Of a DNA stretch of 39,860 nt, positions 1-39,860 are shown one piece after another. The notes below the pieces were generated by a model. That model was not told where the DNA came from and searched no databases. It saw only the letters and a program-made list of their open reading frames with translations. The position numbers and the translations under genes are program-made. The DNA lies in contig PLOR01000029.1 in the NCBI GenBank assembly GCA_003142185.1, positions 113,738 through 153,597 of the forward strand, written 5' to 3'. This DNA is from Bryobacterales bacterium (GTDB taxonomy: Bacteria; Acidobacteriota; Terriglobia; Bryobacterales; Bryobacteraceae). Numbering within the stretch: the stretch's first letter is position 1; each line of letters starts with the position of its first letter.

Positions 1-143
1 GCCGCGGCCTTGGCGGGGTCCGGTTTGGCGGTCTCTTTACGCAGACCGTACAGCTTGATTAGGGAAGTCAAGCCGGGTTCGGTTTGCGCCTTCCTGGCGG
101 CGTTACGGGACACGCGCCGGCGGAGCCGAGCTATGCTGAACAC
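1..143 (-). CDS. possible N-terminal fragment of an unidentified protein
   Basis: An open minus-strand frame runs from a GTG at 143 off the left edge. Its 47 visible codons read as a basic N-terminus followed by a stretch containing LTSLIKLYGLRKETAKPD and an Ala/Pro/Lys-rich linker. The composition looks like real protein, but no family is recognisable from so short a piece. If real, it starts 2 bp from the ATG of the divergent P-loop gene at 146, so the promoters of both genes would lie inside the opposite gene. The start could also be the in-frame GTG ten codons further in. Confidence is low because GC-rich DNA often leaves open frames by chance. Confidence 0.3.
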   Translation of the reverse strand, partial: MFSIARLRRRVSRNAARKAQTEPGLTSLIKLYGLRKETAKPDPAKAA

Positions 144-145
144 TG

Positions 146-607
146 ATGCGCATCGTGGTGCTGGTGGGTCTGCCCGGCTCCGGCAAGTCGACTTACCTCG
201 AGCGGTTGGGCGCGGCCGGCTTGTCTTCGGATTCGATCCGCCAACTGCTAGCCGACGACGAAAGCGACCAGACCATTCACGACCGCGTATTTGAAACGCT
301 GCGGTATCTGTTGCGGCAGCGGCTCGCCCTGGCGCGGCCGGTGACGTACATCGACGCCACGAATTTGACGCTCCAGGAACGGCGCCCCTACATCGCCATC
401 GGGGCCGCTTACGGCTGCCAGGTGGAGGCGCTGTTCTTCGATACGCCGCTGGCGGTGTGCCGCGAGCGTAATGCCCGCCGCGCGCGCGTGGTCCCGTCCG
501 AAGCCCTTGCCAAAATGGAGGAGCGGTTAGTGCCGCCCACCACCGCCGAGGGATTCACGCGCGTCAGCCGCGTTTCGGACGTGGACCCGCCAGCCTCGCG
601 GCCGTAA
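146..607 (+). CDS. P-loop kinase (AAA_33 / polynucleotide-kinase-like)
   Basis: This 153-residue protein is a single P-loop domain. A Walker A motif GLPGSGKST lies at residues 8-16. It is followed by SSDSIR (about 28-33) and the DATN motif with a downstream Arg (about 70-78), the arrangement found in the PNK/Zeta-toxin-like AAA_33 kinases. Such proteins phosphorylate nucleic-acid 5' ends, small metabolites or UDP-sugars; the substrate cannot be read from the sequence. No second domain (phosphatase or ligase) is present, so this is a stand-alone kinase. There is no clear Shine-Dalgarno sequence ahead of the ATG. No operon partner is apparent, since the next gene is 159 bp away across a hairpin repeat. 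The fold is confident; the role is unknown. Confidence 0.8.
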   Translation: MRIVVLVGLPGSGKSTYLERLGAAGLSSDSIRQLLADDESDQTIHDRVFETLRYLLRQRLALARPVTYIDATNLTLQERRPYIAIGAAYGCQVEALFFDTPLAVCRERNARRARVVPSEALAKMEERLVPPTTAEGFTRVSRVSDVDPPASRP

Positions 608-678
608 TCCCCGGCCCTGTGCCCCGAAGTGGGGCGGGCGCCGCTGTCTTCGGATCCGCTGCGGATTTCACCGGAAAG

Positions 679-705
679 TGGGGCAGGCGCTTTCGCCTGC
701 CAACC
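679..705 (+). repeat. 27-nt hairpin repeat, family A, copy 1
   Basis: The element has an 8-bp perfect stem (GGCAGGCG with CGCCTGCC) around a CTTT loop, framed by GTGG and AAC. It is identical over 27 nt to the copy at 39409-39435. Related copies lie at 21531-21555, 28587-28620, 30363-30388 and 39344-39370. It occupies the gap between the kinase gene and the DUF4159 gene. Confidence 0.85.
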
Positions 706-766
706 CTGCCACCCCCGCCTCTTCCGTTAGAACGCCTCTCTCCGGTGCGATACTACGAGTAGGTTC

Positions 767-1630
767 ATGCGGGTCAGAGCGATTCTGGCGGGTGCGATCG
801 GGCTGGGGCTTCTAGCCTGTGCCGTGTTCGCGCAGCGGCCGTTTCGCGAATACCCCGCCTGGGAGTACAACAACTTTCCCATCCCCAAGGACTATCTGGT
901 GCCGGGTGAGTGGACGTTCGCGCGCCTGATGTATCCCACCTGGCACGGCTACATCGACTGGCAATCGGAATTCAAGCGCGGCTTCGACTGGCATCAAGGA
1001 AACACCAACTGGACCATAGACTATCCCCGCTCGGACCGCCATCTGGCGCTGGCCATCCGCCGCCTGACCCGCATCGACGCCAAGTCCGCGGAGCAACCGA
1101 TCAACCTCGAGGAAGACGACGACGTTTTCAATTACCCCTGGCTCTACTCCGTGGAAGTGGGGCACTGGGAACTGACCGATCAGCAGGTCGCCAAGTTCCG
1201 CGAGTTTCTGGCGCGTGGTGGCTTTTTCATGTGCGACGATTTTCACGGGACGGTGGAATGGAACGTGTTCGTCCACAGCATGAAAAAGGTGCTGCCGGAC
1301 CGGCCCATCGTCGACATCCCCGACGACGACCCCATCTTTCACACCGTCTTCGACCTGGACCACCGCTACCAGGTCGCCGGAATGCAGTACACGCAAACCC
1401 ACAGCATTTGCGAGAAATGTCCCACTAACCCGCGCTGGGGCACCGGCGGCGACACGCCCCGCTGGCGCGGCATCTACGACGACAAAGGCCGCTTGTTCGT
1501 AGTCATCTGCCACAACATGGACCTGGGCGACTCCTGGGAAAACGCCGACGAGCCCACCTATCCCGCCCGCTTTTCCGAGCTCGGCATCCGCATCGGCGTG
1601 AATTACCTGACCTACGCGTTCACACACTAG
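767..1630 (+). CDS. secreted DUF4159 domain protein
   Basis: The 287-residue product begins with a signal peptide (hydrophobic residues about 5-22, ending ACAVFAQ). The rest is one DUF4159 domain, recognisable from the pattern PTWHGYIDW, the NYPWLYSVEVGHWELT stretch, RGGFFMCDDFHG and the late NMDLGDSWENAD region. DUF4159 proteins are common in Acidobacteriota, Planctomycetes and Bacteroidota. They resemble a ThuA/GATase1-like fold, but no activity is established. The gene stands alone: hairpin repeats lie on both sides. A candidate -10 (GATACT, 749-754) sits 12 nt before the ATG and no Shine-Dalgarno sequence is visible, so the leader would be very short. The family call is confident; the function is unknown. 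Confidence 0.85.
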   Translation: MRVRAILAGAIGLGLLACAVFAQRPFREYPAWEYNNFPIPKDYLVPGEWTFARLMYPTWHGYIDWQSEFKRGFDWHQGNTNWTIDYPRSDRHLALAIRRLTRIDAKSAEQPINLEEDDDVFNYPWLYSVEVGHWELTDQQVAKFREFLARGGFFMCDDFHGTVEWNVFVHSMKKVLPDRPIVDIPDDDPIFHTVFDLDHRYQVAGMQYTQTHSICEKCPTNPRWGTGGDTPRWRGIYDDKGRLFVVICHNMDLGDSWENADEPTYPARFSELGIRIGVNYLTYAFTH

Positions 1631-1645
1631 ACGCTGCGTTGCTTC

Positions 1646-1780
1646 GTAGCGCCGGCGGCCTTTGCCGCCGGTTCGAAGCCCCGTCGTTTCCGGCGCTGGC
1701 CATGATGGCCGGTTCAGCCGCGGATTGCAGTCACACCCGCTTAAGCCGCAAGGCACCGGCGGCAAGACCGCCGGCGCTAC
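1646..1780. repeat. pair of inverted GCCGGCGG hairpin repeats (BIME-like)
   Basis: Two copies of one hairpin repeat face each other. The first has stem CCGGCGGC / GCCGCCGG (1652-1659, 1664-1671) with a CTTT loop. The second has stem CCGGCGG / CCGCCGG (1756-1762, 1768-1774). Both are preceded, in opposite orientation, by GTAGCGCCGGCGG. The pair fills most of the 229-bp gap between the DUF4159 gene and the SRPBCC operon, and may insulate or terminate transcription. Confidence 0.75.
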
Positions 1781-1801
1781 CGAGAGCACTCAAAATATCT
1801 C

Positions 1802-1830
1802 TTGACGTGACTATTTAATCACGTTACCAT
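1802..1830 (+). promoter_or_regulatory. sigma70-type promoter of the SRPBCC-arsR operon
   Basis: The -35 element TTGACG (1802-1807) and the -10 element TACCAT (1825-1830) are separated by exactly 17 bp. A transcript would start near 1837. A strong Shine-Dalgarno sequence, AGGAGAGGAG (1841-1850), precedes the ATG at 1860. The local AT-richness stands out from the surroundings. Confidence 0.75.
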
Positions 1831-1838
1831 ATAGTCAC
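1807..1838. promoter_or_regulatory. tandem palindromic operator overlapping the promoter
   Basis: Two directly adjacent 16-bp imperfect palindromes, GTGACTATTTAATCAC (1807-1822) and GTTACCATATAGTCAC (1823-1838), each match their own complement at 12 of 16 positions. The outermost 8 bp of the whole block (GTGACTAT and ATAGTCAC) are also perfect inverted repeats. The block covers the spacer, the -10 element and the expected start site. This is where an autoregulating ArsR-type repressor would bind; the protein encoded at 2312 is the obvious candidate (inference). Confidence 0.65.
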
Positions 1839-1859
1839 TTAGGAGAGGAGACCACACCC

Positions 1860-2312
1860 ATGAAACTCGAAGAGATGACGATTGACCTGGAACAGCACAT
1901 CGAAGTGAAGGCCGATATTGGCGACGTTTTTAAGGGCGTCCTGTATAGGTTTGGCGAAGGCAGCACCAACCCGAACGGAGAGTCGATGCAGATGACTCTG
2001 GAGCAGTGGCCAGGCGGCCGATGGTTCCGCGATCGCGGCAATGGCATCGGGCACCTTTGGGGCCATGTGCAGGTGATCAAGCCGCCGGTTCTGCTGGAGC
2101 TCAGCGGTCCTATGTTCATGTCCTACCCGGCCTTGAACCATGTCGAAATCCGTCTGGACCAGGTCGCCGGTGGGACCAAGGTCACCCTGCGGCACCGCGC
2201 GATGGGATTCCTGGATCCTGCGCATCGGGAGGGCGTCGCTAAAGGCTGGGGGCATTATCTCGCCAGCATCGGTCGGGACTTCTCCGGCGCTGTTGTGGCC
2301 AATCGAGCCTGA
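1860..2312 (+). CDS. SRPBCC / AHSA1-type ligand-binding domain protein
   Basis: This 150-residue protein has the START/AHSA1-like SRPBCC pattern: a beta strand EEMTIDLEQHIEVKA, an Asp-Val-Phe helix start (DVFKGVLYRF), a central W-rich beta sheet and a C-terminal helix with GWGHYLASIGRDF. Such proteins form a hydrophobic pocket, and in bacteria they are often paired with an ArsR-family regulator. The pocket ligand cannot be predicted. The ATG at 1860 is supported by a strong Shine-Dalgarno sequence 9 nt upstream. The stop overlaps the next start by one base (TGATG), so the two genes are translationally coupled. They are expressed from the promoter at 1802-1830. Confidence 0.85.
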   Translation: MKLEEMTIDLEQHIEVKADIGDVFKGVLYRFGEGSTNPNGESMQMTLEQWPGGRWFRDRGNGIGHLWGHVQVIKPPVLLELSGPMFMSYPALNHVEIRLDQVAGGTKVTLRHRAMGFLDPAHREGVAKGWGHYLASIGRDFSGAVVANRA

Positions 2313-2674
2313 TGCCCGGCGACCTGGATGCGGTCTGGAAAGCCCTGTCGGATACTACGCGTCGGGCGATTCTGGATTTGCTGCGTGAAGGTCCCCGCAG
2401 CACCACCGGGATCGTCGATGCGTTTCCTCAGATGACCCGTTTTGGCGTGATGAAGCACATTGACGTGCTGCGTGACGCCGGCTTGGTCCATACACGCGAA
2501 GAGGGGCGGCAGCGTGTGAACTCGCTCAACGCCGTCCCGATCCGGCAGATTTATGAGCGTTGGGTGAGCCACTACGAAGGATTCTGGGCGCACACGCTGC
2601 TTCGACTTCAGGAAGACTTCCCAGCGGGCCGTGGCCGCAAGCCTGGCCCGCGGAAAAAGCCTGGCAAGAAGTAG
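2312..2674 (+). CDS. ArsR/SmtB-family winged-helix transcriptional regulator
   Basis: The 120-residue protein carries a typical ArsR helix-turn-helix. It opens with AVWKALSDTTRRAILDLL, followed by the recognition region TRFGVMKHIDVLRDAGLVH and a wing containing REEGRQRVNSLN. No metal-binding cysteine cluster is present, so it is not an arsenic or zinc sensor of the classical type. It belongs to the SdpR-like group that accompanies SRPBCC proteins. The C-terminal tail (about the last 15 residues) is very rich in Lys, Arg and Pro and may add nonspecific DNA affinity. The start overlaps the SRPBCC stop. It probably represses its own operon through the tandem palindromes at 1807-1838 (inference). 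Confidence 0.88.
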   Translation: MPGDLDAVWKALSDTTRRAILDLLREGPRSTTGIVDAFPQMTRFGVMKHIDVLRDAGLVHTREEGRQRVNSLNAVPIRQIYERWVSHYEGFWAHTLLRLQEDFPAGRGRKPGPRKKPGKK

Positions 2675-2755
2675 ACCTACCCGTGGATTCGTCCTTGGGA
2701 TCGCGTACCGCGAGGCCGGCGCACAGTTCCAGTTGATAAGCGCCGAAGTCCTTCC

Positions 2756-3310
2756 CTACCTCAGCCTCCGCGTCCAAGCGGCCAGCGCCGCCAGCAAATC
2801 CTGGATCGACTTTCCGATGCGCTCGTCCGTCAAATTCCCCGCGGCGTCGAACTTCTGCGCCGCGCCGCCGATCATCACTTCCGGCTTGTTCAACGGGTGC
2901 ATATCGAGGAACACGAAGCACTGCCGCAAATGGTATTGCGCCCGTGCCGACCCAAACGGGCTTACCGAGGCTCCCATCACCGCAACCGGCTTCCCCTGCC
3001 AGCAACTGTCGCCATACGGCCGCGAGCCCCAATCAATCGCGTTCTTCAACACGCCCGGAATGGAGTAGTTAAATTCTGGCGTGACGAACAGAATCGCATC
3101 CGCCGCGCGCACCGCCGCCTTCAATTCGGCCACGCGCGCCGGCGGCGACAGCTCGTCATCCTGGTTGTAGACGGGAATGCCATCGAGATCGAAAATCTCC
3201 ACCCGCACTCCCTCCGGCGCCAGCGCCTGTGCCGCGCGCAGCGCAGCGCGGTTCAACGAGTCTTTGCGCAGGCTCCCCGCAATTCCCAAAACCGTCACCG
3301 TTGGTTCCAT
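2756..3310 (-). CDS. NADPH-dependent FMN reductase (flavodoxin-like)
   Basis: The 184-residue protein matches the NADPH-dependent FMN/chromate reductase family. It has the FMN phosphate loop GSLRKDSLN near residue 12, the segment VTPEFNYSIPGVLKNAIDW at about residues 75-93, and a GxxGxxxA-type segment (VMGASVSPFGSARAQYHLR). Members use NAD(P)H to reduce FMN, quinones or chromate in the cytoplasm as obligate dimers. The length is normal. It converges on the ArsR gene with 81 bp between them, in which I see no strong terminator, and diverges from the nucleotidyltransferase gene. The physiological acceptor is unknown. Confidence 0.88.
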   Translation of the reverse strand: MEPTVTVLGIAGSLRKDSLNRAALRAAQALAPEGVRVEIFDLDGIPVYNQDDELSPPARVAELKAAVRAADAILFVTPEFNYSIPGVLKNAIDWGSRPYGDSCWQGKPVAVMGASVSPFGSARAQYHLRQCFVFLDMHPLNKPEVMIGGAAQKFDAAGNLTDERIGKSIQDLLAALAAWTRRLR

Positions 3311-3375
3311 CAGTCGGTAAGATGCGCGCTATCATCGAAAAGATGCGGGCGCGGGCATTCTGGAAGGCGGTAACC

Positions 3376-3864
3376 GTGGACCACAGCGACTTTTTGGATT
3401 CGCTGATCGCACTGCTGGCCGAGGGTGGCATCCGCTACTGCGTGATTGGCGGGCAGGCCGTCAACGCATTTGTCGAGCCGCTGGTCAGCCTTGACCTCGA
3501 CTTGGTGGTCGCGGTGGATCAAATCGCTGGTACTGAGGCTATGCTGCGCGAGCGCTTCAAGGTCGAGCGCTTCCCGCACAGCCTGAATATCGAATCCGCC
3601 GGCTCCGACCTCCGCGTGCAGATCCAGACCGACCCGCGCTACTTTGGGTTTATAGACCGCGCCGAATCTCGCGAAGTGCTCGGTGTCACGCTTCCCGTAG
3701 CCGCGCTGGAGGATGTCTTGCAGGGCAAAATCTGGGCGGCGTCCGATCCTCAACGGCGCCCCAGCAAGCGGCGCAAAGATCTGCTGGATATCGAGCGCAT
3801 TCTGGAAAGCCAGCCGAGCTTGCGGGCGAAGGTGCCGGCCGCCATCCTCTCCCGGCTAACCTGA
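3376..3864 (+). CDS. nucleotidyltransferase-superfamily protein (AbiEii/MNT-like)
   Basis: From the preferred GTG at 3376 the product is about 162 residues. This start has GGAAGG at 3362-3367, 8 nt upstream, and begins the conserved region HSDFLDSLIALL. In-frame ATGs at 3322 and 3343 would add 18 or 11 residues. The GGQAVNAF segment followed by the DLDLVV acidic motif fits the nucleotide-binding and metal-binding motifs of the Pol-beta-like superfamily. The C-terminal LEDVLQGKIWAASD and RRKDLLDIERI are typical of the AbiEii-type group, whose toxins transfer nucleotides to tRNA. No AbiEi or HEPN partner lies next to it, so a toxin role is unproven. Confidence 0.75.
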   Translation: MDHSDFLDSLIALLAEGGIRYCVIGGQAVNAFVEPLVSLDLDLVVAVDQIAGTEAMLRERFKVERFPHSLNIESAGSDLRVQIQTDPRYFGFIDRAESREVLGVTLPVAALEDVLQGKIWAASDPQRRPSKRRKDLLDIERILESQPSLRAKVPAAILSRLT

Positions 3865-3923
3865 GCCCAGATTAAGCTCCCTCCAGCCGCGCACGTTATC
3901 ATAAATAGGAAAGTATCTCCCGC

Positions 3924-6900
3924 ATGTCTGTAAATCCCGATCCGCAAATGGGCGTCAATAGCTGGCTCGAAGAAGAGCTTTACCGCCAGTACCTTCTCGA
4001 CCGCTCCGCCGTAGACGAAAGCTGGAAAGAAGTGTTTGACTCGAGCGGCGGCGTCGCTCCTGCGCCGCAACCCGCGCCCGCCAAGCCTGCCGCTGCCGGG
4101 ACGGCGGCAAAACCCGCACTCGAGCCGCCCGCCGGCGGCCAGTTGCAGCCCCTGCGCGGCACCGCCGGCCGGATCGCCGAAAACATGGCGGCCAGCGTTT
4201 CCATCCCCCTCGCCACCTCGCAGCGCACCATCGCCGTCAAGGTGATGGACGAAAACCGCCGCATCATCAACCAGCACCGCGCCGTCCTCGGCTTGAGTAG
4301 GGTATCGTACACGCACTTGATCGGTTGGGCGGTGGTCAAGGCGCTCGAAGAGTTTCCCGGTCTCAACCAGGCCTACGCCGAAAAGGAAGGCGCAGCCTAC
4401 CGCGTGGTGCATCCGCAGGTCAACCTCGGCATAGCGGTGGACGCCGCCGGCAAGGATGGCGCGCGCAACCTGCTGGTTCCCAACATCAAGAATGCCGGCG
4501 CGCTGAATTTCCAGGATTATCTGAACAGCTTCGATGACCTAGTCGCCCGCGCCCGCACCGGCAAACTGGTCACCGCGGATTTTCAGGCGACCACCATTTC
4601 GCTCACCAACCCCGGCACCGTGGGCACCATGTCCTCCAGCCCGCGCCTGATGCTGGGCCAGGGCGCCATCATCGCCACCGGCGCCATCGACTATCCGGCC
4701 GAATACCATGGCACGGCCGCGGAAACGCGCGCCACACTCGGCATCAGCAAGGTGATGACCCTCACCTGCACGTACGATCACCGCATCATTCAGGGCGCCG
4801 AATCGGGCGCGTTCCTGGGCAGAGTGCAGGCGCTGCTCGATGGCAAGGACAGCTTCTACGAAGAGGTCTTCGATCATCTGAAGATTCCGCACCAGCCGGT
4901 GCATTGGGAAACCGACCGCCGGCCGGGCCTTCCCGGCGCCGCTTCCACGCGCACCGCCGAAATCGCCAAGGAAGCCGCCATCATGCAGATGATCAACGCC
5001 TATCGCGTGCGCGGCCATCTCATTGCCGACCTCGACCCGCTCGGCCACGAGCCCAGCTATCACGCTGAGCTCGACCCGGAAACTTACGGCCTCACCATCT
5101 GGGATCTGGACCGCGAATTCCTCACCGGCAGCCTGGGCGATGCCATCGGCGAAGCCGGCCCCAAGCCGCTCGCCACCTTGCGCGAGATTCTCGAGACGCT
5201 GCGCGAAACCTATTGCGGCAAAATCGGCTGCGAGTACATGAACATTCAGGTGCCGGAGCAGAAGCGCTGGCTGCAGCAGCGCATGGAGCCGGACAAGAAC
5301 CACTGGCCGCTCGAAAGTCAAACCCGCCTCCGCATTCTGCGCAACCTGATCGCCGCCGAAGGCTTCGAGCACTTCCTCCACTCCCGCTTCGTCGGACAGA
5401 AACGGTTCGCGCTCGAGGGCGGCGAGACCGCGCTCGCCATCCTGGAAGAAATTCTCGATCGCTCGAGCGCCGCGAACGTCAGCGAGATCGTCATCGGTAT
5501 GGCGCACCGCGGCCGTCTCAACCTGCTCGCCAACGTGGTGGGCAAGGACCTCAAGCAGATCTTCTCCGAATTCGAAGGCGATATCGATCCATCGAGCACG
5601 CAGGGCTCCGGCGACGTGAAGTACCACCTGGGCGCCCATGGCGTGCGCCGCTGCGAAAACGGCCGCGAAATCGTGATTTCGATCGCGCCCAACCCCAGCC
5701 ACCTGGAAGCGGTGGACCCTGTGGTGGAAGGCATCGTGCGCCCCAAGCAGGACCACCTGGGCGACACCGCCCGCGAGCGCGTCATCCCGCTGCTGATCCA
5801 CGGCGACGCCGCCTTCGCCGGTCAGGGCGTGGTGGCCGAGACGCTCAACCTCTCGCGGCTCGACGGCTATTCGACCGGCGGCACCATTCACCTCATCATC
5901 AATAACCAAATCGGCTTCACCACCCTGCCCGATGAATCGCGCTCCACGCCATACTCCACCGACGTCGCGCGCGGCGTGCAGGCGCCCATTTTCCACGTCA
6001 ACGGCGATAGCCCGCAGGCCGCTGTTCGCGTCGCGCAGATCGCTTTCGATTACCGCCAGAAGTTCAAGACCGACGTAGTGATCGACATGATCTGTTACCG
6101 CCGTCACGGGCACAACGAAGCCGACGACCCCAGCTATACGCAACCCATCCTCTACCGCAAAATCAAAGACCATCCCTCGGTGGCCACGCTCTACGCCGAG
6201 AGCCTGGTGCGCAAGGGCGTGCTGACCGCCGAAGACGTCGCCGCTATCCGCCAGCAGGTCAGCCAGCGCCTGGCCGCCGGCTATGACGCCGCGCAAGCGC
6301 AGGCCGAGCATTACGAGTTGCAGGAGCTGAGCGCGGTCGCTACCGGCGAGATCTCCAGCTTCTGCCCGCGCACCGCCGTCAACCAGCAGGTCCTCGAGCG
6401 GGTGATTCGCGGCATCACCAATTTTCCGGACACTTTCCATGTGCATCCCAAGCTGCGCGGCTTCTTAGAAAAGCGCCGCAATACCATTGCCCAGGCGACG
6501 CCGCTCGATTGGGCACTGGGCGAATCGCTGGCCTTCGGCACGCTGGCTCTCGAAGGCACCGCCGTCCGTCTCAGCGGCCAGGATTCCGGCCGCGGCACTT
6601 TCAGCCAGCGCCATCTGGCGTTTTACGATTTCGAAACCGGCAAGCGCTACATTCCCTTGCAGCACATCTCGCCGGATCAAGCCCGTTTCGATGTCTACGA
6701 CAGCTCCTTGAGCGAATACGCCGTGCTGGGCTTTGAATTCGGTTACAGCGTGGCCGATCCGCTGACCTTGGTGATCTGGGAAGCGCAGTTCGGCGACTTC
6801 GCCAACGGCGCGCAGATCATGATCGACCAGTTCATCTCCTGCGCCGAATCCAAGTGGGGACAGCCGAGCGGCTTAGTGATGTTACTGCCGCACGGCTTTG

Positions 6901-7598
6901 AAGGACAGGGTCCCGAACATTCGAGCGCCCGCATCGAGCGCTACTTAGTTCTCTGCGCCGAAAATAACATGCAGGTTTGTAACTGCACCACTCCTGCACA
7001 ATACTTCCACTTACTCCGCCGCCAGATGTACGGCGGCTCCGACCGCCGCGGCGTCCGCAAGCCGCTGATCGTTTTCACCCCCAAGAGCCTTCTCCGCCAT
7101 CCGCGCGCTGTTTCCACCGCGCACGATTTTGCGGCCGGCGGCTTCATCGAAATTCTGGATGACGGTGCCGCCGACCCGCAGCGTATCTCGCGCGTGATCT
7201 TCTGCTCCGGCAAGATCTATTACGACTTACTGCAAGCTCGCGACGAACGCAAAGCCGATCACGTCGCACTGGTCCGCGTCGAGCAGCTTTATCCCTTCGC
7301 CGCCGCTCAAGCCGCAGAGATCCTGCTGCGCTACGCACCCACCGCCGAAATCGTCTGGGCACAGGAAGAGCCCAAGAACATGGGCCCGTGGCGCTACATG
7401 CACGAACAGATGCAGCCCCAAGCCGACCAGACCCGCCGCGAGATCCGCTACGTAGGCCGCGCCGAATCCGCCAGCCCCGCCACCGGCTCCGGCAAGCGCC
7501 ACCAACAGGAGCAGCACGAAATCGTAGACGACGCGTTGACGCCTGGGCCGCTGTCGCAAACGAAGCGGGTGAGGCTGGTGGCGAAGAGGAAGAAGTAG
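3924..7598 (+). CDS. kgd: multifunctional 2-oxoglutarate decarboxylase/dehydrogenase (E2-E1 fusion, Kgd type)
   Basis: The 1224 residues match the length of actinobacterial Kgd. Residues 1-40 form the short E1-type N-terminal helix (SWLEEELYRQYLLD), followed by an Ala/Pro linker (about 41-75). Residues about 78-330 are an E2 acyltransferase core with catalytic His286 in TYDHRIIQGAES. Residues about 350-1224 are the thiamine-diphosphate E1 part, with GMAHRGRLNLLANVV near 525, a GDAAFAGQG motif near 627 and NNQIGFTT near 660. No lipoyl domain is present. The enzyme decarboxylates 2-oxoglutarate in the TCA cycle and can act within a dehydrogenase complex if a lipoylated E2 is supplied elsewhere. 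The gene stands alone. AGGA at 3907-3910 is a rather distant Shine-Dalgarno sequence. Confidence 0.95.
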   Translation: MSVNPDPQMGVNSWLEEELYRQYLLDRSAVDESWKEVFDSSGGVAPAPQPAPAKPAAAGTAAKPALEPPAGGQLQPLRGTAGRIAENMAASVSIPLATSQRTIAVKVMDENRRIINQHRAVLGLSRVSYTHLIGWAVVKALEEFPGLNQAYAEKEGAAYRVVHPQVNLGIAVDAAGKDGARNLLVPNIKNAGALNFQDYLNSFDDLVARARTGKLVTADFQATTISLTNPGTVGTMSSSPRLMLGQGAIIATGAIDYPAEYHGTAAETRATLGISKVMTLTCTYDHRIIQGAESGAFLGRVQALLDGKDSFYEEVFDHLKIPHQPVHWETDRRPGLPGAASTRTAEIAKEAAIMQMINAYRVRGHLIADLDPLGHEPSYHAELDPETYGLTIWDLDREFLTGSLGDAIGEAGPKPLATLREILETLRETYCGKIGCEYMNIQVPEQKRWLQQRMEPDKNHWPLESQTRLRILRNLIAAEGFEHFLHSRFVGQKRFALEGGETALAILEEILDRSSAANVSEIVIGMAHRGRLNLLANVVGKDLKQIFSEFEGDIDPSSTQGSGDVKYHLGAHGVRRCENGREIVISIAPNPSHLEAVDPVVEGIVRPKQDHLGDTARERVIPLLIHGDAAFAGQGVVAETLNLSRLDGYSTGGTIHLIINNQIGFTTLPDESRSTPYSTDVARGVQAPIFHVNGDSPQAAVRVAQIAFDYRQKFKTDVVIDMICYRRHGHNEADDPSYTQPILYRKIKDHPSVATLYAESLVRKGVLTAEDVAAIRQQVSQRLAAGYDAAQAQAEHYELQELSAVATGEISSFCPRTAVNQQVLERVIRGITNFPDTFHVHPKLRGFLEKRRNTIAQATPLDWALGESLAFGTLALEGTAVRLSGQDSGRGTFSQRHLAFYDFETGKRYIPLQHISPDQARFDVYDSSLSEYAVLGFEFGYSVADPLTLVIWEAQFGDFANGAQIMIDQFISCAESKWGQPSGLVMLLPHGFEGQGPEHSSARIERYLVLCAENNMQVCNCTTPAQYFHLLRRQMYGGSDRRGVRKPLIVFTPKSLLRHPRAVSTAHDFAAGGFIEILDDGAADPQRISRVIFCSGKIYYDLLQARDERKADHVALVRVEQLYPFAAAQAAEILLRYAPTAEIVWAQEEPKNMGPWRYMHEQMQPQADQTRREIRYVGRAESASPATGSGKRHQQEQHEIVDDALTPGPLSQTKRVRLVAKRKK

Positions 7599-7744
7599 GG
7601 GGGCCGCGACTGGTCTGTCCACGGCCGCCGAGTAGCTGAGTTTGAGGCCGCCGGACAAGAGAGCTTCCGAAAGAAGAACCAGCGGCTTGCGAGCCAAAAG
7701 ACCATCGTCCTTGGCCGGCTGACCCGGACGGCTCAGACGTAGGC

Positions 7745-7750
7745 TAGAAT
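7745..7750 (+). promoter_or_regulatory. candidate -10 element for the 7757 operon
   Basis: TAGAAT matches TATAAT at five of six positions and ends 6 nt before the GTG at 7757. No convincing -35 is seen at the right distance. Transcription would start at about the first base of the start codon, giving a leaderless or nearly leaderless message. The 158-bp gap from 7599 holds nothing else recognisable. Confidence 0.35.
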
Positions 7751-7756
7751 CAGGAT

Positions 7757-8410
7757 GTGGAGAACGTCGCGACGCAATCGCACATACCAGAATCGTATCT
7801 GGAGCATCGGGAGGTGTTCGCGGAGCCTTGGGTAGATCGATGGGTCATTCCAAATCCATTCATCGCTTTACTTTTCGGCGTGCTCCGGACGCACGGAGTA
7901 GAACTCACGGACTTTTCTTTCAACAAAGACGCTACAAGTGTCGGGGAGCACTATCTCAATATTTCGATTCGAAGGCTGAACGCGGCAGTGCGGATCGGGC
8001 TTGACACCGTAACCTTCATCGCCGCAAATCCGGCCTGGGAGATCGCCCCCCAATTGGCGAACATTTTTGATCAGGTCTCTTGCAGCATTCGAGAAACCTT
8101 GAAAACCTCGCCAAGATGGCAAGAGACCACGCTGGCCTTTCACGTGACTCCCGGGGCCGCTGACTTTCGGGCCAATACGGCCCCCCTGGTGAATACGAGT
8201 CTCTTGGGCGAGGCCCTGTTCTACGGAGTTTCCCTCCACCGAGCCGACAGCGTGCTAATCATTGATAAGTCCCTAAGGCATGAAGGCGCCGCATTCGTGC
8301 GCCTTCAGCGTAAGCTGCCCGGAGATGCGCGATTCTCGGATGTTGCTGCACGGATATATGAGGATGAAGTTTCTGCGCTACACTTGCTGGGTATAGCGGG
8401 TGTGCCATGA
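7757..8410 (+). CDS. uncharacterised protein, first gene of a protease/HigA operon
   Basis: I do not recognise this 217-residue protein. It has no signal peptide or membrane segment. It contains repeated beta-rich stretches (for example YLNISIRRLNAAVRIGL and LFYGVSLHRADSVLIIDKS) and a helix with IFDQVSCSIRETLKTSP. The overall impression is a soluble two-lobed alpha/beta protein. The start is a GTG without a usable Shine-Dalgarno sequence. The stop overlaps the next ATG in ATGA, so it is translationally coupled to the DUF5678-like gene. By eye the codon use (ATA, AGA, CTA) and base composition are less GC-biased than in the flanking genes, which suggests acquired DNA. The gene is very likely real, but its function is unknown. 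Confidence 0.7.
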   Translation: MENVATQSHIPESYLEHREVFAEPWVDRWVIPNPFIALLFGVLRTHGVELTDFSFNKDATSVGEHYLNISIRRLNAAVRIGLDTVTFIAANPAWEIAPQLANIFDQVSCSIRETLKTSPRWQETTLAFHVTPGAADFRANTAPLVNTSLLGEALFYGVSLHRADSVLIIDKSLRHEGAAFVRLQRKLPGDARFSDVAARIYEDEVSALHLLGIAGVP

Positions 8411-8931
8411 CGGATGCTCTCCTGGTTTCGGATCAACATGTTAACGAAAGTTTTCTTAGGCCGAAATCTGCTCCTCGGAGCGGCGTCGATCCCTGGCCCC
8501 AAGGTTCGCCAACGGTAGCTTTCGCGGACCCGTCGGCGAGTTTCCTCATTGGGTCCAGAGTCACAGTCTACGCCGAACGAAACCTGCAGGGAATGCGCGA
8601 TCAGTTGACTTGGCGTCACGCCTTGACCGACCGCCAGCCCGATGAAGAGGCCACAGGTATCGACGCTCACTTTCGTCAAGCCCAGCATTCCCTAAACTAC
8701 TTAGCCGGAGTGAACAAACGCGCCCAAGAAGATCGGCAAGTCCAGCAGGAGATGCGGTGGCTGGCCGAGCATAGGCACGAGTACTCGGGAAAGTGGATAG
8801 CCCTAAGGGGCGAACATCTGCTCGCGGCTGGCGCCACGGCGAAGGAAGTGTTCTCAAAAGTCACCAGCCAGGATACGCTCCCCCTTGTAATTAGGGTTGA
8901 CGAAGAAGAGCTACCCTTCGCGGGTTGGTGA
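8407..8931 (+). CDS. DUF5678-like protein
   Basis: The 174-residue product has an unremarkable N-terminal half (about 1-95) with no family I can name. The C-terminal region resembles the small DUF5678 domain: YSGKWIALRGEHLLAAGATA followed by a helix and a strand ending LPLVIRVDEEE. DUF5678 genes are often found directly beside retropepsin-like protease genes in cyanobacteria and Acidobacteriota (recalled, not searched), and that is the case here. The start overlaps the preceding stop by four bases and the end overlaps the protease frame. No catalytic residues are evident. A plausible role is substrate or partner of the protease, but that is inference. Confidence 0.65.
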   Translation: MTDALLVSDQHVNESFLRPKSAPRSGVDPWPQGSPTVAFADPSASFLIGSRVTVYAERNLQGMRDQLTWRHALTDRQPDEEATGIDAHFRQAQHSLNYLAGVNKRAQEDRQVQQEMRWLAEHRHEYSGKWIALRGEHLLAAGATAKEVFSKVTSQDTLPLVIRVDEEELPFAGW

Positions 8932-9343
8932 GCACTTGGCGACTCTCACATTTACGTCAAAGTACAACTACTCGGGTGCGAGCGCAGGGATCGAAGTGCC
9001 TATCAGCCTGAGAGTCGGCGCAGATCGAGCCGTCAGGCTATTTGCGAAAGTGGATACGGGCGCCTCATTTTGCATCTTTCCTCGAGAGTACGCCGAACAG
9101 CTCGGTCTTTATGTCGAGGGCGGGCATCATCAAGTCGTAGCTACCGCTGCGGGGCAGTTCGATGCATACGGTCACACGGTTACCTTATGCTGCTTCGATT
9201 GGGAGTTTGAGGCGATGGTGTATTTTGCCGCGCCACCAGATTTCCCCCGGAGTGTTGTAGGCCGCATCGGATGGCTCCAGCATTTTCGCTTGGGTCTCAT
9301 CGATCACGACACGGCTCTGTTCCTGAGCCATCACGACGATTGA
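8897..9343 (+). CDS. retropepsin-like aspartic protease
   Basis: The 148-residue protein carries the aspartic-protease signature VDTGASFCIFP at about residues 52-62, preceded by a strand (VRLFAKVDTG). Downstream are a Gly-containing flap region and, near the C-terminus, VVGRIGWLQHFRLGLIDHD, equivalent to the hydrophobic-hydrophobic-Gly segment of retropepsins. Single-domain bacterial members act as homodimers with one Asp from each chain. There is no signal peptide, so it is cytoplasmic. The start is uncertain: the TTG at 8897 gives a 35-bp overlap with the previous gene, and a TTG at 8936 would shorten the product by 13 residues. It lies 8 bp upstream of a HigA-type gene and is probably co-transcribed with it. 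Confidence 0.8.
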   Translation: MTKKSYPSRVGEHLATLTFTSKYNYSGASAGIEVPISLRVGADRAVRLFAKVDTGASFCIFPREYAEQLGLYVEGGHHQVVATAAGQFDAYGHTVTLCCFDWEFEAMVYFAAPPDFPRSVVGRIGWLQHFRLGLIDHDTALFLSHHDD

Positions 9344-9351
9344 GCGAATCT

Positions 9352-9654
9352 ATGGCGCAGAGAAAGAAACTGTCGCCCATCCATCCAGGCGAGCTGCTCC
9401 GCGACGAACTCAACGAGATTGGCGTCAGCCTGAACGAGTTGGGGCGCGCGCTCAGGGTTCCCATGAACCGCATCAGCGCTATCGTCAACGGAAAAAGGGC
9501 CATCACCGTCGACACTGCGATGCGCCTGGCGCGCTACTTCGGCACTTCGCCGCAGTATTGGCTGAATCTACAGACCGCCTACGATCTTGAGATCGCCGCC
9601 CAGGAGATCCGCTCGAAGATCGACAGGGAAGTCCTCCCGCGAAACGCAGCCTGA
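9352..9654 (+). CDS. higA: HigA-family antitoxin / XRE-type regulator, no adjacent toxin
   Basis: The 100-residue protein is a typical HigA/VapI-type helix-turn-helix antitoxin. It opens with LSPIHPGELLRDELNEIG, continues with the HTH (SLNELGRALRVPMNRISAIVNGKRAIT) and then DTAMRLARYFGTSPQYWLNLQ. The ATG at 9352 begins this conserved pattern; longer in-frame starts run into the protease gene. HigA normally follows a small RelE-like HigB toxin, yet the gene immediately upstream is the aspartic protease, 8 bp away, and no RelE-like frame is visible nearby. It may be an orphan antitoxin, or the regulator of the 7757-9654 operon. The family assignment is confident. Confidence 0.9.
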   Translation: MAQRKKLSPIHPGELLRDELNEIGVSLNELGRALRVPMNRISAIVNGKRAITVDTAMRLARYFGTSPQYWLNLQTAYDLEIAAQEIRSKIDREVLPRNAA

Positions 9655-9737
9655 ACCACTCGCCAGAATGGTCTGCAAGTTATTGATTCTAGACTCGCGT
9701 ACCCGGGCTGACGGTTGTCTTAAAACCCCGTTCGGCC

Positions 9738-9767
9738 TTGACATTCCACCTTGCTCAGATGTACATT
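9738..9767 (+). promoter_or_regulatory. promoter of the Phd/YefM-type gene
   Basis: A perfect -35 TTGACA (9738-9743) is followed after 18 bp by TACATT (9762-9767). An AGGAG Shine-Dalgarno sequence (9774-9778) precedes the GTG at 9788 by 9 nt. The elements are well placed relative to one another. Confidence 0.65.
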
Positions 9768-9774
9768 TGGTACA
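9760..9774. promoter_or_regulatory. candidate autoregulatory operator (TGTAC-N5-GTACA)
   Basis: A perfect 5-bp inverted repeat, TGTAC and GTACA with a 5-bp spacer, overlaps the -10 element of the Phd-type gene. Phd/YefM antitoxins typically repress their own promoters by binding short palindromes at this position, so this is the expected operator (inference). Confidence 0.5.
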
Positions 9775-9787
9775 GGAGATTGGGACC

Positions 9788-10042
9788 GTGCCCGCTGTCA
9801 GCACTGTTGTAGCCCGCAACGAGTTTTCCACCGTTCTCAACCGAGCCGCGTTCGGCAAAGAGCGGGTCATTCTGGCGCGCCGCGGCAAAGCCATTGCCGC
9901 TATCGTGCCCATGGATGATGTGAGGTTGCTGCGAGCACTGGAAGACCGCGCCGACCTGGCCGATGCCATCGCGGCTGAGCGCGAAGCTCTGGAAAATGGC
10001 ACCACCTCTCTGGCCGACCTCAAACACGACCTGGCGCCGTAA
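9788..10042 (+). CDS. Phd/YefM-family antitoxin, no adjacent toxin
   Basis: From the GTG at 9788 the protein is 84 residues, with AGGAG 9 nt upstream deciding the start. The N-terminal half has the Phd/YefM fold: ARNEFSTVLNRAAFGKERVIL followed by RRGKAIAAIVPMDDVRLL. The C-terminal region is helical and charged (LADAIAAEREALENG), as expected for a toxin-wrapping tail. In classical loci the toxin (Doc, YoeB, VapC or RelE type) follows at once. Here the stop is 26 bp from the convergent stop of another antitoxin-type gene, so no downstream toxin exists. It has its own promoter and a palindromic operator at 9738-9774. It is either an orphan antitoxin or works with a distant toxin. Confidence 0.85.
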   Translation: MPAVSTVVARNEFSTVLNRAAFGKERVILARRGKAIAAIVPMDDVRLLRALEDRADLADAIAAEREALENGTTSLADLKHDLAP

Positions 10043-10068
10043 TCCGGCTTCGTGCCGTACTCGCCGCC

Positions 10069-10371
10069 TTATGCCGCTTCAGTCCGCGGCCGCACCGCGT
10101 GCTCGATATCCTTCAGCTTCGTCTGGCGCGCCACGCGCAGCTCGTAATGGATCTGGAGCTTCAGCCAGAATTCGGGCGTGGTGCCGAGATATCGCGCCAG
10201 GCGCAGCGCCGTGTCGGCAGTGATCCCGCGCCGGCCACGCACAATTTCGTTCAGACGGGCGGCATCCACCGCCAGCGCCTTGGAGAGCTGGTTGACGCTC
10301 ATGTTCAGCGGCTTGAGCACGTCTTCCCGAAGGATTTCTCCCGGGTGAATCGGCGCGAGCATTTTTGGCAT
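10069..10371 (-). CDS. higA: HigA-family antitoxin / XRE-type regulator at the end of the exosortase unit
   Basis: The 100-residue protein has the pattern APIHPGEILREDVLKPLNMS, an HTH containing LSKALAVDAARLNEIVRGRRG, and DTALRLARYLGTTPEFWLKLQ, clearly HigA/VapI family. The ATG at 10371 has GGAGAGAG directly upstream, which supports this start over longer frames. It lies 11 bp after the epsI stop on the same strand, so it is probably the last cistron of the exosortase operon. No HigB toxin is present on either side. It resembles the HigA at 9352 in its domain pattern but differs in many residues, so this is not a recent duplication. Confidence 0.88.
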   Translation of the reverse strand: MPKMLAPIHPGEILREDVLKPLNMSVNQLSKALAVDAARLNEIVRGRRGITADTALRLARYLGTTPEFWLKLQIHYELRVARQTKLKDIEHAVRPRTEAA

Positions 10372-10382
10372 AGCTCTCTCCA

Positions 10383-11030
10383 CTACGGCAATTCTCTCCG
10401 CAACTCCGGATACACCATGCGCGCGAAATCCGCGGCGGCGTCCGTCGCAACCTTGTCTTGGCCGTTGAACGATGGAACCACGATTCGCACCAGGGCGACA
10501 TCCGTGCGGTGGTCGCGCAGCGCGTCCACCAGAATCCACGACTTGGCTTCCCATTCCCCGGCGATGGTGCGGCGCGGAGTCTGGTACCAATACAACACTG
10601 CCGAACGAAACCCGCCCTTGCTAACGATGTACTGAGTCGCGGCCAACTGCCCGGCCGGCGTCTCGATGCGGACCGTGCTGGTCGATTCCGGCAACCAACC
10701 CGCACCCGGCAGGCATACCCGAGGCGAATGCGGCTGTCGATCCCCTTTGGTCTGCGAATTGAACCAGGCGACCAACAGCTCGGCTTGCACGACAGGCCCG
10801 GCGGAAGTTCCTGAGTAATACATGCGGTCCAGAAGCCGGTCCGCGCGAAGCTGGGCTTGCACCTCCGGCTCGATCGAAATCTCGCTCAATTGGCTCCAAC
10901 GGCCGATCTGGCGCGGGAACGCGTTCAGGTCCGGGGCAACGGGCACCCGTTCCGCATGACCGGCCCATTGAACCGTGAGCGCTTCGGCCACCAGCAACAC
11001 GGGAACGAGAATCTTGAGTGGATCACGCAT
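10383..11030 (-). CDS. epsI: EpsI domain protein (exosortase-associated, DUF3485)
   Basis: The 215-residue protein starts with a single signal-anchor helix (about residues 5-22). The rest is an EpsI domain, recognised by HSPRVCLPGAGW near residue 100, the region before it (AELLVAWFNSQ), and the later SAVLYWYQTP motif. EpsI proteins accompany exosortases in Gram-negative bacteria that sort PEP-CTERM proteins and export exopolysaccharide, and can be fused to the exosortase C-terminus. Here it is separate and overlaps the exosortase gene by 8 bp. It presumably faces the periplasm and assists the sorting enzyme; its biochemical role is not established. Confidence 0.88.
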   Translation of the reverse strand: MRDPLKILVPVLLVAEALTVQWAGHAERVPVAPDLNAFPRQIGRWSQLSEISIEPEVQAQLRADRLLDRMYYSGTSAGPVVQAELLVAWFNSQTKGDRQPHSPRVCLPGAGWLPESTSTVRIETPAGQLAATQYIVSKGGFRSAVLYWYQTPRRTIAGEWEAKSWILVDALRDHRTDVALVRIVVPSFNGQDKVATDAAADFARMVYPELRRELP

Positions 11031-11835
11031 GATGGCGGACAGTAACCGCGTGGAACAACTGACGCGCCCCGGCCAGCGCCGCCAGGCAGAGCAGAAAAAT
11101 CACCGCTCCCGCGGTCAAGTGGGGAGTTCCCGAATCGAGCGCCGGGATGGCAGCCGAAGCGGCCACGCGCACGGCGTTGGCTACGATCGCCAGCGGCACG
11201 GCCACCACCAGCAGCGCGACTCTCATCCAAGCCTTCGGGTCCAGGATATAGGCCAGCACCACCGCCATGAAACCGAGCGGCAACAGATAACGGATTCCAT
11301 TGCACGCCTCCGCCACGGCGACGCGATGCCCGCCCACATCCAGAATATTTCCTTCGCGGATCACGCCGATTCCACCGGCGGACAACATTCCCGCCGCCAT
11401 GCGGCTGGCCAGCAACTGCAACGGCAGGGTGACCATGTTGTATGCAAAGGCCAGCTTGGGGAGCATGAAGAGACTGAGCAAAAGCGGAAAGGCCCACGCG
11501 CGCAGCCGGCCGAAACCCTCGAGACAGATAATCGCGCCGACGGCTGAAACCAGAAGCGCCACCGAGGCGGCGAACAGTCCGACCCCCACCACCGCGGCGA
11601 AATGCAGGGCTGCACCCGCGACGAGCAGTGGAATGCCCCACCAACTCGGCTGCGCCGGCACCGCGCGCCACTTGCGGCGCTCGGTCCAAATGATCCAACC
11701 GATCACGACCGGAACCAGGAAGCCGTGCCCCATGTCTTCATCGTTCCACCACTGCCCGGCCATCCCGCGCAGGGTCGAGACGTGGCAGGCGAGCAATGCC
11801 GCGACGGCCGCCATCACGGCCCAGCGAGATTTCAT
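11023..11835 (-). CDS. xrt: exosortase/archaeosortase-family transpeptidase
   Basis: The 270-residue integral membrane protein has about eight hydrophobic helices. The three catalytic residues of the exosortase family are in place: Cys178 in AEACNGIRYL, Arg223 in NAVRVA and His239 in GTPHL. Exosortases cleave C-terminal sorting signals (PEP-CTERM type) and are thought to transfer the protein to another carrier. No protein with an evident PEP-CTERM tail is encoded in this window, so its substrates lie elsewhere. The ATG overlaps the stop of the zinc-ribbon gene (ATGA), and the 3' end overlaps epsI by 8 bp, so expression is tightly coupled. The subtype cannot be assigned by eye. Confidence 0.9.
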   Translation of the reverse strand: MKSRWAVMAAVAALLACHVSTLRGMAGQWWNDEDMGHGFLVPVVIGWIIWTERRKWRAVPAQPSWWGIPLLVAGAALHFAAVVGVGLFAASVALLVSAVGAIICLEGFGRLRAWAFPLLLSLFMLPKLAFAYNMVTLPLQLLASRMAAGMLSAGGIGVIREGNILDVGGHRVAVAEACNGIRYLLPLGFMAVVLAYILDPKAWMRVALLVVAVPLAIVANAVRVAASAAIPALDSGTPHLTAGAVIFLLCLAALAGARQLFHAVTVRHHA

Positions 11836-12206
11836 TCTTCGCGCCGATTCGGATCGGGGCGCGCGGCGGGCTCGGCGCTGCCGTTCTCGGGCTTCGCGGG
11901 TTTCTTTTTGTCGGTCAATACCGCGGCGAGCACCACAGCCGCCGGCACGGCCGCCAACAGCGCGTACTTGATCTTGGAATTGCGCGGTTTGGGCATGTCC
12001 GGAGGCACCACCCCGCCGTCAATCGAGCGGTCGATGGCTTTCCCAATGCGCATTTGGTTCAGGTCGTACTCGAATTGTTTTCCGCAATCCAGGCAGACCA
12101 CATAGCACTGGCTGTGCGGCTGCCCCGCCTTGGTGATCGGCGATACAGGCCGGGTAAGGCGCCGGTGGCCACAACGGAATAGCAGGTTCAGCACTGTGTC
12201 GATCAT
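11832..12206 (-). CDS. small zinc-ribbon-like membrane protein of the exosortase operon
   Basis: From the ATG at 12206 (GGCGGAGC Shine-Dalgarno-like sequence just upstream) the protein has 124 residues; a longer frame to 12275 lacks support. Cys12 (RCGH), Cys34, Cys38 and Cys41 (CYVVCLDCGK) resemble a zinc ribbon. A basic segment and one transmembrane helix (about 80-97, YALLAAVPAAVVLAAV) follow, then a charged Pro/Glu/Arg-rich tail. It is the first gene of the unit and overlaps the exosortase start by 4 bp. The pairing suggests a role in exosortase assembly or in regulation, but I know of no characterised homologue. Confidence 0.7.
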   Translation of the reverse strand: MIDTVLNLLFRCGHRRLTRPVSPITKAGQPHSQCYVVCLDCGKQFEYDLNQMRIGKAIDRSIDGGVVPPDMPKPRNSKIKYALLAAVPAAVVLAAVLTDKKKPAKPENGSAEPAARPDPNRREE

Positions 12207-12299
12207 AAATGCTCCGCCGAGGGCTCCTGAATATATTGTCGCAGGGTTCGCCGTGCGCCGGCGCAATCCGGCCATAATGGAAACAGGTGGAGTAGTGGC

Positions 12300-14534
12300 A
12301 TGACTCGAGTCGATCGTTGGCAGCGGCGTTGCGCCGCGCTGTTGTTCGTCGCCCTATGCGTTAGCGGCGCGGCACACGCGGCTACGCCGGTCGAGTTGGC
12401 GAATCCCGGCATGGAGCCGCCGTACTACGCCGTGAATCTGGATAACGGCGCCATCTCCGGCTACCTGGCCAACTGGTGGACCGAAAACTCTTCCTGGGCG
12501 GGCGCGACCGTCCAATACTCCGAGGACAACATCAACCCGCATAGCGGATCGGCGTCACAGAAGGTGGTAGTGACCAGTGTGGGCACCGGCCGGGTGCAGT
12601 TCTATCAGCCGTTTCAGTTGCAGGCCGGCAACATCTACACAGCGTCGGTCTGGCTGCGCGGGACCCCCGGCACAGAGGCCTCGCTGGTGATTCAACAGGG
12701 AAGCCCCCCCTATGCCACTTACATTCAGAACTCGCTGGCTCTGACCGCGGACTGGCAGCAACTCACTGCGACCGGCTACATCGCCACCAACGAACTGGCG
12801 TACCTGATGGTCGCCATCAGCACTCCAGGCACTTTGTGGGCGGATGACTTTGCTCTGTCCTTTGCGCCTGGAAGCTTCGTGCCCACGCCTCGCATCGGCC
12901 CGATTCCGACTTCGTTTTTCGGCATGCACGTGGAGAACTTCCTCGAGAGCCAACTCCTCAACAGCGGATTCGAGCCGCCCTATGTTTCGGCCGGCGTCAA
13001 CAATCCGATTTCGGGAAGTACCGCGGTCAATTGGTACGATAACTCCTCCTGGGGAGTTCCCAATCCCACCGTGACGTATTCCGAGGACACCGACAACCCG
13101 CACAGCGGCACATCTTCTCAAAAGGTGAGCGTGCAAACCGTGCCGCACAACACCCTTGTGCAATTAGTCCAATCGCTCACCGTGATTCCAGGCCAAACCT
13201 ACACGTTCAGCGCGTGGTTGCGTGGCGACGCAGAAATGAAAGTCAACCTGGTCCTGCAGGACAACAATACGCCGTATACCTATTACGCAGATACGCAGGT
13301 CACGCTCACGGGCGCCTGGCAGCAGTTCACCACGCCGGCGGCCACCGTGAAAGATACGGGCAGCCTCCTGCTCATGTTTCAGGCTCCGCAGGCGGGCACG
13401 TTCTGGGTGGACGATGTGCAATTTACCGATGCCTCCGGCGCGCCTGTCTCCGGCGGCGTGCCCTGGCCGGCGGCCAAATTCGGCACCCTGCGGCTGTGGG
13501 ACTCCGGCACTTCGTGGACTTCGCTCGAACCGCAGCAGGGCGTGTGGAACTGGGAACCGCTCGACATTTGGGTAGCGGCCGCGGAGCAACACGGCGTGCA
13601 GGATATTCTACTGACACTTGGCCAGACGCCGCCCTGGGCGTCCGCCAATCCCGACGATGTCAATTACATTGGCGCAGGCGCGCCCGCGCCGCCCACCGAC
13701 AATCAGTACTGGCGCGACTATATCACCGCCGTCGCCCAGCGCTACAAGGGGCGCATCCGCAATTACGAGATCTGGAACGAGCCGAACGATCCCACTTACT
13801 ACACAGGAACCGTGGACGAGCTGGCGGAACTTACCGCCGAAGCTTACAGCATTATCAAGTCCGTGGACCCAGGCAACACCGTCCTTTCGCCGGCAGCCTA
13901 TGCGCCGGGTTACCTGAGTCAACTCCTGCAGGCCGGCATCGCGTCGAACGTGGACATGATCGCGTATCACTTTTACGAGACACCGCCGGAGGCGGCCGCC
14001 GCGGACATCGCCAACGTGAACCTGGTGATGGCCGCGAATGGCGTCAGCGCGATTCCCCTCTGGGCTACCGAAGGCGCCTCCGGCGATAACACCACGGTGC
14101 CCGAGTCTCTGGCGGCGGCCTACCTGGTGCGCAAGTATCTGGTCCAACTCGCATTCGGCTCCATCCGCTTCGACTGGTACGCCTGGGGCAAGGCCACCAC
14201 TTTCTGCGTGGGCACCGAAGAGAACGATCCGCGGGTGCTGACCGAAGCCGGCCGCGCGTTCGGCATCCTGTTGAACTGGCTGCACGGCGCGTCGCTCACC
14301 GGCGCTTCCATCGATAGCTCGTACACGTGGCAGATTGGGTTGACTCTGGCCGACGGGAACCACGCGCTGATCGTGTGGAACCCGAACGCGACCGTGCCGT
14401 TCACCATCCCCGCCGCGCTCCACTTCGTTTCCCAACACGATATCTTCGGCAACGCCACGCCGGTTGAGGGGAGCAGCGTGAGTATCGGCGGCTCACCGGT
14501 GCTGTTGATGAGTCATCAGCAGCGCTGGCGCTAG
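12300..14534 (+). CDS. secreted glycoside hydrolase (clan GH-A, GH39-like) with two carbohydrate-binding modules
   Basis: The 744-residue protein starts with a signal peptide (about 1-27, ending SGAAHA). Two related beta-sandwich modules of CBM4/9 type follow at about 33-185 and 218-380; each shows NPHSG(S/T)(A/S)SQKV and a VWLRG or AWLRG strand. The catalytic TIM barrel (about 390-670) has acid/base Glu494 in IWNEPN and the likely nucleophile Glu591 in LWATEGA. A small C-terminal beta domain ends in VLLMSHQQRWR, with no PEP-CTERM signal. GH39 and related enzymes cleave xylosides or exopolysaccharide (PslG is an example). The divergent position 93 bp from the exosortase unit suggests matrix polysaccharide turnover (inference). 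CATAAT at 12273-12278 is a possible -10, and AGGTGGAG is the Shine-Dalgarno sequence. Confidence 0.85.
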   Translation: MTRVDRWQRRCAALLFVALCVSGAAHAATPVELANPGMEPPYYAVNLDNGAISGYLANWWTENSSWAGATVQYSEDNINPHSGSASQKVVVTSVGTGRVQFYQPFQLQAGNIYTASVWLRGTPGTEASLVIQQGSPPYATYIQNSLALTADWQQLTATGYIATNELAYLMVAISTPGTLWADDFALSFAPGSFVPTPRIGPIPTSFFGMHVENFLESQLLNSGFEPPYVSAGVNNPISGSTAVNWYDNSSWGVPNPTVTYSEDTDNPHSGTSSQKVSVQTVPHNTLVQLVQSLTVIPGQTYTFSAWLRGDAEMKVNLVLQDNNTPYTYYADTQVTLTGAWQQFTTPAATVKDTGSLLLMFQAPQAGTFWVDDVQFTDASGAPVSGGVPWPAAKFGTLRLWDSGTSWTSLEPQQGVWNWEPLDIWVAAAEQHGVQDILLTLGQTPPWASANPDDVNYIGAGAPAPPTDNQYWRDYITAVAQRYKGRIRNYEIWNEPNDPTYYTGTVDELAELTAEAYSIIKSVDPGNTVLSPAAYAPGYLSQLLQAGIASNVDMIAYHFYETPPEAAAADIANVNLVMAANGVSAIPLWATEGASGDNTTVPESLAAAYLVRKYLVQLAFGSIRFDWYAWGKATTFCVGTEENDPRVLTEAGRAFGILLNWLHGASLTGASIDSSYTWQIGLTLADGNHALIVWNPNATVPFTIPAALHFVSQHDIFGNATPVEGSSVSIGGSPVLLMSHQQRWR

Positions 14535-14548
14535 AGCGGGGGAGCGGC

Positions 14549-14662
14549 CGTGGCGCGCGCACTCCTGCGTGACGCGTCGAGACTCTTCTCGACGCGTCTT
14601 CGTTCAGTTCGCCAAGCGTCGGCAAGAATGCCGACGCGGCACGCAAGAGTGCGTGCGCCACG
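14549..14662. repeat. nested inverted-repeat element (two facing hairpins)
   Basis: Outer arms of 22 nt (14549-14570 and 14641-14662) are complementary at 20 positions. Inside are two perfect hairpins: an 11-bp stem GACGCGTCGAG / CTCGACGCGTC (14571-14581, 14588-14598) and a 9-bp stem GCGTCGGCA / TGCCGACGC (14616-14624, 14629-14637). Each half is the same basic repeat in opposite orientation. The element exactly fills the gap between two convergent genes and could act as a bidirectional terminator, although no poly-T run follows. Confidence 0.85.
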
Positions 14663-14663
14663 G

Positions 14664-14963
14664 TTATCGCCCTGGCGTACCGACTAAGCCGCGGGTCCAG
14701 ACATCGGCTAGCGTGAACGCCATCATAATGAAGAGCCAGAGGAACGCACCGGCGGCGGCGAGCTGGGTGAGTTTGGTGCTGTGCCGCATATGCATGAAGA
14801 ACAGCGCCACCAGCAGCATTTTGACAGCGGCGATGAGCAGCGCGATCACCACGCTAAAAGCGCCTAAGTCGATGTAGGCTACGCCGGTGGTGACGCCGGT
14901 GAGAATCAGCAGGATCAGCCAGACGGCCGTATAAGTCTTGACGGAATCGACGTGTTCGCTCAT
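14664..14963 (-). CDS. coxD: cytochrome c oxidase subunit IV (bacterial type)
   Basis: The 99-residue protein has three predicted transmembrane helices (about 11-30, 35-57 and 68-90) and the signature AAVKMLLVALFFMHMRHS of prokaryotic COX4. This small subunit stabilises the haem-copper oxidase in the inner membrane. It is the last gene of the respiratory operon, 2 bp after coxC. Its 3' end abuts the nested hairpin element, which separates it from the convergent glycoside hydrolase gene. Confidence 0.9.
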   Translation of the reverse strand: MSEHVDSVKTYTAVWLILLILTGVTTGVAYIDLGAFSVVIALLIAAVKMLLVALFFMHMRHSTKLTQLAAAGAFLWLFIMMAFTLADVWTRGLVGTPGR

Positions 14964-14965
14964 GG

Positions 14966-15629
14966 CTATCTCATGTGCCGGTCAATCAGATAAAGCAGGG
15001 GAAACAGGAAAATCCAGATGATGTCGACAAAGTGCCAGTAGAGGCCGGCGATATCTACCGGAGTCATGTACTCGGCGGTGAACCGGCCGCGCACGGCATG
15101 ATAGAGGAGCCAGGAAAGAATGCCGGCGCCCACCACCATGTGCAGGGCATGCAGGCCGGTCATGACGAAATAGAGCGAGAAGAAGAGCTGCGCCGGTCCC
15201 TGCTCAGCCGCGCCTTCAAAATGGAAGTGCGCGCCAGGAATGTGATGCTCGACGAATTTCTGGTTCCACTCGTACGCTTTGACTCCCAGGAAGACCATGC
15301 CCAGCAGCAGGGTGAGGATCAGGAAAATCACCAGCGCTCTACGCCGCCCGAGTTGCGCCGCACGCACGCCCAACACCATGGTGAAGCTGCTGCACAGCAG
15401 GACCGCCGTGTTGAGCGCACCGATCACCGCGTTCAGCGAGGTCGACGCCATCCCGAACACGACTGGATATGTGTTGCGGTAGATAGTGTAAGCCAGAAAG
15501 AGTCCGCCAAAGAACATCACTTCGGTGACGAGAAAGATCCACATCCCGAAGGCGGAGGATTCTTTCTGCTGCTCGGGGGTATTGAACTGCTCGCGCAACG
15601 CGAGCGATTCCACGGGAGCGTGAGCCTGT

Positions 15630-15637
<8 letters not shown>
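14966..15637 (-). CDS. coxC: cytochrome c oxidase subunit III
   Basis: The 223-residue membrane protein has about five transmembrane helices and the subunit III hallmarks: [18 protein letters not shown] at about 31-48, [14 protein letters not shown] at about 161-174 and [18 protein letters not shown] at about 200-217. It supports proton uptake and stability of the oxidase. The 5' end overlaps coxA by 8 bp and coxD follows after 2 bp. The short five-helix form fits bacterial caa3-type enzymes. Confidence 0.94.
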
Positions 15638-17255
<1,618 letters not shown>

Positions 17256-17259
17256 ATGG

Positions 17260-18264
17260 CTAACGGTTACTGGGCGTAGCGGTGGCGACGCCTGGGTTCA
17301 CGTTGATCTCCGCCGGAGTCGTTCCGGTCCCGGCCGCGGGCGGCGGCACCAGCGATTTGATGTACTCGATGAGCTCTAAGACACCTTCTTCGGTCACCTG
17401 GCCCTGGAAGGTGGGCATCAGCGGCTGATAGCCGGCCACGATCTTCGCGTTCGGCTGCAAGATGGATTCGCGCAGGTAGGCTTCGTCCGCGTTGACAAAC
17501 CGCCCATCCGCGAGCTGCACGCTTCTCCCGAAAAGTCCGACGAGACTCGGGCAGCGGCCCGAGCCATCCGCCTTGTGACAATTGCCGCAAGCCAGGTCCT
17601 GGAACAGCTTCTCGCCGTTTTCGGCCAGCGATCCGAAGGAACGTCCGCCACTGAGCCACGCCTGGTAATCCTGCGGCTCCATGGCGTAAATCCAGCCAGT
17701 CATGCCCGAGTGCTTGGTGCCGCAGTATTCGGCGCAGAACAAATGATACTTACCCGGCTTGGTGGCGGTGAACCAAGTGGTGGAGTAACGGCCGGGCACC
17801 ACGTCCTGCTTGGTGCGGAACGCGGGCACGAAGAAGCTGTGAATGGCATCCTCGGAAGTCATGGTGAGCTTGACCGGCCGACCGACGGGAATGTGCAGCT
17901 CGTTGATTTCGCGCTGCCCCTCCATGTGCTGCAGCTTCCACATCCATTGCTTGGCGACCACATAGATCTGCATGGCGTCTTTGGGCGGGCGGCTTTCCTT
18001 GAAGAATATGTTGGCGCCCCATGCGAACATGATCATGGTCAGTCCGAAAGGAATCACCGACCAGGCGATCTCCAGCGCCAGGCTGGCGTGGATCGGCTTG
18101 GGCAACTCGTTATCCGAGCGCCGCCGGTAACGGATGGCGAAGTAAAAGATAGCCCCGAAAATCAGCACGGTGAAGAACACCGACACGCCGACCAGATAGA
18201 ACAGCAGATGGTCCACGTCGGGAGCGAAAGTCGAGGCCGATTCCGGGAAAAGAGGTAGCTTCAT
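17260..18264 (-). CDS. coxB: cytochrome c oxidase subunit II with fused cytochrome c domain (caa3)
   Basis: The 334 residues comprise two transmembrane helices (about 18-44 and 62-86) and a periplasmic CuA cupredoxin domain. CuA ligands are His142, Cys177, Cys181, His185 and Met188 ([13 protein letters not shown]). A C-terminal class I cytochrome c domain has haem motif CGNCH at 226-230, with a likely Met ligand in the PLMPTF segment. The fusion defines a caa3 oxidase able to take electrons directly from ACIII or a soluble cytochrome. The Pro/Thr-rich tail is probably disordered. The start overlaps the sco stop by four bases. Confidence 0.96.
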
Positions 18265-19157
18265 ATTCTTGCTTGTCCAGCCTGCCTCAAACTCTGCGGC
18301 CGCCCGCGCGAATCGCGACGCAAAGCGATTACGATTGCCATTCCGCCCACTAACAGAAAAGCCGCGGCCGTAATCCGCAGCAGGTTCATAGCGACCGCGC
18401 CGTACTTACCGGTCGCCGGGTCGTAGTGGAAACAGAACAGGAGAACTTCATCGACCGGCGTGCCGATCTTATTGTGCGACGCCTCGACTAATCCCAGACG
18501 GATATCGCGCGGCGAATACTCGACGCCGTAGAAATACTTCGACACCCTGCCCTCCGGAGTCAGAATCATGATGGCGCTGGCGTGCGCGTATTGGTCGGTC
18601 TTAGGATCGTACTTATAATGGAACCCGATGGCATCGGTCAGCGCGCGCACGTTAGCCTCGTCGCCGGTGAGAAAGTGCCAGCCATTGGCGGTGTTGGACC
18701 GGCGATAGCGGCGCAGATAGTTCTGCTTCTTCGCCGCCGCCAATTCGGCGGTGTCTTTGGGATCGAAGCTGACCGCGATCACTTCAAAGTCCTTGCCCGG
18801 ATCGAGCGAAAGCACTTTCAACGCGCTCACCATGCCGCTGAGAATCTGGGTACATAGCATCGGGCAGCGGTAATAGACCGGCGCCAGAAGCACAGGCTTG
18901 CCGGAATGGAAAAACGAGGACAGCGGGACCTCACGGCCGGCTTCGTCGCGCAGAACGGTCGAGAGCGGAACCTGCGCATCCAAGCGCTGATCGATGCCGA
19001 CTCCGAGCAGCGAGCCCGGCAGAACCGGCTTCAGGTTGGAATCCTGCAAGCTGTAAGAAGGTTGCATGGGCGCGGGCTGGCCGGGTTGCGCGAGCGCGGC
19101 GGCAGCGAAGAGAGAGCCGGCGCAGAGTGCCTGCGCGATTGCGATGTTGCGATTCAT
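18261..19157 (-). CDS. sco: SCO1/SenC-family copper chaperone
   Basis: The 298-residue exported protein has an N-terminal signal sequence (about 5-23) and a thioredoxin-like SCO domain. Copper-binding Cys98 and Cys102 lie in YYRCPMLCTQIL, and YAHASAIMILTPEG contains the probable third ligand His. One C-terminal transmembrane helix (about 262-282) anchors it, an arrangement seen in SCO proteins of ACIII-linked operons. It delivers copper to, or reduces, the CuA site of CoxB. It overlaps its neighbours by four bases on both sides, which fits co-expression with the subunit it matures. Confidence 0.92.
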   Translation of the reverse strand: MNRNIAIAQALCAGSLFAAAALAQPGQPAPMQPSYSLQDSNLKPVLPGSLLGVGIDQRLDAQVPLSTVLRDEAGREVPLSSFFHSGKPVLLAPVYYRCPMLCTQILSGMVSALKVLSLDPGKDFEVIAVSFDPKDTAELAAAKKQNYLRRYRRSNTANGWHFLTGDEANVRALTDAIGFHYKYDPKTDQYAHASAIMILTPEGRVSKYFYGVEYSPRDIRLGLVEASHNKIGTPVDEVLLFCFHYDPATGKYGAVAMNLLRITAAAFLLVGGMAIVIALRRDSRGRPQSLRQAGQARI

Positions 19158-19741
19158 TTCGTCTTCCCCTTCGGCGCTTCCACCATGGGCGCGGGCGTAG
19201 TGGTTACCAGTCCTTCAGGGATTTGGCCGGCTAGCGGGCCGCCGGGTGGTTGCATCTTGGGACCAAGGCCGGATGCGGTGGGAAGGCTGACGCCGGCGGC
19301 GGCGGTTTGAGGTTCCTGAGTTTGCCGCGCGGGCAGATGGCTCGCGGCCAGCAGATCGATGGCCTGGCCGATCGGAATCCGCACGATGCCATGCTCGCGA
19401 TCCACCCAGCCGTAACTCGTCAGTATCTGGCTCTCGGCCGCGCGCTGCGCCGCCAGGTCTTGGGTTTCGGTAACTTCCAACTGCGGCGCGGGCGGCAGGT
19501 GGCGGGCGTCCAAGGTGAGGGACTGCGTGGCGCGGGGCAGCACTCCACCATACTTCCCTTCAAAATAGCGGAACATCGCGAACACCAAGCCAAACGATGC
19601 GATGCACATCAGCAGCAGCGCGATGGCGAATTTGCTGAGCGCCCACACGTCTGCGTCGGTGCGCTCGTGGCGCTGCTCGGGGCGGCTCAGATCGACAGGG
19701 GCGTCCGGTTCGGCGTGTTGTGCGTGCTTATTCTCGGCCAT
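19154..19741 (-). CDS. small single-pass membrane protein between actF and sco
   Basis: From the ATG at 19741 the protein has 195 residues; a GTG at 19756 would add five. The charged N-terminus (1-30) is cytoplasmic, one helix spans about 36-59 (KFAIALLLMCIASFGLVFAM), and the periplasmic part contains a YGWVDREHGIVRIPIGQAID motif (about 130-150). A long Pro/Gly/Ala tail follows. Proteins with this motif recur in ACIII-oxidase operons of Acidobacteriota (recalled, not searched). It overlaps actF and sco, so it is likely an assembly factor or accessory subunit of the supercomplex. The function is not established. Confidence 0.8.
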   Translation of the reverse strand: MAENKHAQHAEPDAPVDLSRPEQRHERTDADVWALSKFAIALLLMCIASFGLVFAMFRYFEGKYGGVLPRATQSLTLDARHLPPAPQLEVTETQDLAAQRAAESQILTSYGWVDREHGIVRIPIGQAIDLLAASHLPARQTQEPQTAAAGVSLPTASGLGPKMQPPGGPLAGQIPEGLVTTTPAPMVEAPKGKTK

Positions 19742-20930
19742 GTTCCAAAGCCTCACTCAGGTGCGGATCGTGGAGCGGCAGCAACGGCCGTTTTTCCAAT
19801 TGGCGGAGGAAGTAGGCCAGCCAGATGCCAACCAACCCGAGCACGGCGGTGAAATCCATCCAGCTCAGGCCGAAGGAGCCTTTTAGAAAATCCGGCGCTA
19901 CTTCCCAGTAAATGTCGACCACCCGCATCAGCAGAACGAACAACGCAATGTTGCGCAGCAGTTTGAAATTGCGCTTCAGATCGCGCGACAGCAGCAGGGC
20001 GAAAGGCAGGGCGAAGTGACCGATGACGATCGCGAGGCCCACCCACTGCCAGCCGCCGTGCAGTCGCACCAGGTACCAGGGAATTTCCTCGGGCAGGTTG
20101 CCGGCCCAAATGATGAGGAACTGCGAAAACGAAAAATACGCCCATAGCATCACCAGCGCGAACATCAGCTTGCCCAGGTCGTGCAGATGGCGCGGGGTGA
20201 CCACATCCACCATCGGCTTGTGCGCGGCCAGAAACACGATAACGGCAATCAGGAAGGCCATCGAGGAAAGCGCCTGGCCGGCGATCATCAGCAAGCCATA
20301 CATGGTGGAGTACCAGCGCGGGTCGATCGAAAGAACCCAATCGGTGGCCATGAAGGTGACGGCCAGACCGAAGAAAATGAGTCCCGGACCCGCCAGCGCG
20401 CCCATCTTGCGGCGCGGCGTCTGGCCGCCCTCCCTGTCTTCGATGGCCGACCACCGGTTAAAGAACCAGGAAAGGAAGCACCAGCCGCCGAGATAAATCA
20501 ATGCACGAATGGTGAAGAACGGGACGTTGAGATATGGCTGCTTGTGGCGGAGAAACTCATCGGCTCTTACTAAGTCGGAGTGCGACCATGGGTATAGGTT
20601 GCGAATGCCGATGAAGATGGGGATGAACAGCAGCAGCACCAGCGGCAGCGTCCGCGCGGCGGCTTCGGCCGGGCGGCGTATGATGACGCCCCAAGCGCCG
20701 CCGGTGAGATACTGCACCATTAACCACGCCAGGCTGCCGGCAGCGAGGCCCACCACAAAAAGATAAGACCAGAGCCAGGAACGGTAGAACTGGTTGGGAG
20801 ACACCAGGAACAAGCCCGCCACCGTGGCCAGCACACCAACGGCGCCAAAAACCGCGAAGCGCGTGCGCCATTGCCGCATGGTGTCGCGAAGCTCGTCCGT
20901 GACCTGGAAGCCGGTTGCCTGCGCGATCAC
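19728..20930 (-). CDS. actF: alternative complex III membrane subunit ActF (quinone-binding, NrfD-like relative)
   Basis: The 400-residue protein has about ten transmembrane helices. Recognisable stretches include SPNQFYRSWLWSYLF, FLRHKQPYLN, the LSIDPRWYSTMYG segment typical of ActF, and the helix AYFSFSQFLIIWAGNLPEE. In the known ACIII structures ActF and ActC are related bundles that hold quinol near the Fe-S subunit. The gene overlaps actE by four bases and the next small gene by 14 bp. Length and order match ACIII operons of other phyla. Confidence 0.92.
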   Translation of the reverse strand: MIAQATGFQVTDELRDTMRQWRTRFAVFGAVGVLATVAGLFLVSPNQFYRSWLWSYLFVVGLAAGSLAWLMVQYLTGGAWGVIIRRPAEAAARTLPLVLLLFIPIFIGIRNLYPWSHSDLVRADEFLRHKQPYLNVPFFTIRALIYLGGWCFLSWFFNRWSAIEDREGGQTPRRKMGALAGPGLIFFGLAVTFMATDWVLSIDPRWYSTMYGLLMIAGQALSSMAFLIAVIVFLAAHKPMVDVVTPRHLHDLGKLMFALVMLWAYFSFSQFLIIWAGNLPEEIPWYLVRLHGGWQWVGLAIVIGHFALPFALLLSRDLKRNFKLLRNIALFVLLMRVVDIYWEVAPDFLKGSFGLSWMDFTAVLGLVGIWLAYFLRQLEKRPLLPLHDPHLSEALEHGRE

Positions 20931-21568
20931 TGTCCGCCCTCCTGGCTCAGCCGCGCTTTGGCGTCGGCGGGAATGTCATTGATGGAAGCGTTCTGGCTAA
21001 GTTGGAGCGCGCGGATATAAGTAACGATGGCCCAGCGGTCGACGGGCTGAATTTGAGCCGAGTAATCGGGCATGGCGCCGAATCCGTTGGTGATGACGTC
21101 ATAGAGATAGCCCGCAGGAACCTGGCGCAGGCGGTCGATGTGATAGGACGGCGGATGGCGGAAGCCGCGCCGCACGATGCGGCCGTTGCCGGTGCCCAGA
21201 GAATCGTGACAGGGCGTGCAGTAAATGTTGAAGCGGTCCTGGCCACGCTCGACGACTTCCTTAGTAACCGGGAAAGGAAACTCGGGCGTAAACTTACCGT
21301 CCGGACCTTTGCCCGTGTAGTAAGCGGCGTCGTCATCCAGGTGGCCGCGCGCTACTGTGCCTTCGATCAGCGGACGCGCCGAACGGCCGTCGGCGAAGAA
21401 ATCGGTGGGCCGCAGCGGAATATATTTCGGCTGGTCGTGCATGTCCTGGCGGCAGGCTGCGGTTGCGGCGGCTACAAGGAGCATGACCGAGATGAAAAAT
21501 CGTTTTGTAAGAAGCCGCCCGCAAGCGGGCGTTGGCAAGCTAAAGCATGCCCCACCTTTAGTGCGCAA
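20927..21568 (-). CDS. actE: alternative complex III monohaem cytochrome c lipoprotein ActE
   Basis: As a 213-residue frame from a TTG at 21568, it has a hydrophobic lipoprotein signal ending ATAAC (lipid Cys39) and one class I haem motif CTPCH at 117-121 with likely axial Met166 (GAMPDY). ActE passes electrons from the complex to the oxidase. The true start is unclear. Possible starts are the TTG at 21568, a TTG at 21538 or an ATG at 21484, the last giving a signal without basic residues. The first 20 codons coincide with a hairpin repeat (21531-21555) inserted at the actD-actE junction, so the repeat may supply part of the signal peptide. Confidence 0.88.
   Translation of the reverse strand: MRTKGGACFSLPTPACGRLLTKRFFISVMLLVAAATAACRQDMHDQPKYIPLRPTDFFADGRSARPLIEGTVARGHLDDDAAYYTGKGPDGKFTPEFPFPVTKEVVERGQDRFNIYCTPCHDSLGTGNGRIVRRGFRHPPSYHIDRLRQVPAGYLYDVITNGFGAMPDYSAQIQPVDRWAIVTYIRALQLSQNASINDIPADAKARLSQEGGQ
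21531..21555 (-). repeat. family A hairpin repeat at the actD-actE junction
   Basis: Read on the minus strand it starts GTGGGGCATGC, has a TTTA loop, and closes with GCTTGCCAAC. It is followed at once by a second small hairpin (CCCGC / GCGGG around 21518-21530). It shares the GTGGGGCA and TGCCAAC ends with the copies at 679 and 39409. It sits inside the 5' part of the actE frame. Confidence 0.65.
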
Positions 21569-22094
21569 CTTCGGATACCTCCGTGGGCTCCAGAGTTCCT
21601 AGAAATTGACTGGTCTGGGCCGGATCGAACAGCGGGTCGGCGGCCTCGATGCACAGAAAAAAACGGTTGCGGCTGGCGGCGCTGAATCGCGGCACGTTGA
21701 ACACAGGATGATATGGCATGGGCAGCCCGCACAGCGCCATCATGCCCAACACAGCCGAAAGCGAGGCGAACAGAATCGTCAGCTCGAAGGTGATGATGAT
21801 GAACGAAGGCCAACTGTTGAGCGGGCGCCCGGCGATGTTGATCGGAAAGTATATTACCGCGATCCAGTATTGCAAAAAGAAGCCGGTGAGGCCGCCGATA
21901 ACTCCGCCGGCCAGCACAATCAGCGGCAGTTTGTTCTTGTGCAGGTGCAGCGCATCGGTCAGTTCCTCGATGGGAAACGGAGAGTAGGCGTCCAGTTTGC
22001 GGTACCCCTTTGCGCGGGCCGCGCGTGCGGCGCTCACTAAGGCCGATGGGTTATCGAACTCGGCCATCACTCCGTAGATGCCTTGCTCGCTCAA
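21558..22094 (-). CDS. actD: alternative complex III subunit ActD (DUF3341)
   Basis: The 178-residue protein matches DUF3341. It has the N-terminal segment YGVMAEFDNPSALVSAARAA, then GYRKLDAYSPFPIEEL, two transmembrane helices (about 57-77 and 90-115) and a C-terminal RFSAASRNRFFLCIEA. ActD is a small integral subunit of ACIII. It overlaps actC by four bases and ends inside the 5' part of the actE frame. Length and order are standard. Confidence 0.93.
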   Translation of the reverse strand: MSEQGIYGVMAEFDNPSALVSAARAARAKGYRKLDAYSPFPIEELTDALHLHKNKLPLIVLAGGVIGGLTGFFLQYWIAVIYFPINIAGRPLNSWPSFIIITFELTILFASLSAVLGMMALCGLPMPYHPVFNVPRFSAASRNRFFLCIEAADPLFDPAQTSQFLGTLEPTEVSEVAH

Positions 22095-23479
22095 CGCTTC
22101 CCCTCCTTGCTAACTTTGGCCTGCGGCAGCAGCGTCCGCACTTCAAAGATGGAAATCATCGGCAGCGCGCGCACAAACAGGAAGAACAGGAACAGGAACA
22201 GGCCGATGGTACCCAGGTAGGTGGCCCAATCCCAGCGGGTGGCCTGGAAGATTCCCCACGAGGAGGGCAGAAAATCCTGCGCCAGGCTGCTGACGATGAT
22301 CATGAACCGCTCCAGCCACATGCCGACCAGCACCACGATCGACGCAATGAACAGCAACACCGGGCTGCTACGCACGCGCTTGAACCAGAGGAACTGCGGC
22401 GCCACGATGTTACACGCCACCAGCGACCAATATTGGATGGCGTACGGCCCCGTCATGCGGTGCCAGAAGGCGGCCTGTTCATACGTGTTCCCGCCGTACC
22501 ATGCGCCGAATAACTCCAACATATATGCGTAAGCTACAATCCAGCCGGTGGCCAGCATGATCTTGCCGCAGTTATCCAGGTGCTTATCGGTGATGAGACC
22601 CTGCAGGCCGTAAACGGAGCGCAGCGGAATCGCCAGAGCCAGCACCATCGCGAAGCCGGAGTAGATGGCGCCGGCCACGAAGTAAGGCGGAAAAAAGGTG
22701 CTGTGCCAGCCGGGCACGATGGCGATGGTAAAGTCGAAGCTCACCACCGTGTGCACCGAAAGCACCAGCGGCGTGGCCAGGCCAGCCAGCAACAGAGTAG
22801 CGGTTTCGTACACGCTCCAGTGGCGCGCCGAACCGCGCCATCCCATCGCCAGGATGCCATAAATGGCGCGGCCGATGGGGTTCTTGGTGCGGTCGCGCAG
22901 CGTGCCTAGGTCAGGCATCAGGCCGACGAACCAGAACAGCAGTGACACGGTGGCATAAGTCGAGACCGCGAACACATCCCACACCAAAGGGCTGCGGAAC
23001 TGCGGCTCGATGCCCATCGTGTTGGGATACGGCATCATCCAATAGAACAGCCACGGGCGGCCCATGTGCAGCAGCGGAAACATGCCAGCGCAGGCCACCG
23101 CAAACAGCGTCATGGCCTCGGCGAACCGGTTGATCGAGTTTCGCCAGCTCTGGTTGAGCAGCAGCAGGATGGCCGAAATCAGCGTGCCGGCGTGGCCGAT
23201 TCCGATCCACCACACGAAATTGGTGATGGCGAAGCCCCACATCACCGGCGTGCGAATGCCCCAGATGCCCACGCCCTTGGCCAGCAGAACGGTCACCGCC
23301 AGCAGGAAAAGCATCAGCAGCGAGCCGCCGAAACCGAACGCCGCGAACCAGAACAGCGGCGTCTTCCGCGTCAGCACCACGCTCGAAATCTGATCGGTGA
23401 TGGTGGAGAACGTGTAGCCTGGAGCGATGATCTCGCCCGGTGCGGGCTTTTCGACTACGATCTGTTGGTCGTCTGCCAT
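22091..23479 (-). CDS. actC: alternative complex III membrane subunit ActC (NrfD-like)
   Basis: From the ATG at 23479 the protein has 462 residues; a TTG at 23497 is in frame but less likely. About ten helices are present, with the NrfD/PsrC-type signatures WGFAITNFVWWIGIGHAGT, WRNSINRFAEAMTLFAV and YFVAGAIYSGFAMVL. ActC contacts the Fe-S protein ActB and forms a quinol site. The gene begins 7 bp after the actB stop, with GAGGA just upstream, and overlaps actD by four bases. Confidence 0.94.
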   Translation of the reverse strand: MADDQQIVVEKPAPGEIIAPGYTFSTITDQISSVVLTRKTPLFWFAAFGFGGSLLMLFLLAVTVLLAKGVGIWGIRTPVMWGFAITNFVWWIGIGHAGTLISAILLLLNQSWRNSINRFAEAMTLFAVACAGMFPLLHMGRPWLFYWMMPYPNTMGIEPQFRSPLVWDVFAVSTYATVSLLFWFVGLMPDLGTLRDRTKNPIGRAIYGILAMGWRGSARHWSVYETATLLLAGLATPLVLSVHTVVSFDFTIAIVPGWHSTFFPPYFVAGAIYSGFAMVLALAIPLRSVYGLQGLITDKHLDNCGKIMLATGWIVAYAYMLELFGAWYGGNTYEQAAFWHRMTGPYAIQYWSLVACNIVAPQFLWFKRVRSSPVLLFIASIVVLVGMWLERFMIIVSSLAQDFLPSSWGIFQATRWDWATYLGTIGLFLFLFFLFVRALPMISIFEVRTLLPQAKVSKEGKR

Positions 23480-23486
23480 CGCGATG

Positions 23487-26400
23487 CTAGTCCTCAATCT
23501 CCGGGTTGGGGTTGCGCAGCGCCGCCAGGTAAGTGGTGCGCGGCCGCGTGTTCAGGTCGGCCAGCATGCCGTAATTCCGCTTCTCGGCTTTCATCTGCGA
23601 TACCCGGCTGTTGGGGTCGTTGATGTCGCCGAAGACGATCGCCTCGGCCGGGCAGGTGGCCTGACAGGCTGTCTGTATCTCGCCATCCTTCACTTTGCGG
23701 TTCTGCTTTTCGGCGTCGATCTTGGCCGAATTGATGCGCTGCACGCAGTAAGTACACTTTTCCATCACGCCGCGGCTGCGCACGGTCACGTCCGGGTTAC
23801 GCAGTAACTTGAGGCTGGGAGTTTCGAAATCCGAAAACAGGTAGAAATTGAATCGCCGCACTTTGTAGGGGCAATTATTGGAGCAGTAGCGCGTTCCGAC
23901 GCAGCGGTTGTACACCATGTCGTTGAGCCCTTCGGCGCTGTGCGTGGTGGCTTGCACCGGGCACACTAGCTCACAGGGAGCATTTTCGCACTGCTGGCAC
24001 GGCACCGGCTGGTTGTATATTTCGGGGTCGTGCGGCGATCCGCTGTAATAGGAATCCACGCGCAGCCAATGCATGGCGCGTCCGCGCCGCACCTGGTCTT
24101 TGCCCACCACCGCGATGTTGTTTTCCGCCTGGCACGCTACCACGCACGCGCTGCATCCGGTGCAGGCGTTCAGATCGATGGCCATGCCCCAGGCGTGGCC
24201 CGGGTAGCTCCAGCCAGGATAGATCGTCAGGGCTGGTGGTGGATCCTCAGCGCCTTCGTGCACTGACGCCGGGTTCTTCAGATAGTCGGCGAGATCCCCG
24301 GCGCGCACGATATGCCGTTTGGGATCGAGCGCATGCTCGTTCTGCGTGGTGGCGAGCAAGTAGGATCCGGCGGTCTTCTTGGCCGCGAGGCCGGTATCGT
24401 TCCACAGCGCTTTGGCGGTGCGCAGGCCGTAAGGATTGAAGCCGGCGCCGGTGCCGGCGCGGCCGGCTTTGGTTCTGCCGTAGCCCAGGTGAACCGTGAC
24501 GGAACCATCCGCGCAGCCTGGCTGCGCCCACACCGGTGCGCGCAGCGTGCGGCCCTGATAAGTGAGCTCCACCATCGGCACGCCATCGTAACCGGCGTTC
24601 AGCGTTTCTTTGTACACGCCCAATTGGTTGGCCGTCGCCGGGCTCATGATGGCGGCGTTGTCCCAAGTGATTTTGGTGATGGGCTTAGGCAGTTCCTGCA
24701 GCCAGCCGAGGTTGGCGAAGCGGCCATCGTAAATCGTCGGATCGGGACGGAAAACGATTTCCAGCTTGCCTTCCAACCGGTACTTGTGCGCCGGCGTGGC
24801 CAAGGCCGCTCCGTTAATGGCGGGCGTTTTGGTGGGCAGCGCCGAGCCGGCTACCACGCCATCGTGCACCGCGCGCCGCCACCAGGATTCGAAATCGGCG
24901 CCATTATGCTGCGCCGCCCAGTACCCCTTGACGATTTCATGTCCACCCATTTCCGGCGCTTCCAGGAACATCTGCAACACCTGGTACGCAGAGCGCCCGT
25001 CGTAGAGCGGCTGAATGAGCGGCTGCTGGATGGTGACCGAACCATCGAAAGCGCGCGCGTCGCCCCAGCTTTCCAGATAATGCGCTTCCGGCAAACTCCA
25101 CTGGCATACCGCGGTTGTCTCGTCTTCGTAAAGGCTCAGGTGCGCGCGCACGCGAGCTTTTTCGATGCGGTCGGCCAGACCCAGTTCCACCGGCGCGTTG
25201 AAGACCGGGTTTCCACCGAGAATCAGTAGCAGGTCCACTGCACCCGAATCCAGATCGCTGACCAGATCCTCGAGCGAGGCCACATGGTCCACCGGGCTGG
25301 CTTCGATGGAATCGGTGGAGAAAACCGTTTTCCCCACGTTGCCGAGTTTCGCGTTCATCGCATGGGCCAGGGCGTGGACGATGGGCGGTTGGAATTCGCC
25401 CGCGATCACGAGGCTGGCGCCCTGGTTGTGCATCAGATCCTTGACCAGGCCGCCCATCCACTTATTGATGTCGCCGTTGTCGCTTTGCTTCGGGCCTTGG
25501 GCAACGCCCAGACCGGCGGCCAGCAGCCACGCGAATTCTTCCACGTCGCCGGCGCGCAGCGGCAGCCGGTGATCCGCCTTGCTGCCGGTGGGCGTGGGCA
25601 TAGGCTCCACCACGTAGAGCCGGTTCATGGTGGTGTTGGCGCCTTCCACGCGCCGCCGCGCCGCAAACTGGCGCGCGTAGCGCAGGCTGGCTTCGCCGGA
25701 CGCCAGGAAATCCGCATCCAGCGAGACGATTACGTTGGCGTTCGAAACGTTGTAATAGGTGTGGACCGGCTGGCCGAATGCCAGCATGGCGCCGGTGCGC
25801 GCGCTATGCGGCCCGGCCGGTTCCCACTGGTGCCACTTGGAGGCGGGAAACAGCTTCTGAATCGCCGCGAGCTGGTCCGCCATCGCCGGCGACGTCACGG
25901 TTTCGGTGAGGATGCGGATGCCGGCCCCGCCGCTCGCGCGCTGTTGCTCGATCAAGCCGCGCAGCATTCCCAGGAAATCCGCCCAGGAGCGAATCTCGCC
26001 ATCTTGATACAACGTGCGGCTGCGGTCCGGATCGTACAATTGCAGCACCGAAGCCTGGCCGAATGCATCGAGAGCGCCCAGCGTGGCCGGGTGCTCCGGG
26101 TTGCCTTCCACTTTGGTGGGACGGCCTTCGTGGCTCTCTACCAGAACCCCATTGGCCACGCCGCCCAGCGTGGTCGCGGTGGCGTAGAACAGCGGCTTGC
26201 CGGGAATCAGATCTTCCGGCTGCCGCACGTAGGGCATGATGTGCTCGGTGGGCTGGCGTGTGCAGGCGGTCAGCCCGGCCAGCGCCAGCGACGCGCCCAT
26301 CATCTTTAGGAAGTTGCGGCGCCCATCGACCTCGTTTTCGTCGTCGGCCCAGCCGATGGCCTGGCGGGGAAACTCGCGCTGCAACAAATCCTCGAACTCG

Positions 26401-26507
26401 GGCGTGGCGGCCAGGTCCTCGAGGTTGCGCCAGAACTCGCGCCCGCGCTTCCCTTCCAGACGCGCCCGCGCGCCGGCCAGATCTAGGTGTTTCGGTGAGT
26501 CGCTCAT
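23487..26507 (-). CDS. actB: alternative complex III iron-sulfur subunit ActB (molybdopterin-oxidoreductase-like)
   Basis: The 1006-residue protein starts at an ATG overlapping the actA stop (ATGA). A twin-arginine signal RRNFLKMMG (63-71) ends in a possible lipobox, LTAC. The central part resembles molybdopterin oxidoreductases, which in ACIII have lost the cofactor. The C-terminal third is a ferredoxin-like domain with four Cys groups: CTGCSACVVAC, CQQCENAPCELVCP, CVGTRYCSNNCP and CTYCVQRI with CQATCP. These fit three [4Fe-4S] and one [3Fe-4S] cluster. The subunit carries electrons from quinol toward the haems. Fusion of both parts in one chain is usual for ActB. Confidence 0.95.
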   Translation of the reverse strand: MSDSPKHLDLAGARARLEGKRGREFWRNLEDLAATPEFEDLLQREFPRQAIGWADDENEVDGRRNFLKMMGASLALAGLTACTRQPTEHIMPYVRQPEDLIPGKPLFYATATTLGGVANGVLVESHEGRPTKVEGNPEHPATLGALDAFGQASVLQLYDPDRSRTLYQDGEIRSWADFLGMLRGLIEQQRASGGAGIRILTETVTSPAMADQLAAIQKLFPASKWHQWEPAGPHSARTGAMLAFGQPVHTYYNVSNANVIVSLDADFLASGEASLRYARQFAARRRVEGANTTMNRLYVVEPMPTPTGSKADHRLPLRAGDVEEFAWLLAAGLGVAQGPKQSDNGDINKWMGGLVKDLMHNQGASLVIAGEFQPPIVHALAHAMNAKLGNVGKTVFSTDSIEASPVDHVASLEDLVSDLDSGAVDLLLILGGNPVFNAPVELGLADRIEKARVRAHLSLYEDETTAVCQWSLPEAHYLESWGDARAFDGSVTIQQPLIQPLYDGRSAYQVLQMFLEAPEMGGHEIVKGYWAAQHNGADFESWWRRAVHDGVVAGSALPTKTPAINGAALATPAHKYRLEGKLEIVFRPDPTIYDGRFANLGWLQELPKPITKITWDNAAIMSPATANQLGVYKETLNAGYDGVPMVELTYQGRTLRAPVWAQPGCADGSVTVHLGYGRTKAGRAGTGAGFNPYGLRTAKALWNDTGLAAKKTAGSYLLATTQNEHALDPKRHIVRAGDLADYLKNPASVHEGAEDPPPALTIYPGWSYPGHAWGMAIDLNACTGCSACVVACQAENNIAVVGKDQVRRGRAMHWLRVDSYYSGSPHDPEIYNQPVPCQQCENAPCELVCPVQATTHSAEGLNDMVYNRCVGTRYCSNNCPYKVRRFNFYLFSDFETPSLKLLRNPDVTVRSRGVMEKCTYCVQRINSAKIDAEKQNRKVKDGEIQTACQATCPAEAIVFGDINDPNSRVSQMKAEKRNYGMLADLNTRPRTTYLAALRNPNPEIED

Positions 26508-27163
26508 CGGTGGCAAGTGGAACAGCTCGTCAACACGCGCGCATCTTGTATGTGATTCTCACTCATCAGCCGGCGCCCGATTTCCTCCTGGTCGCCTGCT
26601 GGCTGATAGCCCATGGTGGTAATGAATGCCTGCGGCCGCAGAACTTTTTCGGGATTGCGGTGGCAGTCCAGGCACCAATCCATTTGCAGCGAAGCGTGCT
26701 GCCACATCAGCGGCATCTTGTCCACCCTGCCATGGCAGCTCTCACAGCCCACGCCCTTCGCAACGTGAATGCTGTGGTTGAAGTAAACGAAATCCGGCAG
26801 GTCGTGGACCCGCGTCCAGCGGATCGATTGGCCCGTGCGGAAACTGGCGCGCACCGGTTCCAGCATCGGGCTCGTGCTCCAGATCTGGGAGTGGCAATTC
26901 ATGCAGGTTTTGGTCGGCGGCACGTTGGCGAAACTGGAGCTTTCGACCGAAGTATGGCAGTACCGGCAGTCCAGGCCCAGCCCGCCGACGTGATGCGCGT
27001 GGCTGAACGGAATCGGCTGCTCGCGCGCCATGAACGCCCGCGTATTGTATGCGCTGCGGTTCAAAGCGTCGAAAGCCCAGCCGACGAATATCAGGACGAA
27101 GATGGCGCCATAGACCGACATGCGCGCGATCGCGTTCGCGCTCTTAGGAAAGATCTGGGCCAT
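26504..27163 (-). CDS. actA: alternative complex III pentahaem cytochrome c ActA
   Basis: The 219-residue protein has one N-terminal transmembrane anchor (about 12-32) and five CxxCH motifs at 66-70, 87-91, 140-144, 164-168 and 214-218, exactly as in known ActA. It lies in the periplasm and links ActB to ActE. It is the first gene of the twelve-gene respiratory unit. The 172 bp upstream (27164-27335), between it and the asparaginase gene, show no promoter I would trust; the weak TTGTGG and TATGCG pair (minus strand, around 27210-27240) is the best candidate. Confidence 0.95.
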   Translation of the reverse strand: MAQIFPKSANAIARMSVYGAIFVLIFVGWAFDALNRSAYNTRAFMAREQPIPFSHAHHVGGLGLDCRYCHTSVESSSFANVPPTKTCMNCHSQIWSTSPMLEPVRASFRTGQSIRWTRVHDLPDFVYFNHSIHVAKGVGCESCHGRVDKMPLMWQHASLQMDWCLDCHRNPEKVLRPQAFITTMGYQPAGDQEEIGRRLMSENHIQDARVLTSCSTCHR

Positions 27164-27335
27164 GCCGCGCTACCTTCGCCCCGCTTCCTTCGTGAAAATG
27201 TCGTTAGTCCGCATACAGGAAGACAGCACCCCCACAACCCTGCTTGTCCACATGCCCTCGGTCCCAGACTCAATCTCTCTTAACAGATGCAAAACTTGTT
27301 ACGAAGTTCCAAGGTTATCGCGTTACCGCATGGTT

Positions 27336-28475
27336 TCACGAACTCCGCGCGTAAAGAAACACGGCATTCTCCTGACGGCTCCCGCCATCGGTGGTGCAAA
27401 CGGCAAACTGCGCCACCTGCCTAGCCTCGACCGATGATTTATTCCACAACGAAGCGCCCGCATATTCCCCATCCTTACGCAGCGCGTAGAATTTCAGATC
27501 GATAGCTTCCAGCCGTTTTCGATCCTGGTTGAAGTTGCGCGCCACGCGCTCCAACGCGTCCAGCACGGCTTCTTTGGGCGCCATCCCGCGCCGCATGTTT
27601 TCGACGACGGTGTGCGCCCCGCAAACTCGGAGGTTTTCCTCCCCGCGCCCAGTGGAACCGGCGCCGCCGACATCCTGATCCAGCCACAAGCCGCCGCCGA
27701 CGATGGGGGAATCGCCCACCCGGCCGGAGATCTTCCAGGCCAGGCCGCTGGTGGTGGTAACCGCCGACATTTCACCCTTTTCATTGAGTGCGATGCAGTT
27801 GATGGTGCCGTGCGGCGGGTGGTATGCGTTCTGAATCGCTTCGAGCAGCAGTTCGTCGCTGGCCCAGGGAAACTCCCGCTTGAGTTCCTCCAGGTTGGCC
27901 GTCTTCGGCGGTTCGGGCGGCGCATCCAGGCCGGGTCCCCAGTTGCTATGGCCGTCGCGATCGCGCTGCGACCTCTTCCAGACCAGCCATTGCAGCCGCG
28001 ATTCCTCGGTCAGCAGGTTCTCTTCCTGAAATCCTTCGGCTTTCGCGAACTTGAGCGCACCGGCGCCGACCAGCATCATGTGGTCGGTATCTTCCATCAC
28101 ACGTTTAGCCACCTTGGAGGGAGTCTTGATACCTTCGATCGCGCCCACCGCGCCCATCCGGCGGCTGGGGCCGTGCACCACGCTCGAATCGAGCTGCACC
28201 ACGCCGTCCTCGTTGGGCAACCCGCCGTAGCCCACGCTCGAGTCGCGCGGGTCCAGTTCCACGATGTTGACGCCGGCCACCACCGCGTCCAGCGTATCGG
28301 CTCCAGCCTTGATCAGTTCCATCGCCTTGGCGCAGCAGTTGACGCCGCCGTCGAAACGGTTAGCGCTCGAAATCACGACCGCCGGCGGACCCGGCTTCGC
28401 CGAGACCATGCGGATCATCGGCAGTGCCGCGGCGCCCAGCATCACCGATCTGCGGCTCCAGTTGATTTTGCTCAT
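27336..28475 (-). CDS. Tat-exported glycosylasparaginase / isoaspartyl peptidase family (Ntn hydrolase)
   Basis: The 379-residue protein has a twin-arginine-like signal (SRRSVMLGAAALPMIRMVSA, 7-26). The rest is an N-terminal-nucleophile hydrolase of the N4-(beta-N-acetylglucosaminyl)-L-asparaginase family. It includes DAVVAGVNIVELDP, YGGLPNEDG, the autoprocessing site at Gly223-Thr224 (PHGTINCIAL), and RVGDSPIVGGGLW with GGAGSTGRGE. Cleavage before Thr224 would give alpha and beta chains. Such enzymes remove Asn-linked GlcNAc remnants or act on isoaspartyl peptides. The gene precedes actA on the same strand by 172 bp, so co-transcription is possible but not evident. Confidence 0.9.
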   Translation of the reverse strand: MSKINWSRRSVMLGAAALPMIRMVSAKPGPPAVVISSANRFDGGVNCCAKAMELIKAGADTLDAVVAGVNIVELDPRDSSVGYGGLPNEDGVVQLDSSVVHGPSRRMGAVGAIEGIKTPSKVAKRVMEDTDHMMLVGAGALKFAKAEGFQEENLLTEESRLQWLVWKRSQRDRDGHSNWGPGLDAPPEPPKTANLEELKREFPWASDELLLEAIQNAYHPPHGTINCIALNEKGEMSAVTTTSGLAWKISGRVGDSPIVGGGLWLDQDVGGAGSTGRGEENLRVCGAHTVVENMRRGMAPKEAVLDALERVARNFNQDRKRLEAIDLKFYALRKDGEYAGASLWNKSSVEARQVAQFAVCTTDGGSRQENAVFLYARSS

Positions 28476-28586
28476 CAGCGCGTCTTCTTGCTCGTGCGTG
28501 CCCCGCGAACCGCGTCGGCGTTCATGGCCTTTGAGAAGGATTTACATTATGGCACAGCCGGAGCGGGATAGCGTACTCCGGTTTCA

Positions 28587-28620
28587 GTGGGGCAGGTCCC
28601 CGACGTCCCCGACCCGCCAA
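28587..28620 (+). repeat. variant family A repeat with extended loop
   Basis: The sequence begins GTGGGGCAGGTC as in other copies and ends GACCCGCCAA. The arms GGCAGGTC and GACCCGCC pair imperfectly around an enlarged loop in which a CCCGAC unit is repeated. It lies in the 210-bp divergent gap between the asparaginase gene and the small secreted protein. I see no other clear element there. Confidence 0.55.
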
Positions 28621-28685
28621 TTCACGTTGTGTCGCTCACTCCTCCACTTTCGGACCCCCGGTCCCCGTCCTGTTAAACTGACGCC

Positions 28686-29063
28686 ATGAGGTATCTCGCG
28701 GCCTCGTTATTGTTGTTGCTCGCCTGTGCCATGGCACTCGCGCAAAAAGGGCATGACGTGCAGATCGTGGAAGCCAAGGCCCGGCGCGTCGAAGAAGGGC
28801 GGCTTTCCATGGACGGCCGGGTTCGCGCCGGAAAGACCATCAAGGGGCTGACCCTGACTTTCGATTTCCTGACCTCCGACGGGGTTCTGCTGAGCAGCCA
28901 GAAAACCACCGTGGAGGATGACGAACTCAAGCGGGGCGACGAGTCGTCATTTCACGCCGAGACCGAGAATCCCCCCGGCTCGGTGCGTTTCAAGATCCGG
29001 GCGTTCGACGGCGACGGCCGGCAACTGCGCGTCGGTAATGACGGGCCGTTTGTGATCGATTGA
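28686..29063 (+). CDS. small secreted protein, FxLYD-like beta domain
   Basis: The 125-residue protein has a signal peptide (about 1-19, ending AMALAQ). The single beta-rich domain has the pattern of extracellular FxLYD-type modules: a long strand with GRVRAGKTIKGLTLTFDFLTSDG, then SSQKTTVEDDEL, FHAETENPPG and VRFKIRAFDGDGRQL. No catalytic motif is present. Such domains usually mediate binding at the cell surface. The similarity is by pattern only, so the name is tentative. It is followed after 92 bp by a regulator gene with its own promoter-like region. Confidence 0.65.
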   Translation: MRYLAASLLLLLACAMALAQKGHDVQIVEAKARRVEEGRLSMDGRVRAGKTIKGLTLTFDFLTSDGVLLSSQKTTVEDDELKRGDESSFHAETENPPGSVRFKIRAFDGDGRQLRVGNDGPFVID

Positions 29064-29155
29064 ACACCGCGTCCGGCGCTTCCATGGGTCCTCCCCGCTA
29101 ATAGCCCTTCACAACTGTTGCTTATAGAAGTACTATAGTTAGCAAGGGGGGGGCT

Positions 29156-29533
29156 ATGGGACCGTTGACGCGAGTCGCCATTGCGCCGTATCAGGACGAG
29201 CACCTGGCGGTGAATTTTGAACATCGGGCCGTCACGCTGGATTCCCATCCAGTCGGCCTGACGCGGAAGGAATATGCCTTGCTGGCGCTGCTGGTGAGCA
29301 ATGCCAGCGAAATCGTTCCTCGCCCCGCGTTGTTATGGGAAATCTGGGGCTACGGCGCCGGCATCCGCACGCGGACGCTGGACGTTCATGTGCGCCGGGT
29401 GCGCAAGAAACTGGGCGCGTACGCCGACCAGTACATCGAGACCATCTTCGGCATCGGCTACCGTTTCCAACCGTTCCGCATCATCCGCCCTCGCCAGGAG
29501 AGCGCGCAGGACCCGGTGGCCGGGGTTGCGTGA
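29156..29533 (+). CDS. receiver-less OmpR/PhoB-type winged-helix protein
   Basis: The 125-residue protein is almost only a C-terminal response-regulator DNA-binding domain: VGLTRKEYALLALLV (about 41-55), the recognition region TRTLDVHVRRVRKKLGA (about 80-96) and IETIFGIGYRF (about 102-112). The receiver domain is missing altogether, not truncated by the window. Stand-alone winged helices of this class occur in Acidobacteriota and may be controlled by level or partner rather than phosphorylation. A GGGGGGG run lies just before the ATG. AT-rich DNA (TATAGT at 29134-29139) is a possible -10. No histidine kinase is nearby. Confidence 0.85.
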   Translation: MGPLTRVAIAPYQDEHLAVNFEHRAVTLDSHPVGLTRKEYALLALLVSNASEIVPRPALLWEIWGYGAGIRTRTLDVHVRRVRKKLGAYADQYIETIFGIGYRFQPFRIIRPRQESAQDPVAGVA

Positions 29534-29565
29534 GAAAGCCGCGTGAGAAAGCCGCATGAGAAGCC
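29528..29565 (+). repeat. three tandem 13-nt units at a gene junction
   Basis: Two identical units GCGTGAGAAAGCC (29528-29540, 29541-29553) are followed by a 12-nt variant GCATGAGAAGCC (29554-29565). The first unit contains the TGA stop of the regulator gene. The third ends just before the ATG of the hydrolase gene at 29567. The GAGAA(A)G core resembles a weak Shine-Dalgarno sequence, so copy number could affect translation. Confidence 0.7.
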
Positions 29566-29566
29566 G

Positions 29567-30361
29567 ATGATGAGACGAGTTGCGTTGCTGGCCGCCTTGG
29601 CCGCCTCGAGCCTTGCGGCACAGGATTGGGCGATCGCGAAGCTCGCGAAGAGCCCGCGCCACCAGGAATGGGTCACGGTGAAGCACGACGGCCGATCCGT
29701 CGAGACATTCGTGGTGTATCCGGAATCCGCGGCCAAGACGCCGGTGGTGGTGATCATCCACGAGATCTTCGGGATGACCGATTGGGTGCAGGACCTGGCG
29801 GACCAGGTGGCCGAGGCCGGCTACATCGCGGTGGCGCCCGACCTGCTCTCCGGCATGGCCCCCAACGGCGGCCGCACCAAAGATTTCGCGCCCAACTCGG
29901 TGATGGAAGCCATCGGCCATCTCAGCCCGGACCAGATCACCGCCGACTTAAACGCCGTCGCCGATTACGGTCTCAAACTGGCGGCGGCCAATGGCAAGCT
30001 ATTCGTGGCGGGCTTTTGTTGGGGCGGCGGGCAAACCTTCCGCTTCTCCACCAACCGTTCAGACCTGAAGGGCGCCTTCGTGTTCTACGGTCCACCGCCC
30101 GCGGCCGATGCCATGGCGCGCATCCAGGCGCCGGTTTACGGTTTCTACGCCGGCAACGACGCCCGTATCGATGCCACTCTCCCCACCGCCAAAGACCAAA
30201 TGGCCGCCGCAAAGAAGCAATACGATCCTGTAGTCTACGATGGCGCCGGCCACGGCTTCATGCGCGCCGGCGAGGACCCGGCGGGCAACGAAGCCAACCA
30301 GAAAGCCCGGGCTGACGCTTGGGTGCGGTGGAAGCAGTTGCTGAAGGAACGGTCGCAGTAA
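29567..30361 (+). CDS. exported dienelactone hydrolase family protein
   Basis: From the ATG at 29567 the protein has 264 residues (ATG at 29570 and GTG at 29543 are alternatives). It has a short signal peptide (about 3-18) and a dienelactone-hydrolase fold. The catalytic Cys151 (GFCWGGG), Asp198 (GNDARID) and His229 (GAGHGFMR) and the regulatory Glu66 (IIHEIFG) are all present. Cytoplasmic relatives open dienelactones in aromatic degradation; exported ones have no firmly known substrate. It follows the winged-helix gene by 33 bp across the 13-nt repeats and may be its target or operon partner. Confidence 0.9.
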   Translation: MMRRVALLAALAASSLAAQDWAIAKLAKSPRHQEWVTVKHDGRSVETFVVYPESAAKTPVVVIIHEIFGMTDWVQDLADQVAEAGYIAVAPDLLSGMAPNGGRTKDFAPNSVMEAIGHLSPDQITADLNAVADYGLKLAAANGKLFVAGFCWGGGQTFRFSTNRSDLKGAFVFYGPPPAADAMARIQAPVYGFYAGNDARIDATLPTAKDQMAAAKKQYDPVVYDGAGHGFMRAGEDPAGNEANQKARADAWVRWKQLLKERSQ

Positions 30362-30362
30362 A

Positions 30363-30388
30363 CTGGGGCAGGTCCCCGACCTGCCGAC
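30363..30388 (+). repeat. family A hairpin repeat
   Basis: It has an 8-bp perfect stem (GGCAGGTC / GACCTGCC) around a CCC loop, with the CTGG and GAC ends related to the other copies. It lies directly after the hydrolase stop and before the convergent toxin-candidate gene, where it may help to end transcription. Confidence 0.7.
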
Positions 30389-30401
30389 AGCCGGCGCCGC
30401 A

Positions 30402-30794
30402 TCATTTCGCTTGACCAGCACGGGCCGCCCGCACAAAGTCGCGGACCCTGTTCTTCGTGAAGTTCGAGGCCGAGAACCCTCCGAGAACTAATTGAAGGAC
30501 TGCTGGTGTCGCATCCATGTGCATCCTGGCCCTTCCGCACGGAAGATGCGCCTGCAGTTTCTCGACGCTCATGATCTCCGCTTGCGCATAACTGATGCAG
30601 GTGTCCCACTTCAAAAATGGGTGCTCTGCTTTCTGGAATATGACGGTCTGGTCCTTGGCTCCCCTCAGCGATGTGAAGCTGGCTGCTGCGAACAGCCCGT
30701 CATTATTAGGTTCTGTTGCGATGATCCATAGGTGCTCCCGCTGATTCTCGTCGTTCAGGGGGAAAAGGAACGTTTGGCCGCCGTGGAAGGCCAC
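30402..30794 (-). CDS. candidate toxin partner of the Panacea-domain protein
   Basis: The 130-residue protein begins at a GTG 3 bp after the stop of the Panacea gene and is surely co-translated with it. The first 80 residues are beta-rich with the pattern HLWIIATEPN, FAAASFTSL, DQTVIFQKAEHPFLKWDTC and ISYAQAE, which recalls the small barrels of PemK/MazF-like RNases, though I cannot assign a family. The C-terminal 40 residues are basic and helical. Panacea (PanA) antitoxins pair with many unrelated toxins, and the small gene beside them is usually the toxin. The toxin role is inferred from context only. Confidence 0.6.
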   Translation of the reverse strand: MAFHGGQTFLFPLNDENQREHLWIIATEPNNDGLFAAASFTSLRGAKDQTVIFQKAEHPFLKWDTCISYAQAEIMSVEKLQAHLPCGRARMHMDATPAVLQLVLGGFSASNFTKNRVRDFVRAARAGQAK

Positions 30795-30797
30795 GGC

Positions 30798-31355
30798 CTA
30801 CGCCACCAGGCTGACGGCGGCTCTCTGCTTATCAATCGAAGATTCGATATGGGCGGCTTCGTCCTCGGACAAACCGAGTGCGGCAATGATGTCGGAAATA
30901 TCGATGGCGGAGGAGCTTTCGCCTGGATCGTCCCATTCCGGGAAATCATTGTGGCATTCATCGGCCAAGGTGAACGGACCCTTTTGGCCATCGGCCGCAA
31001 AGATCTCCGCGATGAGTTGCTCCTCGGCGCGCGACAGTTCTGAATTGCCGGGATCCACCTGGAGTGCCACGGTGTAGGGGTCCGCGGTTCGCTGTATGTG
31101 GGCCGACCAAAACGTCGGATGAACATTCGGGTTCAGGCTGGCCTTAATCCGGTCATAGATATTGCTGGTGACCGGACCGAACTTCATGGAAACATACTTG
31201 TCCGTCGTGACCGAAAGACCGAACCTTCGGAAGGCCTCTCTGTCGGCCCGATACAGCAACTTGATTAGGGCCATGTAGTTCAGGGGCGCGCCTGCCAGCT
31301 TCAAGAAGAGGGCCGCCGCCTGAGTCGCCTTCACTTCGTCAAAGGCCAAATTCAT
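30798..31355 (-). CDS. Panacea-domain protein (PanA/SocA-type antitoxin, DUF4065)
   Basis: The 185-residue protein has the Panacea pattern: AAALFLKLAGAPLNYMALIK, LLYRADREAFRRFG, and KYVSMKFGPVTSNIYDRI, in the first 75 residues. The later part is variable and acidic (FPEWDDPGESSSAIDISDII). Panacea domains serve as hyperpromiscuous antitoxins (PanAT systems) and as proteolytic adaptors (SocA). Here the gene lies just upstream of a 130-residue partner with 3 bp between them. Base composition is by eye less GC-rich than in the flanking operons, which suggests transfer. A -10-like CATAAT and a perfect 6-bp dyad lie upstream (31366-31392). The family call is good. Confidence 0.85.
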   Translation of the reverse strand: MNLAFDEVKATQAAALFLKLAGAPLNYMALIKLLYRADREAFRRFGLSVTTDKYVSMKFGPVTSNIYDRIKASLNPNVHPTFWSAHIQRTADPYTVALQVDPGNSELSRAEEQLIAEIFAADGQKGPFTLADECHNDFPEWDDPGESSSAIDISDIIAALGLSEDEAAHIESSIDKQRAAVSLVA

Positions 31356-31365
31356 CGCTGGCTCA

Positions 31366-31392
31366 ATTATGGCACAGACCTTCGCTGTCTGT
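31366..31392 (-). promoter_or_regulatory. candidate promoter and operator of the Panacea pair
   Basis: On the minus strand CATAAT (31371-31366) is a good -10, with GTAACA as a weak -35 18 bp upstream. Between them lies a perfect dyad ACAGAC (31374-31379) / GTCTGT (31387-31392) with a 7-bp spacer. A palindrome in this place suits autoregulation by the toxin-antitoxin complex (inference). Confidence 0.45.
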
Positions 31393-31470
31393 TACCGTGA
31401 TTTCCAAGCCAACCTCCCCCAGGCCCGCGCGGTATTTACCCTACACGGCGGCTTCGAATGCCACCCTTGA

Positions 31471-31499
31471 TTGACACCCCTACCTCCCGCTGATAGCCT
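31471..31499 (+). promoter_or_regulatory. candidate promoter of the gcv operon
   Basis: A perfect -35 TTGACA (31471-31476) is followed after 17 bp by the weak -10 TAGCCT (31494-31499). The start site would fall within about two bases of the gcvT ATG (31508), and no Shine-Dalgarno sequence precedes it, so the message may be leaderless. No glycine-riboswitch-like structure is recognisable in the 152-bp gap. Confidence 0.45.
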
Positions 31500-31507
31500 G
31501 AGTTTTC

Positions 31508-32611
31508 ATGCCACAGGTGTCACCCCTGCGCCGCACAGCGCTGAATTCTGTTCATCGGTCGCTGTGCGCCAAAATGGTCGACTTCGGCGGCTGGGATATG
31601 CCCGTCCAATACTCGGGGATTCTCGCGGAGCACATGGCGGTGCGTAAATCGGTGGGCGTGTTCGACGTCAGCCATATGGGCGAAATCGAGATCCGCGGGC
31701 CGCAAGCCGCGCAACTGACCGATTTCGTCACCACCAATGCCGTGCATAAGCTGCAGACCGGCCAGGCGCACTATACCGGGTTGCTTTATGAGCACGGCGG
31801 GTTTGTGGACGATATCCTAGTGCACAAAGTAGCGGGCGATCACTTTTTCCTCTGCGTCAACGCATCGAACCAGGAGAAGGATTTCGAGCACATCCGCACG
31901 CACAACCGCTTCGATGCCACGGTCGAACTGACGAGCGACCGTTACAGCCAGATCGCCATCCAGGGACCGCAAGCCCGCGCCACGCTCGAAAAGCTGACGC
32001 CGGTCGATTTGACCGCCATCAAGTATTATTGGTTCACCGATGGCGAAGTGGCGGGCGTGCCCGCGCGAATCGCGCACACCGGCTACACCGGCGAAGACGG
32101 TTTCGAAATCTACATCCCGCCCGCCGAATCCGAGCGCATCTGGGCTCGGGTGCTGGAAGCGGGCGCGGAGTTTGGCATCAAGCCCTGCGGCCTCGGCGCG
32201 CGCAACACGCTGCGTCTGGAAGCCAAGATGGTGCTTTACGGGCACGAGATCGACGCTTCCATTTCGCCGCTCGAAGCGGACCTCGCCTGGATCGTCAAGC
32301 TCGGCAAGGGCGAATTCGTGGGCCGCGAGGCGTTGCTGCGCCAGAAAGAAGCTGGCTTGCGGCGCAGGCTCACCGGATTTGAAATGACCGGCCGGCCCGT
32401 CGCGCGCGATGGCTACGAAGTGCAAGTGAATGGCGTTACCGCGGGGTGGGTCACCAGCGGCTCGCCCGCGCCGGCTTTGAACAAGAACATCGGCCTGTGC
32501 TACCTGCCCGTGGAATTGGCCCGGTCCGGGCTAGCCATCCAAGTCATCGTGCGCGGCCAAGCCGCCGATGCGATGACCGTCGAAACCCCTTTTTACAAGC
32601 GAGCGAAATGA
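31508..32611 (+). CDS. gcvT: aminomethyltransferase, glycine cleavage T protein
   Basis: The 367 residues cover the full GcvT family length. Key segments are LCAKMVDFGGWDMPVQY (about 20-36), VFDVSHMGEIEIRG (about 52-65), the TGYTGEDGFEIY folate-binding region (about 197-208), and LGARNTLRLEAKMVLYGHEI. A C-terminal beta-barrel contains GWVTSGSPAPALNKNIG. The enzyme transfers the methylene group from the H-protein-bound aminomethyl arm to tetrahydrofolate and releases ammonia. It is the first gene of a four-gene operon and overlaps gcvH by four bases. Confidence 0.97.
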   Translation: MPQVSPLRRTALNSVHRSLCAKMVDFGGWDMPVQYSGILAEHMAVRKSVGVFDVSHMGEIEIRGPQAAQLTDFVTTNAVHKLQTGQAHYTGLLYEHGGFVDDILVHKVAGDHFFLCVNASNQEKDFEHIRTHNRFDATVELTSDRYSQIAIQGPQARATLEKLTPVDLTAIKYYWFTDGEVAGVPARIAHTGYTGEDGFEIYIPPAESERIWARVLEAGAEFGIKPCGLGARNTLRLEAKMVLYGHEIDASISPLEADLAWIVKLGKGEFVGREALLRQKEAGLRRRLTGFEMTGRPVARDGYEVQVNGVTAGWVTSGSPAPALNKNIGLCYLPVELARSGLAIQVIVRGQAADAMTVETPFYKRAK

Positions 32612-32997
32612 CCATGTATCCGGAAAACTTCAGATATACGAAGGAACACGAATGGGTCCTGGTGGAAGGCGGCATAGGCACCATCGGGATCACCGATCAC
32701 GCCCAGCAGGAGCTCGGCGACATCGTTTATGTAGACCTGCCCAAGCCCGGCACGCGCGTGGAGCAGGGCCGGTCGCTGGGGTCCGTGGAATCCGTCAAGG
32801 CGGTTTCCGACATTTACTCGCCTGTTAGCGGCGAAGTGGCCGAGATCAACCCGATTCTGGCCGACGCGCCGGAGAAGCTCAACGAAGATCCACACGGCGC
32901 GGCCTGGCTGGTGAAGATCAAGCTGAGCGCGCCCGGCGAATTGCCGGATCTCATGTCCGCCGCCGACTATCAAAGCTACATAGGAGCCGAAAAATAG
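32608..32997 (+). CDS. gcvH: glycine cleavage H protein (lipoyl carrier)
   Basis: The 129-residue protein has the entire H-protein fold: YPENFRYTKEHEWVLVE, IGITDHAQQELGDIVYVDLP, and the lipoyl-attachment Lys64 in GSVESVKAVSDIYSP, followed by NEDPHGAAWLVKI. The lipoyl arm shuttles the aminomethyl group between the P, T and L proteins. The ATG at 32608 overlaps the gcvT stop; an ATG two codons later is also possible. The L protein (dihydrolipoyl dehydrogenase) is not encoded here. Confidence 0.97.
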   Translation: MTMYPENFRYTKEHEWVLVEGGIGTIGITDHAQQELGDIVYVDLPKPGTRVEQGRSLGSVESVKAVSDIYSPVSGEVAEINPILADAPEKLNEDPHGAAWLVKIKLSAPGELPDLMSAADYQSYIGAEK

Positions 32998-34332
32998 TTG
33001 CGCTACCTGCCTAAATCAGATTCCGAACGCCGCCAGATGCTGGACGCTTGCGGCGTCGAGTCGGCCGAAGACCTGTTTGCCCACTTGCCGGAAGCCGTGC
33101 GGTTGCGCCGCCCGCTTCACCTGGCGCCAGGGATCTCCGAATACGAGATCGTCGACTATTTCCGCGAGCGGGCCGGCGAAAACGCCGACGGTTATGCATC
33201 TTTCCTCGGCGCCGGCGTGTACCGGCATTACCGCCCGGTGCTGGTGGATGCGGTGGTTTCGCGCGGTGAGTTTCTGACTTCCTACACGCCGTATCAGGCC
33301 GAAATCTCGCAAGGCACGCTCACCACCATCTTCGAATTCCAGACCATGATCTGCCAGCTCACCGGCATGGACGTGGCCAACGCTTCGATGTACGACGGCT
33401 CGACCGCGGTGCCGGAAGCGGCCATGATGGCGGCGCGCATCACCGGCAGGCACCGCGCGCTGGCCGCGCGGAGCGTGCACCCGGAGTATCGCGAAGTGCT
33501 CCGCACCTACGCGCTGCACCAGGGGATGCCGGTCGAAGAGTTTGGCTACGTGAAAGATTCGGGCGTGATCGACCTGGAGGAACTGGAGCGCAAGATCGAC
33601 GACCAGACCGCCGCGGTGATCGTTCAATCGCCCAACTTTTTCGGCGTGATCGATGACGTGAAAGCGGCGGCGGAGATCGCCCACCGGCACGGCGCGCTGT
33701 TAGTCGTGGTGTTCACCGAGGCCGTGTCGCTGGGGATTTTGGAACCGCCGGCGGGCGCCGATATCGTGGCCGGTGAGTTGCAATCGTTCGCCATCTCGCC
33801 GAGCTACGGCGGTCCTTACGCCGGCATCATCGCCACGCGGGAAAAGTTCGTCCGCCAGATGCCGGGCCGGCTGGTGGGCCAGACCGTGGATACGCACGGC
33901 AACCGCGCCTTCTGCCTGACTCTTTCCACGCGCGAGCAGCACATCCGCCGCGAGAAGGCGACGTCCAACATCTGCACCAACCAGGCGCTCATTGCCCTGA
34001 TGGCCACAGTCTTCATGACTGTTTACGGGAAAGTGGGCCTGCGCGAACTGGCGCTGCAGAACACCGCCAAGGCGCACTATTTGGCGGGAAAACTCAAGCC
34101 CGCATTCACCGGGAAATTCTTCAATGAATTCGTGGCCAGGGTCGGGAATCCAGAGGCGGTCAACAAGACGCTGCTCAAGAAAAAGATCATCGGCGGTCTG
34201 CCCTTGGGCCGCTTCTATCCGGAACTGGCCGATTCGATGCTGGTCTGCGCCACCGAAACGACGCGCCGCGGCGAAATGGACGAGTTGAGCGATGCGTTGC
34301 GCGCGCCGGCCGCCGAGGAGGTGCTGGCGTGA
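32998..34332 (+). CDS. gcvPA: glycine dehydrogenase (decarboxylating) subunit 1
   Basis: The 444-residue N-terminal half of the split P protein starts at a TTG immediately after the gcvH stop, with AGGAG about 10 nt upstream. Typical segments are [58 protein letters not shown] (about 111-135) and [13 protein letters not shown] (about 317-329). With GcvPB it forms the PLP-dependent decarboxylase in two-subunit systems. It overlaps gcvPB by four bases (GTGA). The length is normal. Confidence 0.96.
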
Positions 34333-35807
34333 TCAAAAAAGTCCGCAGTCACCCTTCGCAAAACGAGGCCTTGCTGTTCGAGCGCAGCTCGCCCGGCAAA
34401 GGCGCCTGGCAGCTTCCGGAACTGGATGTGCCCGCCGTGGACGCCTCCGTTGCGCTAGGCGCGGCCAACGTGCGCGCCGAAATCCCCGGCTTCCCCGAAG
34501 TGAGCGAGGTGGAGGCCATTCGCCACTTCACGCGCCTTTCCACCTGGAATTACGCCATCGATCACGGCATGTATCCGCTGGGTTCCTGCACCATGAAATA
34601 CAACCCGCGCATCAATGAGCTGGTGGCGCGCATCGAAGGGCTGGCCTGGGCGCATCCTTATCAACCGGAAGCGCTGGCGCAGGGCGCCATGGAAGTGATG
34701 GCGCGCCTGGAAGCGGCGCTCGCCGAAATCACCGGGATGGATGCGGTGACGCTGCAACCCTCGGCCGGAGCACAGGGCGAGCTGACCGGCATTCTGCTGA
34801 TCCGCGCACTGCTCGAAAAGCGCGGCAGCCCGCGCCGCAAAATCCTGATTCCGGATTCCGCGCACGGCACCAATCCGGCCACCGCGGCGATTGCCGGGTA
34901 TGTGGTGGAGAACGTGAAATCGACCGACACCGGCGTGCTGGATCTGGAAGCGCTCGCGCGCGCGGCGGACGGCGACGTGGCGGCGCTGATGGTGACCAAC
35001 CCCAACACGCTCGGCGTCTTCGAAGAGAACATCGTGCAGGCGGCGGAAATCCTGCACGCCAAGGGCGCCATGCTGTACATGGACGGCGCCAATATGAACG
35101 CGCTGGTGGGGATCGCGCGGCCCGGCGATTTCGGCGTCGACGTGATGCACCTCAACCTGCACAAGACGTTCTCGACGCCGCACGGCGGTGGAGGTCCCGG
35201 CGCCGGTCCGGTAGCCGTGAAGAAAGCGCTCGAGCCCTTCCTGCCCACGCCGCGCTTGAAGCGCGTCCGCGGCAAGTGGGCGTGGGATTTCAAACGCAAG
35301 CGCTCGATCGGCCGCGTCCGCGCGTTCTATGGCAACTTCGGCGTGCTGGTGCGTGCGCTGGCGTACATCCTGGCGCATGGCGGCCCCGGGCTGCGCAACG
35401 CCACCGTGGATGCGGTGCTGAACGCGGTGTACATCCGCAAACAGCTTGAGCCTTATTTCGACCTGCCGTACCCTGCACCCAACATGCACGAAGTGGTTTT
35501 CAGCGACGAGCGCCAAGCCAAGCTCGGCGTCCGCACAGGCGACTTGGCCAAGCGCCTGATCGATTACGGATTCCATCCCTACACGGTGAGCTTTCCCATG
35601 ATTGTGCATGGCGCGCTGATGATCGAGCCCACCGAAACCGAAGGCAAGCTGGAGCTGGATCAATTCATCGACGCCATGATCTCGATCGCCAAGGAAGTCG
35701 AGACCGATCCGGAGCTGGTGAAGCAGGCGCCGCATTCGACGCGCACCAGCCGCGTGGATGAGGTTGCCGCCGCGCGCAAGCCGGTGCTCCGATGGAAGCC
35801 GGCGTAA
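34329..35807 (+). CDS. gcvPB: glycine dehydrogenase (decarboxylating) subunit 2
   Basis: The 492-residue C-terminal half of the P protein begins at a GTG overlapping the gcvPA stop. Pyridoxal phosphate binds Lys279 in [16 protein letters not shown]. Other markers are [43 protein letters not shown] and the [13 protein letters not shown] stretch. It decarboxylates glycine and loads the aminomethyl group on GcvH. It is the last gene of the gcv operon. Downstream the message runs into an inverted repeat at 35833-35908; I see no poly-T terminator. Confidence 0.96.
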
Positions 35808-35832
35808 GAGCCCGCCGAAGCCAAAACACGAT

Positions 35833-35908
35833 AGCCACAGATGGACACAGATGAACACAGATTGAAGGGAACTCGCTCATCCGTGTTCCTCTGTGTTCAT
35901 CAGTGGCT
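35833..35908. repeat. long inverted repeat over the start of the glycosyltransferase gene
   Basis: Two 30-nt arms (35833-35862 and 35879-35908) are complementary at 26 positions around a 16-nt loop. Each arm is made of ACACAGATGA-like units. The left arm begins AGCCACAGATG and the right arm ends CATCAGTGGCT. Palindromes built on this cacagatgaacacag unit are abundant in some acidobacterial genomes (recalled). The element contains the annotated ATG at 35841 and all plausible alternative starts. Confidence 0.85.
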
Positions 35909-38231
35909 AACAGACTTTTTCAACAACCCCTCCAGCAAACGCCTCGCGCGCGACCTGCTGTTGCTGGCCGCTTTCACGCTGGCGCTGCACGCGCCTTTTC
36001 TGCGCCAGCCGGTGCAGGGCGACGAAGTCAATTACCTGGACATGGCGGCCCACGTTCTTCAGCAGCCGCTGACACCGCTCAACTTCGAGTTCGTTTTCCA
36101 AGGCAAGATGGTGGATGCGGCGGGCCATCCGCATCCGCCTTTGAACGCGTACATTCTAGCGGTGGCATGGCTGCTGCGCGGCCATTTCTCGGTGTTCTTT
36201 TTCCATTGCTTCTACCTGCTGTTTACGCTGGGAATCAGCTTCGCCGCTTATGCGCTGGCGGCGCGGTTCACTTCGCGTCCGCTCTGGGGCGCGCTGCTGA
36301 TCGCGGCGTCGCCCATTGTGCAGGTCAATACCAATACGCTGGCCTCGCCGGAAGCGCCCGCGCTGGCGTTGCTGTTGATCGGCGCGGCGGCATTCTTTGG
36401 GCGATGGTTCTGGCTCGCCGGCATCGCACTGGCGCTCGCCGGGCTGACGGAGTTGCAGGCGCTGGCGCTGCCGCCCATTCTCTTGCTCGCTTATCTAATG
36501 AAGCGCGAACGGCCGCCGCTCGCCGCATGGTGCGCGCTGGCCGCGCCGTATCTCGCGCTGGGCGGATGGCAAGCGTTGCAATGGGCGCTGACCGGCCGCC
36601 TGCCGTTCGTCGTGCTGGCCGGCTACGCCAGCAATCCGAACCTGTCGCGCATCGGAGTGAAAGCCGCCAGCGCGCTGGCGCTGCTCGGACACCTGGGCGT
36701 GCTGGTCACCCTGGTTCCGCTTGCCTGGCGCCGCTTGTGGGGCCTCGCGCCCGGCCTTCTGGCGGGGTTTTTGGTGACGGATTATCCGTGGTGGGAGCGT
36801 GCGCTGCTGGTGATCTTCGTCGCGCTCGGCGTCAACGCGCTGGTTTGGTTGTGGGAGTCGCGCAAACAGCCGGTGCTGGCCGCATGGTGCCTGCTCTACT
36901 TCGCTTTCGCGTGCGTGGCGTTCTTCGCCGGCGCGGCGCGCTACCTGCTGCCGCTGGCCGCGCCGATGGTGCTGCTGTTCGTGATCCAGTTCCGCGACCG
37001 GCCGCGCGTGTTGTGGCTGGCGCTGGCGGTGAACGTGGTGCTTGGTCTGAACATTTCCTTCGCCGCCTACGAATTCGCACGCGTCTACGCGCATGTCGCG
37101 CCTCCTCCGGGTAACAGGTTCTTGGTCAACGGTGAGTGGGGCTTTCGCTATTACATGGTGGCGAAGGGTGGCGAGCCGCTGCAGGACGTAAGCGCACCAA
37201 TACCGGGCGAGTGGATCGTAGCCTCCGACCTTTCGCTCGCCGGCAAGTATGACAGCCTCGCCGAAGAGACCGCCGTGCCGCTGCGATCAGTGGATTTGCG
37301 AGTCCGCACGCCACTGCGCCTTGTGGATCGCCATGCGCACACCGGCTTCTCTTCCGCGTCGATGGGGCTGCTGCCTTTTTCCTTTTCGAATCAGCCGCTC
37401 GACCGCATCACGTACTCGCGCACGTCATCTTATTTGGATGGGCCGGCCGGAACGCCCAGTGAATTCAACGGCCACTTGGTTTATCTGCTCGACGACCCCG
37501 GAGCCAGCCGCGGCGGCTTCCGGCTGCCGCTCGGTTCGCATGGAACGCTGCACTTCGCGCTGTTCGCCAATGGCACTGGCCCGGCCACATTCCGCATCCA
37601 GCGTGTCTCAGGCGAGGTTCTGTTCAATGAGACCGTGCAGGTGGATGGCGATTTGTGGGAGCCGCACAAGCTGCCGCTCGCAGGACTCGACGAAGCCGTC
37701 TTTTTGGTCGATGCTCCGGCCGGCCTGAGCGTCGGTTGGGGGGAACTGGTCGTCGATTCCAATCAGCCCCCGCCGGAACTGCCCGGCGCGAAGCCGCCAG
37801 AGATGCTGTCCTACTTGCAACTGGGAGACATTCGGAGCCGTGCGCAACTCGTTTCCGGCTGGTACGCGATTGAAGATGGCGCGTGGCGCTGGATGGCGCC
37901 GGAAGCGGAAGCCACGCTACGCCCGCTGCCGGATCAGGCCGTGCAATTCGAGCTGCAACTTTTCTTTCCACCCGATTTCATGCGCCGCGCCGGCAGCCCG
38001 GTGACCGTCTCTGTGATACTGAACGGCAAGCCGTTCACATCGGCCATGTACTTTGAACCTGGCGGACACACCCTTGCCAAGCGAGTCCCGCCGGAGCTAC
38101 TCGGCGAGTTGTTCACCTGGCCCACCACCCACGTGAGCATCCGCGTGAACCCATACATCCCACCCAACGCCACAGACCAGCGCGCGCTAGGCGCCGTGGT
38201 GCAAGGGCTGGGATTTGTGGCAGGGCGGTAG
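35841..38231 (+). CDS. ArnT/PMT-like (GT39/GT83-type) membrane glycosyltransferase
   Basis: The longest frame has 796 residues. About eleven transmembrane helices fill residues about 40-420. The first loop has the acidic motif QPVQGDEVNYLDMA, typical of polyprenyl-phosphate-sugar-dependent GT-C enzymes (a DE pair near the start of loop 1). The C-terminal 370 residues are a large periplasmic beta-rich part without a family I can name. Such enzymes transfer a sugar from a lipid carrier to protein, lipid A or a wall polymer. The first about 25 codons lie in the inverted repeat at 35833-35908, so the real start may be GTG 35883 or 35895. It follows the gcv operon by chance or by readthrough. Confidence 0.8.
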   Translation: MDTDEHRLKGTRSSVFLCVHQWLTDFFNNPSSKRLARDLLLLAAFTLALHAPFLRQPVQGDEVNYLDMAAHVLQQPLTPLNFEFVFQGKMVDAAGHPHPPLNAYILAVAWLLRGHFSVFFFHCFYLLFTLGISFAAYALAARFTSRPLWGALLIAASPIVQVNTNTLASPEAPALALLLIGAAAFFGRWFWLAGIALALAGLTELQALALPPILLLAYLMKRERPPLAAWCALAAPYLALGGWQALQWALTGRLPFVVLAGYASNPNLSRIGVKAASALALLGHLGVLVTLVPLAWRRLWGLAPGLLAGFLVTDYPWWERALLVIFVALGVNALVWLWESRKQPVLAAWCLLYFAFACVAFFAGAARYLLPLAAPMVLLFVIQFRDRPRVLWLALAVNVVLGLNISFAAYEFARVYAHVAPPPGNRFLVNGEWGFRYYMVAKGGEPLQDVSAPIPGEWIVASDLSLAGKYDSLAEETAVPLRSVDLRVRTPLRLVDRHAHTGFSSASMGLLPFSFSNQPLDRITYSRTSSYLDGPAGTPSEFNGHLVYLLDDPGASRGGFRLPLGSHGTLHFALFANGTGPATFRIQRVSGEVLFNETVQVDGDLWEPHKLPLAGLDEAVFLVDAPAGLSVGWGELVVDSNQPPPELPGAKPPEMLSYLQLGDIRSRAQLVSGWYAIEDGAWRWMAPEAEATLRPLPDQAVQFELQLFFPPDFMRRAGSPVTVSVILNGKPFTSAMYFEPGGHTLAKRVPPELLGELFTWPTTHVSIRVNPYIPPNATDQRALGAVVQGLGFVAGR

Positions 38232-38238
38232 GGCCGCG

Positions 38239-38478
38239 TTACGATTCCCCGAGCAAGGCGAAATACCGGTCACGGCTCATGCCGGACGCGCGGAGCAGGT
38301 TCTTGATGATGAAAACCGGCACGGCTTTATACGTGGGAATCACCAGTGGTCGCAGAACGCCGGGCTTGGTGTAAATACGATGATCGCCTTCCTGCCGGCA
38401 AAATCGAAACCCGTCTTGCTCGAATAGGCGTACGAGGACCTGGTAATGAACGGGCCGGATTGCCGGGCATGCCGTCAG
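38239..38478 (-). CDS. hicA: HicA-type mRNA interferase toxin with an unusual or broken start
   Basis: The reading frame encodes a HicA/YcfA double-stranded-RNA-binding-like fold: VLVRLFEQDGFRFCRQ, the catalytic-type His in EGDHRIYTK, LVIPTYKAVPVFIIKNLLR and ASGMSRDRYFALL. No ATG, GTG or TTG lies in frame at the right place. The frame could begin at CTG 38478, which overlaps the hicB stop (CTGA). Alternatively ATG 38470 is the original start and one extra C in the CCC at 38465-38467 has shifted the frame: removing it gives ATG then PAIRPVHYQV. So the gene may be inactive or use a non-standard start. The family call is confident; the functional state is open. Confidence 0.7.
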   Translation of the reverse strand: MTACPAIRPVHYQVLVRLFEQDGFRFCRQEGDHRIYTKPGVLRPLVIPTYKAVPVFIIKNLLRASGMSRDRYFALLGES

Positions 38479-38744
38479 GTAACGGTCATCGTGAGCCGGT
38501 CCATCGAAACGAACTCCGGAGCGCGCCAGCCGTCTCCGTCCGGTTCGTAGCCTGCTTCGCTTAGAATGTCGCCGAGAGTGCCCATCTCGGCGCTCGCGGC
38601 GAGAAAGCCGCGGACGGCGTCCCGGATGTTGTGGCGAGCCTCGTCGTCGGTGGCTCCGCAACTCGACACGTCAAGCGCCGGCACATGGGCGACGTACGTG
38701 TCGCCTTCCTTGAAGATGTGGGTATCAAAGGAGAAATCCCGCAT
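38475..38744 (-). CDS. hicB: HicB-family antitoxin
   Basis: From the ATG at 38744 the protein has 89 residues. The family pattern is clear: FDTHIFKEGDTYVAHVPALDVSSCG, ATDDEARHNIRDAVRGFLA, then a C-terminal tail ending MDRLTMTVT. The first half is the degenerate RNase-H-like HicB fold. No DNA-binding domain of the RHH or HTH type is visible, and the tail is short. hicB precedes hicA, the reverse of the common order, and the two overlap. A good promoter lies upstream (38772-38800). The longer frame to 38831 reads through that promoter and is unlikely. Confidence 0.85.
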   Translation of the reverse strand: MRDFSFDTHIFKEGDTYVAHVPALDVSSCGATDDEARHNIRDAVRGFLAASAEMGTLGDILSEAGYEPDGDGWRAPEFVSMDRLTMTVT

Positions 38745-38771
38745 ACGCGGCCTAGCGTGCCTTTCGCTACC

Positions 38772-38800
38772 AGTGTAGGCCAGCCATCCGCTGTCGTCAA
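38772..38800 (-). promoter_or_regulatory. promoter of hicB-hicA
   Basis: On the minus strand TTGACG (38800-38795) and TACACT (38777-38772) are separated by exactly 17 bp, placing the start near 38765, about 20 nt before the hicB ATG. Confidence 0.65.
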
Positions 38801-38893
38801 TCTTCGGGCATGATCGCAATTCGAACCGCACTGGTGACTCTATACCGGCGCTCGCCCGTTGTATCCTAGACCTGAGGAGCGGCGATCACCAAC

Positions 38894-39229
38894 ATGGGAA
38901 GTGCGGGAGGAAGCGGGGCGAATCAGAGTCCGGGCACCAATCCGGCGGGCAAGCGGATGGTTTTCTGCGTGAAGTTCCAGCGCGAGATGGAGGGACTGGA
39001 TGAGGTGCCGTTCGACGGGCATCCGCTGGGCAAGAAGATCTACGAGAACGTGTCCAAGCAAGCCTGGGGAATGTGGGTCGAGCACATGAAGATGCTCATG
39101 AACGAGTACCGGCTCAACCTGGGCACGCAGCAGTCGCAGGAGTTTCTGATCGAGCAAATGGACAAATACTTTTTCGGCGAAGGGGCGGCGCTGCCCGCGG
39201 ATTTCGTGCCGCCCGGGGCTGGGCACTGA
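38894..39229 (+). CDS. yggX: YggX-family Fe(2+)-trafficking / oxidative damage protection protein
   Basis: The 111-residue protein contains the whole YggX domain at about 22-95: MVFCVKFQREMEGLDEVPF with the conserved Cys, HPLGKKIYENVSKQAW, WVEHMKMLMNEYRLNL and a C-terminal helix ending MDKYFFG. The first 20 residues (Gly/Ser/Asn-rich) and the last 12 are extensions absent from the enterobacterial protein. YggX limits iron-driven damage and helps Fe-S cluster maintenance in the cytoplasm. TATCCT at 38863-38868 may be a -10. GAGGAG at 38875-38880 is 13 nt from the ATG, rather far for a Shine-Dalgarno sequence. Confidence 0.9.
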   Translation: MGSAGGSGANQSPGTNPAGKRMVFCVKFQREMEGLDEVPFDGHPLGKKIYENVSKQAWGMWVEHMKMLMNEYRLNLGTQQSQEFLIEQMDKYFFGEGAALPADFVPPGAGH

Positions 39230-39255
39230 GGGCGGCCTCGGTGATAGCTGCGGCA

Positions 39256-39320
39256 ACCGCTCCTTAACGGTCGCGGCTCCGAACGGAGGCGCATCGGAGC
39301 CGCGACCGTAAGGGAGCGGT
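39256..39320. repeat. 27-bp inverted repeat (ACCGCTCC... family)
   Basis: Arms 39256-39282 and 39294-39320 are complementary at 25 of 27 positions around an 11-nt loop. The left arm begins ACCGCTCCTTAACGGTCGCG. It would form a long, very stable hairpin after yggX and could act as a terminator-like or mobile palindromic repeat. No coding potential is evident. Confidence 0.85.
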
Positions 39321-39343
39321 GAAGGTATCGGGCTGACGCGCAG

Positions 39344-39370
39344 GTTGACAGACGAAAGCGTCTGTCCCAC
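39344..39370 (-). repeat. family A hairpin repeat with compensated stem
   Basis: On the minus strand it starts GTGGGACAGACG, has a CTTT loop and ends CGTCTGTCAAC. Compared with the copies at 679 and 39409, both arms have changed together (GGCAGGCG/CGCCTGCC to GACAGACG/CGTCTGTC), so pairing is kept. Confidence 0.8.
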
Positions 39371-39408
39371 TTTGCCATCCACTTGGCCGGAGAAGGATCT
39401 GCCGGCGG

Positions 39409-39435
39409 GTGGGGCAGGCGCTTTCGCCTGCCAAC
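39409..39435 (+). repeat. 27-nt hairpin repeat, family A, exact copy of 679-705
   Basis: It is identical over 27 nt to the copy at 679-705, about 38.7 kb away. It ends 12 nt before the ATG of the UvrC-like gene, where no other Shine-Dalgarno or promoter motif is visible. Confidence 0.85.
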
Positions 39436-39447
39436 CGCTACATCCCA

Positions 39448-39860
39448 ATGGAAAGCCTCACGCACTCGGTCGAAACGGGGTCTGACTTGGCGGCGCTTGA
39501 TGCGCTGCTCGCCGGGTTGCCCAACCTGCCGGCGGTCTTCGCGCTCTGGCCGGCGGAGGGCGAGGCGTACCTCTCGAAAACCGGCATGCTGCGCCGCCGG
39601 CTGTTGCGCCTGCTGGCCTCGCGCGAGCGGCCTTCCCGCATGCTCAACCTGCGGCAGACGGTGCGCCGCATCGAATACCAGATCACCGGCTCGGCATTCG
39701 AATCTTCCGTGGTGCTGTACCGGCAGGCGCGGCGCCTTTTTCCGGATCGCTATTTGAAGCTACTCAAGCTGCGCATGCCGCCGTACGTGAAAATCGTGCT
39801 GCAGAACGAGTATCCGCGCAGCCTGATCGCGGCGCACCTTTCGCGCGCGCCGGGATTGTA
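39448..39860 (+). CDS. UvrC-like GIY-YIG protein, 5' part only
   Basis: From the ATG at 39448, 137 codons are visible before the window ends. The pattern LPAVFALWPAEGEAYLSKTG, MLRRRLLRLL, a Leu-Arg region (RMLNLRQTVRRIEYQITGS), then FESSVVLYRQARRLFPDRY and MPPYVKIVLQNEYPRS matches the N-terminal part of excinuclease UvrC-like proteins with a degenerate GIY-YIG nuclease. These incise damaged DNA, but acidobacterial short variants are not characterised. No Shine-Dalgarno sequence is visible, and repeats lie directly upstream. Whether the C-terminal UvrC nuclease exists cannot be seen. Confidence 0.65.
   Translation, partial: MESLTHSVETGSDLAALDALLAGLPNLPAVFALWPAEGEAYLSKTGMLRRRLLRLLASRERPSRMLNLRQTVRRIEYQITGSAFESSVVLYRQARRLFPDRYLKLLKLRMPPYVKIVLQNEYPRSLIAAHLSRAPGL

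Follow-up and report, generated by a model that had tools for sequence, protein, structure and literature searches.

Gene content of the locus

The window analysed here, a 39,860-nucleotide stretch of contig 51 of a 5.8-Mb Bryobacterales genome (G000), contains four consecutive ORFs on the + strand, where the initial annotation had placed them: P1 (7757..8410), P2 (8407..8931), a gene for a single-domain retropepsin-like aspartic protease (8936, or 8897, to 9343), and a gene for a HigA antitoxin (9352..9654; TIGR02607, E 7e-29). The genes had been described as overlapping or 8 bp apart. This held for P1 and P2, which share a 4-bp overlap (ATGA), and for the protease and HigA, with 8 bp between the protease stop codon (9341–9343) and the HigA start at 9352, whereas an overlap of P2 with the protease depended on the start codon: TTG at 8897 gives a 35-bp overlap, and TTG at 8936 lies 4 bp past the P2 stop codon. 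Since relatives align at the latter position (METLTF in L094 and METLNF in L103), we consider TTG 8936 the more likely start.

The protease matched Asp_protease_2 with E 8.7e-6, above the cut-off. Its catalytic motif DTGA (9053..9064, + strand) and second retropepsin motif VVGR (9254..9265, + strand) contain an Asp and a Gly, respectively, that are invariant in a 27-row alignment, the Asp being residue 53 when counted from TTG 8897; the catalytic motif and the second hydrophobic-hydrophobic-Gly motif of clan AA are both present in one short domain. As a single-domain protein, the protease would have to dimerise for activity. Its relatives were 35–50% identical over most of their length (62% in locus L114), and a search of solved structures with the family profile gave the retropepsin-like ApRick protease as the best match, which was not significant (E 0.066). 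Among the 82 retropepsin ORFs with a length of 100 aa or more, 72 had DTG[AS]; the remaining ten carried DPG (four ORFs) or DCG, DTA, DTV, DTGG, or DRG, so some of them are possibly inactive.

P2 (174 aa) belongs to the DUF5678 family, as it matched PF18929 with E 3e-5 and 24.2 bits (curated cut-off, 23.2); the Pfam domain covers residues 124–162 (8776..8892, + strand). In the AlphaFold2 model, residues 1 to ~80 were mostly of low confidence and were followed by a helix (residues 82–122) and a beta-beta-alpha-beta DUF5678 domain, with a pLDDT of at least 90 over residues 91–170. A search with the DUF5678 model yielded no significant structural match (best E 2.3). The protein ends in ELPFAGW.

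Codon use set P1, P2, and the protease apart. Their GC3 values were 0.61, 0.62, and 0.60, and a CAI-like index was 0.42–0.45 across the three genes; GC content was 0.55–0.58 in segments within 7750–9750. Ten host genes compared had GC3 values of 0.75–0.83 and index values of 0.57–0.76, a comparison that favours nine of them since the index was trained on those nine (the tenth scored 0.57). HigA was host-like (GC3 0.80, index 0.59), as was a second HigA outside the ten host genes (GC3 0.78, index 0.64). The patch of foreign codon use proposed in the initial annotation therefore comprises P1, P2, and the protease but not HigA. We infer that the cassette formed by these three genes (7757..9343) was horizontally acquired.

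Conservation of the DUF5678–retropepsin pair

Initial scans, in which the proteins of the window itself served as queries, gave no matches, which indicates that close relatives are rare, and no more than this. A search with the window protease as the query then found relatives in 17 of 297 genomes of the phylum, with up to eight hits per genome, yielding a first set of 30 loci with the window's own counted in. A P2-like ORF (phmmer) lay directly upstream of the protease in 25 of the 30. Pfam placed DUF5678 inside a 485-aa ORF at L024, and a frameshifted DUF5678 remnant was present at L016, which is the same place as L136; a degenerate copy (L018) and the distant loci L020 and L022 showed no DUF5678 match by the phmmer and Pfam tests.

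In a second scan, a profile of seven proteases was compared with named genome records and the best 80 of 95 relatives were kept. In all of these best 80 loci, which are not independent because several came from one genome, the protease was immediately preceded by a co-directional DUF5678 ORF that overlapped it or ended no more than 150 bp before it. By the names of the 80 records, 79 were acidobacterial and one was a Gammaproteobacteria MAG (L092); these named relatives would place the genome of the window in the Acidobacteriota. When the same test was applied per ORF with fragments included, 84 of the 87 protease-matching ORFs had DUF5678 upstream, the three exceptions being downstream fragments of split genes (L088 and L115) and a second ORF in L071. 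By eye, a DUF5678-like ORF precedes this second L071 protease ORF by 156 bp. The DUF5678 profile used was our own, built from the partners; PF18929, a model independent of these data, matched 82 of the 84 partners.

As a control, 65 PF13650 matches were collected from eight genomes and 30 were examined as loci. DUF5678 was present in all four loci of this retropepsin subfamily and in none of the 26 other retropepsin loci, which represent 18 genes, mostly for long two-domain proteins, with only three short single-domain ones. At L174, the locus of one of the short control proteases, a different ORF, of 86 aa, occupies the DUF5678 position. Starting from the DUF5678 side, we obtained 31 matches in 13 of 199 genomes and, after dropping one without a locus, one sub-threshold match, and one duplicate, 28 distinct ORFs above the cut-off. 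Twenty of these adjoined a retropepsin, 18 by profile and two (L132 and L151) by a sub-threshold Pfam match plus the motif; of the other eight, one overlapped a Fic/Doc gene (L154, E 2.2e-15) and seven adjoined neither. In the collections of plasmid, phage, and viral sequences that were searched, neither the DUF5678 nor the protease queries found a copy. Together, these sequence comparisons indicate that DUF5678 and this type of retropepsin form a conserved pair: two adjacent co-directional small genes are kept together, as in type II toxin–antitoxin (TA) systems, in every locus of the second scan and in none of the 26 other control loci.

DUF5678 forms the C-terminal part of the partner proteins, and their N-termini vary. 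Among the first ten partners, those at L010 and L030 matched AF2212-like (E 8.9e-11) and RelB-like (E 6.4e-11) families, both above the curated cut-offs, and that at L031 matched a FitA-like RHH domain below the cut-off (E 1.6e-4). At E ≤0.01, Pfam detected AF2212-like domains in six, a RelB-like domain in one, and a FitA-like RHH domain in one of the 84 partners, and NCBIfam detected RelB in three, ParD in two, two VapB models in two each, and BrnA in one; several of these antitoxin-family matches fall below curated cut-offs. Proteins of the AF2212 family have been predicted to be antitoxins for PIN toxins (PMC2701414). Most of the 84 partners, including P2 of the window, had no N-terminal antitoxin domain recognised by Pfam or NCBIfam. 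Unrelated families were also scattered among the N-termini, once or twice each.

At the C-terminus, a Trp lies within the last four residues in 62 of the 84 partners, and the tails of 63 fit a GGW pattern. Since 25 of these 63 tails have Shine–Dalgarno-like codons, a role of the GGW tail as a protease-blocking peptide stays speculation; in P2 and its relatives, the conserved tail may partly reflect an embedded ribosome-binding site.

P1 and the genes behind it

P1 (217 aa, GTG start) matched no Pfam or NCBIfam family up to E 1. Its AlphaFold2 model, based on five sequences (pLDDT 82.8, pTM 0.80; the other four models of the run, 62–70), predicts a two-repeat alpha/beta fold of TBP-like topology. 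The model resembled TBP, the AdoMetDC prozyme, and phosphagen kinases (best Foldseek E 2e-4) with TM-scores below 0.4 among the ten best matches, and phosphagen kinases and TBP reached Z values no higher than 8.9, close to background. These matches were too weak for a function of P1 to be assigned from fold likeness. SecB was absent among the structure matches listed, an absence that carries no weight against a SecB-like P1.

A P1 profile found matches in nine of 299 genomes of the class and nine of 396 genomes of the phylum, three of them common to both, giving 15 genomes in all. P1 headed a three-gene module in all 15, ahead of a second gene and, in third position, an effector-like gene. The last gene encoded a PIN protein in four of them, a HEPN-like protein in seven, and a retropepsin in four. 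The PIN proteins (G121, G311, G131, and G242) were all above the Pfam cut-off (E 3.8e-9, 1.1e-9, 6.6e-5, and 1.5e-8). The retropepsin modules were those of G000, G635, G616, and G285. P1 matched most weakly in G285 (E 3.2e-4), where the catalytic motif reads DTA and the DUF5678 match is sub-threshold.

The HEPN-like label for the remaining modules (G308, G477, G353, G405, G408, G435, and G275) is based in part on Pfam: three of the seven proteins gave sub-threshold matches (E 0.055, 0.019, and 0.076), and the other four had no HEPN-model match. We take UPF0332 to be of HEPN type. The two best solved structures for these proteins were HEPN-type chains, at non-significant E-values (0.27 and 0.57), and hhalign aligned the HEPN-like proteins collinearly with ten HEPN proteins of related genomes (E 0.0023, probability 12.8%), compared with E 0.44–0.63 for three unrelated controls. 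In G405 and G408, P1 is cut by the contig end, and the middle gene of G405 is split over two frames.

Within the protease loci of the second scan, the profile detected P1 relatives directly upstream of DUF5678 in six of 80 (L114, L069, L103, L094, L058, and L095), and the other 74 had the two-gene form without a recognised P1. The nearest relative found is L114, in which P1, P2, and the protease are all kept with 64%, 43%, and 62% identity. By eye, L078 has a possible, more remote P1 relative. P1 is thus a third component that is rarer than the DUF5678–retropepsin pair.

A toxin–antitoxin-like interpretation and its alternatives

Since PIN, HEPN-like, and retropepsin genes interchange behind P1, the protease would occupy the toxin slot of the cassette and DUF5678 the antitoxin slot. 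The same slot logic, in which DUF5678 adjoins a retropepsin or, once, Fic/Doc, and P1 stands ahead, suggests that the retropepsin is an effector and DUF5678 its partner-specific inhibitor. We therefore favour, as the reasonably probable reading, that 7757..9343 is a tripartite toxin–antitoxin-like cassette in which a retropepsin effector is held by its DUF5678 partner. Weighing against this reading are the large share of partners with no recognised antitoxin domain, the DUF5678 genes that lack a retropepsin neighbour, the protease ORFs that lack DTG[AS], the sub-threshold HEPN matches, the small number of protease loci with P1, the weak matches of the most remote P1 relatives, the possible ribosome-binding site in the GGW tail, and the failure to find copies in the plasmid, phage, and viral collections.

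The cassette resembles type II TA systems (VapBC, ParDE, RelBE, and Phd/Doc) in its small overlapping or adjacent genes with the antitoxin-slot gene first, in the modular N-terminal domain of DNA-binding type on some antitoxin-slot proteins, and in its sporadic, multi-copy occurrence; it differs in its effector, predicted to be an aspartic protease. Among known TA toxins, ribonucleases, gyrase poisons, kinases, and nucleotide-transfer enzymes predominate, and we know of no protease established as a type II toxin. The closest working parallel is provided by the toxin–antitoxin–SecB-like chaperone (TAC) systems. There, as described in PMC5105189 and PMC6377645, one chaperone type serves several TA families and the antitoxin has an added segment. 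The likeness lies in a third protein that is common to several unrelated TA families within one operon and in an antitoxin with an extra variable segment. The differences from TAC are that P1 has no Pfam family and stands at the head of its module, and that P2 has its extra segment at the N-terminus.

Retropepsins of this kind also matched the PADLOC models PDC-M52B and PDC-M08B and thus had seemingly been flagged earlier as defence candidates; we take PDC-M to denote a multi-gene phage-defence candidate. The match of the window protease to PDC-M52B was weak and partial (E 7e-4). The L127 protease matched PDC-M52B (E 2.4e-9) and the L174 protease PDC-M08B (E 1.6e-12); those of L015 and L132 matched neither, and P2 and the other DUF5678 partners scanned matched no PDC model. 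In open-licence PMC, no paper on PDC-M52 was found, and no title or abstract start among the matches listed described a DUF5678–retropepsin pairing. Searches of the same collection found nothing for retropepsins or clan AA aspartic proteases with toxin–antitoxin systems or for retropepsins with bacterial phage defense, and one unrelated paper for DUF5678.

The initial annotation had included HigA in a four-gene operon and proposed a survey of genomes for co-occurrence of the families. In that survey the three-gene unit stood and the four-gene unit failed: a HigA-like ORF (phmmer E ≤1e-3) occurred in none of the 80 loci in the DNA available around the protease, which extended up to 5 kb to either side. 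HigA relatives 85–92% identical to the window protein were found in G591, G598, G574, and G332 (L249–L252), each preceded 10–15 bases upstream by a HigB-type ORF (short in G591); that of G598 (L250), the only one scanned with Pfam, matched the HigB-like toxin family (E 7e-12). No such retropepsin was present in the stretches read around these four relatives. Given this HigB-type gene ahead of each of the four closest relatives read, we regard HigA as an orphan HigBA antitoxin; in the window, a retropepsin rather than HigB lies directly upstream. DNA similarity to the four loci begins at 9347–9352, just past the protease stop codon, and the cassette therefore now occupies the expected place of HigB. 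In the congener G583, which shares the upstream gene at 91% identity, other genes come next; one of them carries an M78/ImmA-like domain (E 1.4e-4), and the 8.3 kb read contained no cassette. The 8-bp gap makes read-through transcription from the protease into HigA likely, and it is this spacing that would favour joint action of the protease, DUF5678, P1, and HigA. Given the 0/80 neighbourhoods, the host-like codons, and the HigB-linked relatives, we rejected HigA as a cassette member and hold such joint action to be extremely improbable. The underlying proposal of an apparently undescribed cassette tying the protease to its neighbours was borne out by the constant upstream DUF5678 and by the recurrence of the P1–DUF5678–protease form.

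A retropepsin with a DUF5678 partner might also be a regulatory protease that, on a signal, cleaves the partner or another repressor in an ImmA-like manner and thereby releases transcription or a distant effector, with DUF5678 as the substrate. The COG2856/ImmA-type Zn proteases provide a precedent: in PMC2701414, such a protease is paired with Xre-type, antitoxin-like DNA-binding regulators and with RelE or PIN toxins, and its authors favoured cleavage of the repressor by the protease, which is of another class and has another partner than the one here. Some partner N-termini are of DNA-binding type, and the conserved, Trp-containing DUF5678 tail could be a cleavage site. However, there is no widely recurring downstream gene to control, as an ORF in the same direction begins no more than 60 bp behind the protease in 43 of 83 cases and these ORFs are, by eye, of varied kinds; furthermore, PIN and HEPN-like genes occupy the same place behind P1. 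We therefore consider a regulatory protease unlikely. Housekeeping proteolysis, in which DUF5678 would serve an intracellular peptidase as pro-segment or adaptor and neither growth control nor defence would be involved, would fit the predominance of two-gene loci without a recognised P1, but the sporadic distribution with up to eight hits per genome, the foreign codon use, the interchange with PIN and HEPN-like genes, and the DUF5678–Fic/Doc pair argue against it and make it more improbable still.

Returning to the toxin–antitoxin-like cassette, the scheme that we infer for dimerisation, inhibition, toxicity, trigger, substrate, and the role of P1 would run as follows. The small retropepsin would be the effector, active as a dimer, and the DUF5678 domain of P2 would be its cognate inhibitor in a complex formed by co-translation. 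P1 would act as an accessory, either a chaperone or a regulator of P2, perhaps via the long unstructured N-terminus of the latter. Loss of P2 or titration of P1 upon stress, phage infection, or cassette loss would free the protease, which would then cleave cellular or viral proteins. More tentatively, and with odds that we place somewhat short of even, P1 could mark a superfamily, as yet undescribed, of tripartite modules for abortive infection or addiction, with a single third component serving exchangeable antitoxin–toxin pairs, a retroviral-type protease as a true toxin beside PIN and HEPN ribonucleases, and DUF5678 as its dedicated inhibitor.

If the cassette hypothesis is true, proteolysis of host or phage proteins by a retropepsin toxin would join the effector mechanisms of TA systems, DUF5678 and an orphan class of bacterial retropepsins would acquire a function, and a third component would prove reusable across unrelated toxin families.

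Other partners of DUF5678, the retropepsin and P1

Among loci from other genome stretches read for comparison, L154 carried a DUF5678 gene overlapping a Fic/Doc gene (1444-2186; Fic/Doc, E = 2.2e-15); DUF5678 here takes the place that Phd occupies beside this known toxin. A PIN-like ORF, VapC-type by motif only, was located just upstream of the DUF5678 gene in L047, L048, L049, and L056. The product of the ORF upstream of the DUF5678–retropepsin pair in L032 (226-1152) resembles a CRISPR Cas7 protein, judging from a motif.

Another short retropepsin (L174, 1160-1800), matching the PADLOC candidate family PDC-M08B (E = 1.6e-12), had as its upstream partner a different small overlapping ORF of 86 aa. 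L119-L124 and L259 contained three-gene modules in the order P1–X–HEPN-like, in which the middle protein X was unrecognized and comprised 162-218 aa where intact.

Decayed copies of the protease pair

In L016, L018, L029/L035, and L088, the protease pair was frameshifted, split, or degenerate. Such decay would be expected of a dispensable multi-copy module.

The cassette site

Downstream of the cassette in the window, we found a Phd/YefM antitoxin ORF (9587-10042, + strand; PF02604, E = 3e-8, ORF residues 76-137), with no toxin recognized among its adjacent genes, and a second HigA-type antitoxin gene (10072-10590, − strand; TIGR02607, E = 1.5e-32), beside which no HigB was seen. The latter is placed behind an EpsI-like gene. 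The cassette site thus holds several apparently orphan antitoxins.

In L245 (1238-3177, − strand), from the congener genome G583, the gene that lies ahead of the cassette site in the window has after it a 235-aa ORF as well as an ORF with an M78/ImmA-like domain (E = 1.4e-4), whose start looked Xre-like by eye. This arrangement raises the possibility that the site is an insertion site for such modules.
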